Shown here one piece after another: positions 1 through 59,977 of a stretch of DNA of 59,977 bases. The position numbers were made by a program, and so were the translations under genes. The DNA lies in contig DATJQV010000003.1 of NCBI GenBank assembly GCA_035505375.1, forward strand, positions 1-59,977, given 5' to 3'. Origin of the DNA: a bacterium. GTDB lineage: Bacteria; Hydrothermota; Tepidihabitantia; Tepidihabitantales; Tepidihabitantaceae. A model generated the notes under the pieces. That model saw nothing but the letters and a program-made list of their open reading frames with translations, was not told the DNA's origin and made no database searches. Each line of letters begins with the position of its first letter. Position 1 is the stretch's first letter.

Positions 1-138
1 TTCTGAATGAAGCACTGCACTGAGTCCTGTTCTGGGGAGCTCTGGAAGTACCTGTGCGCGAAGCGAGTGCCCGCAAGTGGGGGTAACCCACTGGTGAGAC
101 TGATTGAACTGCCGACCGAGCGAAAAGGAGCCGCCGAC
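1..138. other. Unassigned left edge with two hairpins
   Basis: No coding region is convincing here. Two inverted repeats are visible: AGTGGG-N5-CCCACT around 75-93, and a GACTC/GAGTC stem extended by GCCGC/GCGGC around 131-157. This might be the end of a structured RNA cut by the window edge, but it matches no RNA family I can name. Confidence 0.2.
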
Positions 139-471
139 TCAAATCGAGTCAGCGGCAGCAGACAACTCAAACGAAAGCGAGACAGCTAACGCACAGCTTG
201 ACTGCCATACCTGCCTTTGCGACTTTGGGGGCAGGGGACACGTCCACGGAGCGCCGCGTAGAACGCGTCGCGGATGTGTCCCCAGCGCGGGCGACACTGA
301 GGGGTCGAGACCCCTGACCTCTTTGACCTTGGTCTCCATCGCGTACAACCGGGAAATAGCTGCCTCGTAACGCGCGGCCATGTCTTCGTGGAGGTCGCCA
401 GGCGTAGCTAACACACGACCGTTGTTGCACTTTACCTTGTGTCGTTCGGCTCTCTTCTTCGGATCATTCAT
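139..471 (-). CDS. Small hypothetical protein with a repeat-derived C-terminus
   Basis: A 110-residue ORF. The ATG at 471 is chosen because GGAGGAAGG lies four bases upstream; a longer in-frame extension upstream lacks such a site. The first 60 residues are basic and helical (MNDPKKRAERHKVKC at the N-terminus). The last third is translated through the palindrome at 234-283 and looks like non-native sequence, so the gene was probably longer or different before that element arrived. I recognise no family. It could be a decayed gene. Confidence 0.35.
   Translation of the reverse strand: MNDPKKRAERHKVKCNNGRVLATPGDLHEDMAARYEAAISRLYAMETKVKEVRGLDPSVSPALGTHPRRVLRGAPWTCPLPPKSQRQVWQSSCALAVSLSFELSAAADSI
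234..283. repeat. GGGGACAC palindromic element
   Basis: Terminal arms GGGGACAC (234-241) and GTGTCCCC (276-283) enclose 34 bases with an inner CGCG-N5-CGCG stem. It resembles the GGGACA/TGTCCC palindromes at 1949-1990 and 47997-48059, so it is probably a member of a dispersed REP-like family. Confidence 0.5.
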
Positions 472-610
472 GACCTTCCTCCAGTCGCCTTCCTCCTGCA
501 GCAACGCCATCATCACAAGTCAGGTTAGAGGCTTACCCTTCCGTTATCAGCAGACGTAACCTACTGGCTTTTAAGATGATAACCAGCATGCAGCACAGTT
601 GGCATCAGCA

Positions 611-898
611 CTCCGTAAGTCAGTCCCCCAGTCAATCCCCGAGTCACTCCCCCAGTGACTCCCCCAGTCACTCACCCAGTCACTTACCGAGTGACCTACC
701 GAGTGATTTGCCCGGTGACTTACCGACTTACTTAGTAAGTGACATACCGAGTTACTTGCCGAGTGAGTTGCCGAGTGACTTACTGAGTGAGACGGTAAGC
801 CACTTGCCCGGTGACTTGGCAAGTGACCCTCCGAGTCACTTGCCGAATGACTTGCTGAGTGACTTCCCGAGTAGTTCGCCGAGTGATTGGGCCAGTGC
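611..898. repeat. 12-bp-period degenerate array A (about 24 units)
   Basis: About 24 consecutive 12-base units with consensus CTTGCCGAGTGA can be read from 611 to 898 without a single insertion or deletion, although single units differ at several positions. The core CCGAGTGA/CCCAGTCA is best kept. The period keeps frames open on both strands: the plus frame from 576 reads as PSDL/PSHL tetrapeptides, the minus frame as Ser/His-rich repeats. I do not call either a gene. The stretch 899-1081 holds nothing recognisable. Confidence 0.85.
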
Positions 899-1081
899 TG
901 TCGGTGTCGATGAGCAGGAATGTATCGAAGACGGTATCCGCCGACCTGAGGACAGGCCACTGAAGCGTGAAACGGATCCCAGCGGCGGTCGGGCCTGCGG
1001 GCCGGTCCGGGCCGGTCAGCGGTAGAGCAGAATTCCGCCCTTGTCGAACCTGCGACGTGATGCAGTTCCGCGCTGACCTCC

Positions 1082-1110
1082 TTGACGCCTCCGGGCCGGA
1101 GAAATACAAT
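1082..1110 (+). promoter_or_regulatory. Promoter of the apbE leader ORF
   Basis: TTGACG (1082-1087), a 17-base spacer and TACAAT (1105-1110). The first start codon is a GTG six bases after the -10 box, so the transcript would begin at or next to it. Confidence 0.65.
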
Positions 1111-1116
1111 CAGCGG

Positions 1117-1170
1117 GTGAACTCGTCTGTGGCCCGGGCCGACGCAACCTGTCCCAGGCAAGAAGAATGA
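1117..1170 (+). CDS. Putative leaderless leader ORF of apbE, 17 aa
   Basis: A GTG six bases below the -10 box opens a 17-codon ORF whose TGA (1168-1170) overlaps the ATG of apbE as ATGA. It has no Shine-Dalgarno site and none would be possible on the predicted mRNA. The same arrangement recurs upstream of several other genes in the window, which is the main reason to list it. It may serve only to load ribosomes for apbE, which has a poor ribosome site. Confidence 0.45.
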   Translation: MNSSVARADATCPRQEE

Positions 1171-2279
1171 GGCCCGAAGCCGTCCGGCGTCCCACTTCGT
1201 CATTCTCGAAGACAATCCTTCTCGTTTGCCTCGCAGTCGCCCTGCTTCCTTCTGCCTGCCGCCGGAGCCAATCCGCGGTGCGGAAAGAGACGCGCCTGAT
1301 GATGGACACTTATGTCACGATTCAGGCGGTCGGGCCGGCATCGAGGGCCGACAAGGCTATTGATGCCGCCTTTGCCCGGCTTGATGAGGTCAGCCGCAAG
1401 TTCAATCATTTGGACAGCGCGAGCCCGCTGTACGCGTTCAATGAGCGGAACGTCCCGATTACCGACCGGGAAATCATCCACGTGCTCGCGACGGCTCAGC
1501 GCATCAGCGTTCTCTCCGGCGGGGCGTTCGACGTGACGGTCGAGCCCCTGGTTCGACTTTGGGGCTTCTATGGCGACCATCCGGCCCTGCCGTCGCAGCG
1601 GCAGATTGACTCCTGCCTGAAGTTCGTCGGGTATCAGAACCTTGTCATCGACAGCGGCCGGGTGACCAAGCGCAACTCGGCGACCCGCATTGACCTCGGC
1701 GGCATCGCCAAAGGCTTCGGCCTGGTCGAGGCCGCGCGCGTGTTGCGGCAGGCGGGAGTAGATTCGGCGCTCATCGACCTTGGCGGCGATATCTACGCCA
1801 TCGGCAGGAAGGGAGACCAACCGTGGAGGGTGGGCATCCGCAACCCAAGAGGCGATGGCGTAGTCGGCATCGTCCCGCTCACCGACATGGCCGCAGTGAC
1901 TTCAGGCGACTACGAACGGTACTTCTGGGGCCCGCCGGGGGAAGGCTCGGGACACGATCCCGATTCCTCGCGGGAATCTGGTCGTGTCCCTCGCGACAGC
2001 GTCCGCTACTGCCACATCATAGACCCGCACACCGGCTGGCCCGCGCGCGGCTACTGCAGTGCGACCGTGCTGATGCGGGACCCGCTACTGGCGCAAGGCT
2101 TTGCCAAGGTGCTGTTTATCCTCGGGCCCGATGCGCTCAAGCTCTGCGACAGCGCCGGGTATGTTGACTGGCTGCTGATAACCGACAGCATGAAAGCGAT
2201 AACGTCCGAAGGATTGAAGGGCTCCGTGAATCCGAGCCTTGTTGGCGCTTCAGCGTGTGAGAAACCGGATTCCCGTTAG
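1167..2279 (+). CDS. apbE: FAD:protein FMN transferase, lipoprotein (ApbE)
   Basis: ApbE moves FMN from FAD onto a Thr of target flavoproteins such as Rnf/Nqr subunits, outside the cytoplasmic membrane. The 370-residue product starts with a basic stretch, a hydrophobic segment and a Cys at about residue 32 (LLPSAC), which fits a lipoprotein signal. Family motifs are present: MMDTYVTIQA near the start, LGGIAKGFGLVEAA and ALIDLGGDIYAIG in the middle, and HIIDPHTGWPARG near residue 290. Just before that last motif, an in-frame insertion of about 25 residues is not expected in the family; 14 codons of it are the palindrome at 1949-1990. No flavin-target gene is adjacent. Confidence 0.93.
   Translation: MRPEAVRRPTSSFSKTILLVCLAVALLPSACRRSQSAVRKETRLMMDTYVTIQAVGPASRADKAIDAAFARLDEVSRKFNHLDSASPLYAFNERNVPITDREIIHVLATAQRISVLSGGAFDVTVEPLVRLWGFYGDHPALPSQRQIDSCLKFVGYQNLVIDSGRVTKRNSATRIDLGGIAKGFGLVEAARVLRQAGVDSALIDLGGDIYAIGRKGDQPWRVGIRNPRGDGVVGIVPLTDMAAVTSGDYERYFWGPPGEGSGHDPDSSRESGRVPRDSVRYCHIIDPHTGWPARGYCSATVLMRDPLLAQGFAKVLFILGPDALKLCDSAGYVDWLLITDSMKAITSEGLKGSVNPSLVGASACEKPDSR
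1949..1990. repeat. In-frame palindromic element inside apbE
   Basis: Arms GGGACACGA (1949-1957) and TCGTGTCCC (1982-1990) with an inner GATTCC/GGAATC stem form a 42-base hairpin. At exactly 14 codons it keeps the apbE frame open. It is the coding counterpart of the GGGACA palindromes seen in spacers. Confidence 0.7.
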
Positions 2280-2312
2280 GCTTCCGGCAGGGCGGCATGC
2301 CCAATAGCAGAA

Positions 2313-2337
2313 CAGCGGCGCGAGAGCGCCGCCGCTG
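2313..2337. terminator. Hairpin between convergent genes
   Basis: CAGCGGCG (2313-2320) pairs with CGCCGCTG (2330-2337) between apbE and the oppositely oriented YHS gene. There is no clear T-run on either side, so a role as terminator is only suggested by position. Confidence 0.35.
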
Positions 2338-2352
2338 AACTTTCAACCGCTT

Positions 2353-2523
2353 CTATTTCAGATACTTACCCGGGTCAGCCGCAAACTCGGCCTTGCAGCT
2401 TGCCGCGCAGAAGTAGTACGTCTTGCCCTTGTAGTCGTAGCTGCAGGCGGCGTTTTCCTTGGTTACTGTCATCCCGCACACCGGGTCTAGGTTTCCCTCT
2501 TTGCTGTCGTGCTCATGGTTCAT
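2353..2523 (-). CDS. YHS-domain small protein
   Basis: A 56-residue protein below the usual ORF-size cutoff. After a short acidic and His-containing N-terminus it carries the YHS signature: DPVCGM near residue 13, then YKGKTYYFCAASCKAEFAADP and a Lys-rich end. YHS domains are short metal-binding modules found alone or fused to copper ATPases and monooxygenases. The ATG at 2523 has GGAGGT six bases upstream. It precedes nothing in its own direction within 300 bases, so it is probably a single gene. Its target metal cannot be told from sequence. Confidence 0.85.
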   Translation of the reverse strand: MNHEHDSKEGNLDPVCGMTVTKENAACSYDYKGKTYYFCAASCKAEFAADPGKYLK

Positions 2524-2565
2524 GCTTACCTCCGTCTTATTCGACCACCCTGAGCGGCTTCCGGT

Positions 2566-2847
2566 TCACGCGGACTGGTGTTCCGCGAGCCAGCGCTTGA
2601 CCTCGGGCAGCCAGGCGGTCTTGATGTCGGCCGCGACCCAGCGGCCCACGATGTCATTCCCGTCGGTGGCGACCACCAGCGGCGGGGTATCTGTCCAATC
2701 ATACCACGCGAAGTCGGCCAGATTCTCGGGTGTAGCAGCAGTCCCTTCGACGTACCTGACTTCAGGCGTGACGCCGGCCCGGCTCAACACGTCCTGGGCC
2801 TTCTTGCAGAGCTCACAATTCTCTTTAGCAAAAACCTGAAAATTCAA
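2566..2847 (-). CDS. Glutaredoxin-like thioredoxin-fold protein
   Basis: A 93-residue protein with a beta strand (NFQVFAKE) followed by the redox motif CELCKKAQDVL, then a TPPLVV segment around the expected cis-Pro of the thioredoxin fold. The start is placed at a TTG (2847) because GGAGG lies five bases upstream, and translation from there begins right at the fold. The longer in-frame version from 2904 adds residues with no role. It probably acts as a cytoplasmic disulfide or glutaredoxin-type reductase. It lies 42 bases upstream of the YHS gene on the same strand and could be cotranscribed with it. Confidence 0.8.
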   Translation of the reverse strand: MNFQVFAKENCELCKKAQDVLSRAGVTPEVRYVEGTAATPENLADFAWYDWTDTPPLVVATDGNDIVGRWVAADIKTAWLPEVKRWLAEHQSA

Positions 2848-3071
2848 CTTGTCCTCCGGTTGTGCAACGAGATTGAAAGTTACTCCCCCTGCGGGCGAAA
2901 TCAATAGTCTTTATCCCGTAAGTCCGTCAACCGCGTCCCACCCGCAAGCCGACGTCCGCCGCTCTTGTATCCGCCTCCGCCTGAAGCCGCCTTTCAAGAC
3001 GACCTTCAGAGTATGCCAATCTCTTGACGCCGCCGATGGCGGCGACGGGGGATGGACTCAGGCCTGGCAGC

Positions 3072-3100
3072 TTGACCCCGCCGTCACGGCGCCCTAGAAT
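3072..3100 (+). promoter_or_regulatory. Promoter of the ccs operon
   Basis: TTGACC (3072-3077), 17 bases, TAGAAT (3095-3100). The predicted start of transcription falls on the GTG at 3107. Confidence 0.7.
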
Positions 3101-3106
3101 CAGCCC

Positions 3107-3172
3107 GTGAACTGTCTGAGGCGCGGAATCCCCGATGCTCGCCTCTGTCGCGGGTGCGGCAAGCGGGTCTGA
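3107..3172 (+). CDS. Putative leaderless leader ORF of ccsB, 21 aa
   Basis: A GTG at the predicted transcription start opens a 21-codon ORF with three Cys residues (C near the start, then LCRGCGKRV at the end, like half of a zinc ribbon). Its TGA is followed three bases later by the GTG of ccsB. Coupled translation is likely. The Cys content beside a cytochrome c maturation operon is suggestive of a metal or redox role, but this is inference only. Confidence 0.45.
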   Translation: MNCLRRGIPDARLCRGCGKRV

Positions 3173-3175
3173 GAG

Positions 3176-4036
3176 GTGAACCGGTCTCCGCTCGCTGCCG
3201 CTTCGGCCCTGCTCGCCTCGGCGCTGGTCTTGTCCGCCGCAGTGGGAAGCCTCTTTGGGCTTGAGCCGGAGCAGCGGCTCGTCGGTTCGGCCTGGTTTCT
3301 TGCCGGAGCCGGCATTGTGGCGCTCGCCAGCCTCCTTGCGGCGGTCGCCGCTGTCTCGCGACGTTCCTGGTCAGGTGTACTCCAGCACATCGGACTCGTA
3401 GTCGCGCTCACCGGTGTCGCCGTCAACCAGAAAGCCGCCCACAGTGATTTTCTCTTCCTGGAACAGGGGGCCGGGGCAAGCAACTTCGCTTTGGGCCATG
3501 ACTTGCGCCGGGTGGAAGAGTTACCCGTGCCGCTTGCCCTGGACTCGCTGACATCGCTCAGCGCGAAGGCATTCCGGCCCGCCCCGGTCGCATGGGTTAC
3601 CGTCGCCGATGGGCGTTCCCGCCCGGTGACCTACAACCGTCCACTGAAGGTAGCCGGCAGGCAGGTACTCCTCTCGCTGACTGTGGCGCCGGGATTCCTC
3701 AGCGAGTACGAGATCACGTTGGACGGAGCCGAGTATTTGTTACTGCACAACCAGTCGGTCGAGCCCTCACCCGGACTCCGCCTCTGGAGCTTCGCCTTTG
3801 ACGCGGCTGCGAACAAGGTTGGCCTGATGGTCGGCAATGAACAGCAGTGGCTCGGAACGGGCGACAGCGCGCTGGTCGGTGGTAGAATGTTGAGGCTCAG
3901 GTCCGCGACCTTTGCCGCAAGTCCCGGCGCGATCTTCATCGTTAGCGACACCCGATACCGGTTCCCCATCTTCATCGGCCTGGGATTCGTGCTGCTCGGG
4001 CTGCTGCCCCCGCTGTTCAGAAGGGAAAGACCGTGA
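3176..4036 (+). CDS. ccsB: Cytochrome c biogenesis protein, ResB/CcsB-like
   Basis: ResB (Ccs1) works with CcsA in system II cytochrome c maturation, passing haem across the membrane to apocytochromes. The 286-residue product has two hydrophobic segments near the N-terminus, a periplasmic region with the conserved LALD segment after residue 110, a beta-rich domain, and a final transmembrane helix (residues about 262-280) with a basic tail. This is shorter than full ResB (400 or more residues) but fits the compact ResB-like group. GTG at 3176 is the only plausible start and lies three bases after the leader ORF stop. It overlaps ccsA by four bases. Confidence 0.85.
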   Translation: MNRSPLAAASALLASALVLSAAVGSLFGLEPEQRLVGSAWFLAGAGIVALASLLAAVAAVSRRSWSGVLQHIGLVVALTGVAVNQKAAHSDFLFLEQGAGASNFALGHDLRRVEELPVPLALDSLTSLSAKAFRPAPVAWVTVADGRSRPVTYNRPLKVAGRQVLLSLTVAPGFLSEYEITLDGAEYLLLHNQSVEPSPGLRLWSFAFDAAANKVGLMVGNEQQWLGTGDSALVGGRMLRLRSATFAASPGAIFIVSDTRYRFPIFIGLGFVLLGLLPPLFRRERP

Positions 4037-4806
4037 CCGGCCCTGCGCTCCTCTTTGCCGCGCTTGCCGCGTACGTGGTCGCCGCGGTTGCGGCCGGAAT
4101 CGCCCGGAGCCGGCATCAGGCCGGACTGTTGTCCGGCGCAAGCGTGGCCGCCTCAGCAGTCGGCCTGTGCCTGCAGCTCGCCTTCACGACAGCACGCACG
4201 GTCGCGGTCGGCTTCCTGCCGTTCGCCTCTCGATTCGAGTCGATGGCCTTGTTCGCGCTCGTGTCGCAGGCGACGGGGCTGGTCGTCTATCTCGCGACTC
4301 GACGGCTTTCGGCCAAGCTCGGCACTGACGCGGTCAGCGTCCTGCTGCTACTCGGGACGTTGATGCCACACGGGTTCTCCCCGGGCGGCGGCCTTAATCC
4401 GATTCTCAATAGCCCGTGGTTCGCGTTCCACATCGCGGTAGCATTCGGCGGCTACGGCTGTTTCACCGCCGGTCTCGCCTGGTGCATCGCGTGGCTCTTT
4501 GACCGCAAGCTCGACCTCAACCCGACGGTGCCGCGCCGGCTCGCTCTCGCCGGTCTGCTGCTGCTCGGGGCCGGTATCCTGACCGGCGCGATGTGGGCCG
4601 ACTCCTCGTGGGGCACCTACTGGAGCTGGGACCCCAAGGAATCCTGGGCACTGCTCACGTGGACACTGATGGCGGCCTGGCTGCACCTGAGTGGCAATAG
4701 ACCACGGCGCTGGGCAGCGGCGCTCGGTTTCGGTCTGGTCTTTGCCGCAATGTTGTTCACGTTCATCGGCATCAACCTGTTGAGCTGGGGCCTGCACCGG
4801 TACTAG
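4033..4806 (+). CDS. ccsA: Cytochrome c biogenesis protein CcsA/ResC
   Basis: CcsA is the haem-handling partner of CcsB. The 257-residue protein has about eight membrane segments and the family's Trp-rich motif WGTYWSWDPKESW near residue 200, flanked by His-containing helices. Its GTG start overlaps the ccsB stop as GTGA, so the pair is translationally coupled and transcribed from 3072-3100. No cytochrome c gene lies nearby. Confidence 0.93.
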   Translation: MTGPALLFAALAAYVVAAVAAGIARSRHQAGLLSGASVAASAVGLCLQLAFTTARTVAVGFLPFASRFESMALFALVSQATGLVVYLATRRLSAKLGTDAVSVLLLLGTLMPHGFSPGGGLNPILNSPWFAFHIAVAFGGYGCFTAGLAWCIAWLFDRKLDLNPTVPRRLALAGLLLLGAGILTGAMWADSSWGTYWSWDPKESWALLTWTLMAAWLHLSGNRPRRWAAALGFGLVFAAMLFTFIGINLLSWGLHRY

Positions 4807-4870
4807 GACGAATCCGAGCCGAGGTCAGAATACGGACCCGCGACCACCGATAATTGGCAGCGCCCGCCAT

Positions 4871-4899
4871 TTGACCTCTGCCCCGGCGAGTGCTATCCT
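4871..4899 (+). promoter_or_regulatory. Promoter of cca
   Basis: TTGACC (4871-4876), 17 bases, TATCCT (4894-4899). The GTG at 4910 lies ten bases after the -10 box, predicting a leaderless or nearly leaderless mRNA and excluding the upstream TTG at 4871, which is part of the -35 box. Confidence 0.65.
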
Positions 4900-4909
4900 A
4901 CGCCTGAAC

Positions 4910-6418
4910 GTGAAAGAAGCGCTTGAGCGAACCCTGCGCGGCCTCGGCCGTCCCTATGAGCGCCTGCTCGAACTCAAGGGAGCACGCCGGCTGTTTTTGG
5001 TCGGCGGCACGATTCGTGACATCATCCTCGGCCGCGAGCCGACCGACTTCGACTTCGCGGTGTCGGGCTCCGGGCTCGAGTTCGCGACTGCCTTTGCGCG
5101 CAAGGTCCACGGCAGTCTGGTCGTCCTCTCCGAACCCGACGACGAAGCCCGGGTCGTCTATCAACGGGACCTGACCTTCGACTTCAACGGCTTCGGCGGC
5201 CGGGCAATCGAGGACGACATCCGTCGCCGCGACTTCACGGCCAATGCCCTTGCGGTCGAAATCCTGCCCGACGGCGTCGACGACCTGTTGGATATCGTCG
5301 CCGGCCGAAGAGACATCACGGAACGACTGCTGCGGCCGGTGTCTGCCGATTCGCTCAAGCTCGACCCGCTCCGACTGCTCCGCGCCATCCGCATTGCGCT
5401 GGAGCTCGACTTCCGCATTGATGAAACGGTATTCGACCTCGGCCGAAATGTCTCGCTCAAACAGACGGCGCCGGAGCGCATCGGCGCGGAACTGCTCCGG
5501 ATAATGGAATGCCCCGGCTCCTACACCTTCATCCGGAAGCTGGTCGACCTCGGCCGGCTGCAGGACATCCTGCCCGAGCTCGTGCCGCTGCTCGAGGACG
5601 AGGACCTGCGCGAGCACTCACTCCGCACCTACTACAAGATTGAGGAAATCGTCACCGACGACTCCTTCTTCCGCCGCTTCGACCCGGAATGGACCGCGTA
5701 CTTTGAAAGATGGGGTCTAGGGGCCGAGGATTCAAGGATTCCAGTGGCCCAACCCGCCGAGTCTTCAGATGCCGGGGCCGCCTCACTCGACCCCTCGAAT
5801 CCTCGAATCCTGGAATCCTCTCCTTTGCCTTTCCGCCGCGGCCTGCTCAAGCTCGCCGGCCTGCTGCACGACACTGCCAAGCCCGAAACCCGGTTCATCA
5901 ATGTCCAAGGCGAGATGCACTTCTATGGCCACGACAGCCTCGGCGCGCGGGCCGCGAACCGTATGGGTCGCGACCGCCTGCGCCTGTCCCGCGCCCAGAC
6001 CGCCATGCTTTCAACACTAGTTGCCGAGCACATGCGGCTTCACCTGCTCGCCACCGCGCCCGACCTCACTGACCGCGCGGTACGCCGCTTCTTCCGCGAC
6101 CTCGGCGAAGAGGCGTTCGGCCTGATGATTCTCTGCTTTGCCGACGGCTGGGCGACTGCCGGCCGTACCGGGCATCTGGAAGACACGATAACGCGAATGA
6201 CTGACCAGCGCCGGGCCGAGGCCGCGAAGCTCAAGGTCAAACGCTTCGTTACCGGGAACGAACTGATTGCGCTCGGCCTTAAACCAGGCCCGGTCTTCAA
6301 GGTCATCCTGCAGGAGCTCGAAGACCTGCAGCTTGAAGGCGTAATATCCAGCACCGAGCAGGGGCTGGACTACCTCAAAGCCCATTTGCCCGGCCTTCTG
6401 GCCGGAAAACCCGAATGA
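4910..6418 (+). CDS. cca: CCA-adding tRNA nucleotidyltransferase with HD domain
   Basis: Adds or repairs the 3' CCA end of tRNAs. The 502-residue product shows the class II head: FLVGGTIRDIILGREPTDFDF (residues about 28-48, with the DxD pair), RRDFTANALAV near 110 and DPLRLLRAIRIA near 150. A C-terminal HD hydrolase domain follows (LLHDTAKPETR near residue 320 and DGWATAGRTGH later). Between the RNA-binding region and the HD domain, residues of about 270-310 are a low-complexity insert translated from a repeat (5791-5826 and flanks). The start is GTG 4910, placed by the promoter. The gene stands alone. Confidence 0.93.
   Translation: MKEALERTLRGLGRPYERLLELKGARRLFLVGGTIRDIILGREPTDFDFAVSGSGLEFATAFARKVHGSLVVLSEPDDEARVVYQRDLTFDFNGFGGRAIEDDIRRRDFTANALAVEILPDGVDDLLDIVAGRRDITERLLRPVSADSLKLDPLRLLRAIRIALELDFRIDETVFDLGRNVSLKQTAPERIGAELLRIMECPGSYTFIRKLVDLGRLQDILPELVPLLEDEDLREHSLRTYYKIEEIVTDDSFFRRFDPEWTAYFERWGLGAEDSRIPVAQPAESSDAGAASLDPSNPRILESSPLPFRRGLLKLAGLLHDTAKPETRFINVQGEMHFYGHDSLGARAANRMGRDRLRLSRAQTAMLSTLVAEHMRLHLLATAPDLTDRAVRRFFRDLGEEAFGLMILCFADGWATAGRTGHLEDTITRMTDQRRAEAAKLKVKRFVTGNELIALGLKPGPVFKVILQELEDLQLEGVISSTEQGLDYLKAHLPGLLAGKPE
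5791..5826. repeat. 8-bp-period repeat inside cca
   Basis: Units such as CGAATCCT and GGAATCCT repeat with an 8-base period and keep the reading frame. Related GGATTC/GAATCC words flank it at 5730-5745 and occur in spacers at 11165-11205 and 48945-48985. Confidence 0.7.
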
Positions 6419-6526
6419 CCAATTGCCAATTCCTAACGAATGCCCAAAGCGGGGAATTCGCTCCGGCCCTCGCCATTGTGTCATTAGAACTTAGTTGGTC
6501 ATTGGGAATTAAGTATTAGGAATTCG

Positions 6527-7516
6527 ATGTTGGTCCACAGCTTTGTCTACGGCCCTGTTCCCAGTCGCCGCCTCGGCCTCTCGCTCGGCATCAACATAAT
6601 CCCGTTCAAGACCTGCACGCTCGACTGCATCTACTGCCAGTGCGGCAAGACCACCAAGAAAACGCTGGAACGCCGCTCCTTCTTCCCAATCAACGACATC
6701 CTCTCCGCCATCCGCTCCGCTGTCCGCCCCTCGTCCCTCGTCCCTCGCTCCTCGCCCCCTGACTTCCTCACCTTCTCCGGCGAGGGCGAGCCGACGCTCA
6801 ACCAGGACATCGGCCGCATCATCCGCCGGCTCAAGCGCGAGTTCTCCATCCCGGTCGCGGTGATTACCAACTCGACGCTCTTGACCGATTCGCAGGTTCG
6901 GCGCGACCTGTCCGCGGCCGACCTCGTCATACCGTCGCTCGATGCGGCCGACCCGCGTAACTTCGCCAGGGTGGATCGCTGCCACCGCGACCTGCGCATC
7001 GAGGATATCATCGCGGGTCTCAAACTCTTCCGCCGCGGCTTTCGCGGCAGGATCTGGCTCGAGATAATGCTGGTGAAAGGCGTCAACGACTCGGTCGAGC
7101 ACGTAGTCGCTCTGCGCAAGGCGGCATACGAAATCCGGCCCGATCGGGTTCAGCTCAACACAGTCATCCGCCCGCCGGCCGAGAGGTTCGCCAAGCCGGT
7201 GTCGCTCGACGACCTTGAGCAGATCCAATGTCTGTTCGGCCCCGATACCGACATCATCGGCGAACCCAAGGATCGGATACGAAAGGCAAAGTACCAGAGA
7301 CAGGCCCGACCGGATGCCGCTATTCTTGCGACCGTCCAGGGTCGGCCGGTAACGAAACTGGACCTTGTCTGTTCGCTCGCGGTCGAACCGCGTGAGATCG
7401 AAAAGGCGCTGCGCCGCCTGCTGCGGTCGCAGCGCATCATGCCGGTGGATTTCAGCGGGAAGACGTTCTACGAAGCGACCCAGCCGGAGCGCACGAAAAC
7501 GTTCAGTTCAACTTGA
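6527..7516 (+). CDS. Radical SAM protein, COG0731 type
   Basis: A 329-residue protein beginning with GPVPSRRLGLSLGINIIP and then the cluster motif CTLDCIYCQCG (residues about 29-39), which binds the 4Fe-4S cluster and SAM. FSGEGEPTLN near residue 80 is the second typical motif. The family is annotated as wyosine-synthetase-like Fe-S oxidoreductase; the actual substrate is unknown. Residues after 260 look like a small winged helix. A Ser/Pro-rich segment (residues about 66-78) is translated from a 7-bp-period repeat at 6725-6760. Upstream, 6419-6526 contains AATT-rich 7-base words and a weak TATTAG box seven bases before the ATG. Confidence 0.85.
   Translation: MLVHSFVYGPVPSRRLGLSLGINIIPFKTCTLDCIYCQCGKTTKKTLERRSFFPINDILSAIRSAVRPSSLVPRSSPPDFLTFSGEGEPTLNQDIGRIIRRLKREFSIPVAVITNSTLLTDSQVRRDLSAADLVIPSLDAADPRNFARVDRCHRDLRIEDIIAGLKLFRRGFRGRIWLEIMLVKGVNDSVEHVVALRKAAYEIRPDRVQLNTVIRPPAERFAKPVSLDDLEQIQCLFGPDTDIIGEPKDRIRKAKYQRQARPDAAILATVQGRPVTKLDLVCSLAVEPREIEKALRRLLRSQRIMPVDFSGKTFYEATQPERTKTFSST
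6725..6760. repeat. 7-bp-period repeat inside the radical SAM gene
   Basis: Five successive units close to TCCCTCG with a 7-base period. They encode a low-complexity loop (SSLVPRSSPP) between the cluster-binding region and the GEGEP motif, and the frame is kept. Confidence 0.65.
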
Positions 7517-7562
7517 AAACCGGAGACCCTCGCGCAGCGGCCAACGGCCGCTAGTTGACCCC

Positions 7563-7706
7563 TCACGTCGGGGCCGGAGTCTGTTCGGTGGGGAACTCGC
7601 CGTTTGGCTGCGGCTTCGCACGGTTGCCGGCAAAGCTGACATACAGGACGAGGGCGGCGACGGCCACGATCACCACCAGTAGCAGCGCCCGCGCGAAGTT
7701 CTTCAT
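7563..7706 (-). CDS. Small single-pass membrane protein, 47 aa
   Basis: MKNFARALLLVVIVAVAALV opens the protein, followed by LYVSFAGN and a Pro-rich, polar tail (EFPTEQTPAPT). The layout is one N-terminal membrane helix with an outside tail. It has a strong own promoter (7716-7744) with the ATG nine bases after the -10 box. It resembles the next gene (7809-7964) in start, helix and Pro/Thr/Gln tail, so the two are paralogues. Function unknown. Confidence 0.7.
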   Translation of the reverse strand: MKNFARALLLVVIVAVAALVLYVSFAGNRAKPQPNGEFPTEQTPAPT

Positions 7707-7715
7707 CAGACCACA

Positions 7716-7744
7716 ATTGTAAGCCGGACAGGCCGCTTCGTCAA
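7716..7744 (-). promoter_or_regulatory. Leaderless-type promoter
   Basis: On the minus strand TTGACG (7744-7739), 17 bases, TACAAT (7721-7716), then nine bases to the ATG at 7706. Confidence 0.7.
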
Positions 7745-7808
7745 ACCGGAAAAGGCGTACAGGAACGGCTCATTGACTCGCGCATGAGTGGGCTCAAGCG
7801 GTCCGGGT

Positions 7809-7964
7809 CTAAGGGCCCGCCGGGGTCGGTGTTTGTGTCGACTGTGGCGGGACCGGCGGCGTGGGCTGCTGCATCGAAGGCCGCAGGGTGACGGTGAAGT
7901 ACAGGAAAAACGCGAGGGCGAGCAGCAGCAAGACGATCAGCATCTGCCGCGTGCTATTCTTCAT
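7809..7964 (-). CDS. Small single-pass membrane protein, 51 aa
   Basis: Starts MKNSTRQMLIVLLLLALAFF, continues with a short YFTVTLRPS segment and ends in a Pro/Gln/Thr-rich tail. Same size and plan as the protein at 7563-7706: MKN start, one membrane helix, Pro-rich tail. No clear promoter; TGTACT lies seven bases before the ATG but no good -35 box was found. Function unknown. Confidence 0.65.
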   Translation of the reverse strand: MKNSTRQMLIVLLLLALAFFLYFTVTLRPSMQQPTPPVPPQSTQTPTPAGP

Positions 7965-8088
7965 GCGACGCAGTACAGGAATCCGGACGACTCGGACTCC
8001 GTGTTTGCAGAAGCCGGCACAGATACGGGCACGGGCGGAATTCTAGGAGCACTAGCCCACTGGGTCAAGTGTGCGCGAACCCCGTGTG

Positions 8089-9042
8089 TCAATCTGAAGC
8101 GGGTTGCGGGGCTGGGCTGGCCTCGGGTTCGCTCAAGGTCAGAAGCGCGCGGTTGAAGTCCAAGAGCGCCCTGCCGTTTGCCGGTCCGTTGCGATTCTTC
8201 AGCACCGTCACCTCAAGCTCCGTCACAGAATCCGTGTCCGGCACAGACTCTTCCTGAGCTTCCTCCATCACACGGTTGAACAGCCCCAGCGCGACCTGGG
8301 CGTCCTGCTCGATGTCCCCGGCGCCGTGCAGGTCGTCCAAGGCCACCCGGTCCGGGTGCGCCGGGCTCCTGACCAGTTGCGCGCCGAGTATCACCGGTAC
8401 GCTCAGGCTCTTCGCGGTATCCAGTATCCGCTCGGAGATGCGTTCGAGCTCCCGCTGCCGGCTCATGAACTCACCCTGTATCCTGACTTTCTGCATGTAG
8501 TCCACGAAGACCGCCCCGACCGGGACCTGCCCGCAGATGGCGGCAACGGTTTCCGCCCAGTCCCCCACGGCATAGGGCTCGTCCTCAAGGAGGACCCGGT
8601 CTGAGTTCAGCAGCTCGCCGAGCTCTGCCTTGCCCTTTTCCAGCGTCGGGTTGTCCGTCCTGCCCTTTCGGACGTAATCCTCAAGCGCAGCCAGGTTGTA
8701 TCCCAAACTTTCCGGGTCGACGATAGTGCCGCACAGGATGTTGAGGAGCTTCAAACCGAGCTGTCGCCGCGGCTCCTCATAGGAAAAGAATACAAAAGCC
8801 TTGTCCTTGTACATACGGCTCATGTTCACGAGCAGATTGAACATCATGGTGGTCTTGCCGTGACCGGTTCTGCCGCACACAATCGTAACCGCCGCCTGAG
8901 GAATGGTCACGAGTTTATCCAGGCTGGCAAAGCCGGTCTTGAGCCCTTCTGGAGTCTTCGCAAGCTCGGCCTGGAAGTCTCTCAGCCGGTACGAACTCAG
9001 GTTCCGGAGCTGGTTCCTCGGTTGGTCTGGCGTACTCCGCAT
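8089..9042 (-). CDS. DnaB-like RecA-fold ATPase without N-terminal domain
   Basis: A 317-residue protein equivalent to the C-terminal ATPase of replicative helicase DnaB: TGFASLDKLV, Walker A GRTGHGKTT (residues about 55-63), VFFSYEEP, Walker B-like GAVFVDYMQKV near 185, VPVILGAQLVR and GAGDIEQDAQVALGLF near 240, then NRNGPANG near 285. The primase-binding N-terminal domain is absent, so it is not the main replicative helicase. An accessory or phage-type helicase or recombination ATPase is possible. ATG 9042 has GGAGG six bases upstream and overlaps the stop of a leader ORF as TGATG. Confidence 0.85.
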   Translation of the reverse strand: MRSTPDQPRNQLRNLSSYRLRDFQAELAKTPEGLKTGFASLDKLVTIPQAAVTIVCGRTGHGKTTMMFNLLVNMSRMYKDKAFVFFSYEEPRRQLGLKLLNILCGTIVDPESLGYNLAALEDYVRKGRTDNPTLEKGKAELGELLNSDRVLLEDEPYAVGDWAETVAAICGQVPVGAVFVDYMQKVRIQGEFMSRQRELERISERILDTAKSLSVPVILGAQLVRSPAHPDRVALDDLHGAGDIEQDAQVALGLFNRVMEEAQEESVPDTDSVTELEVTVLKNRNGPANGRALLDFNRALLTLSEPEASPAPQPASD

Positions 9043-9080
9043 CACGAACCTCCATCTGAACGGTACTGCCGCTCGGTCAT
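9042..9080 (-). CDS. Putative leaderless leader ORF, 12 aa (MTERQYRSDGGS)
   Basis: ATG 9080 lies exactly where transcription should begin, six bases after TAGAAT. The ORF runs 12 codons, its GGA-GGT codons form the Shine-Dalgarno site of the next gene, and its TGA shares a base with the next ATG (TGATG). This is the clearest case of the leader arrangement in the window. Confidence 0.5.
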   Translation of the reverse strand: MTERQYRSDGGS

Positions 9081-9086
9081 CGCACG

Positions 9087-9114
9087 ATTCTAGGCGGCTC
9101 AGCAACGGTGTCAA
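9087..9114 (-). promoter_or_regulatory. Promoter of leader ORF and DnaB-like gene
   Basis: TTGACA (9114-9109), 16 bases, TAGAAT (9092-9087) on the minus strand. This is close to consensus. Confidence 0.75.
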
Positions 9115-9270
9115 ATCCCCAGTGAAGCGGACTGAACCCGCTCGCACTGCTCCGTGTCGGTTCAGAGCGGAATTCTGCCTCAATCGCCACATACCCCAGC
9201 ACCCCGGCTCGCCGGTACCGCGAATCGGCAGGGTCAAGTGTCGGCCTTTGCAGCACCTGTCTGCAGCGAC

Positions 9271-9298
9271 TTTACAGGGGGGCCGCCGGTGGTAGAAT
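9271..9298 (+). promoter_or_regulatory. Promoter of leader ORF and vanZ-like gene
   Basis: TTTACA (9271-9276), 16 bases, TAGAAT (9293-9298). The next ATG is eight bases downstream. Confidence 0.6.
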
Positions 9299-9306
9299 AT
9301 GGCCGC

Positions 9307-9375
9307 ATGTTGTTTGACTGTATCAGTCCAGCGACGAGGACCTCGGAACTGCTCGTTCGCGGTGAAGCCGGGTAG
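9307..9375 (+). CDS. Putative leaderless leader ORF, 22 aa
   Basis: ATG eight bases after the -10 box. It begins MLFDCISPAT and its TAG is two bases before the GTG and five bases before the ATG of the VanZ-like gene. No Shine-Dalgarno site. Listed because of the recurring leader arrangement. Confidence 0.4.
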   Translation: MLFDCISPATRTSELLVRGEAG

Positions 9376-9380
9376 CGGTG

Positions 9381-9722
9381 ATGGCAAAGAGAGGAAGAGG
9401 CCGGGCCTGGGTGTTCCTCATCTGCTGGATTGCGCTGACCTGTTTTCTCATGACCTACCCCTTCCGCGGCGGCCCGAGCATCATCGGGCGCGGTTACGAC
9501 AAGGTGATTCACACGTCGCTCTTCACGGTGATGGGCCTGTCGGCGCAGGCGGCAATACCGTGGGCTTCACTGCTCATAGCCGCACCGCTCGCGGTCGGAC
9601 TCGAGCTCATCCAGAAGAAGATACCGGCACGCCACTACGATATCGTTGACATGATGGCCAACGCTACCGGCATGCTCCTCGGCATCTTCGCGTACGAACT
9701 CTCAACCCGGCTCTCAAGATGA
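9381..9722 (+). CDS. VanZ-like membrane protein
   Basis: A 113-residue membrane protein with three to four helices and the VanZ-type segments TYPFRGGPSIIG...DKVIHTSLF, AAPLAVGLELIQKKIPARHYDIVDMMAN and a final GMLLGIFAYEL helix. VanZ proteins are linked to glycopeptide (teicoplanin) resistance, but most homologues are of unknown function. Start could be GTG 9378 or ATG 9381. It is followed by hisS in the same direction after 148 bases of CGAAAC/CGAATT-type degenerate repeat. Confidence 0.8.
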   Translation: MAKRGRGRAWVFLICWIALTCFLMTYPFRGGPSIIGRGYDKVIHTSLFTVMGLSAQAAIPWASLLIAAPLAVGLELIQKKIPARHYDIVDMMANATGMLLGIFAYELSTRLSR

Positions 9723-9870
9723 CCGGCGAACCCGAAACTCGAAACCAGAATGACGATTGCATGCGGGCAAAACTCAAAGCACGAAATCCGAATTCTCCAA
9801 TTCGTTATTTCCCGGCTTTCGGGCTTCATTCGGAATTCGAGCTTCGTCCTTCGAGTTTGGACCTGACACT
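9723..9870. repeat. Degenerate short-period spacer upstream of hisS
   Basis: Words such as CGAAACT, CGAAATCC and CGAATTC recur about every 7-8 bases. An open frame runs through it into hisS, but the hisS fold begins only after the ATG at 9871. Confidence 0.5.
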
Positions 9871-11127
9871 ATGTCTGAATTGAAGCAATCCCGCCCGAAG
9901 GGCACGCAGGATTTCGTGCCGCCGGACTCGGAGCGACGGCGGCAGGCCGAGGCGGCGTTCCGCAGTCTGGCCGAGACTCACGGCTTCCGCGAGATAATAA
10001 CGCCGACGTTCGAGCACACCGCCGTGTTTGTGAAGTCGTCCGGCGAAACCTCGGACATCGTCAAGAAGGAGATGTACTCGTTCAAGGACCGCGCCGGCCG
10101 GGACCTGACGCTCCGGCCCGAAGGAACACCCGGAGTGGTGCGCGCGGTGCTGGAGAACCGTCTGCGCCTGCCCTGCAGGCTCTACTACATCGGCCCATAC
10201 TTCCGGTACAGCCGCCCGCAGAAGGGACGCTACCGGGAATTCGGCCAGCTCGGTATCGAGGCACTGGGCGAGGCCGGTCCTCTGACCGACGCCGAAGTCA
10301 TCGCCGTCGGCAGCGCCTTCTTCGAACGCCTCGGCATCCGCGACTGCACCATTCAGGTCAACTCCATCGGCTGCCGCGAGTGCCGCCCTGCCCATCGCGA
10401 CGCCCTCCGGGAGTTTCTGCTCGCGCGGAAGGAGCAGCTATGCGAGGACTGCCGGCTGCGCATCGACCGCAACCCGCTGCGCGTCTTCGATTGCAAGGTC
10501 GAGACCTGCCGGGAAGCGGTCAAGGACGCGCCGACGCCGCGGCGCTACCTGTGTCCGGCGTGCAACACCCATCACGAACAGGTCCTGGCCGAGTTGAACC
10601 GGCGCGGGCTGCGCCACGAGGCCAGCGACCGGCTGGTGCGCGGGCTCGACTACTACAACCGGACTACCTTCGAGTACGTATCGACCTCGCTGGGTGCGCA
10701 GGACAGCCTCGGCGGAGGAGGACGCTACGACTATCTGATTGAGGAATTCGGAGGGTCGAATACACCGGCGACCGGTTTTGCCATCGGGCTGGAGCGAACC
10801 CTGCTCGCAGCGCCGGCTGTGCCGCTTCCGACTCGACGCAAGCTCGCGTTTGTCGTCTGGCTGACCGACGCCGAGGTCGGCGCAGCGGTGGAACTCGCCG
10901 ACCGGCTGCGGGCGGACGGCATCGCCGCGCAGGTCGATTACGACTCGCGCAAGGTCAAGGGGCAGTTCCGGTCGGCCGATGCGGCCCAGGCAACCTGCTG
11001 CGTGATCATCGGACCGGACGAACTGGCCAAGGGAGTCTACTCGCTGAAGGACCTGGCGACCGGCGAGCAGCGGGAAGTCTCGTCGGCTGCCGTCAGCGCC
11101 GAACTCCGCAAGTTGTTCGCTCCGTAG
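9871..11127 (+). CDS. hisS: Histidine-tRNA ligase
   Basis: Charges tRNA-His. The 418-residue length is usual. Motifs: RPKGTQDF at the start, TLRPEGTPGVVRAVLEN (near residue 75), YYIGPYFRYSRPQKGRYREF (motif 2, near 105), LVRGLDYYNRTTFEY (histidine A motif, near 255), GGGRYD and ATGFAIGLER (motif 3), and a C-terminal anticodon-binding domain. A four-Cys insertion (CREC...CEDC...CPAC) typical of many bacterial HisRS is present. Longer in-frame starts upstream pass through repeat DNA and are rejected. Confidence 0.97.
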   Translation: MSELKQSRPKGTQDFVPPDSERRRQAEAAFRSLAETHGFREIITPTFEHTAVFVKSSGETSDIVKKEMYSFKDRAGRDLTLRPEGTPGVVRAVLENRLRLPCRLYYIGPYFRYSRPQKGRYREFGQLGIEALGEAGPLTDAEVIAVGSAFFERLGIRDCTIQVNSIGCRECRPAHRDALREFLLARKEQLCEDCRLRIDRNPLRVFDCKVETCREAVKDAPTPRRYLCPACNTHHEQVLAELNRRGLRHEASDRLVRGLDYYNRTTFEYVSTSLGAQDSLGGGGRYDYLIEEFGGSNTPATGFAIGLERTLLAAPAVPLPTRRKLAFVVWLTDAEVGAAVELADRLRADGIAAQVDYDSRKVKGQFRSADAAQATCCVIIGPDELAKGVYSLKDLATGEQREVSSAAVSAELRKLFAP

Positions 11128-11206
11128 GACGCCGAGGGTGTGGGACTCTGGGGTTCCAGGTCCGAACGCTCGACCCCTTGAATCCTCGAATCCCAAGATT
11201 CCGTTT
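11128..11206. repeat. Short spacer with GAATCC words
   Basis: Between the convergent ends of hisS and the HNH-like gene lie 8-base-spaced TTGAATCC/TCGAATCC words, the same family as the insert in cca. No clear terminator. Confidence 0.45.
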
Positions 11207-12088
11207 CTATTTCGTGGCGGCCAGCGCGTAGTCGGTGAGCTGGATATCGCAGCCCTGGTCGAGCACCGCCACGGCCGCAGTCCAGCGGCCGGCGGGTAAC
11301 GCGGGCAACGTCAGCTCCAGATCCGCAGACCCCTTCTCGTCTTTGACGCCGAGGTGATCTCTTCCGGCCGATGGGCCGGTGTATTTCGGACCGCCAAGCA
11401 GCGAGATGTCGGGCTCTTCGCCGCGGGGCCAGGCAAGCAGGAACAGGCGGCAGCGCCCGCTCTTCTTCATCTCCCAGTCGTAGCTGAACGCTATCTTGCC
11501 CGCCGGTCCGCGCATGAACGGCACCGCCAGCTTCAGCTCGGCCAGCGGCCGCTCGCCGGGGACCGCGGTCTTGGGGGTACGCGGTGAGCGGAAAGCGGCA
11601 AGCGGCAGCATCAATCCCGGCGCGGGCGCGGTAAGTTCGGATGCCGGCACGTCCGGCTTGAAGTCGTGCTTGGTGATGGTGACCTCGAACTTCGGCGCAT
11701 CCTTGTTCTGGGCGGCGACTTCCTGCCGTGCCTCGACTATCCACTCCTCCCAGGGCCGGTCGCCTTTCGAGGCGGCGTGGCGCGCGCAGACCGGCATCAG
11801 ATTGTCTACCGAGGTCCGGCCGCCGGCCGACGGAGGCTGACGGAACACCAGCGTCGTGTGCTCGCCGTAGCAGCCGGGCACGCCGCAGATGGCGCCGCGC
11901 TTGGAGAGGACCGCCTCCTCCATTTCCTTCGGCCATTTCAGGTCGTCGACGAAGCCATAATGGTCTTCGTGCGGCGTCGGCGGGTAGTGAACACGCGAGC
12001 AGCGGCGACAGGTGGCTTCGGCTTCACGCAGCTTCCAGTCGACCGAAGTAGGCTTGTGGCATTCCGGGCAGTCATAGTTCCATAGCAT
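11207..12088 (-). CDS. Zinc-ribbon/HNH-like protein with C-terminal beta domain
   Basis: A 293-residue protein in three parts. Residues 1-45 hold a CPEC...CRRC zinc ribbon. Residues 60-125 resemble an HNH/McrA-type module (CGVPGC...DNLMPVCARHAASKGDRPW). Residues 135-293 form a beta-rich domain (EVTITKHDFKPDVPASELT, then LELTLPALPAGRWTAAVAVLD) that looks like an extracytoplasmic carbohydrate- or ligand-binding fold, although no signal peptide is present. The catalytic His pattern of HNH nucleases is not fully clear, so nuclease activity is uncertain. ATG 12088 has GGAGGG four bases upstream. Confidence 0.55.
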   Translation of the reverse strand: MLWNYDCPECHKPTSVDWKLREAEATCRRCSRVHYPPTPHEDHYGFVDDLKWPKEMEEAVLSKRGAICGVPGCYGEHTTLVFRQPPSAGGRTSVDNLMPVCARHAASKGDRPWEEWIVEARQEVAAQNKDAPKFEVTITKHDFKPDVPASELTAPAPGLMLPLAAFRSPRTPKTAVPGERPLAELKLAVPFMRGPAGKIAFSYDWEMKKSGRCRLFLLAWPRGEEPDISLLGGPKYTGPSAGRDHLGVKDEKGSADLELTLPALPAGRWTAAVAVLDQGCDIQLTDYALAATK

Positions 12089-12152
12089 GGTTCCCTCCGT
12101 CAGTAGTCGGATCGGCGTCTTGGTTCGTCACGGGCATAGTTTCTCTGATAAG

Positions 12153-12181
12153 ATAATGGCTACTGGCTGGCCGTCTGTCAA
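12153..12181 (-). promoter_or_regulatory. Promoter of the HNH-like gene
   Basis: TTGACA (12181-12176), 17 bases, CATTAT (12158-12153), giving a leader of about 58 bases with a Shine-Dalgarno site. Confidence 0.65.
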
Positions 12182-12325
12182 GCAAGCCCGCGAATGGTGT
12201 CTCTCGTTCACCGTGCATCGTTCCGGGTAATCGTCTGAGAACCGGGGCATGACGACCGTACTGCCGGGCACGCCACGCGGAATGCCGACCGACAATGACG
12301 GCCAGCTAACGGAAGTTGTGCGAGC

Positions 12326-13375
12326 CTACTCGAGGGGCGAAGGTTCGTGGAATGAGAGCCCGCGCGCCGCGTGCCACGCGCCGGGGTCGGCGAAGTAGCG
12401 GACTACTTCTTCATACTCGTCGTCGGTCAGGAAACTGATCTCGCGCGGTATTTTCGGCGACAGGGCGGCGTCGCGATTGGTGAGCGAGTCGAGCCTCACC
12501 CCGACCTGCTCAAGATCCGTGCTGCCCTGCTGCTGCCGGTCGAAGACCACGAAGCAGGCTTCGACCCTTGCGCCCCACTCGCGGATTTCCCGGATGACGC
12601 GCGTCTTGGTCCAGCCGTGCACGAGCGTGTCATCCACCAGCAGCACTCGCTTACGGAACAGCTCGTGGTTCTTGATGCCCTCGAACGGGCTCGCCTCGGG
12701 ATAGCGCTTGGCGCGGCGGGCGTAGAACATCGGCCTGGCCAGCTTCTGGGCCATCACGGCGGCGATGGCGATCGAGCCGGACTCGATGCCGCAGATGACG
12801 TCGAAGTCGAGGTTGCGCACCAGCAGCGCCGCGGAGGAAAGCACGAAGTCGTTCACCGCCGGATAGCTGGCGAGACCCTTGACGTCGATGTAGATCGGGC
12901 TGTAGTTCCGGCCCTCGTCGACCTTGTAGAGCGGGTGCAGGTCGCCAAGCGTGACTTTGATGGCGCCGATCTGCCAGAGCATGGCGGCCACGGTTTCGGC
13001 CATGTTGCCCGACATCACGCGGCGGATGAGCCCGAGGTCGGGCGTGATGATACGCTGGTCGCGCATCAGGCGGTAGAATTTGTCGGACTCTTCCTCGTCA
13101 AGTTCGATGGCGAGCCGGGTCTCGTCGATGTCGTAGACGACGTGGAAACGGCCGAGCTCGCGGTCGCGGCCCAGCAGCGCGTAGCTCTCGGCGTTCGACT
13201 CGCGCTGCCGGGGCCCGAGCTTCGTCGCGGAATGGTTGATCTTGGCGCGGTAGGTCTCAAACAGGTCTGCGGCGAGCGACGCGACCTCTTCGTATTCGAG
13301 GATGTAAGGAGTGCTCGCCCGCATCACCGGGCCCGAGCATTCAATCTCCTTGAGGGGGACCTGGGTGAGTTTCAT
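12326..13375 (-). CDS. PyrE-like phosphoribosyltransferase with N-terminal extension
   Basis: A 349-residue protein whose C-terminal half is a type I phosphoribosyltransferase: DVICGIESGSIAIAAVMAQKL (near residue 195), FYARRAKR, and the PRPP loop RVLLVDDTLVHGWTK (near 245). This matches orotate phosphoribosyltransferase best. The first 150 residues are an acidic, helical domain I do not recognise, and PyrE itself is only about 200 residues. The ATG lies 30 bases after coaE, so it belongs to the same run of genes. It could be a salvage or regulatory paralogue rather than the pyrimidine enzyme. Confidence 0.75.
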   Translation of the reverse strand: MKLTQVPLKEIECSGPVMRASTPYILEYEEVASLAADLFETYRAKINHSATKLGPRQRESNAESYALLGRDRELGRFHVVYDIDETRLAIELDEEESDKFYRLMRDQRIITPDLGLIRRVMSGNMAETVAAMLWQIGAIKVTLGDLHPLYKVDEGRNYSPIYIDVKGLASYPAVNDFVLSSAALLVRNLDFDVICGIESGSIAIAAVMAQKLARPMFYARRAKRYPEASPFEGIKNHELFRKRVLLVDDTLVHGWTKTRVIREIREWGARVEACFVVFDRQQQGSTDLEQVGVRLDSLTNRDAALSPKIPREISFLTDDEYEEVVRYFADPGAWHAARGLSFHEPSPLE

Positions 13376-13405
13376 TGCCGCCGGGCGGCGGGCTCTCGCC
13401 GACCG

Positions 13406-14050
13406 CTAGCGCTCGCGCGCCACCTTGAACGCCTGGAACTTCGCGCTGTAGAAGAAATTCCAGAGCGCGCGGCACTTGCGGCGCAATTCGGCGAACGAGC
13501 CCTTGTTGTCGATGACGAAGTCCGCCCTGCTCCAGATCTTCGCGTCCGGTACCTGGAGCTTCAGGCGGGCCACGATGTCCTCTTCTTTCATGCCGGCATC
13601 GACCAGCCGCTCCGTCTTCAGGCGGTCAGCGGCAGTGACGAGGATGGCCACATCGACCTCTTTGTCCAGCTTCCAGTCAAAGAGCAGCGCCGCGTCGACC
13701 ACCACCAGGCCCTTCCGGTTCCGGTCGATCTCCTTGCGCACGCGATCAAGCAGGGCCGGGTGGACAATCGCGTTCAGTTTGGCGAGACTCGCCTTGCTGG
13801 CAAAGGCCAGCTTCCCCAACGCCCGGCGATCGATGTTGTCGGTCTTGGTGAGGATACCGTGGCCGAAGGTCTTGACCAAACGGTGATACTCGGGCGTACC
13901 CTTGGCCAGGATCGACCAGCCCATCTCGTCGGCGTCGATGATCTTGGCTCCGTAGCGCTTCAGCTCACTGGCAACGGTCGACTTGCCCGAACCCATGTTA
14001 CCGCCGATTCCGACGAGCAGCCGGTCCTGTGAGAGCTTCCTGTCGAACAT
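13406..14050 (-). CDS. coaE: Dephospho-CoA kinase
   Basis: Last step of coenzyme A synthesis. The 214-residue product has the P-loop GIGGNMGSGKSTVASEL (residues about 14-30), IIDADEMGWSIL, VHPALLDRV and VVVDAALLFDWKLDKEVD, all in family order, and a normal length apart from a basic C-terminal tail of about 25 residues. It starts one base after the etfB-like stop and is part of the acpP-fabF run. CoA supply fits the fatty-acid genes upstream. Confidence 0.93.
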   Translation of the reverse strand: MFDRKLSQDRLLVGIGGNMGSGKSTVASELKRYGAKIIDADEMGWSILAKGTPEYHRLVKTFGHGILTKTDNIDRRALGKLAFASKASLAKLNAIVHPALLDRVRKEIDRNRKGLVVVDAALLFDWKLDKEVDVAILVTAADRLKTERLVDAGMKEEDIVARLKLQVPDAKIWSRADFVIDNKGSFAELRRKCRALWNFFYSAKFQAFKVARER

Positions 14051-14051
14051 C

Positions 14052-14837
14052 CTAGATCACCTTCGCTTCCTCGCGCAGCAGGCGCACGAGTTCCGGCACG
14101 ACCTCTTCGGCCGCACCTTCGAGCACGCGGCCCGGCTTTCGGCCCGGCGGCAGCCGGTCATCAACGTAGATGACTCGCCGGGTCAGGGCTGCCGAGTCGA
14201 TTCCGAGCACGGTCGCGCCCAGCACCGGGATTTCCTTTTTCTTCGCCGCCATCATCCCCTTGAGGGTCGGGTAGCGAGGTTCGTATGCCCCCTTCTGTAT
14301 CGTCACCAGGCAGGGAATGGGAGCCTGAACCACCTCGGTCGCGCCCTCGATCTCGCGCCGGGCAACGATCGTTCGGGCGGTCGTGTCCGCCGTCACCTCG
14401 GCTACGACCGAAACGTGCGGAATCCCGAGGAAGTGGGCGATCGCCGGCGGTACTGCCGCAAAGTCATCGTCCACCGCCTGCTTGCCGCAGAACACGATGT
14501 CGAAAGGCTGTCGCTTCACGGCCGCGGCGAGCAGGCGCCCGACCGCAAGGGCATCGATACCGTCGAACGCCGGGTCGGTAAGCTGGACCGCCGCATCCGC
14601 GCCCATCGCGAGCGTGGTCCGGAGCGCGGTCTTTACCCGTTCCGGGCCCAGCGCGACGACAGTGATAGTACCGGCACCGGCCTTCTCCTTCAGGCGCAGG
14701 GCCGTTTCCATCGCGTATTCGTCGTAAGGATTGACGACCCACTCGATTTCGGTCGTATCCACGAAACCGGTCGACGTGTTCACACGGATCTTGGTCTCGG
14801 TGGACGGGACCTGCTTGACGCAGACGACTATGTTCAC
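14052..14837 (-). CDS. etfB: Electron transfer flavoprotein beta subunit
   Basis: A 261-residue Etf[20 protein letters not shown] at the start, NPYDEYAMETALRLKE near 35, VFCGKQAVDDDFAAVPPAIA near 115, and the family signature ATEVVQAPIPCLVTIQKGAYEPRYPTLKG broken around residue 170. EtfB normally pairs with EtfA to carry electrons from acyl-CoA dehydrogenases. No etfA follows here; coaE does. The GTG start overlaps the fabF stop as GTGA, so it is translated with the fatty-acid synthase gene, which is an unusual placement. Confidence 0.9.
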   Translation of the reverse strand: MNIVVCVKQVPSTETKIRVNTSTGFVDTTEIEWVVNPYDEYAMETALRLKEKAGAGTITVVALGPERVKTALRTTLAMGADAAVQLTDPAFDGIDALAVGRLLAAAVKRQPFDIVFCGKQAVDDDFAAVPPAIAHFLGIPHVSVVAEVTADTTARTIVARREIEGATEVVQAPIPCLVTIQKGAYEPRYPTLKGMMAAKKKEIPVLGATVLGIDSAALTRRVIYVDDRLPPGRKPGRVLEGAAEEVVPELVRLLREEAKVI

Positions 14838-16087
14838 GACAGCGCCTTCACCAGCAGGCAGGCGTTGTGCCCGCCGAACCCGAACGAATTGGACAGCGCG
14901 GCGCGGATCTTGCAGTCGCGCGCCGTGCCTTTGATGAAGTCGAGCGCCACGCCTTCGTCCGGCGTCTGGTGGTTGATCGTCGGGTGTACCTTCTGGTGCT
15001 TGAGCTGCAGAACCATCGCCACGAACTCCATTGCGCCGGCCGCCCCGAGCCCGTGGCCGATCATCGACTTGGTCGAGTTGATCGCGAGCTTGCTTGCGTG
15101 CGGGCCGAAGACGTCGAGAACCGCCTTCACCTCGGAGGCGTCGTTCAGCGGCGTGGACGTGCCGTGGCCATTGATGTAGTCGATTTCCTCCGGCTTCATG
15201 CCGGCCTCGGCGAGCGCCTGGCGCATCACCGCGGCCGCGCCCCTGGCGTCCGGGTCCGGGGCGGTGATGTGGTAGGCGTCGGCCGTCGCTCCGTAGCCGG
15301 CGAACTCGCAGTAGATCTGCGCGCCGCGCCGGCGGGCGTGCTCAAGCTCCTCGAGCACGTAGATGCCGCTGCCCTCGGCGATGACGAACCCGTCCCGGTC
15401 CTTGTCATACGGCCGGGAAGCCTTCTCCGGTTCCGAATTGTGCTTGGAGAGCGCGCCCATGTTGTTGAACGCGGCGACCGTGAACCTGGTGATGGCCGCC
15501 TCGGCGCCGCCGGTGATCATCACGTCGGCTTCGCCGTTCACGATGTGCCGGTAGGCAACGCCGGTCGCGTGCGCGCCCGAGGCACACGCTGACGTGGTGT
15601 CGTAGTTCGGACCGCGCAGGTTGTGGTTGATGGCAATCTGGCCGTTGGCCATGTCCGGGATCATCATCGGTACCAACAGCGGGGAAACCCGGCGCGGCCC
15701 CTTCTGCAGGAACTGCGCGAACTGGGCCTCCCAGGTCTGGATGCCGCCCATGCCCGAGCCGGTGATTACGCCGACCCGGTCGCGGTCTTCCTTCTCAAAG
15801 TCCAGCTTCGCGTCCCTGACCGCCTCATCCGCAGCCCAAAGGGCATACTGGGTGAACCGGTCGGTGCGCTTCACGAGCTTCGGGTCCAGACGCTGCGCCG
15901 GGTCGAAGCCTTTGACCTCGGCCCCGATTTGCACTTCGAGGTCGGACGAGTCAAACGCGGTGAAGCGGGCCGCGCCGCTCTTCCCGGCGAGCAGATTCTG
16001 CCAGTATGTGGGAACGTCGTTGCCGATCGGCGTCACCGCGCCCAGCCCGGTGACAACTACCCGTCGGCGACCGCTCTGGGTGCTCAT
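14834..16087 (-). CDS. fabF: Beta-ketoacyl-ACP synthase II
   Basis: Condensing enzyme of type II fatty-acid synthesis. The 417-residue length is usual. [16 protein letters not shown] at the N-terminus, the active-site Cys in [13 protein letters not shown] (near residue 165), the His residues in [15 protein letters not shown] (near 305) and [16 protein letters not shown] (near 340), and [14 protein letters not shown] at the end are all present. It starts 24 bases after acpP. Confidence 0.96.
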
Positions 16088-16111
16088 CGGCGGTTGGGGT
16101 AAGGAACCCGG

Positions 16112-16354
16112 CTACTTCTTCTCGGCCAGCTTCTTCTGCAGGTACTCGGCGGCCTTGCCAACAGTTATCAACTGCTGGGAATCCTCGTCCGGGATCTCGA
16201 CCCCGAACTTCTCTTCGAACGCCATGACCAGCTCGACGATGTCGAGCGAATCCGCGCCCAGGTCGTCAACAAAGTGAGCGGTGTCGGTGACTTTCTCCGG
16301 AGCGACGTGCAACTGTTCAACTATTATGTTCTTTACATCGTCTATCAGCGCCAT
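16112..16354 (-). CDS. acpP: Acyl carrier protein
   Basis: The 80-residue acidic carrier with the phosphopantetheine Ser in [21 protein letters not shown]. The start is ATG 16354 (a TTG directly before it is ignored) with AAGGAGG six bases upstream. First gene of a run acpP-fabF-etfB-coaE-phosphoribosyltransferase. The matching holo-ACP synthase is at 27140-27511. Confidence 0.96.
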
Positions 16355-16428
16355 CAACTTCCTCCTTAAGGATGCCGGCCATCAGAACAGGCCGTCTTTG
16401 GCGGACGCTAGCCGAAAACTGGCAGAGT

Positions 16429-16456
16429 AGTGTATCAATAAGCCCGCTAAAGTCAA
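16429..16456 (-). promoter_or_regulatory. Promoter of the acpP operon
   Basis: TTGACT (16456-16451), 16 bases, TACACT (16434-16429), followed by a leader of about 70 bases with a strong Shine-Dalgarno site. The spacer 16457-16615 holds 7-base words (CCACGGA, CGAACAC, CGGTGAA). Confidence 0.65.
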
Positions 16457-16615
16457 TTCAGGCAGGGGGAGCCGCAGACCCACTGGGACAGGTCAGAATC
16501 CAGAATCCGGAGTTCCGAACCAGGATAGAACCAACCACGGACGAACACCGGTGAACACGGGTTCAGCATGGACTCCGTCTCGAACCCTTGAACCCCGGGA
16601 CCCCGGAACCCTGTC

Positions 16616-17038
16616 CTACGGCAGGGTGAGCAGGTTCAGGCCGGAAAGCGGGTCCGGTTTGCGGACGAGGCGGCGTGTCCCGGGCACGAGCGTAACTTCG
16701 AGCGTAACCGTAACCTTACCCGAGAAAAGGTGGCCGGCGAAGGTCGTGAGCCGCGGATTGCTGATAACGGCGTGGATATGGCAGGCCGGGTTCTTGCCGA
16801 CCCAGGCCACGTTCCCAACCACGGCCGCCACCTCGTGGTCGCCCTCAAACAACCGCTTGTGATAGGTCCTGGTCTTCGGGTCAAAGCACCCGAGGGTGAT
16901 ATTGTCGGCCGCCCCGATGCCGGTCAGGAACCCGGACCTGATGCGTCGGCTGCGCACAAAACCGGCGAGCGTCTCGATTATCTCCTCGCCCGGCATCAGC
17001 CGAAGCTGCCAGTACGACCCATTCCTCACGGCCCTCAT
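16616..17038 (-). CDS. PPC/PCC-domain (DUF296) protein
   Basis: A 140-residue single-domain protein: LRLMPGEEIIETLAGFVR, GFLTGIGAADNITLGCFD, GDHEVAAVVGNVAWVGKNPACHIHAVIS and FAGHLFSGKVTVTLEVTLV follow the PPC fold found alone in bacteria and at the end of plant AT-hook proteins. The His pair in CHIHAV sits where related proteins bind metal. Its ATG overlaps the topA stop as ATGA, so it is coupled to topA. A DNA-related role is possible but not shown. Confidence 0.85.
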   Translation of the reverse strand: MRAVRNGSYWQLRLMPGEEIIETLAGFVRSRRIRSGFLTGIGAADNITLGCFDPKTRTYHKRLFEGDHEVAAVVGNVAWVGKNPACHIHAVISNPRLTTFAGHLFSGKVTVTLEVTLVPGTRRLVRKPDPLSGLNLLTLP

Positions 17039-19503
17039 GATTCCTCCCTGGTCCCTGAACCCTGATCCCCGGTCCCTGGTTTCTTATCCTTCTTAATGTA
17101 CTTGCACTTCGGGTATCCGGAACAGGCGACGAACGGCCCGAAACGGCCTCGCCGTTCGACCAGGTTCTTCCCGCACTGCGGGCACTTCTCTTCAAGCATC
17201 TTCGGCTCCGGCCGCGCGCCGCGGACCATGAACTTGCACTCCGGGTATCCGGTGCAGCCCACGAAAACCCCGAACCGGCCACGCTTCTCGGCCAGCGGCT
17301 TGCCGCACTTCGGGCAGGGCTCGCCCGGCTTCAGGTTTGGCCCCGGCTCTTCGCGCTTGATGTACCTGCATTCGGGATATCCGGAGCACGCCTTGAACGG
17401 CCCGAACCTTCCCGACCGCTCGGCCAAAGGCTTGCCGCACTGCGGGCACTTCTCATCGAGCAGCTTCGCCTTCTCCTTCTTAATGTACTTACACTCCGGG
17501 TAGCGCGAGCAGGCGATGAACTTGCCGAATCTGCCCCAGCGCTCGGCCAGGTTCGCGCCGCACTCCGGGCACTTCTCCTCCAGTTCCTTGCGCAATTCCT
17601 GCTTGATGTCGGCCGCGCCCTCCGCGACCTTGTCCAGGTCCTGCTTGAACGGCTTGTAGAATCGCCCGATGACCTCCTGCCACTTCTCGCTACCCTCTTC
17701 CACGAGGTCGAGCTCCTTCTCCATCTCGCGGGTGAACCCGAGCTCGAAGATGTCCGAGAATCGGGGCACCAGCACGTCGGTGACGACCATCCCGAGCTCG
17801 GTCGGCCAGAGCCTGCCCTCGCGCCGCTCCGCGTATTTCCGGTCGAACAGGGTCGAGACGATGGTCGCGTAGGTCGAAGGCCGGCCGATGGAGTTCGTTT
17901 CCAGCCGCTTGATGAGCGTCGCCTCGGTGTAGCGCGCGGGCGGCTGGGTGAACTTCTGCTCGGGCCGGAACTCCTTCATCGTCAGCGGCTCGGCCGGGGC
18001 GAGCGCGGGCAGGACCTTCTCCTTGTCCGGGTCGCCGTAGACACGCTCGAATCCGCTGAACTTGCACTTCACCGCGTCCGCCTTGAACAGGTAGTCACCG
18101 CCCGCGACCTGCGCTTCGGTCAGCGCATAGACCGCGTCGGCCATCTGGCTGGCCACGAACCGGCGCCAGACCAGGTCGTAGAGTCTGAACTGCTCCGGCG
18201 TCAGGAACCGCTTCACCGATTCCGGCGTGCGGTCAACCCGCGTCGGCCGAATCGCCTCATGCGCCCCCTGCGCCCCGGCCCTGTCCGGATAGTGGCGCGG
18301 CTTCTCGGGCAGGAACTCCGGGCCGAAGCTTGCGGCCACGAACTCGCGCGTATCGCCCACGAATGCGTCGGCCACGCGGAAAGAATCGGTACGCGGATAG
18401 GTGATGAGACCGGCGGTTTCCTTCTCCAGGTCAATGCCCTCGAAGAGCTGCTGCGCCACCTGCATCGCCCTGCGGGCCGGCATGCTCAAACGCTGCACCG
18501 CGTCCTGCTGCATCGTCGCGGTGGCGAACGGCGGCAGCGGCCTTCGCGCCCGGTCGCGCGACCTCACATCGGCCACGCGGAACTCGGCCGCAGCGCAGCC
18601 CTTCTTCACCGCCTCCATCTCGGCCGCGCTGGTAATCTTGAAGTCCTTGCCGGCTATCTTCGCCAGTTGCGCCTCGAACGTCGCGCCTCCGCCTTCCCGC
18701 TCCTCCACTCTATCCCTTGCTCCCTCTATCCCTTTGTCCCCCTCCTTTTCGAACAGCGCCTTGATGGTCCAGAACTCCTCGGGCTTGAACGCCTGAATCT
18801 CGCGTTCGCGGTCCACGATCATGCGCAGGGCCACCGTCTGCACCCTGCCCGCGGAAAGCCCGCCGCGCACGATCTTCCAGAGCAGCGGCGACACGAGGTA
18901 GCCGACCAGCCGGTCGAGCACGCGCCGCCCGCGGTGCGAATCGACCTTCCTCTGGTCGATTTCGATCGGCTTATCCAAGGCTTCCTTCAGACCTTTGGCC
19001 GTAATTTCGTACACCAGCACGCGCTTCATCGGAACCGCCGTCCCCTGCCCCTCACCCCTCGCCCCGCCCAGCTCGAAAGCCACCGAGTAGGCTATCGCCT
19101 CTCCCTCGCGGTCCGGGTCGGTCGCGATGTAGACGGCTCGCGCCTGCCTGGCCGCGGCCTTCAGCTCATTGATGACCGCCGCCTTCCCGCGGATCTTGAT
19201 ATAATCCGGCTCGAACCCGTGCTCGATATCCACGCCGAGTCGCGACTTCGGCAGGTCGGCAATGTGCCCCCTGGACGAGAGCACCTGCATCTTCCCGGCG
19301 AGCAGCTTCCCGATTGTCCTCGCCTTGGTCGGCGACTCGACAATCAACAGGTCCTTGCCGGTCCCTCGACTTCTAGCTTCTAGCTTCTCGCCTCTAGCTT
19401 CTGACTTCGTCCTAGCCTTCGTGTCTTGGTGTCTTGGTGGTAAGACTCCGACCTTCCGGCCGGCCTTTGCCCGCTTCGGGGCATTCGCGTTTTTCTTTGG
19501 CAT
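17035..19503 (-). CDS. topA: DNA topoisomerase I
   Basis: Relaxes negative supercoils. The 822-residue protein has the Toprim domain (DLLIVESPTKA at 51-61, ATDPDREGEAIAYS at 127-140), HRGRRVLDRLVGYLVSP at 190-206, the active Tyr in GLITYPRTDS (Tyr 369) and four C4 zinc-finger repeats over the last 200 residues. Residues 1-50 are a basic, low-complexity extension, and residues about 145-157 and 253-274 are Gly/Glu/Arg-rich inserts; all three are translated from short-period repeats. ATG 19503 lies nine bases after its -10 box, so a leaderless mRNA is predicted. Confidence 0.97.
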   Translation of the reverse strand: MPKKNANAPKRAKAGRKVGVLPPRHQDTKARTKSEARGEKLEARSRGTGKDLLIVESPTKARTIGKLLAGKMQVLSSRGHIADLPKSRLGVDIEHGFEPDYIKIRGKAAVINELKAAARQARAVYIATDPDREGEAIAYSVAFELGGARGEGQGTAVPMKRVLVYEITAKGLKEALDKPIEIDQRKVDSHRGRRVLDRLVGYLVSPLLWKIVRGGLSAGRVQTVALRMIVDREREIQAFKPEEFWTIKALFEKEGDKGIEGARDRVEEREGGGATFEAQLAKIAGKDFKITSAAEMEAVKKGCAAAEFRVADVRSRDRARRPLPPFATATMQQDAVQRLSMPARRAMQVAQQLFEGIDLEKETAGLITYPRTDSFRVADAFVGDTREFVAASFGPEFLPEKPRHYPDRAGAQGAHEAIRPTRVDRTPESVKRFLTPEQFRLYDLVWRRFVASQMADAVYALTEAQVAGGDYLFKADAVKCKFSGFERVYGDPDKEKVLPALAPAEPLTMKEFRPEQKFTQPPARYTEATLIKRLETNSIGRPSTYATIVSTLFDRKYAERREGRLWPTELGMVVTDVLVPRFSDIFELGFTREMEKELDLVEEGSEKWQEVIGRFYKPFKQDLDKVAEGAADIKQELRKELEEKCPECGANLAERWGRFGKFIACSRYPECKYIKKEKAKLLDEKCPQCGKPLAERSGRFGPFKACSGYPECRYIKREEPGPNLKPGEPCPKCGKPLAEKRGRFGVFVGCTGYPECKFMVRGARPEPKMLEEKCPQCGKNLVERRGRFGPFVACSGYPKCKYIKKDKKPGTGDQGSGTREES
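18690..18755. repeat. 7-bp-period repeat inside topA
   Basis: TCCCTCT/ATCCCTT/CCCTTGC-type units encode an Arg/Glu/Gly loop near residue 265. A similar run at 19372-19435 (CTTCTAG, CTTCTCG, CCTCTAG units plus CTTGGTGT words) encodes residues 25-45. Confidence 0.65.
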
Positions 19504-19512
19504 TGCGCGTGT

Positions 19513-19540
19513 AGAATAATAGGAAAGTAAGGACTGTCAA
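19513..19540 (-). promoter_or_regulatory. Leaderless-type topA promoter
   Basis: TTGACA (19540-19535), 16 bases, TATTCT (19518-19513), nine bases to ATG 19503. Confidence 0.7.
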
Positions 19541-19709
19541 CTACGGGGCACAAGAGTGCGCGTGGAATCTGCCCTCGGAACTCCCCGGCTAGACGCACCG
19601 ACAAGAGCGCCAAGCCCGGAGAGACATAAGCGCAGACTATGTAGATTCGCGATTGTCTCTCGCTGCTCGGGAATCTACAATCATCAATCTTGAATCTAGA
19701 ATGCCATTG

Positions 19710-19985
19710 AAGGCTCCCTTCAAAGCTCGCTGGAAAGCTCGTCTCAGAGCTCGCCGGAAAGCACCAAAGAAAGCTCACTCGAAAGCTCACTTCACAGCTT
19801 CTTCCATTGCTCATTACAGAGCTCACTTCATCGCTTCGTGCATTGCTCATCTCAAAGTTCAGCGCATCGCTTCTTTCATCGCTTGCTTCAAAGCTCAGTC
19901 GAAAGCTCGGGTTAAAGCTCGTCCGAAAGCTCAACTCAAAGTTCATTTCAAGGCTCGTTTCATGGCTTCTTCGAATGCTCCTCAA
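19710..19985. repeat. 12-bp-period degenerate array B (23 units)
   Basis: Twenty-three 12-base units with consensus AAAGCTCACTTC, core GCTC/GCTT, with no insertion or deletion. Frames are open on both strands: plus reads Lys-Ala-X-X tetrapeptides, minus reads Ser/Phe/Glu-rich sequence. No ribosome site supports either. The flanks hold 19541-19709 (no feature seen) and 19986-20299 (7-base CTTCTGG/GTTCTGG words at 20155-20280). Confidence 0.85.
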
Positions 19986-20299
19986 AGGGCTAGCCCCCAG
20001 GCGACCCCTATATGCGGATTCTCCGCGACCCGACAGTGCTTAACCGACCAGGAGTTATTGAGTTACGCTCGATTGGCGAGTGTCACTAAACCTTCAGTTC
20101 TTTTTGCCGTCTCGGTGAACCCGGAGTCCACTCGTTCATCGTTCCACGTCCCCGGTTCTGACTTCTGGCTCTTGGCTTCTGCCTCTTGACTTCGCCCCCG
20201 CCGTCGTGTCCCAACTCTTTCTCCTGCTGAGAGTTCTGGTTTCTGGTCTCTGAATTCTGGTTTCTGCTTTGTCCGAGTTCTCACTATCCCCTGGACGGT

Positions 20300-20647
20300 T
20301 GGGGGAGTTCCTGCCCCCAGACCGGCCCTCGCTCCAGCGCCCGTTGAGGCCGCTGCACCGGCTCCGGCAACGACATCCGCTCCGTCCCGCGCTCCGGCAC
20401 CTGCTTCGGCGTAGGCAACGGCCTTCGCTCCGGCCCCTCTTCCGTGGCACGGAACAGCATCTGCTCCGGGCTCTGCTCTTTCGCCCTGACCAGCCCCCGC
20501 TCCTCGCTTCGCTCCGGCATCCGCAACAGCCGCCGGTCCAGTCCCCGCTCCAGGCCGATGTCCGGCCTCAGCTCCAGCCCATGCACCAGGCTCCGCTCCT
20601 GTCCGCGGACCTGCTCCCGGAACGGGCCTCAGTCCCGTATCTGCCCC
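20300..20647. repeat. 12-bp-period degenerate array D (about 29 units)
   Basis: About 29 units in strict 12-base register, consensus close to GGCCCCCGCTCC with the core CTCC/CACC/CAAC. Minus-strand translation is Glu/Arg/Pro-rich, plus-strand Leu/Arg/Pro-rich. It lies between array B and the first HigB/HigA module. Confidence 0.8.
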
Positions 20648-20788
20648 GCATTTCCCCCAGCCCGACGGTCAACCGTGCTCCGCGCGCGGGCTTGACTATG
20701 CACGGCACGCGCATAACATCCCTCCTGATGCAAGGCCAAATCCGGCCAAACCCGATGACTCCGTCGTCGCCGGCCCGAAACTCGGAAC

Positions 20789-20816
20789 TTGACCGTATGA
20801 ACCTATAGGTTAATAT
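20789..20816 (+). promoter_or_regulatory. Promoter and operator of toxin-antitoxin module 1
   Basis: TTGACC (20789-20794), 16 bases, TAATAT (20811-20816). The perfect palindrome AACCTATAGGTT (20800-20811) fills the spacer and touches the -10 box, as expected for autorepression by the downstream antitoxin. Confidence 0.75.
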
Positions 20817-20820
20817 CATG

Positions 20821-21198
20821 GTGAGACTTGAGGAACTGAAAACCGGACCGGCGCTCGTGGTCTGTGCTCTGGTCGTCAATGAACGAAACGAGACTGCTGA
20901 GTATCTTACCGCCCTGTCGCCGGTGGGACGGAAGAGGCTTGACTATGTATTCCGGCGGCTCGCCGAGCTCGGCCAGGCCGGGTTTCGTGATGAGACGCTC
21001 AAACGGCTTGAGGGCGTGGTCTGCGAGATAAAGGAGCACCGCACGAATACAAGGCTGTTCTGTTTCACATCAGGACACCGGCTCATTGTCTGCACACACG
21101 CTGCCCGGAAGCCTGCGGGCAACGCCCGGTATCAGGTCGAGATAGACAAAGTTCAGCGCCTGTACGAACTGTGCCTGGCCGAAGGAGTACTGCCATGA
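20821..21198 (+). CDS. HigB-like toxin (phage-derived Gp49-like family), module 1
   Basis: A 125-residue RelE-fold toxin, expected to cleave mRNA on the ribosome. It has the family plan: a helical pair (RKRLDYVFRRLAELGQ), KRLEGVVCEIKEHRTNTRLFCFTSGHRLIVCTHAARKP (broken here as the catalytic sheet) and a C-terminal helix with VQRLYELC. An ATG (20818) and GTG (20821) both lie within seven bases of the -10 box, so the true start is unclear; GTG aligns with the start of its paralogue at 21793. It overlaps the antitoxin as ATGA. Confidence 0.8.
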   Translation: MRLEELKTGPALVVCALVVNERNETAEYLTALSPVGRKRLDYVFRRLAELGQAGFRDETLKRLEGVVCEIKEHRTNTRLFCFTSGHRLIVCTHAARKPAGNARYQVEIDKVQRLYELCLAEGVLP

Positions 21199-21656
21199 TA
21201 GAAAAGGCCGCGTGGTATGAGGAAATGAGGAAGGGCTTCGAAAACGACCCTGACTACTGGGCTGAGGGGTTGAAGCTCGACTTTGCCGAGGAAGTGGGCC
21301 GGCTGATGGAAGAGCAGAAGGTCAGCCGAGCCGAACTTGCGCGCAGACTCGGCACTTCGCCTGCTTACGTCACGAAGATTCTGCACTGGACTGCGAACCT
21401 GACCCTGACAAGCATGTCCAAGATCGCCCTGGCATTCGGCTCCAGGGTTCATCTCAGCCTCGCGCCCAAGAACGCTCCTTCCGGCAGGCGTGTGGCCGTG
21501 GTTCCCGCAACCCGCAGGCGCGTGCGACGGAGCGAGTTGGCTTCGCCCCACCCGGCGCAGAGCGTGGCTGCTGACCGACCCTCTCGCGCCAGGCAGCATG
21601 ACTTCATCGCCTCCGACAAACCAGCCCGCGCCCGGCGTCAGGGCGGCAAGGAATGA
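21195..21656 (+). CDS. HigA-like XRE antitoxin, module 1
   Basis: A 153-residue protein starting MIEKAAWYEEMRKGF at ATG 21195 (GGAG eight bases upstream; the ATG overlaps the toxin stop). An XRE helix-turn-helix spans residues about 35-90 (AELARRLGTSPAYVTKIL). The Arg-rich, Ala/Pro-rich tail (residues 95-153) is disordered and shares the ending ASDKPAR with the paralogue. It should neutralise the toxin and bind the AACCT-AGGTT operator. Confidence 0.85.
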   Translation: MIEKAAWYEEMRKGFENDPDYWAEGLKLDFAEEVGRLMEEQKVSRAELARRLGTSPAYVTKILHWTANLTLTSMSKIALAFGSRVHLSLAPKNAPSGRRVAVVPATRRRVRRSELASPHPAQSVAADRPSRARQHDFIASDKPARARRQGGKE

Positions 21657-21659
21657 GGA

Positions 21660-21756
21660 CCTAAGTCCGTGATTCCTCCTTCCTCTATTTTCACTCCTCC
21701 TTCCTCCATCCTCATTCCTCCATCTTCCGTCCTCCTTCCTCGCTCCTTCACGCGAA
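21660..21756. repeat. 7-bp-period pyrimidine array
   Basis: Successive 7-base units such as CCTTCCT, CCATCCT, CATTCCT, CCGTCCT and CGCTCCT, about eleven to twelve in register, fill the gap between the two modules. Confidence 0.8.
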
Positions 21757-21764
21757 AGCCGAAC

Positions 21765-21792
21765 TTGACCTTGTAAACCTTAAGGTTAATCT
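21765..21792 (+). promoter_or_regulatory. Promoter and operator of toxin-antitoxin module 2
   Basis: TTGACC (21765-21770), 16 bases, TAATCT (21787-21792). The perfect palindrome AACCTTAAGGTT (21776-21787) occupies the same place as in module 1; only its two central bases differ. Confidence 0.75.
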
Positions 21793-22173
21793 GTGCTGAG
21801 CTTGGATTTGCTGTTCGGCGGGGCTGCACGAGACGTGTACGCGCTGGCGGTCAACGAACGCTGTGCTACCCGGGACTGCATCTGCGACCTGCAGACGCGC
21901 TCGCAGGCACGCGTATACCGGATGCTGGAACGACTGGCCGAGCATGGACAGGTCGGCCGCGAGCAGCACCTCGTCCGACGTCTGGAAGGCAACGTCTTCG
22001 AGTTGAAGGAACGCGAATCCAGCACGAGATTGTCCGGCTTCTTCCACGGCGCCCGCGTGGTGGTCTGCACCCACGGCACCCGGAAGCCCGCGGGCAAGGC
22101 GGCGTATCGAACTGAGATAGACAAGGTGAAACGGCTGCATCAGATGTGCATTGACGAAGGAGTTCTAGATTGA
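21793..22173 (+). CDS. HigB-like toxin, module 2
   Basis: A paralogue of the toxin at 20821, 126 residues, with shared segments LAVNER, RVYRMLERLAEHGQVG, LKERESSTRLSGFFHGARV, VCTHGTRKPAGKA and KVKRLHQMC. The GTG at 21793 directly follows the -10 box, so translation may really start at one of the TTG codons at 21802 or 21808. It overlaps the antitoxin as TTGA. Presence of two similar modules in tandem suggests a local duplication followed by divergence. Confidence 0.8.
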   Translation: MLSLDLLFGGAARDVYALAVNERCATRDCICDLQTRSQARVYRMLERLAEHGQVGREQHLVRRLEGNVFELKERESSTRLSGFFHGARVVVCTHGTRKPAGKAAYRTEIDKVKRLHQMCIDEGVLD

Positions 22174-22610
22174 CCGAACGGGCAGAGTGGATCCGCAGGC
22201 TCGGCGAGAAGCTGGAGCAGAACCCGGTCTATTGGACGGAGTACCTGAAGCTGGAGTTTGCCGAGGAACTCAGCCGGCTGATGGACGAACGCGGACTCAC
22301 CAAGACCGACCTCGCGACGAAGCTCGGCTGCTCGCGTGCGTACATCACGAAGATATTCAACATCACGTTCAACCCGACCATCGAGACCCTGGCCAAGATT
22401 GCGCTGGCGTTCGACGCGCGAGTCGATCTCAAGTTGGTTCCCAGAGATGCTCCTTCGGGCAAGCGCGCAGTTGCGGCCCCAGCAACCCACCGCCGCGAAC
22501 GCCGGCCCGAATTCGCTGCCGCTGACCGACCTGCTCGCGCCAAGCGGAATGAGTTTGTCGCCTCCGACAAACCAAGGAGGGAGGATCGAGGAGAGAGGAA
22601 TGAGGGCTGA
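22170..22610 (+). CDS. HigA-like XRE antitoxin, module 2
   Basis: A 146-residue antitoxin with TTG start overlapping the toxin stop. XRE helix-turn-helix at residues 30-80 (KTDLATKLGCSRAYITKIF), then an Arg-rich tail. The last 12 residues are translated from the start of the following TGAGGA repeat, so the stop codon of the ancestral gene has probably been lost to repeat DNA. Confidence 0.85.
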   Translation: MTERAEWIRRLGEKLEQNPVYWTEYLKLEFAEELSRLMDERGLTKTDLATKLGCSRAYITKIFNITFNPTIETLAKIALAFDARVDLKLVPRDAPSGKRAVAAPATHRRERRPEFAAADRPARAKRNEFVASDKPRREDRGERNEG

Positions 22611-22845
22611 GGAATGAGGCCTGAGGAGTGAGGAGCGAAGTCGGCGTTTCTTCCATCCTCCGTCCTCTATCTTCCTTACTCCGCACTCCTCCGGTTCCTC
22701 CCTCCTCATTCCTCCATCTTCACTCCTTTTCTCGTCCTCCGTCCTAAGGTCCTGACGTGTATCCTCCATCCTCCGACCTCGGTCCTCGATCCTACTTCCT
22801 ACCTCCTCCCTCTTCTTACCTCCGTCCTCAGTCCTTTTCTCGACC
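22562..22845. repeat. 7-bp-period purine then pyrimidine arrays
   Basis: A TGAGGAA-type array (22575-22635) is followed by a long CCATCCT/CCGTCCT/CAGTCCT-type array (22648-22845). The two are roughly inverse in sense and could form a long hairpin. Confidence 0.75.
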
Positions 22846-22850
22846 CGCGC

Positions 22851-22894
22851 CCCGCCGCAAGCGTATTGCCTCGCCTGTCCGCAACCCCGCCCGA
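22851..22894. repeat. 44-bp direct repeat, copy 1
   Basis: Matches 23055-23098 at 43 of 44 positions (starting CCCGCCGCAAGC). The copies are 204 bases apart and enclose the HEPN promoter. Confidence 0.8.
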
Positions 22895-22989
22895 GATGAG
22901 TAGGGCATCTCCGAACTCACGAGAGCAGTTGTCCCCGAAGGGGCCATAGCGTTCGTCGGTCCGCGCGTCCTAGCGGGGTTTTTGGCTAG

Positions 22990-23018
22990 TTGACAGCATG
23001 ATCTAACTAAGCGATAAT
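22990..23018 (+). promoter_or_regulatory. Promoter of leader ORF and HEPN gene
   Basis: TTGACA (22990-22995), 17 bases, GATAAT (23013-23018). The next ATG is five bases downstream. Confidence 0.7.
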
Positions 23019-23023
23019 CGAGC

Positions 23024-23107
23024 ATGTGGTGCTTAAGTGCGGCAAGGCCCCGGTCCCGCCGCAAGCTTATTGCCTCGCCTGTCCGCAACCCCGCCCGAAG
23101 TGCGTAA
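23024..23107 (+). CDS. Putative leaderless leader ORF, 27 aa
   Basis: ATG five bases after the -10 box. It starts MWCLSAARPRSRRK and is Arg-rich because it reads through the second 44-bp repeat. Its TAA is one base before the GTG at 23109, which starts the HEPN gene frame. Confidence 0.4.
   Translation: MWCLSAARPRSRRKLIASPVRNPARSA
23055..23098. repeat. 44-bp direct repeat, copy 2
   Basis: Second copy of the repeat at 22851-22894, one mismatch. Confidence 0.8.
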
Positions 23108-23108
23108 G

Positions 23109-24362
23109 GTGACTCCGAAATCTCCCACCTTGGTGATGTTCCCATTCATGGCCTCTGCGCCTTCGGGGCAGGTAGGCGGCTGGCGCTTCGTGAAGTGGGA
23201 AGCAGCTGTCGAGGACAGAATACCGGTCAAACTGCGGCCCCGGTATCTGCGTTGGTTGGACAAGTACCCGTGGAGCCGCAGGGGCTTTGGCGAGCCGCAT
23301 GCGGCGGTACGTGAGGCTGACACGGCAGTCAGTTTGGATGACCTCGCGACAATCATGATGTATTGCCACTTATCCCTCCACAGCAGGTTCTCCTGCACCC
23401 GTGACAGTTTCATCTACAGAGAGGTGCGCGCACGCCTGCCGGGACCCCAGAGATTCCCCCGGATTCGCAAAGTCAACGCCGCACCATTTCACGCAATAGA
23501 ATGGAATGAAAACCTACTGGTGGCGCTGTCAAAGGTCTTCGCCCAAGCGCCAAGCCTGGACCAAGGTGAATTGCTCCCGCGGATCCGCCGGGCCATCATT
23601 CTACACAACGAGGCGTACTGGCTTTGGGACACCGAACGCCCCGTTTCCACCGTCTTCTTCGTGCTGACTCTCGCGCTGGCGTTCGAGGCCCTCTTCACTC
23701 CCGCGCGTCGGCCGAAGTCAGACGAGACGCCCGGAATCAGCGCAACCGTGCGGCAAGAACTGAAGGGCCTCCTGTTGCATGGCAGGCGCGAGCGGTACTA
23801 TGAACGGGGGCTGAAGAAGTGGTGGAACGCGTTCTACGATCTTCGCAGCCGGATTGCCCACGGCCGCACGGTGAGCGAGGATGACTTCCTGGCGCTGGGG
23901 AAGAAAAAGGGTCGCCACCACGCCATGGTCGCACGTCAAATGCTCGGCGCGGTTGTCTACTCGCTGCTGGCGAAGCAAGGTCTGTGCCCGGCAGACCCTT
24001 TGGGACTCGCATACGAACGGCATGTGAAACCTGCTCTCGACCAGATGGTGCCGAACGGCGTGCGCTTCGACGAAGTGAGTGACATCGTGAGTAACATGTT
24101 CGAGCGCGGCAAACTTAAAGACGATGAGGATCATGAACGTGAGAGGGAACTCGACAACCTGCTCTGCGGCATCCAGGACTGGGACATGTCATTCACTGAG
24201 GCCCAGGAGCGACGACTGACAGCCGCACTGGTCCAGTTGTTGAATAACGAAGCGCGACTTCCACTCCTGTCCCGTGCAGTGCGCAGAACACAAGTCAGGG
24301 TTGAGTTGTTGCGGGCTTTGAGTGAGCAAGTGCGTTCCCGCCCGCCTCGACGGCTACTGTGA
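23109..24362 (+). CDS. ApeA-like HEPN-domain protein
   Basis: A 417-residue protein. The C-terminal half fits a HEPN domain: FFVLTLALAFEALFTP, KGLLLHGRRERYYERGLKKWW (broken near residue 225), then the RxxxxH motif in YDLRSRIAHG near residue 245, the usual RNase site. The N-terminal half is unknown. HEPN proteins act in abortive infection, toxin-antitoxin and other defence systems, which suits this accessory region with two HigB/HigA modules. GTG 23109 follows the leader ORF directly; ATG 23136 is the other possible start. No partner antitoxin follows. Confidence 0.65.
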   Translation: MTPKSPTLVMFPFMASAPSGQVGGWRFVKWEAAVEDRIPVKLRPRYLRWLDKYPWSRRGFGEPHAAVREADTAVSLDDLATIMMYCHLSLHSRFSCTRDSFIYREVRARLPGPQRFPRIRKVNAAPFHAIEWNENLLVALSKVFAQAPSLDQGELLPRIRRAIILHNEAYWLWDTERPVSTVFFVLTLALAFEALFTPARRPKSDETPGISATVRQELKGLLLHGRRERYYERGLKKWWNAFYDLRSRIAHGRTVSEDDFLALGKKKGRHHAMVARQMLGAVVYSLLAKQGLCPADPLGLAYERHVKPALDQMVPNGVRFDEVSDIVSNMFERGKLKDDEDHERERELDNLLCGIQDWDMSFTEAQERRLTAALVQLLNNEARLPLLSRAVRRTQVRVELLRALSEQVRSRPPRRLL

Positions 24363-24945
24363 CCCGGAGAGCCGGCTGCTCAAGCCAACTCGGCTGCAAT
24401 GAGACCACCGCGACGCGGCACGGCCATAGGCTTAGCGGGGTAGAAACGACCGGGGGAATCAGGGACAGTCACCCTATTAGATGACTGCGTCAAGGCGCGA
24501 CATTACCGGACGGTCGAGTTGATCGAGCGGGATTACGGCTGTCGGCTTACAGCTAGCCGCTCGCGGCCCCCGAATCAGGATGGCGCAGCAGGAGATTCCT
24601 GACGCGCGGGCGTTTGCCGGCCATCAGCAACAGCATTCTAGATTGTGGATTTCAGATTGTAGATTGGCGGGCAGGGCGGCTCAGCGCTGAAGACGTCCTT
24701 CGGTGGGACTCAGGGCGACGCTTCGCTCGGTTTGCAGTTGGCAGTCATCGGCCCAGACTCCTGACCTAGCCGTGAGCCGTAACGCGCCTCCGGCGCGAGT
24801 GACCAGTTCCCAGTTTCCAGTTGGCAGTATCGGACTCGTACCACTTACCTCTAACCTCGTCTCCGCTGCCCATGTCACGCGGTTCATTGTAATGAGCCGC
24901 GAGCCGTAGACCGCAAGCCGTACTCCGCGAGCCCGCTCTGCCCAT
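24363..24945. repeat. Gene-free spacer of dispersed repeats
   Basis: Holds a GGGACAGTCACCC word near 24462, AGATTG-type 7-base units (24638-24666), CCAGTT-type units (24800-24830), GAGCCGT-type units (24893-24935), one copy of the CGCGGTTCAT palindrome (24878-24901) and one ATTCCTGACGC word near 24596. No gene is convincing. Confidence 0.6.
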
Positions 24946-24973
24946 TTGACATCTGCATCTGTCCCATTACCAT
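24946..24973 (+). promoter_or_regulatory. Leaderless-type promoter of the GNAT gene
   Basis: TTGACA (24946-24951), 16 bases, TACCAT (24968-24973), seven bases to ATG 24981. The earlier ATG at 24972 lies inside the -10 box. Confidence 0.6.
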
Positions 24974-24980
24974 GTCCCCG

Positions 24981-25847
24981 ATGTTTGAGCCTTTCACACG
25001 TGCCTATTGGCCCGACGTCGCGCGATTTGCCCGGCGCCTGCCGAATTTCGACTACGTGAAGACGATCGTGCGCCTGCATCTCGATGAAAAGCGTCCGGGC
25101 GGCTGCTATGTCTGGCGAACCGACGGGCGCATCGCCGCATTCTGCGGCCTCAACTACCTGAACCCGGACGACGCCTGGCTCTATGGCATGCGGGTCGCCC
25201 CGTCTTTTCACAACCGCGGAATTGCCACCCGGTTCACGCGGGCGCTGATAACGACAGCCGGCCGCGACGGCAGATCCTGGGTGGGACTCAATACCAATGA
25301 TCGAGCTTCTCACCGACCGGTCTTTAGAATCGCGGAGAAACTGGGCATGAAGCTGGAGGGCATCTATTGCAACGACGGCCTCTGGTCTCTGCGTCGCCGG
25401 CTCGCCGTCCCGCGGCTCAGGCATCATCCTGACATCTTTGGTGAATTCCTGAAACGGGGCCGGACCACGGTTTTCCACGACGCGCCCGGCTGGTTCTGGT
25501 CCAGATTACTCCCGGCCCGACGCGAGTGGGTCAATGCCAACGGCTATGTCCTGCATGGCATCCCTCTGCACGTAACCCGCCGCACCCATCCAGAACACAA
25601 GAAGTCGGCGACCATCAACCTGCTTGAGCTTCCGCCTGACCCGAAGCGACTGCTGGCAAGTCTGCTCGCCTTTGCTCAAGGCCGAAACTGGATCGTCGTG
25701 AACTACCCGCTGGAATGGAAACGCACCGTTCGCTCTGCCTGGCAGGAGATGGTGCCGACTCTCCGCCGGGATCACCACTACTCAAGCGCTGAACGGGTGT
25801 ATGGGAAGTACCTGTGTGATTCCGGGGACGCAATAAGAGATTCCTGA
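24981..25847 (+). CDS. GNAT-family N-acetyltransferase
   Basis: A 288-residue protein. The N-terminal 150 residues carry the GNAT fold: RIAAFCGLNYL, WLYGMRVAPSFHNRGIATRFTRAL (acetyl-CoA loop, near residue 75) and the GLNTNDRASHRPVFRIAEKLGM helix (broken). The C-terminal part (150-288) is a second, weaker domain with Trp-rich segments that may be another GNAT-like half. Substrate unknown. The stop codon lies within an ATTCCTGACGC dispersed word. Confidence 0.8.
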   Translation: MFEPFTRAYWPDVARFARRLPNFDYVKTIVRLHLDEKRPGGCYVWRTDGRIAAFCGLNYLNPDDAWLYGMRVAPSFHNRGIATRFTRALITTAGRDGRSWVGLNTNDRASHRPVFRIAEKLGMKLEGIYCNDGLWSLRRRLAVPRLRHHPDIFGEFLKRGRTTVFHDAPGWFWSRLLPARREWVNANGYVLHGIPLHVTRRTHPEHKKSATINLLELPPDPKRLLASLLAFAQGRNWIVVNYPLEWKRTVRSAWQEMVPTLRRDHHYSSAERVYGKYLCDSGDAIRDS

Positions 25848-26115
25848 CGCGACGTCATTCCAGATTGTAGACGACGGCGTGGACTGCCAGCGGCAGCCGC
25901 GGCTAGCAGAGGGCAGTTAGGAGTTAGGCGCGGCCAAGGGCCGCGAGTGTCCAGTTACCAGTTGCCATTGTCCAATGCGGGCCTCCGTTTTCCGTTCCCC
26001 GGTCTCGCGCAGCCGTCTTGTGATGCGAACCGGGCTCCGACCATCTCGCGCGGTTCATTATCGTGAACCACAAATCCCCAGCGACACGGCAGGAGACTGC
26101 CAACGCGCGGGCGGG
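25848..26115. repeat. Spacer with repeat words
   Basis: AGATTGTAG and CCAGTTACCAGTTGCC 7-base words, one CGCGGTTCA-N6-TGAACC palindrome at about 26049-26067 and a GCGACAC...GACGC-like tail. No gene seen. Confidence 0.5.
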
Positions 26116-26178
26116 CTAGTCTTCGATTACCACTATTGCCGTGGCGTAGTCAAGCAGATGTGAGATGTTGCCGTGGAC
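26116..26178 (-). pseudogene. Remnant of the acpS 3' end
   Basis: The minus strand reads a fragment ending ISHLLDYATAIVVIED and a TAG stop, nearly the same as the last residues of the intact acpS (ISHLPDYATAIVVIED) at 27140. The first 18 bases of both, from the stop codon inward, are identical, and similarity runs for about 63 bases before fading. It is a diverged partial copy lying on the far side of the Phd/VapC module. Confidence 0.8.
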
Positions 26179-26208
26179 TTCCGAGCACGCCTCCCCGACT
26201 GCGAGGCG

Positions 26209-26592
26209 CTACCAGATAACCTTGACGCCGTATTCCCGGAATACCGGGTCGGCTGAGACAAGCGATATGCGCTCGGTAAGCGCCTGCGCTGCCAGCAGCC
26301 GGTCAAAGGGGTCGCGGTGGAGGAACGGGAGCTTCTCGACCGCTGCGGCATGGGGCCAGTCGATTGACAACAGGTTGAACCCGTCAGTCAGTTTCTCGGC
26401 CACGTACTCTTCAACCGAGGCCGGCAGCACGAGCCGCCCGAGGCTCGCCTTGATCGCCATCTCCCAGACACTGGCGGCGCTCAAGTAGAGTTCCGCGCCG
26501 TCGGCCTCAAGGGCGCGGCGGGCACGTCGGCTGAGGCGCGGGTCACCAGTCACGAACCACAGGAACGCATGCGTGTCCAGCAGAAGCTTCAT
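26209..26592 (-). CDS. VapC-like PIN-domain toxin
   Basis: A 127-residue PIN ribonuclease: MKLLLDTHAFLWFV (Asp 6), the acidic residues in ASVWEMAIK (Glu), HRDPFDRLLAAQA (Asp) and LVSADPVF (Asp) complete the site. ATG 26592 gives the normal N-terminus; the longer frame is rejected. The Phd-type antitoxin gene at 26791 is the likely partner, but 198 bases separate them where TA genes usually touch. The gap (26593-26790) reads as repeat words (GATGACGCAGATGG type), apparently an insertion. Confidence 0.88.
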   Translation of the reverse strand: MKLLLDTHAFLWFVTGDPRLSRRARRALEADGAELYLSAASVWEMAIKASLGRLVLPASVEEYVAEKLTDGFNLLSIDWPHAAAVEKLPFLHRDPFDRLLAAQALTERISLVSADPVFREYGVKVIW

Positions 26593-26790
26593 TCCGAGTC
26601 CCGAGACAGGAATTCGCCACCAGAGCACGAAGACACCAAGGTGAAAGATGAGGGATGAAGGACGAATCGAGAAATGGCGCGGCCCGGCCTCGGCCTTGGC
26701 GGTTGTTTCTCCGTTCCTCTCCGAGCCATCTGCGTCATCTGCGGTTGTCCTGTCCGCACCTTGGCGTTCTTGGAGGTTGAGCTGCCGGCT

Positions 26791-27024
26791 TCATTTCGTG
26801 TACGGTTCCATTTCCAGCAGCGGCTCATCGAAGTCGGCCCCAACCGTCACCCGCCCTTTGTCGGAACCGAATCGGGGGCGCCCGCCCGGCCGCGCCAGCG
26901 GACGCAGTTCCGCAACCGGGCGGCCACGCTTTGAGATGCGGTACACCTGCCCTTGTCGAACTCGCTCCAGCAGTTCGGACAGGCGCGTCTTGGCTTCAAA
27001 GGCCCCGATTGTCTTGGTCTTCAT
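26791..27024 (-). CDS. Phd/YefM-type antitoxin
   Basis: A 77-residue antitoxin: MKTKTIGAFEAKTRLSELLERV followed by VYRISKRGRPVAELRPL is the DNA-binding Phd/YefM fold, and the acidic end is the toxin-binding tail. Likely partner of VapC at 26209. ATG 27024 lies seven bases after the -10 box. Confidence 0.88.
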   Translation of the reverse strand: MKTKTIGAFEAKTRLSELLERVRQGQVYRISKRGRPVAELRPLARPGGRPRFGSDKGRVTVGADFDEPLLEMEPYTK

Positions 27025-27031
27025 ATGAACT

Positions 27032-27059
27032 AGTCTATTGAACTGGTTGGTTGGGTCAA
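27032..27059 (-). promoter_or_regulatory. Leaderless-type promoter of the Phd gene
   Basis: TTGACC (27059-27054), 16 bases, TAGACT (27037-27032). A direct repeat AGTTCA occurs around the -10 box and may be part of the operator. Confidence 0.65.
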
Positions 27060-27139
27060 GCGCAGCGCCCGCCAGCGTTACGGATGCCCGAGTTCTTTGC
27101 GCCTTGGTGCCCTTGTGGTAGGAATCCGCCCCGTGGCGG

Positions 27140-27511
27140 CTAGTCTTCGATTACCACAATTGCGGTGGCGTAGTCCGGCAGGTGAGAGATGGAAACGTGG
27201 ACCTTTCGGCCCGCGAGTATTCTCTCGGCGCGGCCGGTGACTCTGATGGTCGGCCGCATCCGTTCGTTGTCGACCACGTCAATCTCAGTCCAGCCGATTG
27301 CTCCGCGCAGCCCGGTGCCAAGGGCCTTCGAGAACGCCTCTTTGGCCGCGAACCGGCCCGCATAGGATGGGTATTTGTCGCCGAGCGTTTCGCAGAACCG
27401 GACCTCGGCAGGCGTGAACACCCGATTGCGGAACCGGTCTGGGTACCGCTCGAGCGCAGCCCGCACACGCGCTACGTCAACCAGGTCTATTCCAACTCCG
27501 AAGATGGCCAT
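27140..27511 (-). CDS. acpS: Holo-ACP synthase
   Basis: Transfers phosphopantetheine to ACP (the acpP product at 16112). The 123-residue protein has GVGIDLVDVARVRAALERY, FTPAEVRFCE, YAGRFAAKEAFSKALGTGLRG and VSISHLPDYATAIVVIED, all in family order. The start is ATG 27511. Its 3' end is partly copied at 26116-26178. Confidence 0.95.
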   Translation of the reverse strand: MAIFGVGIDLVDVARVRAALERYPDRFRNRVFTPAEVRFCETLGDKYPSYAGRFAAKEAFSKALGTGLRGAIGWTEIDVVDNERMRPTIRVTGRAERILAGRKVHVSISHLPDYATAIVVIED

Positions 27512-27661
27512 CAGGAGAAGTAGGATGAGAGATGGAAGATGTGAGATGTAAGACGGAAGGAGCCGGAGATGTATGATGTCAGATGAGAGATGTTCGATGT
27601 GAGAAGTGCGGATTCCCGAAGAGGCTCGCGGTGACAGGGGGTACGCTTCGAATATGAGATG
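27512..27661. repeat. AGATGTG-type 7-bp-period array
   Basis: AGATGGA, AGATGTG, AGATGTA and AGATGAG units spaced by seven bases at 27528-27600 and again at 27650-27672 and 28040-28115, so they bracket the next gene. Confidence 0.7.
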
Positions 27662-28045
27662 TTAGATGTCAGAAGTGGCACCTCTCGACTTCGCAGTCAC
27701 CAAGGCCCTTACGAGTATGCTGACCAGTTCGTTGGCTTCGCCTACAAGTGACGTGACGCACTCGCCGGTCACGAGACGGGAACGTTCCACCAGCGTGAGC
27801 CAGTAGTGTGCCTCACGAAGCTCCTTCAAGACAATGTGCATCTTGTGCACAAAGTCGGCTCGGCTCTCCGCTCCTCTCGACTCTTGGTAGTTTGCGCCTG
27901 CCGAACAGGCAGCTCGAACAAGCTGATTCGCCAAGTAACGACCCGAGGCCGTTCGCCCCATGCGGTTGGACAGGGCGAGGACGTTGGTAGCGAAGTCGAG
28001 CAGCCTGCCGCTGATTTCCTTGCCGGGTCCTTTGACTTCTAACAT
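27662..28045 (-). CDS. Four-helix-bundle protein (23S rRNA IVP-like)
   Basis: A 127-residue protein of the family first seen inside 23S rRNA intervening sequences: LLDFATNVLALSNRM, GRYLANQLVRAACSAGANYQESRGAESRADFVHKMHIVLKELREAHYWL (broken) and the final ELVSILVRALVT helix. Function of the free-standing family is unknown. ATG 28045 is chosen because the in-frame extension upstream is pure AGATGT repeat. The C-terminus (RGATSDI) and stop also lie in repeat DNA. Confidence 0.85.
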   Translation of the reverse strand: MLEVKGPGKEISGRLLDFATNVLALSNRMGRTASGRYLANQLVRAACSAGANYQESRGAESRADFVHKMHIVLKELREAHYWLTLVERSRLVTGECVTSLVGEANELVSILVRALVTAKSRGATSDI

Positions 28046-28110
28046 CTTACGTCTTACATCTGACTTCGGTTCTGTCCCATCCGCGCTTCTGACATCTCTC
28101 ATCTAGCATC

Positions 28111-28806
28111 TTACATCTGACTTCCACTGGAGTTCAGCCTCTCCACAACCGGTATCAGCTCAAGCACATCACTAATCTCAAAGTCAGCACCCGAGACCTT
28201 CGTCCCGAACTCGTCGCCGTAGCGGGCGAACACCGTCGTCATGCCCAGGGTCTTGGCGCCGGTGATATCGCGCTCGGCCCAGTCGCCGACCATGACTGCT
28301 TCATCGGGCCGCACCTGCAGCAGCTCCAGCGCCTTGCGGAACGGCTCGGGCGCCGGCTTGCGCACGCCCGTATCATCGAAGGTCACGACCGCGTCGAAGA
28401 ACATGTCCACGCCGAGTTGAACCAGCCGCATCCAGACCTGCATCCGCGGCGCGTCCGACACCACGGCCAGCTTGAGGTGCATGCGGAAGAGCCTGAGCAG
28501 CGCCAGGCTGACGTGCGGGTAGGAGACCAAGGCTCCCTCGCGGGCGCGGCGGTAGGCGACGATGCCGGCGGCGAGTATCCGGTAGTCGACATAGCCGAGG
28601 ACCTCGTGCAGCAGGTCGTCAAATACCTCCTGATACTCGATGCCTTCCCGGTCGTAGATTTCGTATATCTTCTTGTGCGCCTGCTCCGCCGTCAGGTCGA
28701 GTCCGGCGTCGATCATCGCAACGATTGCCGCATCCACGGCTGCGTTCTTCCACTTCCGGAAATCGACGAGGGTGTTGTCGACGTCGAACACTACGGCCTT
28801 GATCAC
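28111..28806 (-). CDS. HAD-family hydrolase
   Basis: A 231-residue phosphatase-like protein: motif I VVFDVDNTLVDF (Asp 8 and 10), motif II VVSDA near residue 115, motif III RKPAPEPFRKAL near 150 and motif IV MVGDWAERDITGAK near 172. The substrate is not predictable. It starts at a GTG with no clear ribosome site. The upstream spacer (28807-28933) consists of CCGAAG/CGAAAT repeat words. Confidence 0.9.
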   Translation of the reverse strand: MIKAVVFDVDNTLVDFRKWKNAAVDAAIVAMIDAGLDLTAEQAHKKIYEIYDREGIEYQEVFDDLLHEVLGYVDYRILAAGIVAYRRAREGALVSYPHVSLALLRLFRMHLKLAVVSDAPRMQVWMRLVQLGVDMFFDAVVTFDDTGVRKPAPEPFRKALELLQVRPDEAVMVGDWAERDITGAKTLGMTTVFARYGDEFGTKVSGADFEISDVLELIPVVERLNSSGSQM

Positions 28807-28933
28807 GGCATCAAACCCGAAGCACGAAGCCCGAAATCCGAATCAAGCTCAAAGCCACAAGTGTCCAGGCCTGCCCGTCTTCGACAAGGCCGCTCCTACT
28901 TGTACCAGTCGGTCATTCGGGCTTCAATCGTCA

Positions 28934-29440
28934 TTAGGACTTCGGATTTCGGAATTGCCGGCGCAGCCGGCCGTATGTCTCAGACAGGTGTTCGCTGATA
29001 ACCTTGGTCTCGGCCAGCAGCGGCATGTAGTTGACGTCGCCGAGCCACCGCGGAACGATGTGGACGTGGACGTGTCCGGCCACACCGGCACCGGCGACGC
29101 GGCCGAGGTTCGCGCCGACATTGAAGCCCTGCGGCCTGAGCCCTCGGCGCAGAGCGGCGAGTGACTTCTGCACCAGCCGGAACAGCTCCGCACCCTCTTC
29201 GGCGCTGAGCTTCTCGAAGGTCGCGACGTGCCGGTTCGGCGCCACCATCAGGTGCCCGTTGTTATAAGGGAATCGGTTCATAACGATGAATGCGTGCCGG
29301 CCGCGATGCAGGATCAGTTTCTCCCGGTCGTCCTTCGCTTTGAGCAGGTTGCAGAAGAGGCAATGCTTGCGCCCGGTCGAGTCCTGTCCGCCCGCGCAGT
29401 AGATGTACTCAGCTCGCCAGGGCGCCCAGAGCGTCTTCAC
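28934..29440 (-). CDS. HIT-family hydrolase
   Basis: A 168-residue member of the group starting LWAPWRAEYI, with CLFCNLL (zinc Cys pair), NRFPYNNGHLMVAPNRHV and the catalytic histidine triad in GHVHVHIVPRWLGDVN. Such proteins hydrolyse dinucleoside polyphosphates or adenylylated compounds. GTG 29440 is the start. The last residues (RRQFRNPKS) are translated from repeat DNA. Confidence 0.92.
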   Translation of the reverse strand: MKTLWAPWRAEYIYCAGGQDSTGRKHCLFCNLLKAKDDREKLILHRGRHAFIVMNRFPYNNGHLMVAPNRHVATFEKLSAEEGAELFRLVQKSLAALRRGLRPQGFNVGANLGRVAGAGVAGHVHVHIVPRWLGDVNYMPLLAETKVISEHLSETYGRLRRQFRNPKS

Positions 29441-29521
29441 AAGGAGAATGGTGAATAGAGAATAGTGAGTAGAGAAAAGTCCCGCAGCCTGCTTTCACTC
29501 TTCATAATTCAGTATTCACAA

Positions 29522-30778
29522 TTATCCGAACAGCCCCATCTGCGTTCCCGGTGCTGCGTCACGCGCGGCCGGAGTCGGTGGCACTCCGGGCAGGACCTGG
29601 ATGACACCGAAAACGCCGTCGTAGCCGGCGGTCGCCTGCACTTCACCGCGTCGCATGCGTTCGATGCCCAGTGCGACTCTGTCGTTTGAGTTGTTCTCGA
29701 TATCGGGAATCGGTGAGTTGAGGAGTATCTCGAATTCACTGCCGAGCGCGGCCACCATCGTCTCGTACAGCTTGCGCACCTGCGCCGTGTCCCGACCGAC
29801 GCCCAGCGCCTCGCCGATGACCTCTTCAAGCGGAACGACGTGTTTGTACGGGATCACGTCGGTCGGCACTTCCTCCGGCTTCCGGTCGGCGAGTTGCTCG
29901 ACCCGGTGGAGCACGCCGATGGTGAGTTGCCGGCCGCAGCCCGGGCAAAGGTTGTCGTTCACGAGCGACTGGGCCGGGGCAAAGCTCACGTTGCAGGCGC
30001 GGTGGCCGTCGTAGTGATACTTGCCCTCTTCGGGAAAGAACTCGATGGTATAGAGGAACCTTTTCCGGTCCTTCGTCTTCAGGACGTCGCGGATGGCATC
30101 GTAGGAGAGCTCACAGTCAAAGACGTTGGCCTCGCGGCCCAGCCGGCCCGGCGAGTGCGCGTCCGAGTTGGAGATGAGCGTGCGGCTGTCGAGCGCGGAG
30201 AGCCGCCAGTTCATCGGCGGGTCGCTCGAGAGCCCGGTCTCGACCGCGAATATCTCCTTGGACAGGTCGCCGAAGCACTCTTCGATTGAGTCGAACCCCG
30301 AGTTCGAGCCGTAGAGCGAGAACCATGGGGTCCAGATGTGCGCGGGCACGAGGAACGCGCGGCCATCGATCTCAAGCACTTTGGCCAGCAGGTCGTAGCT
30401 CGAGAGGCCGAGCGTCGGGCGGCCGTCCGATGCAAGCTTGCCGTACCCGTCGAGCCAGGCCGTCAGTTTGTCGGCGGTCTCGAAGCCCGGAACGAAAACC
30501 ATGTTGTGAATCCGGCGCAGTCTGCCGCCGGCGCTGTAGATGCCGCTCAGCTCCACGTTCAGGATGAAGTACGTGTCGTCGTAGGTGAAAAGGCCGGCGC
30601 CGGTCGGCTTGAGGTGCTGCTTGAGCGACTGCATGTACTCGGGGTGAGTGAAGTCACCGGTCGCGACCAGCTTGATGCCCTTGGTCTTGGCCGCAGCCGC
30701 GATGGCCGGGATGTCCATGTCGCGGCTCGTCGCGCGCGAAAAGCGGGAGTGAATATGCAGGTCAGCGATGAATTGCAT
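29522..30778 (-). CDS. PHP-domain phosphoesterase with zinc ribbon
   Basis: A 418-residue protein: DLHIHSRFSRATSRDMD at the start (metal His residues), VATGDFTHPEY near 40, VPAHIWTPWFSLYGSNSGFDSI near 140, and NSDAHSPGRLGREANVF near 215, then a CPGCGRQLTIG ribbon near 285. This domain set matches the COG1379-type PHP family often annotated as helicase- or UvrD-linked. The ATG at 30778 is set by the promoter 11 bases above; an upstream frame start falls in the promoter itself. Confidence 0.9.
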   Translation of the reverse strand: MQFIADLHIHSRFSRATSRDMDIPAIAAAAKTKGIKLVATGDFTHPEYMQSLKQHLKPTGAGLFTYDDTYFILNVELSGIYSAGGRLRRIHNMVFVPGFETADKLTAWLDGYGKLASDGRPTLGLSSYDLLAKVLEIDGRAFLVPAHIWTPWFSLYGSNSGFDSIEECFGDLSKEIFAVETGLSSDPPMNWRLSALDSRTLISNSDAHSPGRLGREANVFDCELSYDAIRDVLKTKDRKRFLYTIEFFPEEGKYHYDGHRACNVSFAPAQSLVNDNLCPGCGRQLTIGVLHRVEQLADRKPEEVPTDVIPYKHVVPLEEVIGEALGVGRDTAQVRKLYETMVAALGSEFEILLNSPIPDIENNSNDRVALGIERMRRGEVQATAGYDGVFGVIQVLPGVPPTPAARDAAPGTQMGLFG

Positions 30779-30789
30779 CTGTGCTCGCC

Positions 30790-30817
30790 ATTCTAGTCTC
30801 GGGCATGGCCAAGTCAA
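30790..30817 (-). promoter_or_regulatory. Promoter of the PHP gene
   Basis: TTGACT (30817-30812), 16 bases, TAGAAT (30795-30790), 11 bases to ATG 30778. Confidence 0.7.
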
Positions 30818-30917
30818 AGAGGATGTGGGCGATGTCTACGGTTGCACGCGTCGGATTGGCGCCTTGTGGCATTCGGACTTGATTGGTCACTGGGAATTGG
30901 CAATTGATCATTCGCTT

Positions 30918-31664
30918 CTAGCGTGCCGCAATCATCATCCGCGTGGTGTGCGGCCCCGGCTTGATGAAGGAACCGTGCTGGAAGAAACGGACCTCGGTGA
31001 AACCGGCGGCCCTGAGACAGCGCTCGACCTCCTCCGGGTGGTACGCCCGTTCCTGGTGAATCTCTTCGAACCGCTCGGGTGCGCCTCCCGATTTCGGCTG
31101 CTCCCAGAACGTCAGGTGCAGGGTTGAGACACGGGTCTCCTGGTCGTACTCGTGCTGCCATATCGAGTGGATCTCGCCGACGTCCCGGGCGGTCGTCCGC
31201 GTGCCCCAGTAGTCGGCCAGCCCGTAGACCGTGTTCATGTCGAAGATAAAGAGCCCGCCGGGCAAGACCGCCGCCCTCACGCAACGGAAGCACCGGACCA
31301 GGTCATCCTCGGTCAGCAGGTAGTTCATGCTGTCGTAGAGACAGATTGCTCCTTCCAGCGGCTCGGGAACAGCGAAGTCGCGGATGTCGGCGTGGATTGT
31401 CGCTACCGGCAGATTCCCACGCTTCGACTCCAGCATTGCCAGCATCTCGGGCGAGCGGTCCACTCCGGTCATCCGGTATCCGCGCCGGGCGAGAATCAGG
31501 GTCGGGATGCCCGTGCCGCAGGCAAGGTCGAGGATGGTCTTCGGGTCGGAGTGGAAGTGTCCAAGGACACGTACGACGTAGTCCGCCCACCCGTCGTAGT
31601 CAACGTACTTGGCCATGAACTTGTCGTAGTGGCGGTGGAAACGGCTGAATGGCTCGCGCATCAT
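30918..31664 (-). CDS. Class I SAM-dependent methyltransferase
   Basis: A 248-residue methyltransferase: ILDLACGTGIPTLILARRGYRMTGVDRS (motif I and acidic loop, broken near residues 44-70), ADIRDFAVPEPLEGAICLYDSMNYL and a CFRCVRAAVLPGGLFIFDMN post-motif. ATG 31664 follows its -10 box by ten bases; the longer frame would start in the -35 region. Acceptor unknown. Confidence 0.9.
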   Translation of the reverse strand: MMREPFSRFHRHYDKFMAKYVDYDGWADYVVRVLGHFHSDPKTILDLACGTGIPTLILARRGYRMTGVDRSPEMLAMLESKRGNLPVATIHADIRDFAVPEPLEGAICLYDSMNYLLTEDDLVRCFRCVRAAVLPGGLFIFDMNTVYGLADYWGTRTTARDVGEIHSIWQHEYDQETRVSTLHLTFWEQPKSGGAPERFEEIHQERAYHPEEVERCLRAAGFTEVRFFQHGSFIKPGPHTTRMMIAAR

Positions 31665-31674
31665 GGCCGGAGCC

Positions 31675-31702
31675 AATATAAACCGAACCACCCTGAAGTC
31701 AA
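31675..31702 (-). promoter_or_regulatory. Leaderless-type methyltransferase promoter
   Basis: TTGACT (31702-31697), 16 bases, TATATT (31680-31675), ten bases to ATG 31664. It is back to back with the promoter at 31712-31740. Confidence 0.7.
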
Positions 31703-31711
31703 GCGCACGGA

Positions 31712-31740
31712 TTGCTTCTCTGCCTTCCTGCATCCATAAT
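31712..31740 (+). promoter_or_regulatory. Leaderless-type lipoprotein promoter
   Basis: TTGCTT (31712-31717), 17 bases, CATAAT (31735-31740), nine bases to ATG 31750. Confidence 0.6.
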
Positions 31741-31749
31741 CAGTCACTG

Positions 31750-32355
31750 ATGGCGCGCGAGCCAACCCGCGGTCGGTCGATTGCGCTGCTGCTCGGCGGT
31801 CTCGCGCTGCTTTCCTGCCGCAAGCCGGACTACTTCCCGCTCAGGGACAACCTGGATTTGCGCTTTGCGGCCGCCGGATACGAAGTCGTCGGGAGCGACT
31901 CCGTCCGGACCGAGAGCCTGACCTACGCGATTGCGGTGGCGGGTTCGACGACGCAACCCGGTCTCGGCCGAGTCTGGGAAATCCGCGTCACCCGGAACGC
32001 TGAACCATACCTCTCTCTTTTCCTCCGCAAGACCACCAACGCGGTGTTCGTGCTGCCCCGGGCTCAGCCGGACGAAATCGAGCCGAGCTCGGACTGGCTG
32101 AAGCTCATCGAACTGCCGCCGCGCGAAGGCGCCCTCTGGTACGGCGACGCAGAACGCTCGGTCTCGTTCGAGGTGCTGCAGCGGACGGATGTGGAAACCG
32201 CGGCCGGCCGCGCCCGCAACTGCTTCCGCATCCGGATTCACGCGGACGAACCGTACCTGACGGACTTCTGGCTTGCGCCCGACGTGGGCGTCATCCGCTG
32301 GACGCGCCGCCTCTCGGCATCGCGCTTCGAAGTGGCTGAGCGGGTTCGCCGCTGA
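31750..32355 (+). CDS. Hypothetical lipoprotein
   Basis: A 201-residue protein with MAREPTRGRSIALLLGGLAL leading to LLSC, a clear lipobox. The mature part is beta-rich (DYFPLRDNLDLRFAAAGYEV, SLFLRKTTNAVFVLPR, RARNCFRIRIHADEPYLTDF, WLAPDVGVIRW), reminiscent of outer-membrane LolA/DUF-type beta sheets, but I do not recognise the family. It should sit on the periplasmic side of a membrane. Confidence 0.75.
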   Translation: MAREPTRGRSIALLLGGLALLSCRKPDYFPLRDNLDLRFAAAGYEVVGSDSVRTESLTYAIAVAGSTTQPGLGRVWEIRVTRNAEPYLSLFLRKTTNAVFVLPRAQPDEIEPSSDWLKLIELPPREGALWYGDAERSVSFEVLQRTDVETAAGRARNCFRIRIHADEPYLTDFWLAPDVGVIRWTRRLSASRFEVAERVRR

Positions 32356-32410
32356 GGCGCCGTCGCGGCCGGCGCCAGTGGAACCGGCCCACATTCTTGC
32401 GCTGAATCGG

Positions 32411-32438
32411 TTGACATCGCACTCGAGATTCGTATGCT
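32411..32438 (+). promoter_or_regulatory. Promoter of the Lys-rich peptide gene
   Basis: TTGACA (32411-32416), 16 bases, TATGCT (32433-32438). Confidence 0.65.
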
Positions 32439-32445
32439 ATTGGCG

Positions 32446-32568
32446 ATGGATCGTATGACTCCGCAATCGCGGGTCAGCTTGACGAACCTCCTGCTGCCTC
32501 CACTGCATGACATTTGTCCGTTCCGTAACCTGTCCGCGTCGGATCGGCTGGCGTGGGCTATGCACTAA
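32446..32568 (+). CDS. Putative leaderless leader ORF, 40 aa
   Basis: ATG seven bases after the -10 box; it begins MDRMTPQSRVSLTNLLLPPL and ends TAA two bases before the AAAGGAGGT site of the next gene. It may only be the leader of that gene. No family recognised. Confidence 0.35.
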   Translation: MDRMTPQSRVSLTNLLLPPLHDICPFRNLSASDRLAWAMH

Positions 32569-32583
32569 CCAAAGGAGGTGCGA

Positions 32584-32643
32584 ATGGTGAAGAAAGCGAA
32601 GAAGGCGGTCAAGAAGACAGCCAAAAAGGCCAAGAAGAAGTAG
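32584..32643 (+). CDS. 19-residue Lys/Ala-rich peptide
   Basis: MVKKAKKAVKKTAKKAKKK has 12 Lys, 4 Ala and no acidic residue, resembling the tails of histone H1-like and HU-like proteins. It is far below ORF cutoffs but has every other sign of a gene: a promoter at 32411, a strong AAAGGAGGT site with four bases to the ATG, and a terminator 15 bases after the stop. It probably binds nucleic acid as a free peptide or acts as an antimicrobial or ribosomal-type cation; these are inferences. It could instead be the remnant of a longer basic protein. Confidence 0.65.
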   Translation: MVKKAKKAVKKTAKKAKKK

Positions 32644-32657
32644 TCTTCGACCGCCGA

Positions 32658-32694
32658 CCATGCCGCTGCGCACGTCGCGGCGGCATGGCTTTTA
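32658..32694 (+). terminator. Intrinsic terminator
   Basis: CCATGCCGC (32658-32666) pairs perfectly with GCGGCATGG (32680-32688) and is followed by CTTTTA. Confidence 0.8.
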
Positions 32695-32756
32695 TGGAGA
32701 GACCGCGGTGGGACGCCCGGGCCGCTGCCGGCGCGAGCGCAACGCCGCGGTCATCG

Positions 32757-34907
32757 CTATTGGCTGCGGCGCGGCGCGGGCCGGCCCCGGCTCAGGAACG
32801 GGGCAGGCACGGCCGTCGTTATCGTCGAACCGTCGCTGAAACGGAACTGGAATGACTTGCCGACGACGCTGGCCTTCGCGCTGGTGCCCACCGGGCTGAC
32901 GTGGAAGTCGAGCAGGACGAGGTGGATCTGCTGCGTCAGTCCGGGCGCTATCGTCACCGGCGCGAAGTAGAGCGTATCGCCGGCGCCTTTGCCGGACGTT
33001 CCGCCGGGCAGGGGGAAGCCGATGCCTTCGTTTCCGGCTATCTGGAAGTCCCTCAAGTAGGCGGAATCCGGGGTTATGGCTGCCATCTCGAGCCAGTTGA
33101 TGGTGTCCTCGACCGTCCCGTCATTGCCGATGTTGAACGTGAAGCCTGAACTGTCCGATACGTGCTGAGCCTGGCCGATCATCACCAGGTGCTTCCACCC
33201 CACGGCGTTGATGCTGCCCGTGTTCCTGAGGTCATGGTGGAACTTGGGCCAGGGTGAGGTCGCGAGCGGGCTGGTCCCCTTGAGCGCGTAAAGGTAGCCG
33301 TCTTCGCAGGTGAAATAGACGGTGCCGTCGGCCCCGATGGTGGGCGCCGACTGCACCATCCCGTCGGCCTGGTATTGCCACTTGAGCGTACCGTTGGAAT
33401 TGAGCGCATAGAGGCACGAGTCGCCCGAGCCGAAGTAGACGGTGCCGTCCGCGGCGATGGCCGGCCCGGAGTAGACCGGCCCGCCCGTCGGATATTGCCA
33501 TTTGCGGCTGCCGTCGGCGTTGAAGGCATAGAAGGAATCGTTCAGCGACCCGACGTAGATTGTCCCGCCGGTCCCGATGGCCGGGGCCGACAACACCGAA
33601 CCGCCGGTCTGGTGCTGCCACTTGAGCGTGCTGTCCGGATTGACCGCGTACAGGGCGCCGTCGGTCGACCCGATGTACACCGCGCCGTCGGTGTCGATCG
33701 CCGGAGCGGACCGGAACTCGCCGCTCGTGGTGTGGGTCCACTTGACCGTGCTGTCCGGGTTGAACGCAAACAGCACGCCGCCGGCCCCGACATAGACCGT
33801 GCCGTCCTCGGCAACTACCGGCGATCCGTACACGTTGCCGCCGGTCGCGTGGAACCACCGGAGGGAACCGTCGGCGTTCACCGCATAGAAGTTGCCCTGC
33901 CACGTCCCGAAGTAGATTGTGCCGCCGGCCGCAATCGCCGGCGCGCCCGTTATCCTGTGGCTGGAGATGATCCTCCACTTGCGCGACCCGTCGGAACTGA
34001 GCGCGTAAAGACTGCTGTCGTAGGAGCCGACGTAAACCGTACCGTCCGCCGCGATGGCCGGGGATGCGCGGACCTTCCCGCCGGTCTTGTAGCGCCACTT
34101 GAGCGTACCGTCGGCGTTGACCGCATAAAGGGAACTGTCGAGGGAACCGACGTAGATGGTGCCGTCGGCCGCGATGGCCGGCGAGGAGGCCGGGTAGGTC
34201 CCGTCGCCCGCGCCCACGTAGTAGCGCCACTTCCGCAGCGTATCCGGCGGCCGGACATCGATGCTGCAGGGCACCGACCACAGCGACCGCGCGTTGCCGG
34301 TGTCCTTTGCCTGGGCCGTGACCGCGTAGATGTTCGCCGTCGACCAGGCATGGCTCATCCGCACCGATTCGCCGGAAGCGACGAAGCTGCTCCAGGCGGA
34401 CGTATCGCCGTCGCCCCACGCAAACCGGACGGCCACGTTGAGACTGTCCGGGTGAATGGCGACGGTCGTGAAAGTGTCGGGCGTATTCTGTACCGCCCGG
34501 CGCGGACCGGCCGGCTTGGCCGGTGCGTTGGGCGGCCGGCGCAGCGCGATCTGTATCAGGGACGCGCTGGACAGGTCGGAAGTGAGCTGCCCCTTGTCCA
34601 TCGCCCAGGCGCGGACCTTGAAAGTCCCGCTGTCGGACCACGAATGGGACTGCGCGACCGTCTCGCCGCTGGCGACCCAGTCGGACCAGAACGACGTCTT
34701 CGAGTCGCCCCAGTCGAAGCGGATCGCCACGCTGTCGCCGTCCGGGTCAACGGCGGCCGTCTTGAACGTGCCGACCGAGTCCGCGAAACAGAACTGGGGT
34801 CCGGTCGGGACGGCCGGGACGTCGGGCGGATGGTTCTTCTTGCACGCGGGACCGGCGGCCAATACCAGCGCCAGGGCGGTCGCAAGCAGAGTTCTTGTCT
34901 TGTGCAT
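32757..34907 (-). CDS. Lipoprotein with PKD-like domains and PQQ-type beta-propeller
   Basis: A 716-residue exported protein. MHKTRTLLATALALVLAAGP then AC is a lipoprotein signal. Two PKD-like beta domains follow (FRFDWGDS-type motifs near residues 60 and 165). Residues about 230-560 hold eight repeats of about 40 residues, each with SPAIAADGTVYVGS, SLYALN and LKWxYxTGG, the PQQ-type propeller blade. The segment SPWPKFHHDLRNTGS ends the propeller, and a C-terminal beta domain (GFTFNIGNDGTVEDTINWLE) follows. Cofactor residues of true PQQ dehydrogenases are absent, so it is more likely a binding or display protein. It starts nine bases after the paralogue upstream. Confidence 0.9.
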   Translation of the reverse strand: MHKTRTLLATALALVLAAGPACKKNHPPDVPAVPTGPQFCFADSVGTFKTAAVDPDGDSVAIRFDWGDSKTSFWSDWVASGETVAQSHSWSDSGTFKVRAWAMDKGQLTSDLSSASLIQIALRRPPNAPAKPAGPRRAVQNTPDTFTTVAIHPDSLNVAVRFAWGDGDTSAWSSFVASGESVRMSHAWSTANIYAVTAQAKDTGNARSLWSVPCSIDVRPPDTLRKWRYYVGAGDGTYPASSPAIAADGTIYVGSLDSSLYAVNADGTLKWRYKTGGKVRASPAIAADGTVYVGSYDSSLYALSSDGSRKWRIISSHRITGAPAIAAGGTIYFGTWQGNFYAVNADGSLRWFHATGGNVYGSPVVAEDGTVYVGAGGVLFAFNPDSTVKWTHTTSGEFRSAPAIDTDGAVYIGSTDGALYAVNPDSTLKWQHQTGGSVLSAPAIGTGGTIYVGSLNDSFYAFNADGSRKWQYPTGGPVYSGPAIAADGTVYFGSGDSCLYALNSNGTLKWQYQADGMVQSAPTIGADGTVYFTCEDGYLYALKGTSPLATSPWPKFHHDLRNTGSINAVGWKHLVMIGQAQHVSDSSGFTFNIGNDGTVEDTINWLEMAAITPDSAYLRDFQIAGNEGIGFPLPGGTSGKGAGDTLYFAPVTIAPGLTQQIHLVLLDFHVSPVGTSAKASVVGKSFQFRFSDGSTITTAVPAPFLSRGRPAPRRSQ

Positions 34908-34916
34908 CGTTCCTAC

Positions 34917-36608
34917 TCACTTTCCTCCACCGACGCGACCCGTGTTCTTCAGGTCGTGGTGGAACTTGGGCCAGGCCGAACTGGCCAGCGGGGACGGACT
35001 CCACAGAGCATAGAGATAGAAGTCGGATGACCCGACGTACATGACCCCACCGGCCGCGATGGCCGGCGACGACTTGACCGCGCCTCCGGTCAGGTACTTC
35101 CACTTCAGCGAACCGTCGGAGTTGAGCGCGTAGACATACCCGTCGTCCGAACCGAAGAACAGCGTGCCGTCCGCGGCGATGGCCGGCGTCGTCGACACCG
35201 AACCGCCGGTTGCGTAGGACCACTTGAGTGTGCCGTCGGGATTGACCGCGTACAGCAGGCCGCCGGAGGATCCGACGTAGACGGTGCCGTCCGCTCCGAT
35301 CGCGGGCTCGTTGTTCACGTTGCCGGACAAAGGGCATCCCCACCTGGCGGTCCCGTCCGGGTTGATGGCGTAGAGGGTGCCCGTGTCGCGTGACCCGGCG
35401 TAGATTGTCCCGTCGGTCGCGATTGCGGGCGGACCGGGAAAACGGCTGACGCGGTGGCGCCAGCGAGCGCTTCCGTCGGCATTCACCGCGTAGACCGTGT
35501 CGTACGAAATGAAATAGAGCGTCCCGTTCGTCGCGATGGCCGGGGAGCTGGCAATGGGCCACGACGTTGGAAACTGCCACTGCAGGGCGCCTTCCGCGCT
35601 GAACGCCCGCAGGGTGTCGTCTGAGCCGATATAGACCGTGCCATCTGAACCGACGGCCGGGGAATTGTCCGCGCGCGTTCCGACCTTGTGGCTCCACTTG
35701 AGCGTGCCGGCGGGATTGAACGCGTACAGGTAGCCGTTATCCGATCCGAGGTACACGGCGCCGTCGGCCGCGACGGCCGGCGAGAGATCAACCTGTCCGC
35801 CGGTCCGGTACCGCCACTTGAGTATACACTTCGGGCTCACTGCGTAGAGGCAACTGTCGTACGACCCGACGTAAACCGTGCCGTCCGGCCCGATTGCCGG
35901 ACTGGACTTTATCTCGTGGCCGGTCTGATAACGCCACCGGACAGTATCCGGGCGGACGAAGATGCGGTGCGGGGCGGACCACTGGGACAATGCTCCGCCG
36001 CTGTCCTTCGCCTGGACGGTTACCGAGAAAGTGTCGGACGAAGACCAGTTGTAACTTGTCTGCGACGACGCACCGGAGGCGACGAAGACGCTCCAGTCCG
36101 AGGTGTCGCCGTCGCCCCAGGAAAACCGGAACGCGATGGGAAGGCCGTCGGGCTGGGAGTCGACGGCGGTGAACGCGTAGGAAGAGTCCTGCACGCCCGC
36201 ATCCGGCCCGGACGGTTCCGCGGGGGTGGCGGGCGGCCGGTGTATCACCACCCGCACCTCGACTGAGCCGGACACGCCGGACGTGACCTGCTTCCGGTTC
36301 TTCGCCCAGGCGCGGACCACGTACGCGCCGGTATCCTGCCAGGCGTGGGTCATGGCAATCGTATCTCCGCTCCGGAACCAGCCGGACGAGTCAATCCCGG
36401 TGGAGTCGCCCCAGTCAAAGCGGACTGCCACGCTGTCGCCGTTCGGGTCGGTCGCAACGGTGCTGAATGTGTAGTTCACGTCCTTGAAGCAATACTGGGG
36501 GCCGGCCGGGACGGTCGGCGCGTCGGGCGCCTTGTGGCACGAAACGAACGCCGCCAGCGCCAGAACAACCGGCGGCAGGATAAACGGTCGCGTGCGATGT
36601 CGGGCCAT
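34917..36608 (-). CDS. Lipoprotein with PKD-like domains and PQQ-type beta-propeller, paralogue
   Basis: A 563-residue paralogue of the next gene with the same order: signal ending in SC (VLALAAFVSCHK), two PKD-like domains, eight propeller repeats and a SAWPKFHHDLKNTGR end, but no C-terminal beta domain. ATG 36608 is chosen because AAGGAGA lies upstream; a longer frame adds Arg-rich sequence that would spoil the signal peptide. The pair is one operon with a promoter at 36796-36823 and a leader of about 180 bases. Confidence 0.9.
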   Translation of the reverse strand: MARHRTRPFILPPVVLALAAFVSCHKAPDAPTVPAGPQYCFKDVNYTFSTVATDPNGDSVAVRFDWGDSTGIDSSGWFRSGDTIAMTHAWQDTGAYVVRAWAKNRKQVTSGVSGSVEVRVVIHRPPATPAEPSGPDAGVQDSSYAFTAVDSQPDGLPIAFRFSWGDGDTSDWSVFVASGASSQTSYNWSSSDTFSVTVQAKDSGGALSQWSAPHRIFVRPDTVRWRYQTGHEIKSSPAIGPDGTVYVGSYDSCLYAVSPKCILKWRYRTGGQVDLSPAVAADGAVYLGSDNGYLYAFNPAGTLKWSHKVGTRADNSPAVGSDGTVYIGSDDTLRAFSAEGALQWQFPTSWPIASSPAIATNGTLYFISYDTVYAVNADGSARWRHRVSRFPGPPAIATDGTIYAGSRDTGTLYAINPDGTARWGCPLSGNVNNEPAIGADGTVYVGSSGGLLYAVNPDGTLKWSYATGGSVSTTPAIAADGTLFFGSDDGYVYALNSDGSLKWKYLTGGAVKSSPAIAAGGVMYVGSSDFYLYALWSPSPLASSAWPKFHHDLKNTGRVGGGK

Positions 36609-36795
36609 GTATCTCCTTAGACGCTCAAGCTTCGTCAATCCGGACCTCCGCTGCCGGGTCGAGCCGGGCATGGCCGGCATTCGGGCGGATAACCTCGTCC
36701 GGGCGTGGCGCATTTCTCCTGCTGGTCAGGTGTGGTGCCGGAGCGGACGCGGCGCTGACGGTCCGCCGGTGTTGTCCCTGACTGCGGTCGTTCTT

Positions 36796-36823
36796 ATGTT
36801 AATCCGCCGGCGGCCGATGTCAA
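36796..36823 (-). promoter_or_regulatory. Promoter of the beta-propeller operon
   Basis: TTGACA (36823-36818), 16 bases, TAACAT (36801-36796). A long leader precedes the gene. Confidence 0.6.
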
Positions 36824-36918
36824 GCTGCACCTTGACGCCATTTCTCACACTGTGCCGCCCCGACTCACCCCGGACCCGGCCGGTGCGCGCCGGCCGGCAT
36901 GGTGCCGCCGGAATCCGA

Positions 36919-37326
36919 CTAGTGTTTGCCTGATGCGTAGTCGCAGAAACTCTGCAGCCCGGAGCCGACCTTCGGACTGATGTTGCGGACGGTGGGGATG
37001 GCCTGGCGCATGAGCCCGATAGCCTGGGCCGACGTCAGCTTCTGGGTGGAGTGGATGTTGTGCTCGTTCAGGGCAACGGTCAGGGCTGCGGCGGCGCCGC
37101 CGAAGTCTCTCTTCTCAACGGCCGACCGCAACGCGTCCGTAATGCTGCCGGCTGATGTGATGCCCGCCCGGCTCAGCGCGGACTGCAGCGCGGCATAGGC
37201 GGCCTCCTCGCTCGCGACCTGCTCGGCCTGATGAACGGTGCGGCTGTTGCAGCTCACTACCATGCCGCCGATGAAGACGACGACGACCGGCAGGACAAGA
37301 CGGCGCAAATGACAGAATGTGCTCAT
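36919..37326 (-). CDS. Small hypothetical lipoprotein
   Basis: A 135-residue protein: LRRLVLPVVVVFIGGMVVSC is a lipoprotein signal. The mature part is helical (AEQVASEEAAYAALQSALSRAG, ITDALRSAVEKRDFGGAAAALTVAL, SAQAIGLMRQAIPTVRNI). Family unknown. ATG 37326 has GAGGAG upstream and a good promoter at 37352-37380; the longer frame lacks support. Confidence 0.75.
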   Translation of the reverse strand: MSTFCHLRRLVLPVVVVFIGGMVVSCNSRTVHQAEQVASEEAAYAALQSALSRAGITSAGSITDALRSAVEKRDFGGAAAALTVALNEHNIHSTQKLTSAQAIGLMRQAIPTVRNISPKVGSGLQSFCDYASGKH

Positions 37327-37351
37327 GCTTACGCTCCTCGGGTTCCCGATT

Positions 37352-37380
37352 GTTTTACCAGCCCGAGCCTCTCTTGTCAA
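37352..37380 (-). promoter_or_regulatory. Promoter of the small lipoprotein gene
   Basis: TTGACA (37380-37375), 17 bases, TAAAAC (37357-37352), leader of about 20 bases with a ribosome site. Confidence 0.65.
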
Positions 37381-37421
37381 GTAACTTGCCCGCGGGGAGG
37401 AAGCAGCCGACAGAGCCCACG

Positions 37422-37449
37422 TTGACACAGACTGTCTTCCGGCTAGTAT
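37422..37449 (+). promoter_or_regulatory. Promoter and long leader of the RRM gene
   Basis: TTGACA (37422-37427), 16 bases, TAGTAT (37444-37449). The predicted transcript has a leader of about 150 bases (37456-37607), the size seen in cold-shock-type genes. Confidence 0.65.
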
Positions 37450-37607
37450 CCTGTGCCGGTCGCAAAGGGGTCTCGCCGCCGGCATGATGCCAGACATGGC
37501 CCCATAACCGCTTGTGTCCCGTTCAGGCCTATGAGTTCGTGAGCTTCGTTTCACCTGTCTCCTAGAACCCGCAACGACCCAAGCAAAACCAGTTCGGAGG
37601 TTCGATA

Positions 37608-37925
37608 GTGGGTACGCGTATTTTCGTAGGGAATCTTCCCTTCAGCGCAACCGAAGACCAGCTCCGCGAGCTGTTCGCCCAGCATGGCGAAGTCGCGGCA
37701 GTCAGTATAGTGAAAGACAAGTTCACGGACCGCTCCCGGGGATTCGCGTTCGTCGAGATGAGCGCTGCCGATGCAGCGACCGCGGCGATTGCGGCCCTGA
37801 ACCAGCATCCGATGGACGGCCGGCCGCTCACCGTCAACGTGGCGCGCGAGCGCACCGAAGGTGGTTCGCGCGGCGGCTATGGTCGCGGTCGCTCGAACGA
37901 CGGCCCCAGCGGCAACCGCTGGTAG
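37608..37925 (+). CDS. RRM-domain RNA-binding protein
   Basis: A 105-residue single-RRM protein: RNP2 IFVGNLPFS (residues 5-13) and RNP1 RGFAFVEM (near 44-51), then a Gly/Arg/Ser-rich tail (GGSRGGYGRGRSNDG). This is the type of small glycine-rich RNA-binding protein induced by cold in cyanobacteria. GTG 37608 has CGGAGG nine bases upstream. An intrinsic terminator follows, so it is monocistronic. Confidence 0.93.
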   Translation: MGTRIFVGNLPFSATEDQLRELFAQHGEVAAVSIVKDKFTDRSRGFAFVEMSAADAATAAIAALNQHPMDGRPLTVNVARERTEGGSRGGYGRGRSNDGPSGNRW

Positions 37926-37945
37926 CACCGACAGGCCACACTGAA

Positions 37946-37974
37946 CGGGCGGGGCAACCCGCCCGCTTCGTTTT
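37946..37974 (+). terminator. Intrinsic terminator of the RRM gene
   Basis: CGGGCGGG (37946-37953), loop GCAA, CCCGCCCG (37958-37965), then CTTCGTTTT. Confidence 0.85.
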
Positions 37975-38029
37975 CAGGCCCATCGTGCCTCCGGCCCGCG
38001 CCGGTCGAAAACAGACGCTGCAGCGGGCA

Positions 38030-38269
38030 GAGCAACTCGGAAAGTAATTCTCCGGGCAAACCGGAGAGCAACGGCCGGAGCTAACTCGGGAGCAACCCGG
38101 ACAGGAACCCGCGGACTTACCCGGGCCGCAACGTTCCGACCAACCCGGAGAGGAACCGGTGGAGCAACCCGTAGACTAACCCTGAGAGCAAGTCGGAGGG
38201 CAACCGGTAGACCAACCCGTCGAATTCCGGTGGAGGTTCATCCGGGAATTGCGGTGGAGGTAACCTCCC
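38030..38269. repeat. 12-bp-period degenerate array C (20 units)
   Basis: Twenty units in strict 12-base register, consensus GAGCAACCCGGA, core CAACC/GAACC. The units from 38222 drift towards GAATTCCGGTGG. No long frame is open through the whole array on the plus strand. Words of TGTCTACT type follow at 38270-38300. Confidence 0.8.
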
Positions 38270-38425
38270 TGTCTACTGTCTACTGAATCCTGTCTACTAT
38301 CCGCGGGGTAATCCCCTGGGTAGGGGTGTCATCCGCGCGGCCTCAAGCCTAACGTCCTAAGCCACAAGCAGATAGCCCCGAAGACCGCCCCGATGTCTTC
38401 TAGCCGTATTTGTATACAAGCCCGC

Positions 38426-38602
38426 CCAATCCCCAATCGTCAATCTAGAATCTAAGATCGCCAGTGTGCCCGTTCGCGGTCGTGTCCAATCTACAATCGT
38501 CAATCTAAAATCTAAAATGACCATTGTGCCCGTCCGCAGCTGTGCCCAATCGCCAATCGACAATCTGCAATCCAAGATGGCCGCCATGCCCTCTCCCGCG
38601 CC
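38426..38602. repeat. 60-bp tandem repeat, about 2.9 copies
   Basis: Copies begin at 38426, 38486 and 38546 with CCAATC and share CCAATC-TACA-ATCG-CAATCT words and a GTGCCCGT segment. The internal 7-base CAATCTA words give a secondary period. The rest of the gap to 38760 shows nothing recognisable. Confidence 0.75.
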
Positions 38603-38760
38603 ATCACACAGCGTTGTAGTATTGCCCGGCCGCAGCCCCGGCTGATCATTGACGCGGAATCCGCGATCTTGGGTGCTTGGCGAAGCATCCGGGTTGGCCG
38701 TGGACCAACTCCGCGGCACCATCGGGCGTAAGTCCTATCTTGTTACAGGGCTGAGAGCGA

Positions 38761-41553
38761 TCACGGAATCTGCGCCGCTGCCTGCGCAAGTTTCTCTTTG
38801 GTCCAGCCCGGCTGCGTGCATAAAGCGAACGCCCACTTGCCGAACTCGCCGTGCCGGTTCACGGCCCGGACCCAACGACGGGCAGCAGTTTCCTTCTGCC
38901 GGTCTTGCTCGTCCTCGTAACCCTTCACTTCAAGGATGATCTTCACCTCGCCGCCGGCTACCTTGTAGCGCACGAGGAAGTCCGGCCGGTACTCATGCTT
39001 CTGGCCCATCCATTCGTATGGGATAGTGAAGTCCAAGTGGTCATTCTTCACGTACGACACTATGCCGCCCTCTCCGGCCAACTTCTCCAGGCGGAAGGCC
39101 ACGCTCTGCTCCCATCGCTCGTTATCCAGCACGACATGGCTGACGTGGCTGTTTGTCGTTCCCTTGGCCGGGCGCACCGTTCTGAACAGCACATCCCCGG
39201 TCTTGCCGACCGGCCGGAATTTCTCTATCACCGGCAGCATCGGATGCTCTCCGGCTTCCTCGTCGGGTTCGATGACTGCGGAGAGCCGGTCTACCATCTC
39301 CTGCTTGTAGCGTTTCAGCGCGATGTCTTCGAGGGGCGTATCGATATCCACGACCGCAACTTTGGTCTCCACGTAGTTCCACACAATCTGTAGCACCTGC
39401 GGGAACAGATTCTGCCGTGATCCCCAGTCGTCGTGCTTGCTCTTCAGGCGCATGGCCAGCTCAGCGGCAATCTCATAAACGGTTGCTTGGAGCCGCTTCT
39501 CCTGGTGAAACGGATTGCGGTCGTGCAGTGCCACCTTGCCAGGCCCAGAACGGTCAGGTCGGCCGACGCGATACCCGCCCGCAGGCTTCACGGCCACCCA
39601 CGTTGGTTCCTTGGACGGGTCGACCATCAGGTAGGGTATGTCGTCGAGCTTCGCCCGAATCCTGCTCTTCACGTCGAACACGAATCCCTCGACTCGCGGG
39701 AACGTGATTTCAAAGCCCTTTCGTTCCTTGAGCGCCATCACAAGCGTGGACGTCTTCTCGGTAATGCCCTGCCTGACCGGCTTCTTCGTAACCGGTATGA
39801 CCTCGAATGGGATACCGTACACGTCCACGTACTCCGGCTCGGAGAAGTCGTCGTAGTTGATCCTGCGCAATCCTCGCCCTACGACCTGTTCGCAGAGCAG
39901 TTGCGAGCCGAACGCTCGCAGTCCAAGAATCTGCGTGACGTTCTGCGCGTCCCAGCCTTCGGAGAGCATTGAGACCGACACGACGCAGCGCACGTTCTTG
40001 CCGGGCGGGTCGCCTTCTCCCTCCCATTCGGTCTTGCCGACAGTGTCCACGGTTTTCCGTACCGACTCCGCCGCATCGTCCTTCGACTGCCCCTCAACCG
40101 CGCTCTCGGCTTCGGCCAGGAGCTTCGAGTCGATACGGATGGTCACGTCCCCGCCTCGACGGTTCTCCAGTTCCTTCAAGACGCCGCCGGTCGCAACGTG
40201 CTCGTGCACCAGCTTGGCCAGGTCAGTGTTGTCACAGACGGCTATCATCACCGGCGGAATCGGCTGGCCATCCTCCTGCCATTGCTTTGCCTTCTTCTGC
40301 CACTGCGACGCAAGCATGGCCAGCGCGCCCTGCGCCTCGCGCAGCACCGACTCAGGCTTCGCTCGTCGCCGGGCCGTGGCCCGCTCCGACTCAGGCAGGT
40401 GCTCATTGATATACTGCCACAGCCGGAAGTACTTAGGGTCGGGCGCTCCGGTGTTATCGTCTACGGGTACGCACGGAATCTTCACGATGCCGCACTCGAT
40501 GGCATCCACGAGTCCAAAGTCCGAACTTATCCACGGATATGGCTCGCCCTCCGCGTAGCCGCTGCCTTGAATGAAGAAGGGCGTGGCCGAGAAGTCGGCG
40601 CAGATGTTGATGCCGCGGTCACGGTTGATGCGGTCTAGGCCGCCAACCCAAACCGTCGCCTCCTCACGTTCCTTTGCTTCCTCCGCCGACAACCGTGCAC
40701 GCTGCTCCTCGGCTAGCGGCTTGGGCCGGTAGGCGTGGTGGGCTTCGTCGTTTATTACCAGGATGTTTTTCTTGGTCCCGAGTTCCTTTAGGCTGCGCCG
40801 GCAGAATGCCGCATCGCTCTCGGCACCGCGCTGAACGACACTCCGTTTCCGGCTGTCGTCCTGCGGACTGAACAGGTGCCAATTGGTAATGAAGAACCGT
40901 CCCTGCTGCAACCGCTCCAGCATCCCGCCCGGCAGCAGGTCAAACTTGTCGTAGTAGTTCTGCTTCTGCCAAGGCAACAGCACCTTCAGCCGCTCACGGA
41001 TGGTCAGGTTCGGGCAGAGCATCAGCACCGCGTCTGAGAACCGCTTGTCCTGCGGGTTCGCGAGCTTGTTCAGGACCTGCCAAGCGATTACCATTCCCAT
41101 CACAACGGTCTTGCCTGACCCGGTCGCCATCTTGCAGGCGTAGCGTATGAGATTCTCGTCTTTCGGCAGGCTTAGACCCTGCTTGTCAGCCTGCGGGCCC
41201 TCTGTCAGCCATATCATGGTTTCGGTGGCCTCAAGCTGACAGAAGAACAGCTTCCGTTCGCGCTCCGTTCGTTTCCAGTGACCCAGCAGTTGCCGCGTGA
41301 TGCCACTTGTCACGCCCGGGTAGCCCTTGTCCCGCCATGCTGATACCTTGTCGCGAATGCCATTCACCGTGTCGAGCGGGACGAACTCTTCCTCGAACAA
41401 GGCGGTCTGCCCGCCCTGCGTGCGCGGCTTCAGGTAGTACCCGGCTGGCCTTCGCCCATCCATCAGCACCGGCTGGCCTTCCTTGTACGTCCAATACCGG
41501 CCGGGCTTCTCGAACGGGGAGTTGAGGATTGGATTGTCGACGAGAAGTGACAT
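38761..41553 (-). CDS. res: Type III-like restriction enzyme, Res subunit
   Basis: A 930-residue helicase-nuclease. Walker A CKMATGSGKTVVMGMV at residues 141-156, DEAH-type box NDEAHH near 270, QVVGRGLRRI near 570 (motif VI) and, near the C-terminus, the PD-(D/E)xK-like HEYRPDFLVRYK...KIILEVKGYEDEQD. It needs the Mod subunit for target choice. ATG 41553 has GGGAG ten bases upstream. It lies 103 bases after the winged-helix gene; a CTGGCA/TGCCAG hairpin (41587-41607) sits in the gap and could tune readthrough. Confidence 0.92.
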   Translation of the reverse strand: MSLLVDNPILNSPFEKPGRYWTYKEGQPVLMDGRRPAGYYLKPRTQGGQTALFEEEFVPLDTVNGIRDKVSAWRDKGYPGVTSGITRQLLGHWKRTERERKLFFCQLEATETMIWLTEGPQADKQGLSLPKDENLIRYACKMATGSGKTVVMGMVIAWQVLNKLANPQDKRFSDAVLMLCPNLTIRERLKVLLPWQKQNYYDKFDLLPGGMLERLQQGRFFITNWHLFSPQDDSRKRSVVQRGAESDAAFCRRSLKELGTKKNILVINDEAHHAYRPKPLAEEQRARLSAEEAKEREEATVWVGGLDRINRDRGINICADFSATPFFIQGSGYAEGEPYPWISSDFGLVDAIECGIVKIPCVPVDDNTGAPDPKYFRLWQYINEHLPESERATARRRAKPESVLREAQGALAMLASQWQKKAKQWQEDGQPIPPVMIAVCDNTDLAKLVHEHVATGGVLKELENRRGGDVTIRIDSKLLAEAESAVEGQSKDDAAESVRKTVDTVGKTEWEGEGDPPGKNVRCVVSVSMLSEGWDAQNVTQILGLRAFGSQLLCEQVVGRGLRRINYDDFSEPEYVDVYGIPFEVIPVTKKPVRQGITEKTSTLVMALKERKGFEITFPRVEGFVFDVKSRIRAKLDDIPYLMVDPSKEPTWVAVKPAGGYRVGRPDRSGPGKVALHDRNPFHQEKRLQATVYEIAAELAMRLKSKHDDWGSRQNLFPQVLQIVWNYVETKVAVVDIDTPLEDIALKRYKQEMVDRLSAVIEPDEEAGEHPMLPVIEKFRPVGKTGDVLFRTVRPAKGTTNSHVSHVVLDNERWEQSVAFRLEKLAGEGGIVSYVKNDHLDFTIPYEWMGQKHEYRPDFLVRYKVAGGEVKIILEVKGYEDEQDRQKETAARRWVRAVNRHGEFGKWAFALCTQPGWTKEKLAQAAAQIP

Positions 41554-41656
41554 TGTTCTGCTACTCCCTCGGGGAAGCTGATAACCCTGGCATCAATGCA
41601 TTGCCAGGCTCAATCGCGACTGCACTGCAGACAGCCGTGAGCAGCCGCTACTGGAG

Positions 41657-42220
41657 TCAAGTTGTGGAGGCCAGCCCGATCTCTTTCAGGAACCGAACCG
41701 ACTTCTCCACGTCGTGAGCAGCCATCCTCCAAGAAAGCCTTGATGCCTCTTCGCGTATCTCATCCACGGTCATCGGTTTCTTAGCTTCCTTGAGGAGAAG
41801 ATGTGTCTTGGCTGCATACGACACATCCATATAGTTCATGCCATTTGCCGCCTTGTCGAGTTCGTCGATCACTTCTGTAAGCCCTCGGGCAGCCTCACCA
41901 AGGCGCTTCTTGGTTGCTTCCACCACGACTTTGCCGTCCTCCGTCAAAGAGTAGCTGTATCTGCAGCGCTCGAAACCGCGCTCGTCATAGCCCAGTAACT
42001 GACACTTCTCATCCACAAACCCGAGTTGCGCCAACTGTGAGACAGTATCTGCCACCTCTTCTGAATACGGGCCGTAGTAATGGGGCCGAAACTCGAGATC
42101 CTCTAGGCCGAGCTTCTCCTTTAGGAAGTAAACGTACTTCATGACCAGAGTCTTGGAGCGGACGCGCCCTCCCAGTTCGTCTATCATCAAGAGCACCACC
42201 GCCTTGGCACTGGCATTCAC
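41657..42220 (-). CDS. Winged-helix YwgA-like protein in the restriction locus
   Basis: A 187-residue protein with a winged-helix N-terminus (VNASAKAVVLLMIDELGG, KTLVMKYVYFLKEKLG) and the FRPHYYGPYSEEVADTVSQLAQLGFV segment that is typical of YwgA-like proteins, then helical sequence to the end. GTG 42220 overlaps the HD gene stop as GTGA and has GGAGGAAGG upstream. I find no catalytic motif. It probably binds DNA or protein and could sense or regulate the locus. It is coupled between HD and Res. Confidence 0.65.
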   Translation of the reverse strand: MNASAKAVVLLMIDELGGRVRSKTLVMKYVYFLKEKLGLEDLEFRPHYYGPYSEEVADTVSQLAQLGFVDEKCQLLGYDERGFERCRYSYSLTEDGKVVVEATKKRLGEAARGLTEVIDELDKAANGMNYMDVSYAAKTHLLLKEAKKPMTVDEIREEASRLSWRMAAHDVEKSVRFLKEIGLASTT

Positions 42221-43581
42221 TTTACACCTTCCTCCTGTTCGCAAAATACCCGAGGGAGCTCTGCGTCGACTACGCCTCGGACCTTCTTTCGCAGTTCGGA
42301 CTTGTCATGTTCGTCCAAGTAATCGGCCGCTACGTAGCAGTCGAGATATTTCTCCGCCATCTTCTCGTTTATGGACTTGAACAACACAGACTCCTCTTCG
42401 AGCGGACGCGGCCCGGCCTCCGATTTGACTAGAACGCTCCGCTCGGAATGTGCTGCCCGTTTCACGTTCTTGATCTCGTACACCGAGATTATGACCTCGT
42501 GGGGTTTCTTTGCAAGTGCCGCGACGACCGCTTCCTCCAGCGCCGCAAGTCGTTTGTCGTCTGGCTCGACGCCATCTAGTGCGTCCCTCGTAGCCGCATC
42601 CGGAACGTTGGCCACCTGCATATGGTATGCCTGCTTGTATAAACGCCTCTGCCGGAGCCTTGTAAGCAACTCGCAGACTTTCGTCCCGTCGTACTTCTCC
42701 TTGTTGGTGAAGTCACGCAGGAGCTTTTCATCGTCCCACTGCAGATACTCGGCAATGTAGCGTTCAGAACCATCGTAAGCATAGACTTGCCGCAACTCCT
42801 CGACTTCGTCCTCATCAATACCCAACCGCAGCGCACGGTTGATCATCGCGTCAGTCACTAGGCGCACCTTGTGCGCGTATACCTGCGAGTATATGTAGTA
42901 CTTGGCGAGTACGAACTGCTCAACCGCGTGAGTGCCGTCCTCGTCCACGACCATTTCCCGACCACGGTCACCTGGCATTGTGGTTAAGGAAATGATGAGT
43001 TGGTCGAGATCATACATCCCGTACCGAACCCCGCAGTAAAGACTATCTCGCAGCAAGTAGTCCATCTTGTCTGCGTCGAGTGTCCCGGAGACTATGTCCT
43101 TCAGGACACGGTCGCCGTGACCCTGGTCTAGAAGTCGGACCACCTCATCTCTACGCGCGCCCGACAGGTGCCTGGCGATTCCGGCGTCGAAGCGTATCAC
43201 GTCTGCAGTCACGCGCTCGTGGATCTTGTCCTTCTCGCCGATGCAGAGCTTGGCACGGTCGCAGTATCGCTCCAGCGTATCCTCAGAGACGTGCGAGAAT
43301 GGGCCATGCCCGATGTCGTGCAGTAGCCCGGCCAAACGGACGAGCTTCAGTTCGTCCTCGGTCAGTTTGAGTTCGCGGCCCAGCCTGCCGGCGACGTGGA
43401 ATACACCGAGGGAGTGCTCAAACCTAGTATGGGTGGCACCTGGGTAGACATACTGGGCGCAGGCGAGCTGGTGAATCCTCCTGAGTCGCTGGAACGCCTG
43501 AGTCTCCACCAAGTCGAGCTCCTCTTTGGACCATTGAATGAAGCCGTGGACCGAGTCCCGAACCTGCCGGCTGAAGTTCAC
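42217..43581 (-). CDS. HD-domain phosphohydrolase, SAMHD1/dGTPase-like
   Basis: A 454-residue protein: NFSRQVRDSVHGFIQWSKEE then FQRLRRIHQLA, metal His in THTRFEHSLGV (His 56), HD in LLHDIGHGPFSH (88-96) and the distal Asp in TLDADKMDYLLRD near 170, the pattern of SAMHD1/dNTPase-like HD proteins. Some dNTP hydrolases starve phages of nucleotides. Here it is coupled to mod by a GTGA overlap and to the next gene by another, so it is a built-in member of the restriction operon rather than a passenger. Confidence 0.85.
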   Translation of the reverse strand: MNFSRQVRDSVHGFIQWSKEELDLVETQAFQRLRRIHQLACAQYVYPGATHTRFEHSLGVFHVAGRLGRELKLTEDELKLVRLAGLLHDIGHGPFSHVSEDTLERYCDRAKLCIGEKDKIHERVTADVIRFDAGIARHLSGARRDEVVRLLDQGHGDRVLKDIVSGTLDADKMDYLLRDSLYCGVRYGMYDLDQLIISLTTMPGDRGREMVVDEDGTHAVEQFVLAKYYIYSQVYAHKVRLVTDAMINRALRLGIDEDEVEELRQVYAYDGSERYIAEYLQWDDEKLLRDFTNKEKYDGTKVCELLTRLRQRRLYKQAYHMQVANVPDAATRDALDGVEPDDKRLAALEEAVVAALAKKPHEVIISVYEIKNVKRAAHSERSVLVKSEAGPRPLEEESVLFKSINEKMAEKYLDCYVAADYLDEHDKSELRKKVRGVVDAELPRVFCEQEEGVK

Positions 43582-46280
43582 TTCAGCCCCACAACTCTCG
43601 GAACCTCGTTCCCTCTGAAGTCTATGACCTTCACCGCTATCCGCTTGTGTTTGCCGGGCTGGAATGGGAACGACTTGGTGCCGCGCATCTGCTCGAACGT
43701 CTCCGGCTCAATCTGCGCTCTCAGTGCCCGCTGCAGCTTGTCCCACGCGTCCTTGTCGCCGGGGAAGAACGCCTGGCAGACGTGGAACGTCATCCCGTCG
43801 TAATCGGTGTCGAGGAACCATGCCGCCGCATCTTCGCCCGGTGACGAGTCGGCCTTGCCGGTCAGCGGGTCGTAGATATCCACGCCTGCCAGCTCTACAA
43901 CATAGGTGTCGTCCTTACCCTTGGCCAACCGCACGTCCGGTTCGCCGTAGGCCGTGAATATCTGGCTAGCGCGCCCGGTCTTTAGCAGGTCGCCAATCAG
44001 CACATCCGGCGCGACGTTGACGAACTCTACGGTCAGCCCTTTCACCGGTGTCTTCTGAATCAACGCACGCGCCTCCGGGTCGAAGCTGAACCCGCAGAAT
44101 AGCAGCACATCGTAGCCGTTCATTTTCGCAGCCGGCGTTGACTCCTGCACCTGGTATGCAGTCACTGGCCCGTGCTGAGGGCCGAAGCCGATGGCGACCT
44201 TCTGCGTCTTCCCGTTCCGCCCCGTCTCCGCCTCGGCGTGCACGAACCCGAGGCTCACCGCCCTGATGTTCGTCAGTTCCATCTTCCGGCCCTTCGGGAA
44301 TATCACGCCGCCCTGCTGCTTCAGCAGGTTTATCATGTCCGATAGGTAGTCGCCGGCTTTGTCCGAGATACGTCCCTCAGCCTCACTCGTCTCAAACTGC
44401 GGCACTGGCGTGGCAGCGCCCGGCGCTTCGACCGCCGGAGCCGGTATCGCCTCGACCGTGAACGGCCCGCTCACGCGCACGACGCCCGACTTCTTGAACG
44501 GCCTGTCATAGAGAGTCTCCTGCGGCGCGTTCCGCCGAATCGTCGCATCGATGTCCTTGCGCTTGCTTCTCTTTACGTCCCAGAACTCCAGATACGCTTC
44601 CTTCGCGTCCTTGTCCCATGCCTTGTCGACCTCTCGCGGCACTTCCCACTCCTGCCACTTCTTGCGCAGCGCCCTGCTCACCGCCTTCAGCGCCTCGTCT
44701 ATCTCTGGCTGGTACTTGGCCGCAATCGCGTCTATCTCGGGATTCTTCGCGATTGACTCAAGCATGATGTGCGGCACCGTTTCGTATTTGAACCCGGCCG
44801 CAGGCCCGCGCTCCGTGTCCTGCAACTCGAAATAGTCATACTTCGCCGTCAGCAACCGCTGCCGCGCAATCTGCAATGCCACTCTTGATGTGTCGCAAGT
44901 TACCCACCTTCGACCCCACTTCTCTGCACAGAACGCGGCTGTCCCGCTCCCGCACGTCGGGTCAAACACCAGATCGCCGGGGTCCGTCGTCATGAGGATG
45001 CAGCGCTCGATGACCTTGGAATTGGTCTGGACGACGAAGAGCTTCGGATCTCCGTAGCCGGCGATCCCCGTATCAGTCCACATGTTCGTCAGAGGGAAGA
45101 CGGGGAAGTCGTCCATGTAGCGAACATAGGAAAGTGTCTTTCCGATGAGGATGAGTCGTTCTGCCCTAGATAGACGCTGCAAGCCATCTACTGTTGTCTT
45201 CCAGTGGTTGTTCTTGCTAGGGTGAAGAACCTCACCCTGAAACTCGAAGTGCGCGTCCGTCTTGGTAGCTCCTTGGGAGTCCGTCCCTCCTGGCTTGAAT
45301 ACCCTACTCTCTTGCGGAAGTAGACCCTTATCCGTCAATTCCTGTGCGGTCAGTCTTCGCCTGTCCCCGCCAGGCAGTTCGACCCACTCGTACCCCTTTG
45401 CGCCCTCTTCACCGAACTCCTTGAACGAGTAGACTTGGCGATACCGTAGCTCCTCCCGTGCCCTTCCGTACCAAAGTAGGTAGTCACAGACGGTATCGAT
45501 TAGCTCGCCCGCGAAGCCGCTTGTCTTGACGAACGGTACAATGGCAACGCAGTTCTCACGTCCAAAGACCTCGTCCATGAGGTTTCTAGCGAGATGCAGG
45601 TTCTCGTCGTTGATTTGCACGAAGACCGAACCGGATTCGGTAAGAAGGTCTTTGGCGAGGAGGAGCCGGTCGCGGAGGTAGGCAAGATAGGAATGGATGC
45701 CGAGCTTCCATGTATCACGGTAGGCTTTGATTTGCTCTGGCTCACGGGTCAGGTCGTCGTCTTTGTCCTTAACATCGCGGCGGTCGGTGCGGGCCTGCAT
45801 GTTGGAGGAATACTTGATGCCGTAGGGCGGGTCGATGTAGATGCACTGGAACTTGCCCGCCATTCCCTCTTTCACGAGCATCGAGTTCATGACGAGGAGA
45901 GAGTCGCCGAGTATCAGCCGGTTGGCCCAGCCGACGTCGTGCTTGTAGAACTCAATCTGTTGGTCAGCGGGTAGCTCGTTGTTGCCGAACAGGGCGAGTT
46001 GTGGTTCGGGCTTCTTTACCGCCTCCAGGATGGCGCGGGTCGAGACGCGCTCGTGGATATGGAGCGATACCGTGTCGACCTCAAAGGACGTGTGCTCGAC
46101 CTTGCCTGCCCAGACCAGTTGTGGGTCAAGGTGCGGGTCGTAGGCGTACTTCTCGACCTGACGTTCGTGGGTTTCATAGGTCGGCGCGATTCCGGCGGGC
46201 GGATTGTTCTTCCGCTTCGCCTGCTTGTGCCGATAGTCACCGACATTGTCCTGACCTTCCGTCTTGCGTCCTCTGGGCAT
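43578..46280 (-). CDS. mod: Type III-like DNA methyltransferase, Mod subunit
   Basis: A 900-residue adenine-N6 methyltransferase of the beta order: IYIDPPYGIKYSS at about 148-160, then the SAM motif DPTCGSGTAAFCAEKWGRRW near 440 (here broken up in the text). The region 240-420 between them is the likely target-recognition part. Residues 600-900 are an extra domain (acidic and beta-rich; KGLTVEFVNVAPDVLIGDLL, VVELAGVDIYDPLTG). ATG 46280 has GGAGGTGA upstream; the TTG start farther up is rejected. Methylates the site cut by Res. Confidence 0.92.
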   Translation of the reverse strand: MPRGRKTEGQDNVGDYRHKQAKRKNNPPAGIAPTYETHERQVEKYAYDPHLDPQLVWAGKVEHTSFEVDTVSLHIHERVSTRAILEAVKKPEPQLALFGNNELPADQQIEFYKHDVGWANRLILGDSLLVMNSMLVKEGMAGKFQCIYIDPPYGIKYSSNMQARTDRRDVKDKDDDLTREPEQIKAYRDTWKLGIHSYLAYLRDRLLLAKDLLTESGSVFVQINDENLHLARNLMDEVFGRENCVAIVPFVKTSGFAGELIDTVCDYLLWYGRAREELRYRQVYSFKEFGEEGAKGYEWVELPGGDRRRLTAQELTDKGLLPQESRVFKPGGTDSQGATKTDAHFEFQGEVLHPSKNNHWKTTVDGLQRLSRAERLILIGKTLSYVRYMDDFPVFPLTNMWTDTGIAGYGDPKLFVVQTNSKVIERCILMTTDPGDLVFDPTCGSGTAAFCAEKWGRRWVTCDTSRVALQIARQRLLTAKYDYFELQDTERGPAAGFKYETVPHIMLESIAKNPEIDAIAAKYQPEIDEALKAVSRALRKKWQEWEVPREVDKAWDKDAKEAYLEFWDVKRSKRKDIDATIRRNAPQETLYDRPFKKSGVVRVSGPFTVEAIPAPAVEAPGAATPVPQFETSEAEGRISDKAGDYLSDMINLLKQQGGVIFPKGRKMELTNIRAVSLGFVHAEAETGRNGKTQKVAIGFGPQHGPVTAYQVQESTPAAKMNGYDVLLFCGFSFDPEARALIQKTPVKGLTVEFVNVAPDVLIGDLLKTGRASQIFTAYGEPDVRLAKGKDDTYVVELAGVDIYDPLTGKADSSPGEDAAAWFLDTDYDGMTFHVCQAFFPGDKDAWDKLQRALRAQIEPETFEQMRGTKSFPFQPGKHKRIAVKVIDFRGNEVPRVVGLK

Positions 46281-46285
46281 ATCGC

Positions 46286-46342
46286 TCACCTCCAACCGCG
46301 TGGGTACATGTCCCTGATAGCCGCGCTCCGGCCTGAATTCAC
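46286..46342 (-). CDS. Putative leaderless leader ORF of mod, 18 aa
   Basis: GTG six bases after the -10 box; it reads VNSGRSAAIRDMYPRGWR and its TGA is part of the GGAGGTGA ribosome site of mod, five bases before the mod ATG. Its GTGAAT start resembles the GTGAAC starts of the apbE and ccsB leaders. Confidence 0.45.
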   Translation of the reverse strand: MNSGRSAAIRDMYPRGWR

Positions 46343-46348
46343 CGGGAG

Positions 46349-46377
46349 GTTATAGCCAGAAAACGACCCGGAGTCAA
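46349..46377 (-). promoter_or_regulatory. Promoter of the restriction operon
   Basis: TTGACT (46377-46372), 17 bases, TATAAC (46354-46349). Confidence 0.7.
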
Positions 46378-46667
46378 GCTGGCGGCCCGAGAACCGGCGG
46401 CGTCTGCATATTTCGCTGTAAACTTTGCCCGGAATTACGTACACTTAAGGTAGACCCGCACTGGGTGTATTACCCACCAGGTGCGAACGCCCAGCGGCGT
46501 AGCAGTGTTGTGAATGACCCGGCAACGGCGGCTCACACATGTCGCGTCTATGTTCGGTGATGGTACACTGGAGTAGGCATTTATTGATACGGTGAAGGTG
46601 AAGAACATCCATAATAGCCGTTGCGATATGAGAAGCTCAGTTTTCGCAAACGCGAAGAGGTGCTGTT
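46378..46667. other. Spacer between restriction operon and sigma gene
   Basis: Contains an inverted repeat around 46455-46483 (GCAC-TGGGTG / CCCACC-GGTGC) that could be an operator or structured leader. No gene and no clear sigma-70 promoter for the sigma factor were found, which may mean autoregulation by a different promoter class. Confidence 0.35.
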
Positions 46668-47327
46668 ATGGATATGTCTCAGAACCGTCGCCGGTCCGCG
46701 TGCCCGAAGGGAAGTGGCGGTTATTCCTATCAGAGTATCGAGGATTACATATCGGAGAACTACGACTCATGCCGCAGGGTAGTACGCACAATGCTGGTGA
46801 GGTTCGGGCTGCACGGCGAAGTGCTTACGCAGGCAGTGGATGCGGTGCTCGAGCGGGCGGTCGCGAACAAAGATACGTACTGTCCCCAGAAGGGCGAACC
46901 CCTGCAGTGGTTGATTGGGATAGCCCGGAACTACTCCGTAGACCACTTCCGCTCTGTAAAGAACGCCCCGCAGATGGTCTGGATAGACGAACCTGGCATC
47001 GCAAAGTCCCTCCCTACGATCGAGGACCCGGCACGGGCATACGAGCGGCAGAGACTGGTCGAGCGGCTGACGGCGGCGGTCGATGCTCTTCCGAAGGGGC
47101 AGAGAGACGCGGTCCGCTTCTGCGACCTCGACGAGGTCCCCCACGAAGATGCCGCGGCGCAGATGGGCATTCCAGTTCGTCGGCTGCGACAGTGGCTGTA
47201 CGAAGGAAGGGATGCTCTGGGCCGAATCCGCGAGCTGAGGAGGCTCTACTATGGCAGTGACTTCTCATGGAAAGAAGCGCGTTCCCGGAAGGGCCGAAAT
47301 CGCGGCAATGATGGAGTTCGAGGCTGA
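46668..47327 (+). CDS. ECF-type RNA polymerase sigma factor
   Basis: A 219-residue sigma-like protein. Region 2 is seen near residue 85 (PLQWLIGIARNYSVDHFRSV) and region 4 near 145-190 (LPKGQRDAVRFCDL then EDAAAQMGIPVRRLRQWLYEGRDALG, a helix-turn-helix). The N-terminus has an extra 60-residue helical part. The basic tail overlaps the next gene by 77 bases, so the two are tightly linked. AGAGGTG lies five bases before the ATG. Targets unknown. Confidence 0.85.
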   Translation: MDMSQNRRRSACPKGSGGYSYQSIEDYISENYDSCRRVVRTMLVRFGLHGEVLTQAVDAVLERAVANKDTYCPQKGEPLQWLIGIARNYSVDHFRSVKNAPQMVWIDEPGIAKSLPTIEDPARAYERQRLVERLTAAVDALPKGQRDAVRFCDLDEVPHEDAAAQMGIPVRRLRQWLYEGRDALGRIRELRRLYYGSDFSWKEARSRKGRNRGNDGVRG

Positions 47328-47460
47328 GCTTGCGTCCGGTCGGAAGCCGGACGTCGCCGCGCATCTTGCCCGTCATCCTCGGATAGCGCGTCGCCTGCTG
47401 CCCGTCTTCGATGGTATGCTATTTCTCCAAGCTGTGAAGCGCGTAGGGCGCAAGCAGTAG
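47251..47460 (+). CDS. Small helical protein paired with the sigma factor
   Basis: A 69-residue protein. FEAELASGRKPDVAAHLARHPRIARRLLPVFDGM resembles the short AGxRPDVxxYLxRxP segment that precedes kinase or sigma-linked proteins in planctomycetes and relatives; as a free protein next to an ECF sigma it could be an anti-sigma or co-factor. GGAGG lies eight bases before the ATG. It overlaps the sigma gene in another frame and ends 17 bases before a terminator. Confidence 0.65.
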   Translation: MAVTSHGKKRVPGRAEIAAMMEFEAELASGRKPDVAAHLARHPRIARRLLPVFDGMLFLQAVKRVGRKQ

Positions 47461-47477
47461 CCTGAACTGACGGTATC

Positions 47478-47504
47478 GCCCCGGCCACACGGCCGGGGCT
47501 TTTA
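47478..47504 (+). terminator. Intrinsic terminator
   Basis: GCCCCGGCC, loop ACAC, GGCCGGGGC, then TTTTA. Confidence 0.9.
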
Positions 47505-47620
47505 TCGTGTAAGAACTGTCGTCACTACCGTATTCCTACGTGAAGGGGTTTGGCTGAGGCCAGGCCCCACAGAATCCGAGAATGACTGAATGCGGGGAAA
47601 CCCGCGGGAAGGAAGGGATC

Positions 47621-47992
47621 ATGACTGATCCTACTAAGAGAATCGCCAACTGGAATGCGAAGTACGATACGACTCGCATCAAGGCGACGCTGGACGCTAA
47701 GCGGGCAGACATGCTCGCAAGCGTCTCTGCCGTGTTCCCGATGATCGCGGCGATGGAGCTGCAGGTGAAACAGGTCTGCGATGGCGCGGGTGTTCCGACC
47801 ATCCAGTATCCGTTCTACCTCTGCTTCGGCCGCGAGATGTGGTCGCTCTCCCGGAAAGACATCTCCGGTGAGTCGTTCGCCCAGGAAGCCGCGATTCTCA
47901 TCGCGAAGTGGACTGCACGCGGCCTGCAGGGGCCGGTGCTGCAGGCCATCCGCACCGACGTCTTCAACGTCAGCGCACCGATAGCGCCGTAA
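47621..47992 (+). CDS. Hypothetical small protein
   Basis: A 123-residue helical protein beginning MTDPTKRIANWNAKYDTTRI, with ADMLASVSAVFPMIAAMELQVKQV (broken), FYLCFGREMWSL and WTARGLQGPVLQAI. No signal or membrane segment and no family recognised. ATG 47621 has GGAAGG upstream; a hairpin GCGGG-GAAA-CCCGC (47592-47605) lies in the leader. It is followed directly by a REP-like element. Confidence 0.6.
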   Translation: MTDPTKRIANWNAKYDTTRIKATLDAKRADMLASVSAVFPMIAAMELQVKQVCDGAGVPTIQYPFYLCFGREMWSLSRKDISGESFAQEAAILIAKWTARGLQGPVLQAIRTDVFNVSAPIAP

Positions 47993-47996
47993 CGGG

Positions 47997-48059
47997 AAAA
48001 ATGGGGACTGTACCGCGCCAAGTCCGACGTCGGCGCTCTGAGGGACTGTCCCCATTTTT
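47997..48059. repeat. REP-like palindrome with GGGGAC-GTCCCC ends
   Basis: AAAAATGGGGACTGT (47997-48011) and ACTGTCCCCATTTTT (48045-48059) are inverted ends with one mismatch; an inner CCGACGTCGG stem fills the centre. Such TGGGGAC...GTCCCCA palindromes occur widely as non-autonomous elements moved by IS200-like (RAYT) enzymes; no such enzyme is in the window. Confidence 0.75.
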
Positions 48060-48170
48060 CACGACGGTTGGGAAGGAGAAGCGGGCGGGGCCGGGCGACC
48101 GACTCCGCCCGCCGATTGACGAAGAACGAGAAATGAGGAACGATGTACGAAGCGGAAGGAGGTGATAGCT

Positions 48171-48395
48171 ATGCTGTTCATAGTACAGGCTCTAGTGTTC
48201 CTGCTTCAGACGGCGCTGGGGGCTTCGGGGGTTAACCTGACGCTCACGGCTGCTGGGTCTGCACCTTCGGGTGCGACGTTGCTGGGTACCACGGCAGTCG
48301 TGCAGAGCGGGGTGGCCGTTCTGACCATCTCGCGCGGCACCGGGCCGTCGAAGAAGACGTACTGGACCGGCTACTGGTCGGCTGCCGTCAGCTAA
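48171..48395 (+). CDS. Small secreted or membrane peptide
   Basis: A 74-residue protein. MLFIVQALVFLLQTALGASG is a signal peptide or membrane anchor; the rest is Gly/Ser/Thr/Val-rich beta-type sequence (GVNLTLTAAGSAPSG, AVVQSGVAVLTIS, KKTYWTGYWSAAVS), which could be a small surface or pilin-like subunit. The AAGGAGGTGA site is a full match to the anti-Shine-Dalgarno and suggests high expression. A terminator follows. Confidence 0.65.
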   Translation: MLFIVQALVFLLQTALGASGVNLTLTAAGSAPSGATLLGTTAVVQSGVAVLTISRGTGPSKKTYWTGYWSAAVS

Positions 48396-48417
48396 TCAGG
48401 GCTGGTGAGGGAGGAAG

Positions 48418-48449
48418 GGCCGCGCCATTCCGGCGCGGCCTTCTGCTTT
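48418..48449 (+). terminator. Intrinsic terminator
   Basis: GGCCGCGCC, loop of five, GGCGCGGCC, then TTCTGCTTT. Confidence 0.85.
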
Positions 48450-48558
48450 GGAGACACGGCGACGACACGGGCGATTCCTGACGCCATAGAAACGCCAAAG
48501 GCCGCTGGCGACCGCCGTACTGCCTGACTCCGTTAGCTAGCTGACCGGGCTCGGCCAA

Positions 48559-48636
48559 GCGGGCAACCCATTTCCGATTCGAGTTTGACGCGGCCGGAGG
48601 ACGCGAACTGTCAGTTCCCGGGTCCAGGCTCATGGT
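48559..48636. repeat. 78-bp dispersed repeat R1, copy 1
   Basis: Matches 51973-52050 with three mismatches. It is followed by GTTCCCA/ATCCCCA 7-base units to about 48715, as is the second copy. Confidence 0.8.
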
Positions 48637-48722
48637 ACATAGTTCCCAGTTCCCAGTTCCTAGTTCCCAGTCCCTGCTTCCTAATCCCTAACCCCCAATC
48701 CCCAATCCTACTGCCCACCCCA

Positions 48723-48742
48723 CGCGGTTCATTTAAGTGAAC
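48723..48742. repeat. CGCGGTTCA palindrome copy
   Basis: CGCGGTTCAtttaaGTGAACC. Another lies at 48918-48938 within repeat R2. The stretch 48450-49058 otherwise holds only repeat words (8-base CAGGATTC/CAGGAGTC at 48945-48985; 7-base CAGCTCT-type at 49000-49050). Confidence 0.65.
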
Positions 48743-48841
48743 CCTCTCATTCTGGGTCCAAGATCGTCGATTGCAGATTGGTCGCGGCCAAGCGGGCAAC
48801 CCATTTCCGACTCCAGATTGTCGATTGTTGATCGACCTCGC

Positions 48842-48926
48842 CCAAGCGCGGGTTCCTCTTCAGGAGTCTGCGCTGTTGCCTACGATCTTCCGCTTCTTAC
48901 TCCCAACGGCCATCCCACGCGGTTCA
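48842..48926. repeat. 85-bp dispersed repeat R2, copy 1
   Basis: Identical over 85 bases to 51149-51233. The copies are in the same direction and bracket the VapC/Phd module and the IS. Confidence 0.85.
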
Positions 48927-49058
48927 TTTAAGTGAACGGGCAGGATTCCAGGATTCAAGGAGTCCAGGAGTCCAGGAGTCGAGTTGCGGGAGGGAGGTCT
49001 GACAGCCGACAGCTCTCAGCTAGCAATTTGCAGCTCGCGGCCTGCCGGCCGTGGCAGG

Positions 49059-49259
49059 CTAGCGGGAGGAGTGTTCCGCGATGAGCCGTCGGACCTTGGG
49101 TAAGAGCGCGCTGGGGACTTCAACCATGGTCAGTCCGCGCTGCGCGTATGCCGCTTCGTCTTCAGCGACCGCTTCTTGTTCGGTCTGGCTCTCGTAGTGT
49201 GCCAGCAGGCGCTGAACTCGCTCTTGGTCCCAGCCGGGAGGGAAATGCTGTTTCTTCAT
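49059..49259 (-). CDS. Small acidic protein of a toxin-antitoxin cluster
   Basis: A 66-residue protein: FPPGWDQERVQRLLAHYESQTEQEAVAEDEAAY then a short beta/helix end (VEVPSALLPKVRRLIAEH). The FPPGWDxERVxxxLxHYExQ motif is common in small antitoxin-like proteins beside toxin genes. Its ATG overlaps the Phd stop as ATGA. It may be a second antitoxin or regulator. Confidence 0.7.
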   Translation of the reverse strand: MKKQHFPPGWDQERVQRLLAHYESQTEQEAVAEDEAAYAQRGLTMVEVPSALLPKVRRLIAEHSSR

Positions 49260-49480
49260 CGCTTGCGGCTTCGGGATTCGCGAATCGCGGCGAGTAGTTC
49301 CCGGCGCGCAATTCCCCGGCCCACGCCGGGCACGTCGAACGGCGACCGGCGGACCCGCGTCTTTGGAACCACCGCAAAGGTCTCGCCACGGCGGCGGCGG
49401 ATGATGACTTCGCCCCGTTTCGATTCATCGAGTACCTCAGCCAGCCGGTTCCGGGCCTCTGAATAGGTGTAGGTCTTCAT
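49256..49480 (-). CDS. Phd/YefM-type antitoxin
   Basis: A 74-residue protein: MKTYTYSEARNRLAEVLDES then EVIIRRRRGETFAVVP fits the Phd/YefM fold. The second half (FDVPGVGRGIARRELLAAIRESRSRKR) is basic. It starts three bases after the VapC stop, an order with toxin first. Confidence 0.8.
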   Translation of the reverse strand: MKTYTYSEARNRLAEVLDESKRGEVIIRRRRGETFAVVPKTRVRRSPFDVPGVGRGIARRELLAAIRESRSRKR

Positions 49481-49483
49481 CGT

Positions 49484-49873
49484 TCACTCCACAATCTGAA
49501 TCCGCAGTCGCTTTGCCACTTCGCACATTCGGACATCGAGGCTCAGCAGCGGCAGCCGGTTTTCGATGCAGCATTGCAGGTAGTAGGCATCGTAGGCGTA
49601 GATGCCGAACTGCATCGCCAGTTTGACAGCACTGGGAATCGTCACCGGCAGCAGTGTTACCGGGATTTGCTGCGCGCTGTCGAACGCCCGAAGCACTTCG
49701 CTGTCGGTAAGACGTCCCTTCTTCCGCACGACGACCAGAGCATTGCCGACTTCATACGGCAGGATCTCCGGGGCTACGATTCCGCGCCCGGTGGTACTCC
49801 GGATGGTTGAGTCGCGGGCGGCTTCGTTCAAGACCACGGCAAGAAACGCGCTGGCATCGGCAACGACGTCCAT
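49484..49873 (-). CDS. VapC-like PIN-domain toxin
   Basis: A 129-residue PIN protein: MDVVADASAFLAVVL (Asp 6), PEILPYEVGNALVVV (Glu), YAYDAYYLQCCIE (Asp) and LLSLDVRMCEVAKRL (Asp) give the full acidic site. It is the first gene of a toxin-antitoxin-third gene operon. ATG 49873 lies five bases after the -10 box and a palindromic operator fills the promoter. Confidence 0.88.
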   Translation of the reverse strand: MDVVADASAFLAVVLNEAARDSTIRSTTGRGIVAPEILPYEVGNALVVVRKKGRLTDSEVLRAFDSAQQIPVTLLPVTIPSAVKLAMQFGIYAYDAYYLQCCIENRLPLLSLDVRMCEVAKRLRIQIVE

Positions 49874-49878
49874 GGCTT

Positions 49879-49907
49879 ATTGTACAACTCGTCAAGCGAG
49901 TTGTCAA
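49879..49907 (-). promoter_or_regulatory. VapC operon promoter with operator
   Basis: TTGACA (49907-49902), 17 bases, TACAAT (49884-49879). The palindrome CAACTCG-N5-CGAGTTG (49885-49903) covers the spacer. Confidence 0.75.
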
Positions 49908-49999
49908 CGTGAGAATGCGGGGACTGCGACCAGGCGGGGTCGCGAGGCTAGTCCACCTCCCCACGGCATTCAAGATTGAAGATTCCAGATTGTAGATTC

Positions 50000-51089
50000 G
50001 GGATGAGGACCCTATTTCTGTTGATAAACACTCCCTTTGCAGACGAAAGTCGGATGCACTCGGATGTAGCCACGGATGCGTCGCAATACGGCGGTCGGGC
50101 GGTTGACGCGACTAGCCACCTCTCGGAGTCGACCGTGCAAGGACTCGAGGACACCGTCAGTCGTTGGCAGCCGCAACTCGGGATGGTCCAGATAGGTGCG
50201 GTATAGCTTTTCATCCCTAAGGAACTCTCGGGCGATGCCAGCGACTCCAGGCCGACAGCACGGATCGGCGATGAGTTGACCTATCAGAGCTGTCTTCTGT
50301 AACACCCGACGCTCGCTTGTTGTCTTGAGCACCACCTTCACCGCCCGGTAGATTCTCGCGCTGATTCTGTGGCCGGGGAGCTTTTTCTTACGCTTCCCGA
50401 GTCGGTTGTATAGCCGCGTGAGAATGTGGAAATGACAGCGCTGGTGCAGCCACTGGTGCTCCCGGACAATTGCCTTGCTGCCTTGGAATCCATCGGAAAC
50501 AAGCGCTCTGATATGCTCGTGAATGTGCTCCGGGATAGTGCTGAAGGCCAAACGCCAACCCTCGGCGCTTTCCTTACCCTGGATGAGAAGCGGATCCAGG
50601 AAGAAAACGGAGTCACCCGTAGCAGGTTTCACGGCCATGTTATAGAGCACCCAAAGCTTGCGCCTGAAGACAAACCAAAGCCCATCGGCCAGTAGTGCAA
50701 GATCCCCGTCCAAGATAGTCTGCGGCGCAGGTCGCCGATTGAGTCGGTCAAGTGCCGCGCGATGTCTCTTGCGGACAACCCTGGCTGAGCAACCAAAGGC
50801 CGTTGCGAGCATGCTCGTCGGCTGTTTCTTGTCGAGTATTCTGCGTGGCAAATCACGGGTAGCCGTGCGGAGTTTGGGACCGCGACGTCTGGGTCTTACT
50901 GACCAGGTGCGTCCGCACTTGCTGCAGCGTCTCCTACGTCCACCAAACCGTACCCCATGCGCCTGACAATAGGGGCACTTCGGATATCTTGTAGACATAC
51001 ATGCGAAGTGTCCCTCAAAATCGAGGCTAACGCACCGAGATTCAACAAGAAAGCCGTCCTGTCATACACAGAAATAGGGTCCTCATCCC
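50000..51089 (-). mobile_element. Intact insertion sequence, 1090 bp, with TIR and 8-bp target duplication
   Basis: Perfect 22-base terminal inverted repeats (50000-50021 and 51068-51089, starting GGGATGAGGACC) flank one transposase gene whose stop lies in the left end. GTAGATTC occurs on both outer sides (49992-49999, 51090-51097) as the target duplication. It entered an AGATT-type 7-base repeat. Size, 8-base duplication and transposase fit an IS256-like element with zinc-ribbon variant transposase. Confidence 0.93.
50012..50998 (-). CDS. Transposase, IS256-like with N-terminal zinc ribbon
   Basis: A 328-residue transposase. MSTRYPKCPYCQAHGVRFGGRRRRCSKCGRTW is a zinc ribbon (split here), followed by a helix-turn-helix region. 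The catalytic core shows LALLADGLWFVFRRKLWVLY (first Asp), IRALVSDGFQGSKAIV (second Asp) and HQRCHFHILTRLYNRLG; the last Glu probably lies in TDGVLESLHGRLRE. Complete, with no frameshift. Only one copy in this window. Confidence 0.9.
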   Translation of the reverse strand: MSTRYPKCPYCQAHGVRFGGRRRRCSKCGRTWSVRPRRRGPKLRTATRDLPRRILDKKQPTSMLATAFGCSARVVRKRHRAALDRLNRRPAPQTILDGDLALLADGLWFVFRRKLWVLYNMAVKPATGDSVFFLDPLLIQGKESAEGWRLAFSTIPEHIHEHIRALVSDGFQGSKAIVREHQWLHQRCHFHILTRLYNRLGKRKKKLPGHRISARIYRAVKVVLKTTSERRVLQKTALIGQLIADPCCRPGVAGIAREFLRDEKLYRTYLDHPELRLPTTDGVLESLHGRLREVASRVNRPTAVLRRIRGYIRVHPTFVCKGSVYQQK

Positions 51090-51148
51090 GTAGATTCCAG
51101 ATTCTAGATTAGCCCGGGCAACCCACTTCCGATTCGAGATTGACGCGG

Positions 51149-51233
51149 CCAAGCGCGGGTTCCTCTTCAGGAGTCTGCGCTGTTGCCTACGATCTTCCGC
51201 TTCTTACTCCCAACGGCCATCCCACGCGGTTCA
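51149..51233. repeat. 85-bp dispersed repeat R2, copy 2
   Basis: Identical to 48842-48926 and followed by the same palindrome (51225-51245). The following 51290-51410 is a strict 7-base array (CCTCATT, CCTCAGT, CCCTAAT, CCCTAGC, CCCCAAT). Confidence 0.85.
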
Positions 51234-51412
51234 CTTAAATGAACCCGTCCTCAGTTTCCATCTTCCAGCTTCTGATTCCGCAGTACCGGTCCTTCTTTCT
51301 CAATCCTCATTTCCCATTCCTTTGTCCTCATCCCTCATTCCTCAGTCCTCAAACCCTAATCCATAGTCCCTAATCCCTAGCCCCTCGTCCCCAATCCCCA
51401 CTGCCCATCCCC

Positions 51413-51436
51413 CGCGGTTCATAGAAATGAACCGCG
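51413..51436. repeat. CGCGGTTCAT-N4-ATGAACCGCG palindrome, perfect copy
   Basis: Ten-base arms, four-base centre (AGAA). It is the best copy along with 51868-51891. Confidence 0.8.
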
Positions 51437-51494
51437 TGACATTGCTGCAACACCTCCGGTCCGCATCAATGTGTCTTCCAGGTGATGACCACCG

Positions 51495-51527
51495 TTGACC
51501 GCACCTCGCGGTTCACTAAAATGAACC
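51495..51527 (+). promoter_or_regulatory. Promoter and operator of the wHTH gene
   Basis: TTGACC (51495-51500), 16 bases, TAAAAT (51517-51522). A copy of the palindrome (GGTTCA-N6-TGAACC, 51510-51527, arms extended by CCTCG/CGAGG with one base missing) covers the -10 box, as expected for autoregulation. Confidence 0.7.
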
Positions 51528-51537
51528 CGAGGTCATC

Positions 51538-51849
51538 ATGAAACTGCTATCGATTCGCAAGCGTAAGCCGGATTCGAGCAAGTTGTTTGTCGCGTCGCTG
51601 GAACAGGCGGTGCTGGCGTTTCTGATCAAGGACCCTGAGCGCAGCTACTACAGCGTGGAACTCTCGGACGACGCCGGTCTGTCACGCGGCGGAGTCAACC
51701 AGGCGCTTCACACGCTGGTCGAGGTCGGACTGGTAGTCCTGACTGAGGAACGCGGGCCAAGGCGGTTCTACCGCGCCAACCTCGCCGATCCAAGGATGCA
51801 GGCCTTCAAGGCACTGTTGGAGGCCGTGTCTGCAGCCAGCCGCCGCTAG
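51538..51849 (+). CDS. Winged-helix DNA-binding regulator
   Basis: A 103-residue protein. FVASLEQAVLAFLIKDPERSYYSVELSDDAGLSRGGVNQALHTLVEVGLVVLTEERGPRRFY (given here as the domain reading) is an ArsR/MarR-like winged helix from residue 18 to 85, with the recognition helix at GLSRGGVNQALHTLVE. A palindrome of the CGCGGTTCAT family covers its own promoter and further copies lie on both sides, so these are likely its sites. GAGG lies five bases before the ATG at the very start of the mRNA. Confidence 0.82.
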   Translation: MKLLSIRKRKPDSSKLFVASLEQAVLAFLIKDPERSYYSVELSDDAGLSRGGVNQALHTLVEVGLVVLTEERGPRRFYRANLADPRMQAFKALLEAVSAASRR

Positions 51850-51867
51850 AACTGCAGAGCAAAGTCA

Positions 51868-51891
51868 CGCGGTTCATTTAGATGAACCGCG
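51868..51891. repeat. CGCGGTTCAT-N4-ATGAACCGCG palindrome, perfect copy
   Basis: Nineteen bases after the wHTH stop. The stretch 51850-52222 also holds an ATTCCTGACG word, R1 copy 2 (51973-52050) and a strict 7-base array (52040-52185). Confidence 0.8.
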
Positions 51892-51972
51892 GATCCTCGG
51901 CGACACAACAGTCGATTCCTGACGTAACGCTGCCGCAGCAGCGAGATAGCAGTAAGCAGTGAGCAGCTAGGC

Positions 51973-52050
51973 GCGGGCAACCCATTTCCGATTCGAGATT
52001 GACGCGGCCGGAGGACGCGAACTATCAGTTCCCGGGTCCAAGCTCATGGT
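51973..52050. repeat. 78-bp dispersed repeat R1, copy 2
   Basis: Three mismatches to 48559-48636. Confidence 0.8.
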
Positions 52051-52222
52051 TCCCAGTTCCTAGTCCCTCGTCCCCAGTCCTTGGTTCCTCGTTCTTCGTC
52101 CCCGGTCCTTCATCCTCAATCCTCAGTCCTCAAACCCTAGTCCCTAATCCCTGCCCCCTAGCCCCTCGTCCCTACTCCTCGCTGCCACCCACGCGGTTGA
52201 GCCGTCGGACGGCACCTGCCTG

Positions 52223-52326
52223 CAGTTCACCCCAAACCCCGCACCTCAGGGGTTCCACCCCTAAGGCGGTGTACGCGACTTCCTTTGGTCGTCGCACGTG
52301 CACCTGTGACCCCTTGGGGTGAACTG
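52223..52326. repeat. 104-bp element with 13-bp perfect inverted ends
   Basis: CAGTTCACCCCAA (52223-52235) and TTGGGGTGAACTG (52314-52326). An inner AGGGGT-TCC-ACCCCT hairpin and a GCACGTGC core are also present. This could be a MITE-like element or a structured RNA. The following 52327-52439 shows no gene I trust. Confidence 0.7.
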
Positions 52327-52439
52327 GCAGAGCACCATGAACTCGGCCGGGCGATTGGCTACGAGCAGTCGGTCAGCCACACTGCCCGACAGAGGCCGCT
52401 GAGGCCAACGCAGGTGCGGCGTGGCCGCGAGGTTGCGGT

Positions 52440-52784
52440 CTAGCCCAGTTGAAAGAGCCGACGGAGGCGCAGTCGGATATCCGCGAGCCGCGATTCGGTG
52501 AGCCAGCCAAGCTCGCGGAGCACGGTCGAGCCGGCGATAGTCATCAGGCGGTGCAGGCAAATGGTGGACGGAACGCGCAGTCCGGTCCGGCCGAAGTCCG
52601 GGTCTTGGGGGCGGAGCGAGATGTCGGTTTCCAGGCTCGATGGTTGAGCCCGGCTGGTGATGAAGGCGACGACGATGTGGCCGTGCGGGCCGATGGGTTC
52701 AGTGAGGCAGACTGCAGGTCGCACCTTGGTTCCGGAGAGGTCGTCGAACGGGAACGGGATGAGGACGACTTTACCGCTGGTCAC
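52440..52784 (-). CDS. MazF/PemK-like toxin
   Basis: A 114-residue endoribonuclease-type toxin: GKVVLIPFPFDDLSGTKVRP (split from AVCL) at the start is the family hallmark, with IVVAFITSRAQP and LHRLMTIAGSTVLRELGWL in order. Last gene of a three-gene operon, overlapping the middle gene by 14 bases. Confidence 0.9.
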   Translation of the reverse strand: MTSGKVVLIPFPFDDLSGTKVRPAVCLTEPIGPHGHIVVAFITSRAQPSSLETDISLRPQDPDFGRTGLRVPSTICLHRLMTIAGSTVLRELGWLTESRLADIRLRLRRLFQLG

Positions 52785-53019
52785 TGAATGGCTTGCCGTC
52801 GGCAGCGGTGTAGATGTCCTCGGCCGGGTCGGTCAGGAATTCGAATGCCGGGTTGGAGCGGGCGGCCTGGAGCCAGAGCTTCTCATCGATGTCAGTGTCA
52901 TCGGGGAGCAGGATAATCACTCTGACCCGGCTCGGCCCTTCGATGGGGAGCGGCTCGTCCAGGACGAGCTTGTGTTCTTTGTCTACGGTGCCGGTCGTCT
53001 CGACTGCTATCCGCGTCAT
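52771..53019 (-). CDS. Antitoxin-like protein, middle gene
   Basis: An 82-residue protein: GTVDKEHKLVLDEPLPIEGP then SRVRVIILLPDDTDIDE is typical of small antitoxin-like proteins beside RelE, PIN or MazF toxins; the acidic, aromatic tail (LWLQAARSNPAFEFLTDPAEDIY) would bind the toxin. Its stop overlaps mazF. It follows the first gene after one base. Confidence 0.78.
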   Translation of the reverse strand: MTRIAVETTGTVDKEHKLVLDEPLPIEGPSRVRVIILLPDDTDIDEKLWLQAARSNPAFEFLTDPAEDIYTAADGKPFSDQR

Positions 53020-53020
53020 A

Positions 53021-53218
53021 CTACGTCCTGGCGTCCTTCGCCTCGCGTACGAGGAAGTCCAGCTTGCCTGAGGCCGAATCGGTCTCTATCTCTCGGTCCC
53101 ATGCCAGCCAGTCCCGTTCGAGAAACCAGCGGCGGAACTTGTCGTAGTCCGGTTCGGACAATTGCGCGACCGCGGTCTCAAGCTCGGTCAATCGGCCGGC
53201 CGTTCTCACAGGTGACAT
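53021..53218 (-). CDS. Small antitoxin-operon protein, first gene
   Basis: A 65-residue protein: LTELETAVAQLSEPDYDKFRRWFLERDWLAWDREIETDSASGKLD (domain reading, split) is a pattern common in small proteins encoded before RelE-like toxins. Here it heads a MazF operon. ATG 53218 lies seven bases after the -10 box; a longer frame crosses the promoter and is rejected. Confidence 0.72.
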   Translation of the reverse strand: MSPVRTAGRLTELETAVAQLSEPDYDKFRRWFLERDWLAWDREIETDSASGKLDFLVREAKDART

Positions 53219-53225
53219 CTGAGGT

Positions 53226-53254
53226 AGTGTAGCTGCAGGGAGAACTGGAGTCAA
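53226..53254 (-). promoter_or_regulatory. Leaderless-type promoter of the MazF operon
   Basis: TTGACT (53254-53249), 17 bases, TACACT (53231-53226), seven bases to ATG 53218. The spacer 53270-53435 to the next promoter is made of 7-base CTTGCGG/CCTACGG units. Confidence 0.7.
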
Positions 53255-53438
53255 GGCGCGGCAGGGTGAGCTAACGGCTGCCAGCCTGCAGCTTACGGCC
53301 TCGGTCGGATACGGCATCAGAAACACGTGGGAGCGGTTAGCCGTGAGCCGATAGCGGATTCGGTCGAGACGATGATGACCGCCGACGGCTTGCGGCTTAT
53401 AGCTTGCGGCCTACGGCCTACGGCCGGCGGATGACGGT

Positions 53439-53467
53439 TTGACGCTATGGCGTTATGATGCTACAAT
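53439..53467 (+). promoter_or_regulatory. Leaderless-type promoter of the RelB/RelE-type module
   Basis: TTGACG (53439-53444), 17 bases, TACAAT (53462-53467), six bases to ATG 53474. Confidence 0.7.
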
Positions 53468-53473
53468 GGAGGC

Positions 53474-53707
53474 ATGAGAACTGCTTTACGAAGGGCCACG
53501 GTATACTTCAACCCCGCCGTGCACCGTGCGCTGCGCCTGAGGGCTGCCGAGACAGACCAGTCCGTCTCTGAACTCATCAATGAGGCAGTCAGCTCGAGTC
53601 TTGTGGAGGACGCCGAGGACATCGCTGCGTTCGCGGAGCGCGCGCACGAACCGAACATCCCGTTTGCAGACGCCGTCAAGGAACTGAAGCGTCGTGGCAG
53701 GCTATGA
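53474..53707 (+). CDS. RHH/RelB-type antitoxin
   Basis: A 77-residue protein: RATVYFNPAVHRALRLRAAETDQSVSELINEAV (read as one beta strand and two helices) is a ribbon-helix-helix DNA-binding domain; the C-terminal half is the toxin-binding helix. It overlaps the toxin gene by 14 bases. Confidence 0.87.
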   Translation: MRTALRRATVYFNPAVHRALRLRAAETDQSVSELINEAVSSSLVEDAEDIAAFAERAHEPNIPFADAVKELKRRGRL

Positions 53708-53954
53708 AGTCTTCATCAAGCCGTCGGCGCTGAAGGAATTGGAGTCGGTCGGCAGTAGGAAGCTCCGACGGAACCTGGCTGAACACATTCATGCCCTTGC
53801 TGACAACCCCAGGCCTCAGGGATGTAGGAAACTGACCGGAGCCGACCAGTATCGAATCCGACGTGGAGCGTACCGTATCGTCTACTCGATTGAGGACCAA
53901 CGCCGGACAGTGCTTGTGGTGAAGATTGGTCATCGGAAGGACGTCTACCGGTAG
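53694..53954 (+). CDS. RelE/ParE-type toxin
   Basis: An 86-residue toxin: YEVFIKPSALKELESV, HIHALADNPRPQGCRKLTGADQYRIRRGAYRIVYSI (split) and VVKIGHRKDVYR follow the RelE pattern with the Arg/Lys/His catalytic set. GTG 53694 starts inside the antitoxin gene. Confidence 0.92.
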   Translation: MAGYEVFIKPSALKELESVGSRKLRRNLAEHIHALADNPRPQGCRKLTGADQYRIRRGAYRIVYSIEDQRRTVLVVKIGHRKDVYR

Positions 53955-54109
53955 CGGCGCGGCACAGCGGCATTTCAGATTGCAGATTGTAGATTGCAGA
54001 TTGACCGAAGGGCCGGTCCCGGATGGTGAGCCTGGTCGAGCGGATGAAGCGGCCGGCAGGCTGCGGCTGATGGGTATGGCCGGCATGAGTCACGAGAGGA
54101 GACGACCAT
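53955..54109. repeat. Short repeat spacer
   Basis: CAGATTG/TAGATTG 7-base units at 53968-54003; nothing else recognised before the next gene. Confidence 0.55.
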
Positions 54110-54709
54110 ATGCGGAACGATAGCAGCGACGTGCACGATTTCGAAGAGTGGTCGCGCAGTTACGAGCAGTCGCGGATGCAGAACCTGTACTTCGACCGTG
54201 TGCATCGCGCCGCGCTGGCCCTGGTGTCGCAACCGGATGGTGAGCACATGCCCGGCAGCGTTCTCGATGTCGGCTGCGGCACGGGACGGTTGCTGCGCAA
54301 AGCCCGCGAGGGCTGGCCTGCCGCCAGCTTGACCGGCGTTGACCCCACTCAAGGCATGATAGACGTGGCCCGCCGACTGATGCCCGAGGCGACGTTTCAC
54401 ACCGCCTCGGCCGAGTCACTGCCGCTGCCGGATGCGTCGGTGGAAGTGGTAATAACCACCATGTCGTTCCATCACTGGAAGGACCGGGCCGCGGGCGTGC
54501 GCGAGATTGCTCGCGTTCTGCGTCCGGGCGGCCGATTCTGCCTGGCCGATGCCACCCTGCCGGCGTGGTTGGCCCGACTCACCCACCACATGGAGGGAAA
54601 CAGCTTTGCGACGTGGCGGGCACTTGTCGAATCGGCCGGGCTCTCGGTCGCGGCCCAGAAGCGTACATTTCTCGGGCACGTGCTGGTGATGCTGAGCGCG
54701 AAACCATGA
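54110..54709 (+). CDS. SAM-dependent methyltransferase (Methyltransf_11-like)
   Basis: A 199-residue enzyme: VLDVGCGTGRLLRKAREGWP (motif I), LTGVDPTQGMIDVARRL, ASAESLPLPDASVEVVITTMSFHHW and EIARVLRPGGRFCLADATLP are all present. ATG 54110 has GGAG ten bases upstream. Acceptor unknown. Confidence 0.9.
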   Translation: MRNDSSDVHDFEEWSRSYEQSRMQNLYFDRVHRAALALVSQPDGEHMPGSVLDVGCGTGRLLRKAREGWPAASLTGVDPTQGMIDVARRLMPEATFHTASAESLPLPDASVEVVITTMSFHHWKDRAAGVREIARVLRPGGRFCLADATLPAWLARLTHHMEGNSFATWRALVESAGLSVAAQKRTFLGHVLVMLSAKP

Positions 54710-54784
54710 AACACGGACTGTGCTATAACCGGCACTTGGAGACTGCTACTGACCTTCGCACGCGCAATGCAACGCTCTTCTCCA

Positions 54785-54835
54785 TTCTATCCCTCTCCCT
54801 TGAGGGAGAGGGAAGGGTGAGGGTGAGGCGCGTGC
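54785..54835. repeat. CCCTCTCCC-type palindrome
   Basis: CCCTCTCCCTTGAGGGAGAGGG-type hairpin followed by AGGGTGAGGGTG, a common dispersed intergenic sequence. It lies between the methyltransferase and the ABC genes. Confidence 0.7.
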
Positions 54836-54866
54836 GCCATTACTTACACGAAACTCAATAGCTCTT

Positions 54867-55808
54867 GTGAGTGACTTCGTTGTCCGCACTGTCGCTCTGA
54901 GCAAGCGCTATCGCGGCGGGGTGCTCGCGCTCGACCGGGCCGAGTTGCGTATCGAGCGGGGAGAAATCTACGGTTTCCTCGGCCTCAACGGCGCCGGCAA
55001 GACGACCGCCATACGTCTGTTGCTCGGCATGATTTCCCCGACCGCCGGGCACGCTGAGCTGTTCGGGCAGCGAGTTCGCGCCGAGGCAACTGACCTGTGG
55101 CGACGGGTCGGCCACCTCGTGGAAGGTGCGACCGCGTATCCGGGGCTTACGGTGCGCGAGAACCTTGAGGTTGCGCGGCGGCTTCAGGGTGCGCGCGACC
55201 AGGGAGCCGTGAACCGCACGATCGAGAAACTGGGGCTGCGCGAGTATGCGGACCGCCCGGCACGAACGCTGTCGATGGGCAACCTCCAGCGGCTCGGACT
55301 TGCCCGCGCCCTGCTCCACGACCCGGAACTGCTGATTCTCGACGAACCTGCCAACGGGCTTGACCCGGCCGGGGTGGTCGAAATCAGGGAGTTCCTGCGC
55401 ACACTCGCGCGCGAGCGAGGGACGACAATCCTGATGTCGAGCCACATCCTGACCGAGGTCGACCGCCTGGCCACGCGCATCGGCATCGTCCATCGAGGAC
55501 GGATGATTGAGGAGCAGTCCGCGGATGAGCTTGAGCGGCGACGCAATCGCCGCCTGAACATTGGCGCGCGGAACCTTGCCGTCGCCGACACCGCGCTCCG
55601 GAAGGCAGGCTTTGACCCGCAGCCGGTACGTGATGCCGACCCGCCGCTGCTCGAACTCCGGGAACCGACAGCACTTGATGCTCCTGACTCGGTCGCAAGG
55701 CTCCTCGTCGAGGCGGGCGCCCCGCCGACGCATCTGGCGGTCGCGCAGGAGGACCTCGAACAGCACTTCATGCGGCTTACAAGTAACACCGAAGAGAGGA
55801 ACGCTTGA
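54867..55808 (+). CDS. ABC transporter ATPase
   Basis: A 313-residue ATPase of the ABC-2 exporter type: Walker A GLNGAGKTTAIRLLLG (residues about 39-54), signature LSMGNLQRLGLARALL near 137, Walker B LLILDEPANGLDP and the switch His in SSHILTEVD. The last 100 residues are the usual C-terminal extension of drug or bacteriocin exporters. GTG 54867 is the start. It overlaps the permease by four bases. Confidence 0.95.
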   Translation: MSDFVVRTVALSKRYRGGVLALDRAELRIERGEIYGFLGLNGAGKTTAIRLLLGMISPTAGHAELFGQRVRAEATDLWRRVGHLVEGATAYPGLTVRENLEVARRLQGARDQGAVNRTIEKLGLREYADRPARTLSMGNLQRLGLARALLHDPELLILDEPANGLDPAGVVEIREFLRTLARERGTTILMSSHILTEVDRLATRIGIVHRGRMIEEQSADELERRRNRRLNIGARNLAVADTALRKAGFDPQPVRDADPPLLELREPTALDAPDSVARLLVEAGAPPTHLAVAQEDLEQHFMRLTSNTEERNA

Positions 55809-56581
55809 GCGGGTTGGCAGCGGCATTCTACGCGGAAGCATTGAAAGCTCGCAGGTCCCTTGTGCCCTGGCTGGTCGGCGTCTTCGCGATGCTGCCGCCG
55901 GTCATGCTTGGGTTGATGATGGCTATCAAGAAGCACCCTGCCGACGCGCAGCGCTTCGGGCTCCTCACTACGAAGTCACGTCTGCTGGTTGGCGCGGTGG
56001 ACTGGCCGACGTTCCTCGGCCTGGTTGGTCAGACGATGGGGGCCCTGGGCGCAATCGCATTCGCGGTGGTGGCCGCGTGGGTGTTCGGCCGCGAGTTCGC
56101 CGAACGCACCTGCCGCATCATGCTTGCCATCCCGACCCGGCGGTCGTCTGTGGTCGTGGCCAAAGCCGGCGTCGCGGCGATGTGGTGCCTGCTGCTGGCC
56201 TGCTGGATGGTCGCGCTGGGCTTTGCCGTCGGCGCAATCGTGGGTATGCCGGGGCTCACTCTGCAGTTGGTGCGTGATACGCTCGCGCTGACCGGGCGGT
56301 CGGTTCTGCTTTGGCTGCTGCTTCTGCCGGTGACGGCGCTGCTGGCGTCGGTTGGACGCGGATACCTGCTGCCGATCGGATGCGCCCTGGCGACCATGAT
56401 CGTGGCGCAATTCGTCAGCGCCACCGGCTGGTCGCCCTGGTTCCCGTGGTGTGTAGCCATCGCCAGCGGCACGCCCGGAACGCATGTCGCCGGGGCGAGC
56501 CTTGCGGTTGTTGTCCTGACCGGGTTGGCTGCCCTCGCTGCCACGCTGCTCTGGTGGGAACGCTCGGACCAAACCGTGTAG
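55805..56581 (+). CDS. ABC-2-type permease
   Basis: A 258-residue membrane protein with six helices (LVPWLVGVFAMLPPVMLGLMM, LGAIAFAVVAAWVFG, MWCLLLACWMVALGFAV, LLWLLLLPVTALLAS and the two at the end). TTG start overlapping the ATPase stop (TTGA). Together they form a two-gene exporter; the substrate cannot be told. Confidence 0.88.
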   Translation: MSGLAAAFYAEALKARRSLVPWLVGVFAMLPPVMLGLMMAIKKHPADAQRFGLLTTKSRLLVGAVDWPTFLGLVGQTMGALGAIAFAVVAAWVFGREFAERTCRIMLAIPTRRSSVVVAKAGVAAMWCLLLACWMVALGFAVGAIVGMPGLTLQLVRDTLALTGRSVLLWLLLLPVTALLASVGRGYLLPIGCALATMIVAQFVSATGWSPWFPWCVAIASGTPGTHVAGASLAVVVLTGLAALAATLLWWERSDQTV

Positions 56582-56685
56582 GCCGGCGGCCGACAGGCCG
56601 GGCCCGGATTCCTGACGCCGGATTCCGCGTCTAAGAACCCGTCAGCCTGAACAAACACACGCCCTATGGCTCCAAGGAGAAAGCT

Positions 56686-57387
56686 ATCAACGAAGTCCTC
56701 GATGTGATTGAGAAGAGACACTCGTCCCGCGTACCGTTTGACTCGGCCCGCCCGGTCTCTAAGGAGGACCTGCGGACGATTCTGGAGGCAGGCAGATGGG
56801 CGCCCACTGCCCATAACATGCAGAACTTCCAGATCGTGGTGGTTGACGATGAGAGAGTGCTGAAAGATCTGGCCGGCATCAAACGCACGGTCTCCGAGAC
56901 CTTCATCCGCGAGAACTTCGAGCACCTCTCTTTCTCTGAGGAAGAACTCCGTCGCCGGAAGGTCGGGATACTCGGGACCAACTTCCCGCCCTCCTGGCGG
57001 ACACCGGGCGTCAAACCGAACCCGGAAGAAGGCGGGATTCGCGCCTTGCCTGCCTGCCCCACTCTGTTGGTAGTCCTTTACGACCCAAGCCGCAGAGCGC
57101 CGGCTTCAGAAGGGGATTTCTTCGGCGCCATCAGCCTCGGCTGCATGACCGAGAATCTATGGCTTGCAGCGAACGCGCTGGGCATTGACTTCCACGTCGT
57201 CAGTCCTCTTGCCTCCGGCTCGGCTGAGGCGGAAGTCAAGCGCATCCTCTCAATACCCGCGCACCTGAGAGTCGTCTATGGAATACGCCTGGGTTATGCC
57301 GCAACCCCGCCACCCTACCTCAGGGTGCGCCGCGACATCGAGGACTTCTGCCACCACAACCGTTTCGGAACCAAAGTTAAGGACTGA
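56686..57387 (+). CDS. Nitroreductase-family FMN protein, possible ATC start
   Basis: A 233-residue flavoprotein: IEKRHSSRVPFD (phosphate-binding Arg/Ser), LEAGRWAPTAHNMQNFQIVVV, and SLGCMTENLWLAANALGIDFHVVS near 150. The first helix of the family (NEVLDVIEKRHSSR) begins upstream of the only standard start (GTG 56704). An AAGGAG lies six bases before an ATC at 56686 that would give the full helix, so an ATC start is proposed. An insert of about 40 residues (RTVSETFIRENFEHLSF... to GGIRALPACP) is normal in a subgroup. Confidence 0.8.
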   Translation: MNEVLDVIEKRHSSRVPFDSARPVSKEDLRTILEAGRWAPTAHNMQNFQIVVVDDERVLKDLAGIKRTVSETFIRENFEHLSFSEEELRRRKVGILGTNFPPSWRTPGVKPNPEEGGIRALPACPTLLVVLYDPSRRAPASEGDFFGAISLGCMTENLWLAANALGIDFHVVSPLASGSAEAEVKRILSIPAHLRVVYGIRLGYAATPPPYLRVRRDIEDFCHHNRFGTKVKD

Positions 57388-57417
57388 AGAACACAAGCCC
57401 CGAATCCGAAATAGATG

Positions 57418-57499
57418 GCCACGAAGACACGAAACGGAGTGAAACGGACTTGTGGCATCCCACACCCATTCGTTTCGTGTCTTTCGTGATTTCGTGGCT
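57418..57499. repeat. Imperfect inverted repeat of CACGAAGACACGAAA words
   Basis: CCACGAAGACACGAAACG on the left and CGTTTCGTGTC...TTTCGTGG on the right, about 30 bases apart. Word type common in spacer DNA. Confidence 0.6.
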
Positions 57500-57532
57500 T
57501 CAACTTCGGTTCTGGGTACAAAGGAGTCCGAC

Positions 57533-58305
57533 ATGACATCGAAAGTAGTCGTTATCACCGGCGCGAGCGCCGGAATCGGTGCGGCGACCGCGAAGCTCTT
57601 GGCCGCGCGTGGAGACAGGTTGATGCTTGCGGCCCGGCGTCAGACTGAGCTTGCGCAGGTTGCAGCGCAGTGCGGCGCCGGCGCGCGGTTCACGGTGACC
57701 GACGTTACGCGTCGCGCCGATGTCGAGCATCTGCGGGACGAGGCCCTGCGCGAGTTCGGACACGTGGACGTGTGGATAAACAACGCCGGCCGCGGCATCA
57801 GTCGCCCGGTGCTGGACCTGACTGATGAGGACTTCGACCAGATAATGGCCGTCAACGTGAAGTCCGCCCTGTACGGCATGCAGGCGATCGTGCCCCATTT
57901 CAAGGAGCGCGGGGCGGGTCATCTCATCAACGTATCGTCCGCGCTCGGTCGCATTCCGTTCGTCAGCGTCCGCTCGGTCTACAGCGCGGCCAAGGCAGCG
58001 CTCAACAGCCTGACCGCCAACCTGCGCATGGAGCTGCGCACCGCCTACCCGAATATCCAGTATCGGTGGTGATGCCGCCGATGGTGAGTTCGGATTTCGG
58101 ACGCAACGCGCTTCACGCCACGCCGCCCCCGGCGGGCGGATTGCGCCCCGGCGTCGCGGTCCAGACGCCCGAACAGACGGCCGCGGCCATCGTCGACCTG
58201 ATCGACCATCCCCGCGCTGAGGTCTACACCAATCCGAGTCAGGCGGAGGCGGTGGCGCGTTACTATGCGGACGTCGCTGCCTTTGAGGCGAACCTGGGCG
58301 GCTGA
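57533..58305 (+). pseudogene. Short-chain dehydrogenase broken by one frameshift
   Basis: The first frame (57533-58072) has GASAGIGAAT, NNAGRGIS, NVSSALG and YSAAKAA (catalytic Tyr-Lys), i.e. a full SDR core, then shifts after TAYPNIQ. The next frame (from about 58060) continues VSVVMPPMVSSDFGRNALH and runs to 58305 as the usual C-terminus. One missing G near 58060 explains the break. AAGGAG lies six bases before ATG 57533. It could be a recent mutation or a sequencing error, so the gene may be intact in the cell. Confidence 0.85.
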
Positions 58306-58330
58306 CGGCGACCGGCTCCCACCCGTCTGT

Positions 58331-58358
58331 TTGACAACTGCCCTTGCGGGCCTACAAT
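58331..58358 (+). promoter_or_regulatory. Promoter of leader ORF and lipoprotein
   Basis: TTGACA (58331-58336), 16 bases, TACAAT (58353-58358). Confidence 0.7.
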
Positions 58359-58365
58359 GCTGCTG

Positions 58366-58410
58366 ATGACCGAAGCATCTGCGGCGTCTGCGTGGCTGCA
58401 TGCCCGGTAG
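58366..58410 (+). CDS. Putative leaderless leader ORF, 14 aa (MTEASAASAWLHAR)
   Basis: ATG seven bases after the -10 box. A second short GTG frame starts six bases after its stop and ends TGA on the ATG of the next gene (TGATG), so a relay of two short ORFs may lead to the lipoprotein gene. Confidence 0.35.
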   Translation: MTEASAASAWLHAR

Positions 58411-58480
58411 ATGCGGTGAAGCTCATCCCACGCGCGCAGCACGCCAAGGCCAGGGACGTCTGGCTCAAGACGCCGGCCTG

Positions 58481-58960
58481 ATGAGGCTGGCAGACTCGCT
58501 GGTCCCCGCCCGCTGGCTCACCGTTGCGCTACTGCTGGCCGCCTGCGGACCCGCGGTCAGAGCGCCCGACGTGCGGCTGCATTCCATCAACGTCCGGTCG
58601 GCGGATGAGACGGTGGTCGGGCTCGAGATCGTCAACCTGAACCGCTTCCCGATCCACGTCCTGTCGGTAGACTATGAGGTGTCCATCGGCAACCGGTTAT
58701 GCGGCAAGGGCAGTCGTCCCGAAGAGCTATTCCTCGACGCCCGCGATACGACGCTCGCCGATTTCCCGCTGGCCATCGACTATCCCGCGCTTCTGAAGTC
58801 GATACCGACGCTGTTCGCCGACTCGGTCGTGTTCAGCGTGAAGGGACGTTACGTGGTATCGACGTTCGTCGGCCGGCGGCGCTTCGGGTTCAGCGGCGAG
58901 AGGAAGGTCTCGGTCAAAGACGAGGTGAAGTCCTTCATCCAAGGGCTGTTTGACAACTGA
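58481..58960 (+). CDS. LEA2/WHy-domain lipoprotein
   Basis: A 159-residue exported protein: ARWLTVALLLAAC is a lipobox. The mature part VRLHSINVRSADETVVGLEIVNLNRFPIHVLSVDYEVSI (split) is the WHy/LEA type 2 beta sandwich, with a second half to residue 145. Such proteins are linked to stress and desiccation. ATG 58481 is used because earlier frame starts would hide the signal. Confidence 0.82.
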   Translation: MRLADSLVPARWLTVALLLAACGPAVRAPDVRLHSINVRSADETVVGLEIVNLNRFPIHVLSVDYEVSIGNRLCGKGSRPEELFLDARDTTLADFPLAIDYPALLKSIPTLFADSVVFSVKGRYVVSTFVGRRRFGFSGERKVSVKDEVKSFIQGLFDN

Positions 58961-59029
58961 GGCGAGGCGTGGCAAGGGGGCGCCTATCCACTTCCGCGCG
59001 CCCCAAGGGCTGACTGACTGGAACCGCTA

Positions 59030-59977
59030 CTACTCGAGCCCCATTGCGGCACCGAGCGCGAGAAACTCCCGCATGTAGCGTTTCATGTCCGCGCCGACCG
59101 TGAAGAGCAGGTTGCGGAACGGCGCGGCGTCGACGGCAGCGGCCTTGCCGGACGGCAGCTTGAGCACTAGCCCCGGCTTCTCCTCGACCGTGCCGAGCCG
59201 GAGGAAGTTCATGCCCTGCGTGCGAGCGGCAGCGAGGAGACCCGCCTCTTTTTCGGGCGGCACTGTTGCCACGAGCTCGAACTCACCATGCGGCGCAGCG
59301 GTCATTGACCAAAACGGCGTGCCGGTTCCTCGGCACAACTGTATGGCTTCGGGCGCGAGCAGCCTGTCCCATGCGCAGTCGATGGTGAACCCGATGCTGT
59401 TTATCCGCATCAACTGGTCGAGCGTTGCCAGCAGGCCGTCGCTTGAGTCCATGCAGCAGGTGGCAAAGTCCCGGAGCAGGCGACCATGGGCAAGGCGCGA
59501 TGCGGGCCGATACAGTTCCTCGGGAAGAAGCTTGTCCGGCAGACCGGCGAGGCGGACGAACCCGAGCGCGTTGCCCATGCCGACCGGCCCGGATACGTAG
59601 ACAACATCACCGGGGCGGCATCCGCGCCGGGTCATGACACGGTTCCTGGGTACCAACCCGAGCGCGCAGCCGGTCAGCGCTACCTTGTCACCCATGTTAG
59701 TGTCGCCGCCGAGAATCGAGGTTCCGGCCGCGCGGCAGGCCTGTTCCATGCCCAGGGCTATGCTGGCATTGTAGTCGTCGCTCTGCGCCGGGCTAAGCGT
59801 TACGGAAATCACGAGCCCGAGCGGGTCGGCGCCAACCGCCGCGAGGTCGCTGATTGAGGCAGCGACTGCGACCCAACCGGCAGTGAAAGGGTCGCGGTAG
59901 ATGCCCTGAGATATCTCCTCGGCCACGGTATCGATGGTCACCGCCAGATAGTGCTCGGGGAAGGCCGGGCTTTCAAC
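59030..59977 (-). CDS. ThiL/PurM-like AIR synthase-related kinase, 5' end missing
   Basis: The frame stays open to the window edge, so the start is outside. ASISDLAAVGADPLGLVISV, ILGGDTNMGDKVALTGCALG, RPGDVVYVSGPVGMGNALGFVRL and MDSSDGLLATLDQLMRINSI follow thiamine-monophosphate kinase and other PurM-fold enzymes, with the metal Asp residues in SDLAA, GGDT and MDSSDG. ThiL is the best guess; HypE- or SelD-like function cannot be ruled out. Confidence 0.75.
   Translation of the reverse strand, partial: VESPAFPEHYLAVTIDTVAEEISQGIYRDPFTAGWVAVAASISDLAAVGADPLGLVISVTLSPAQSDDYNASIALGMEQACRAAGTSILGGDTNMGDKVALTGCALGLVPRNRVMTRRGCRPGDVVYVSGPVGMGNALGFVRLAGLPDKLLPEELYRPASRLAHGRLLRDFATCCMDSSDGLLATLDQLMRINSIGFTIDCAWDRLLAPEAIQLCRGTGTPFWSMTAAPHGEFELVATVPPEKEAGLLAAARTQGMNFLRLGTVEEKPGLVLKLPSGKAAAVDAAPFRNLLFTVGADMKRYMREFLALGAAMGLE

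Follow-up and report, generated by a model that had tools for sequence, protein, structure and literature searches.

Putative leaderless short ORFs coupled to downstream genes, including a DnaB-like gene, in an uncultured bacterial lineage

In M. tuberculosis, leaderless small ORFs terminate at the start of the next gene more often than expected, their architecture rather than their sequence being conserved, and delivery of ribosomes to the downstream gene has been proposed as their role in mycobacteria (Shell et al. 2015, PMC4633059). Short-ORF ribosome delivery is likewise named as a proposed function in a 2025 review (PMC12548453). In E. coli, an AUG at the 5′ end of the message (5′-uAUG) alters downstream expression of some genes led by a Shine-Dalgarno (SD) sequence (Beck, Fleming and Janssen 2016, PMC4965119). 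The delivery idea is not new (PMC4633059, PMC4965119, PMC12548453); what is new here is the lineage. The arrangements described below share with the mycobacterial ORFs (PMC4633059; Smith et al. 2022, PMC9094748) an RTG at the transcription start (here predicted), a stop at the start of the next gene and drift of the peptide. The mycobacterial cases were shown by transcription start site mapping and ribosome profiling, whereas ours are known from sequence alone, in an uncultured lineage; leaderless coupled upstream ORFs (uORFs), documented experimentally in mycobacteria, are thereby extended to bacteria known here only as genome assemblies.

The locus lies in a 59,977-nucleotide stretch of DNA (the window), whose minus strand reads TTGACA-N16-TAGAAT-cgtgcg-ATG ACC GAG CGG CAG TAC CGT TCA GAT GGA GGT TCG TGATG immediately upstream from a DnaB-like gene (Table 1). 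An earlier note on this DNA had described a promoter, an ATG at the +1 position, 12 codons of which the last ones form the SD sequence, and a TGATG junction; the sequence confirms these, +1 being the expected position. The TGA (9044-9042) and the ATG of the DnaB-like gene (9042) have their A in common, a 1-nt overlap. The short ORF is in a different frame from the gene and its length falls within the 5-50 codon limit of the class. The distance of 6 nt between TAGAAT and the ATG at 9080 is the commonest in an 836-kb sample of the genome, and a search of 2.5 kb found 4 promoter-like sites where 0.4 were expected. The junction does not have the strict RTGA overlap of the mycobacterial class (Shell 2015), TGATG being found at 9042; it fits the broader group of ORFs whose stop lies at a gene start. 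Strict RTGA junctions are found at C75:56699, C69:46893, C16:58039 and, in the window, at the end of the ORF starting at 8032.

Table 1. Sequence features of the DnaB-like locus and of other short ORFs in the window.
Feature	Position	Strand	Basis or remark
-35 box TTGACA	9109..9114	-	direct reading; 11/12 consensus together with the -10 box
-10 box TAGAAT	9087..9092	-	direct reading; 16-nt spacer from the -35 box
Putative leaderless short ORF, MTERQYRSDGGS then stop	9042..9080	-	ATG 6 nt after the -10 box, predicted +1
Shine-Dalgarno GGAGG	9049..9053	-	within short-ORF codons 10-11; 6 nt before next ATG
TGATG stop/start junction	9040..9044	-	direct reading
DnaB C-terminal-domain ATPase, 317 aa	8089..9042	-	Pfam DnaB_C E 5.6e-32; PHROG DnaB-like helicase
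Putative divergent leaderless short ORF, MLFDCISPATRTSELLVRGEAG then stop	9307..9375	+	ends 5 nt before vanZ-like gene called at 9381
Putative leaderless GTG short ORF, VPVSVPASANTESESSGFLYCVA then stop	7961..8032	-	ATGA-coupled to 51-aa membrane peptide gene 7964-7809
Putative leaderless GTG short ORF	3107..3172	+	ends 3 nt before ResB/ccs-like gene at 3176

The simplest reading of this locus, and one that we consider probable, is that the A of the ATG at 9080 would be the first transcribed nucleotide, so that the mRNA would be leaderless and a ribosome would bind its 5′-terminal AUG. This ribosome would translate 12 codons and terminate at the TGA of TGATG; either it or just its 30S subunit, retained by GGAGG, would then begin again at the DnaB-like gene's ATG, which overlaps the stop. 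The short-ORF peptide would be disposable, and what would matter is the start codon at +1 and the stop at the start of the next gene. The start site at 9080, translation of the short ORF, re-initiation and the membership of this junction in a functional class are all inferred. Such a scheme resembles termination-reinitiation in operons, where stop and start also lie a few nucleotides apart and the SD sequence is often inside the upstream ORF (PMC12548453); it differs in that the upstream ORF has just 12 codons and appears to be entered from the 5′ end of the mRNA. It also resembles the E. coli 5′-uAUG messages, in which an SD-led gene is preceded by a short ORF that begins at a 5′-terminal AUG (PMC4965119).

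Counts against chance were taken in the 836-kb sample, made up of stretches of the 3.6-Mb genome (G000), with genes called by a custom hexamer scorer that placed some starts wrongly (C66:31570, C12:32306). In the whole genome, the pattern TTGACN-N16-18-TANNAT-N5-8-ATG occurs 117 times and its reversed form once; an excess of the same kind is seen in all 61 genomes of the class that were searched, 60 of them relatives. The test set consisted of 105 promoters with the gene start at least 20 nt downstream and out of frame with any upstream start. Whereas the E. coli 5′-uAUG uORFs concern a subset of messages with varied effects, an ATG or GTG stands 5-8 nt after the -10 box at 42 of these 105 leadered promoters, against 11.6±3.0 with leaders shuffled. 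Spacings between -10 box and ATG are most often 6 nt. Relative to positions further on, ATG is enriched 4.7-fold and GTG 3.0-fold at 5-8 nt in leadered genes, as opposed to 0.5- to 1.5-fold for the triplets CTG, ATC, AGT, GAT and GTC.

The ends of these ORFs are also placed non-randomly. Of the ORFs that begin at 5-8 nt, 19 stop no further than 15 nt from the gene start (2.1±1.5 in shuffled leaders) and 10 no further than 5 nt (0.9 in shuffled leaders). When ATG at 5-10 nt and GTG at 5-8 nt are counted, the uORF frame has its stop no more than 15 nt from the gene start in 21 of 46 cases, and the two alternative frames of the same leaders in 10 of 92 (p=9e-6); with frames running through the gene removed, the difference stands at p=3e-5. 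Together with the recurrence and conservation described below, these counts speak for the reality of predicted leaderless uORFs, translationally coupled to their genes, in this lineage; the best reading of them is that ribosomes would be delivered by termination-reinitiation.

The same comparison was made in other genomes of the class. Pooled, genomes other than G000 gave 20 of 56 coupled in the uORF frame and 14 of 101 in the other frames (p=0.002); those genomes had played no part in forming the hypothesis. The signal is present in three of the four genomes sampled: coupled ORFs number 6 in G003, 4 in G007 and 6 in G031, with 0.9, 0.8 and 1.1, respectively, in shuffled leaders, whereas G030 shows no signal (3 vs 3.1). 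These per-genome counts, flat in G030, indicate that the pattern is clear within the genus and does not hold throughout the class. The earlier note had suggested a genome-wide count against shuffled controls, which thus finds an excess in the sample and in most sampled relatives, and had held that the arrangement may be general; this is borne out for the genus, but further out the pattern is weaker or, as in G030, absent.

The DnaB-like gene is poorly suited to a study of conservation. Its sole near homologue, 56% identical, forms part of a longer primase-helicase-like frame in G004 that lacks the leader found at 9080, and searches of genome contigs and viral contigs returned just distant DnaB relatives. 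As the gene has no comparable orthologue, conservation evidence for uORFs must come from other genes. The protein lacks the N-terminal DnaB domain and scores far below the NCBIfam DnaB cut-off; the genome has another DnaB-like protein besides it, at C81. The primase-helicase-like context in G004 suggests that this protein may have originated in a mobile element.

To assess conservation, five genomes of the same genus were searched for the candidate genes, and the leaders of these genes were compared. Six gene families retain the promoter, the +1 start codon and the coupled stop in relatives while the peptide drifts. Ahead of the nifS-like gene at C12:16339, a 15-codon ORF is found in five genomes with different peptides (MTNNEHRTLPKSKAV, MRRPRTGTRNRAEVV, MLYLWKGTPATPEAV, MPHQRKGTALKAEAV and MPHQRQGTRLKANAV). 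At C42:34552, a GTG-VSEG start is kept in five genomes, and the stops lie at -12, -3, -3, +4 and 0 relative to where the gene begins. C75:192297 retains GTG-CGG-AAT with a TAATG or CAATGA junction, except that in G002 the ORF and the gene form one continuous frame; an ATGA junction is present at C69:46893 in three genomes, and C12:95965 is coupled in G000 and G003. The gene at C4:44909 is predicted to be directly leaderless in G003 and G005; in G000, G001 and G004, a different sequence follows the +1 ATG and a 28- to 31-codon ORF ends 2-5 nt ahead of the gene. In an automated comparison, 17 of the 25 relatives that have a uORF showed coupling in the uORF frame, as against 3 and 4 in the other frames; relatives are not independent, and this count missed two C75:192297 relatives for which an overlapping -10 match was chosen. 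The uORF is unconserved in relatives at recA, C75:150906 (start codon in 0 of 5), C75:48489, C75:56699, C42:50533 and C66:31552. The recA ORF was rejected as a conserved uORF, its ATG being absent in G002 and G003.

These data bear on how else the junction at 9042 might be explained. The 5′ AUG could act as a ribosome landing site or protect the mRNA, so that read-through to the stop is unneeded and the gene starts from its own SD sequence. The GGAGG is indeed well placed before the ATG of the DnaB-like gene and could alone recruit ribosomes, and in E. coli ptrB, where changing the uAUG to AUC drops expression below 8%, a start-stop mutant keeps 40% (PMC4965119). A landing site, however, leaves unexplained why the frame of the uORF has its stop at the gene start when the two others do not, and how coupling survives the frame changes at C42:34552 and C4:44909; we regard it as unlikely. 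It is quite unlikely, too, that this is simply an SD-driven leadered gene whose leader by coincidence carries an ATG at +1 together with a stop that overlaps the gene's start codon. In favour of chance, some candidates of the class, recA and C75:150906 among them, are unconserved, and in the sample shuffled leaders still yield about 0.9 cases at 5 nt or less; yet 10 such cases are observed, and the ORF at 9080 has a consensus promoter with the commonest spacing.

A regulatory leader peptide, in which the speed of short-ORF translation controls transcription or translation of the gene, has a precedent in the polycysteine attenuators, leaderless short ORFs that act so in mycobacteria (Canestrari 2020, as cited in PMC9031893). 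For the DnaB-like gene it appears very improbable. The peptide MTERQYRSDGGS contains no codon run, no terminator-like site was found on the minus strand near the ORF, and the leader fold is no more structured than shuffles (z=0.36), so that the combination typical of attenuators (a codon run plus an alternative terminator or structure) is absent at 9080. Furthermore, the peptides of conserved uORFs drift.

Masking of the SD sequence by RNA structure finds no support in the leader fold at the DnaB-like gene. A loss of SD sequences from coupled genes was at first suggested by G000 (9 of 23 vs 38 of 57, p=0.04), but the p value rose to 0.08 after fixing one miscalled start and to 0.28 across five genomes, where an SD sequence is present in 24 of 41 genes after coupled uORFs vs 140 of 206. 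With an ordinary leader fold and coupled genes that are not clearly SD-poor, neither unmasking nor SD replacement is supported. The anti-SD sequence had to be assumed, since no 16S rRNA was found in the G000 assembly (stated completeness 98%).

If entry through leaderless termination-reinitiation is correct, then in genomes of this kind many leaders would be translated, the first cistron would be overlooked in annotation, and the SD sequence of a gene would tell only part of how that gene is translated. More tentatively, leaderless mini-ORF entry might be a standard third initiation route in this lineage, beside direct leaderless and SD starts, with genes switching between directly leaderless and mini-ORF-fed states by gain or loss of DNA just after the +1 start codon, as C4:44909 would illustrate; we hold this to be possible, if somewhat doubtful. 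The switch at C4:44909 offers a testable idea for the origin of mini-ORFs. It resembles the mycobacterial interspersed repetitive units (MIRUs) coupled at -4, in which DNA sits at the gene start, the ORF is coupled and expression is preserved (PMC12548453), the likeness being one of arrangement at the gene start. The C4:44909 gene (relatives L172, L173, L175 and L177) is CAAX-protease-like; its added leader holds CTTTGTCCTT-like repeats, and in G005 such repeats sit upstream of the promoter. Across the genus, the recA leader (C75:46798 in G000; L086-L090) shows very strong conservation (TTGACTTGG...GAAATCTATACTCTG), beyond the need of a bare promoter.

Within the window, a survey of start codons 5-9 nt after a -10 box gave 14 that open short ORFs other than genes. 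Four of them end within 10 nt of a called gene, namely those at 3107 (ccsB/ResB-like), 9080, 9307 (vanZ) and 20728. The earlier note had listed eight window promoters opening such ORFs: coupling to a gene holds for ccsB, the ORF at 9080 and vanZ, while the ORFs of apbE (at 1117) and the lipoprotein (at 58366) end 107 and 70 nt before the gene, and those assigned to HEPN, a Lys-rich peptide and mod were unmatched by name. The 51-aa gene at which the 8032 ORF ends was absent from the gene-caller output. This gene (7964-7809) and its neighbour at 7706-7563, both on the minus strand, encode similar small membrane peptides (MKNSTRQMLIVLLLLALAFFLYF... and MKNFARALLLVVIVAVAALVLYV...); the former is ATGA-coupled to a putative leaderless uORF, and the latter appears directly leaderless.
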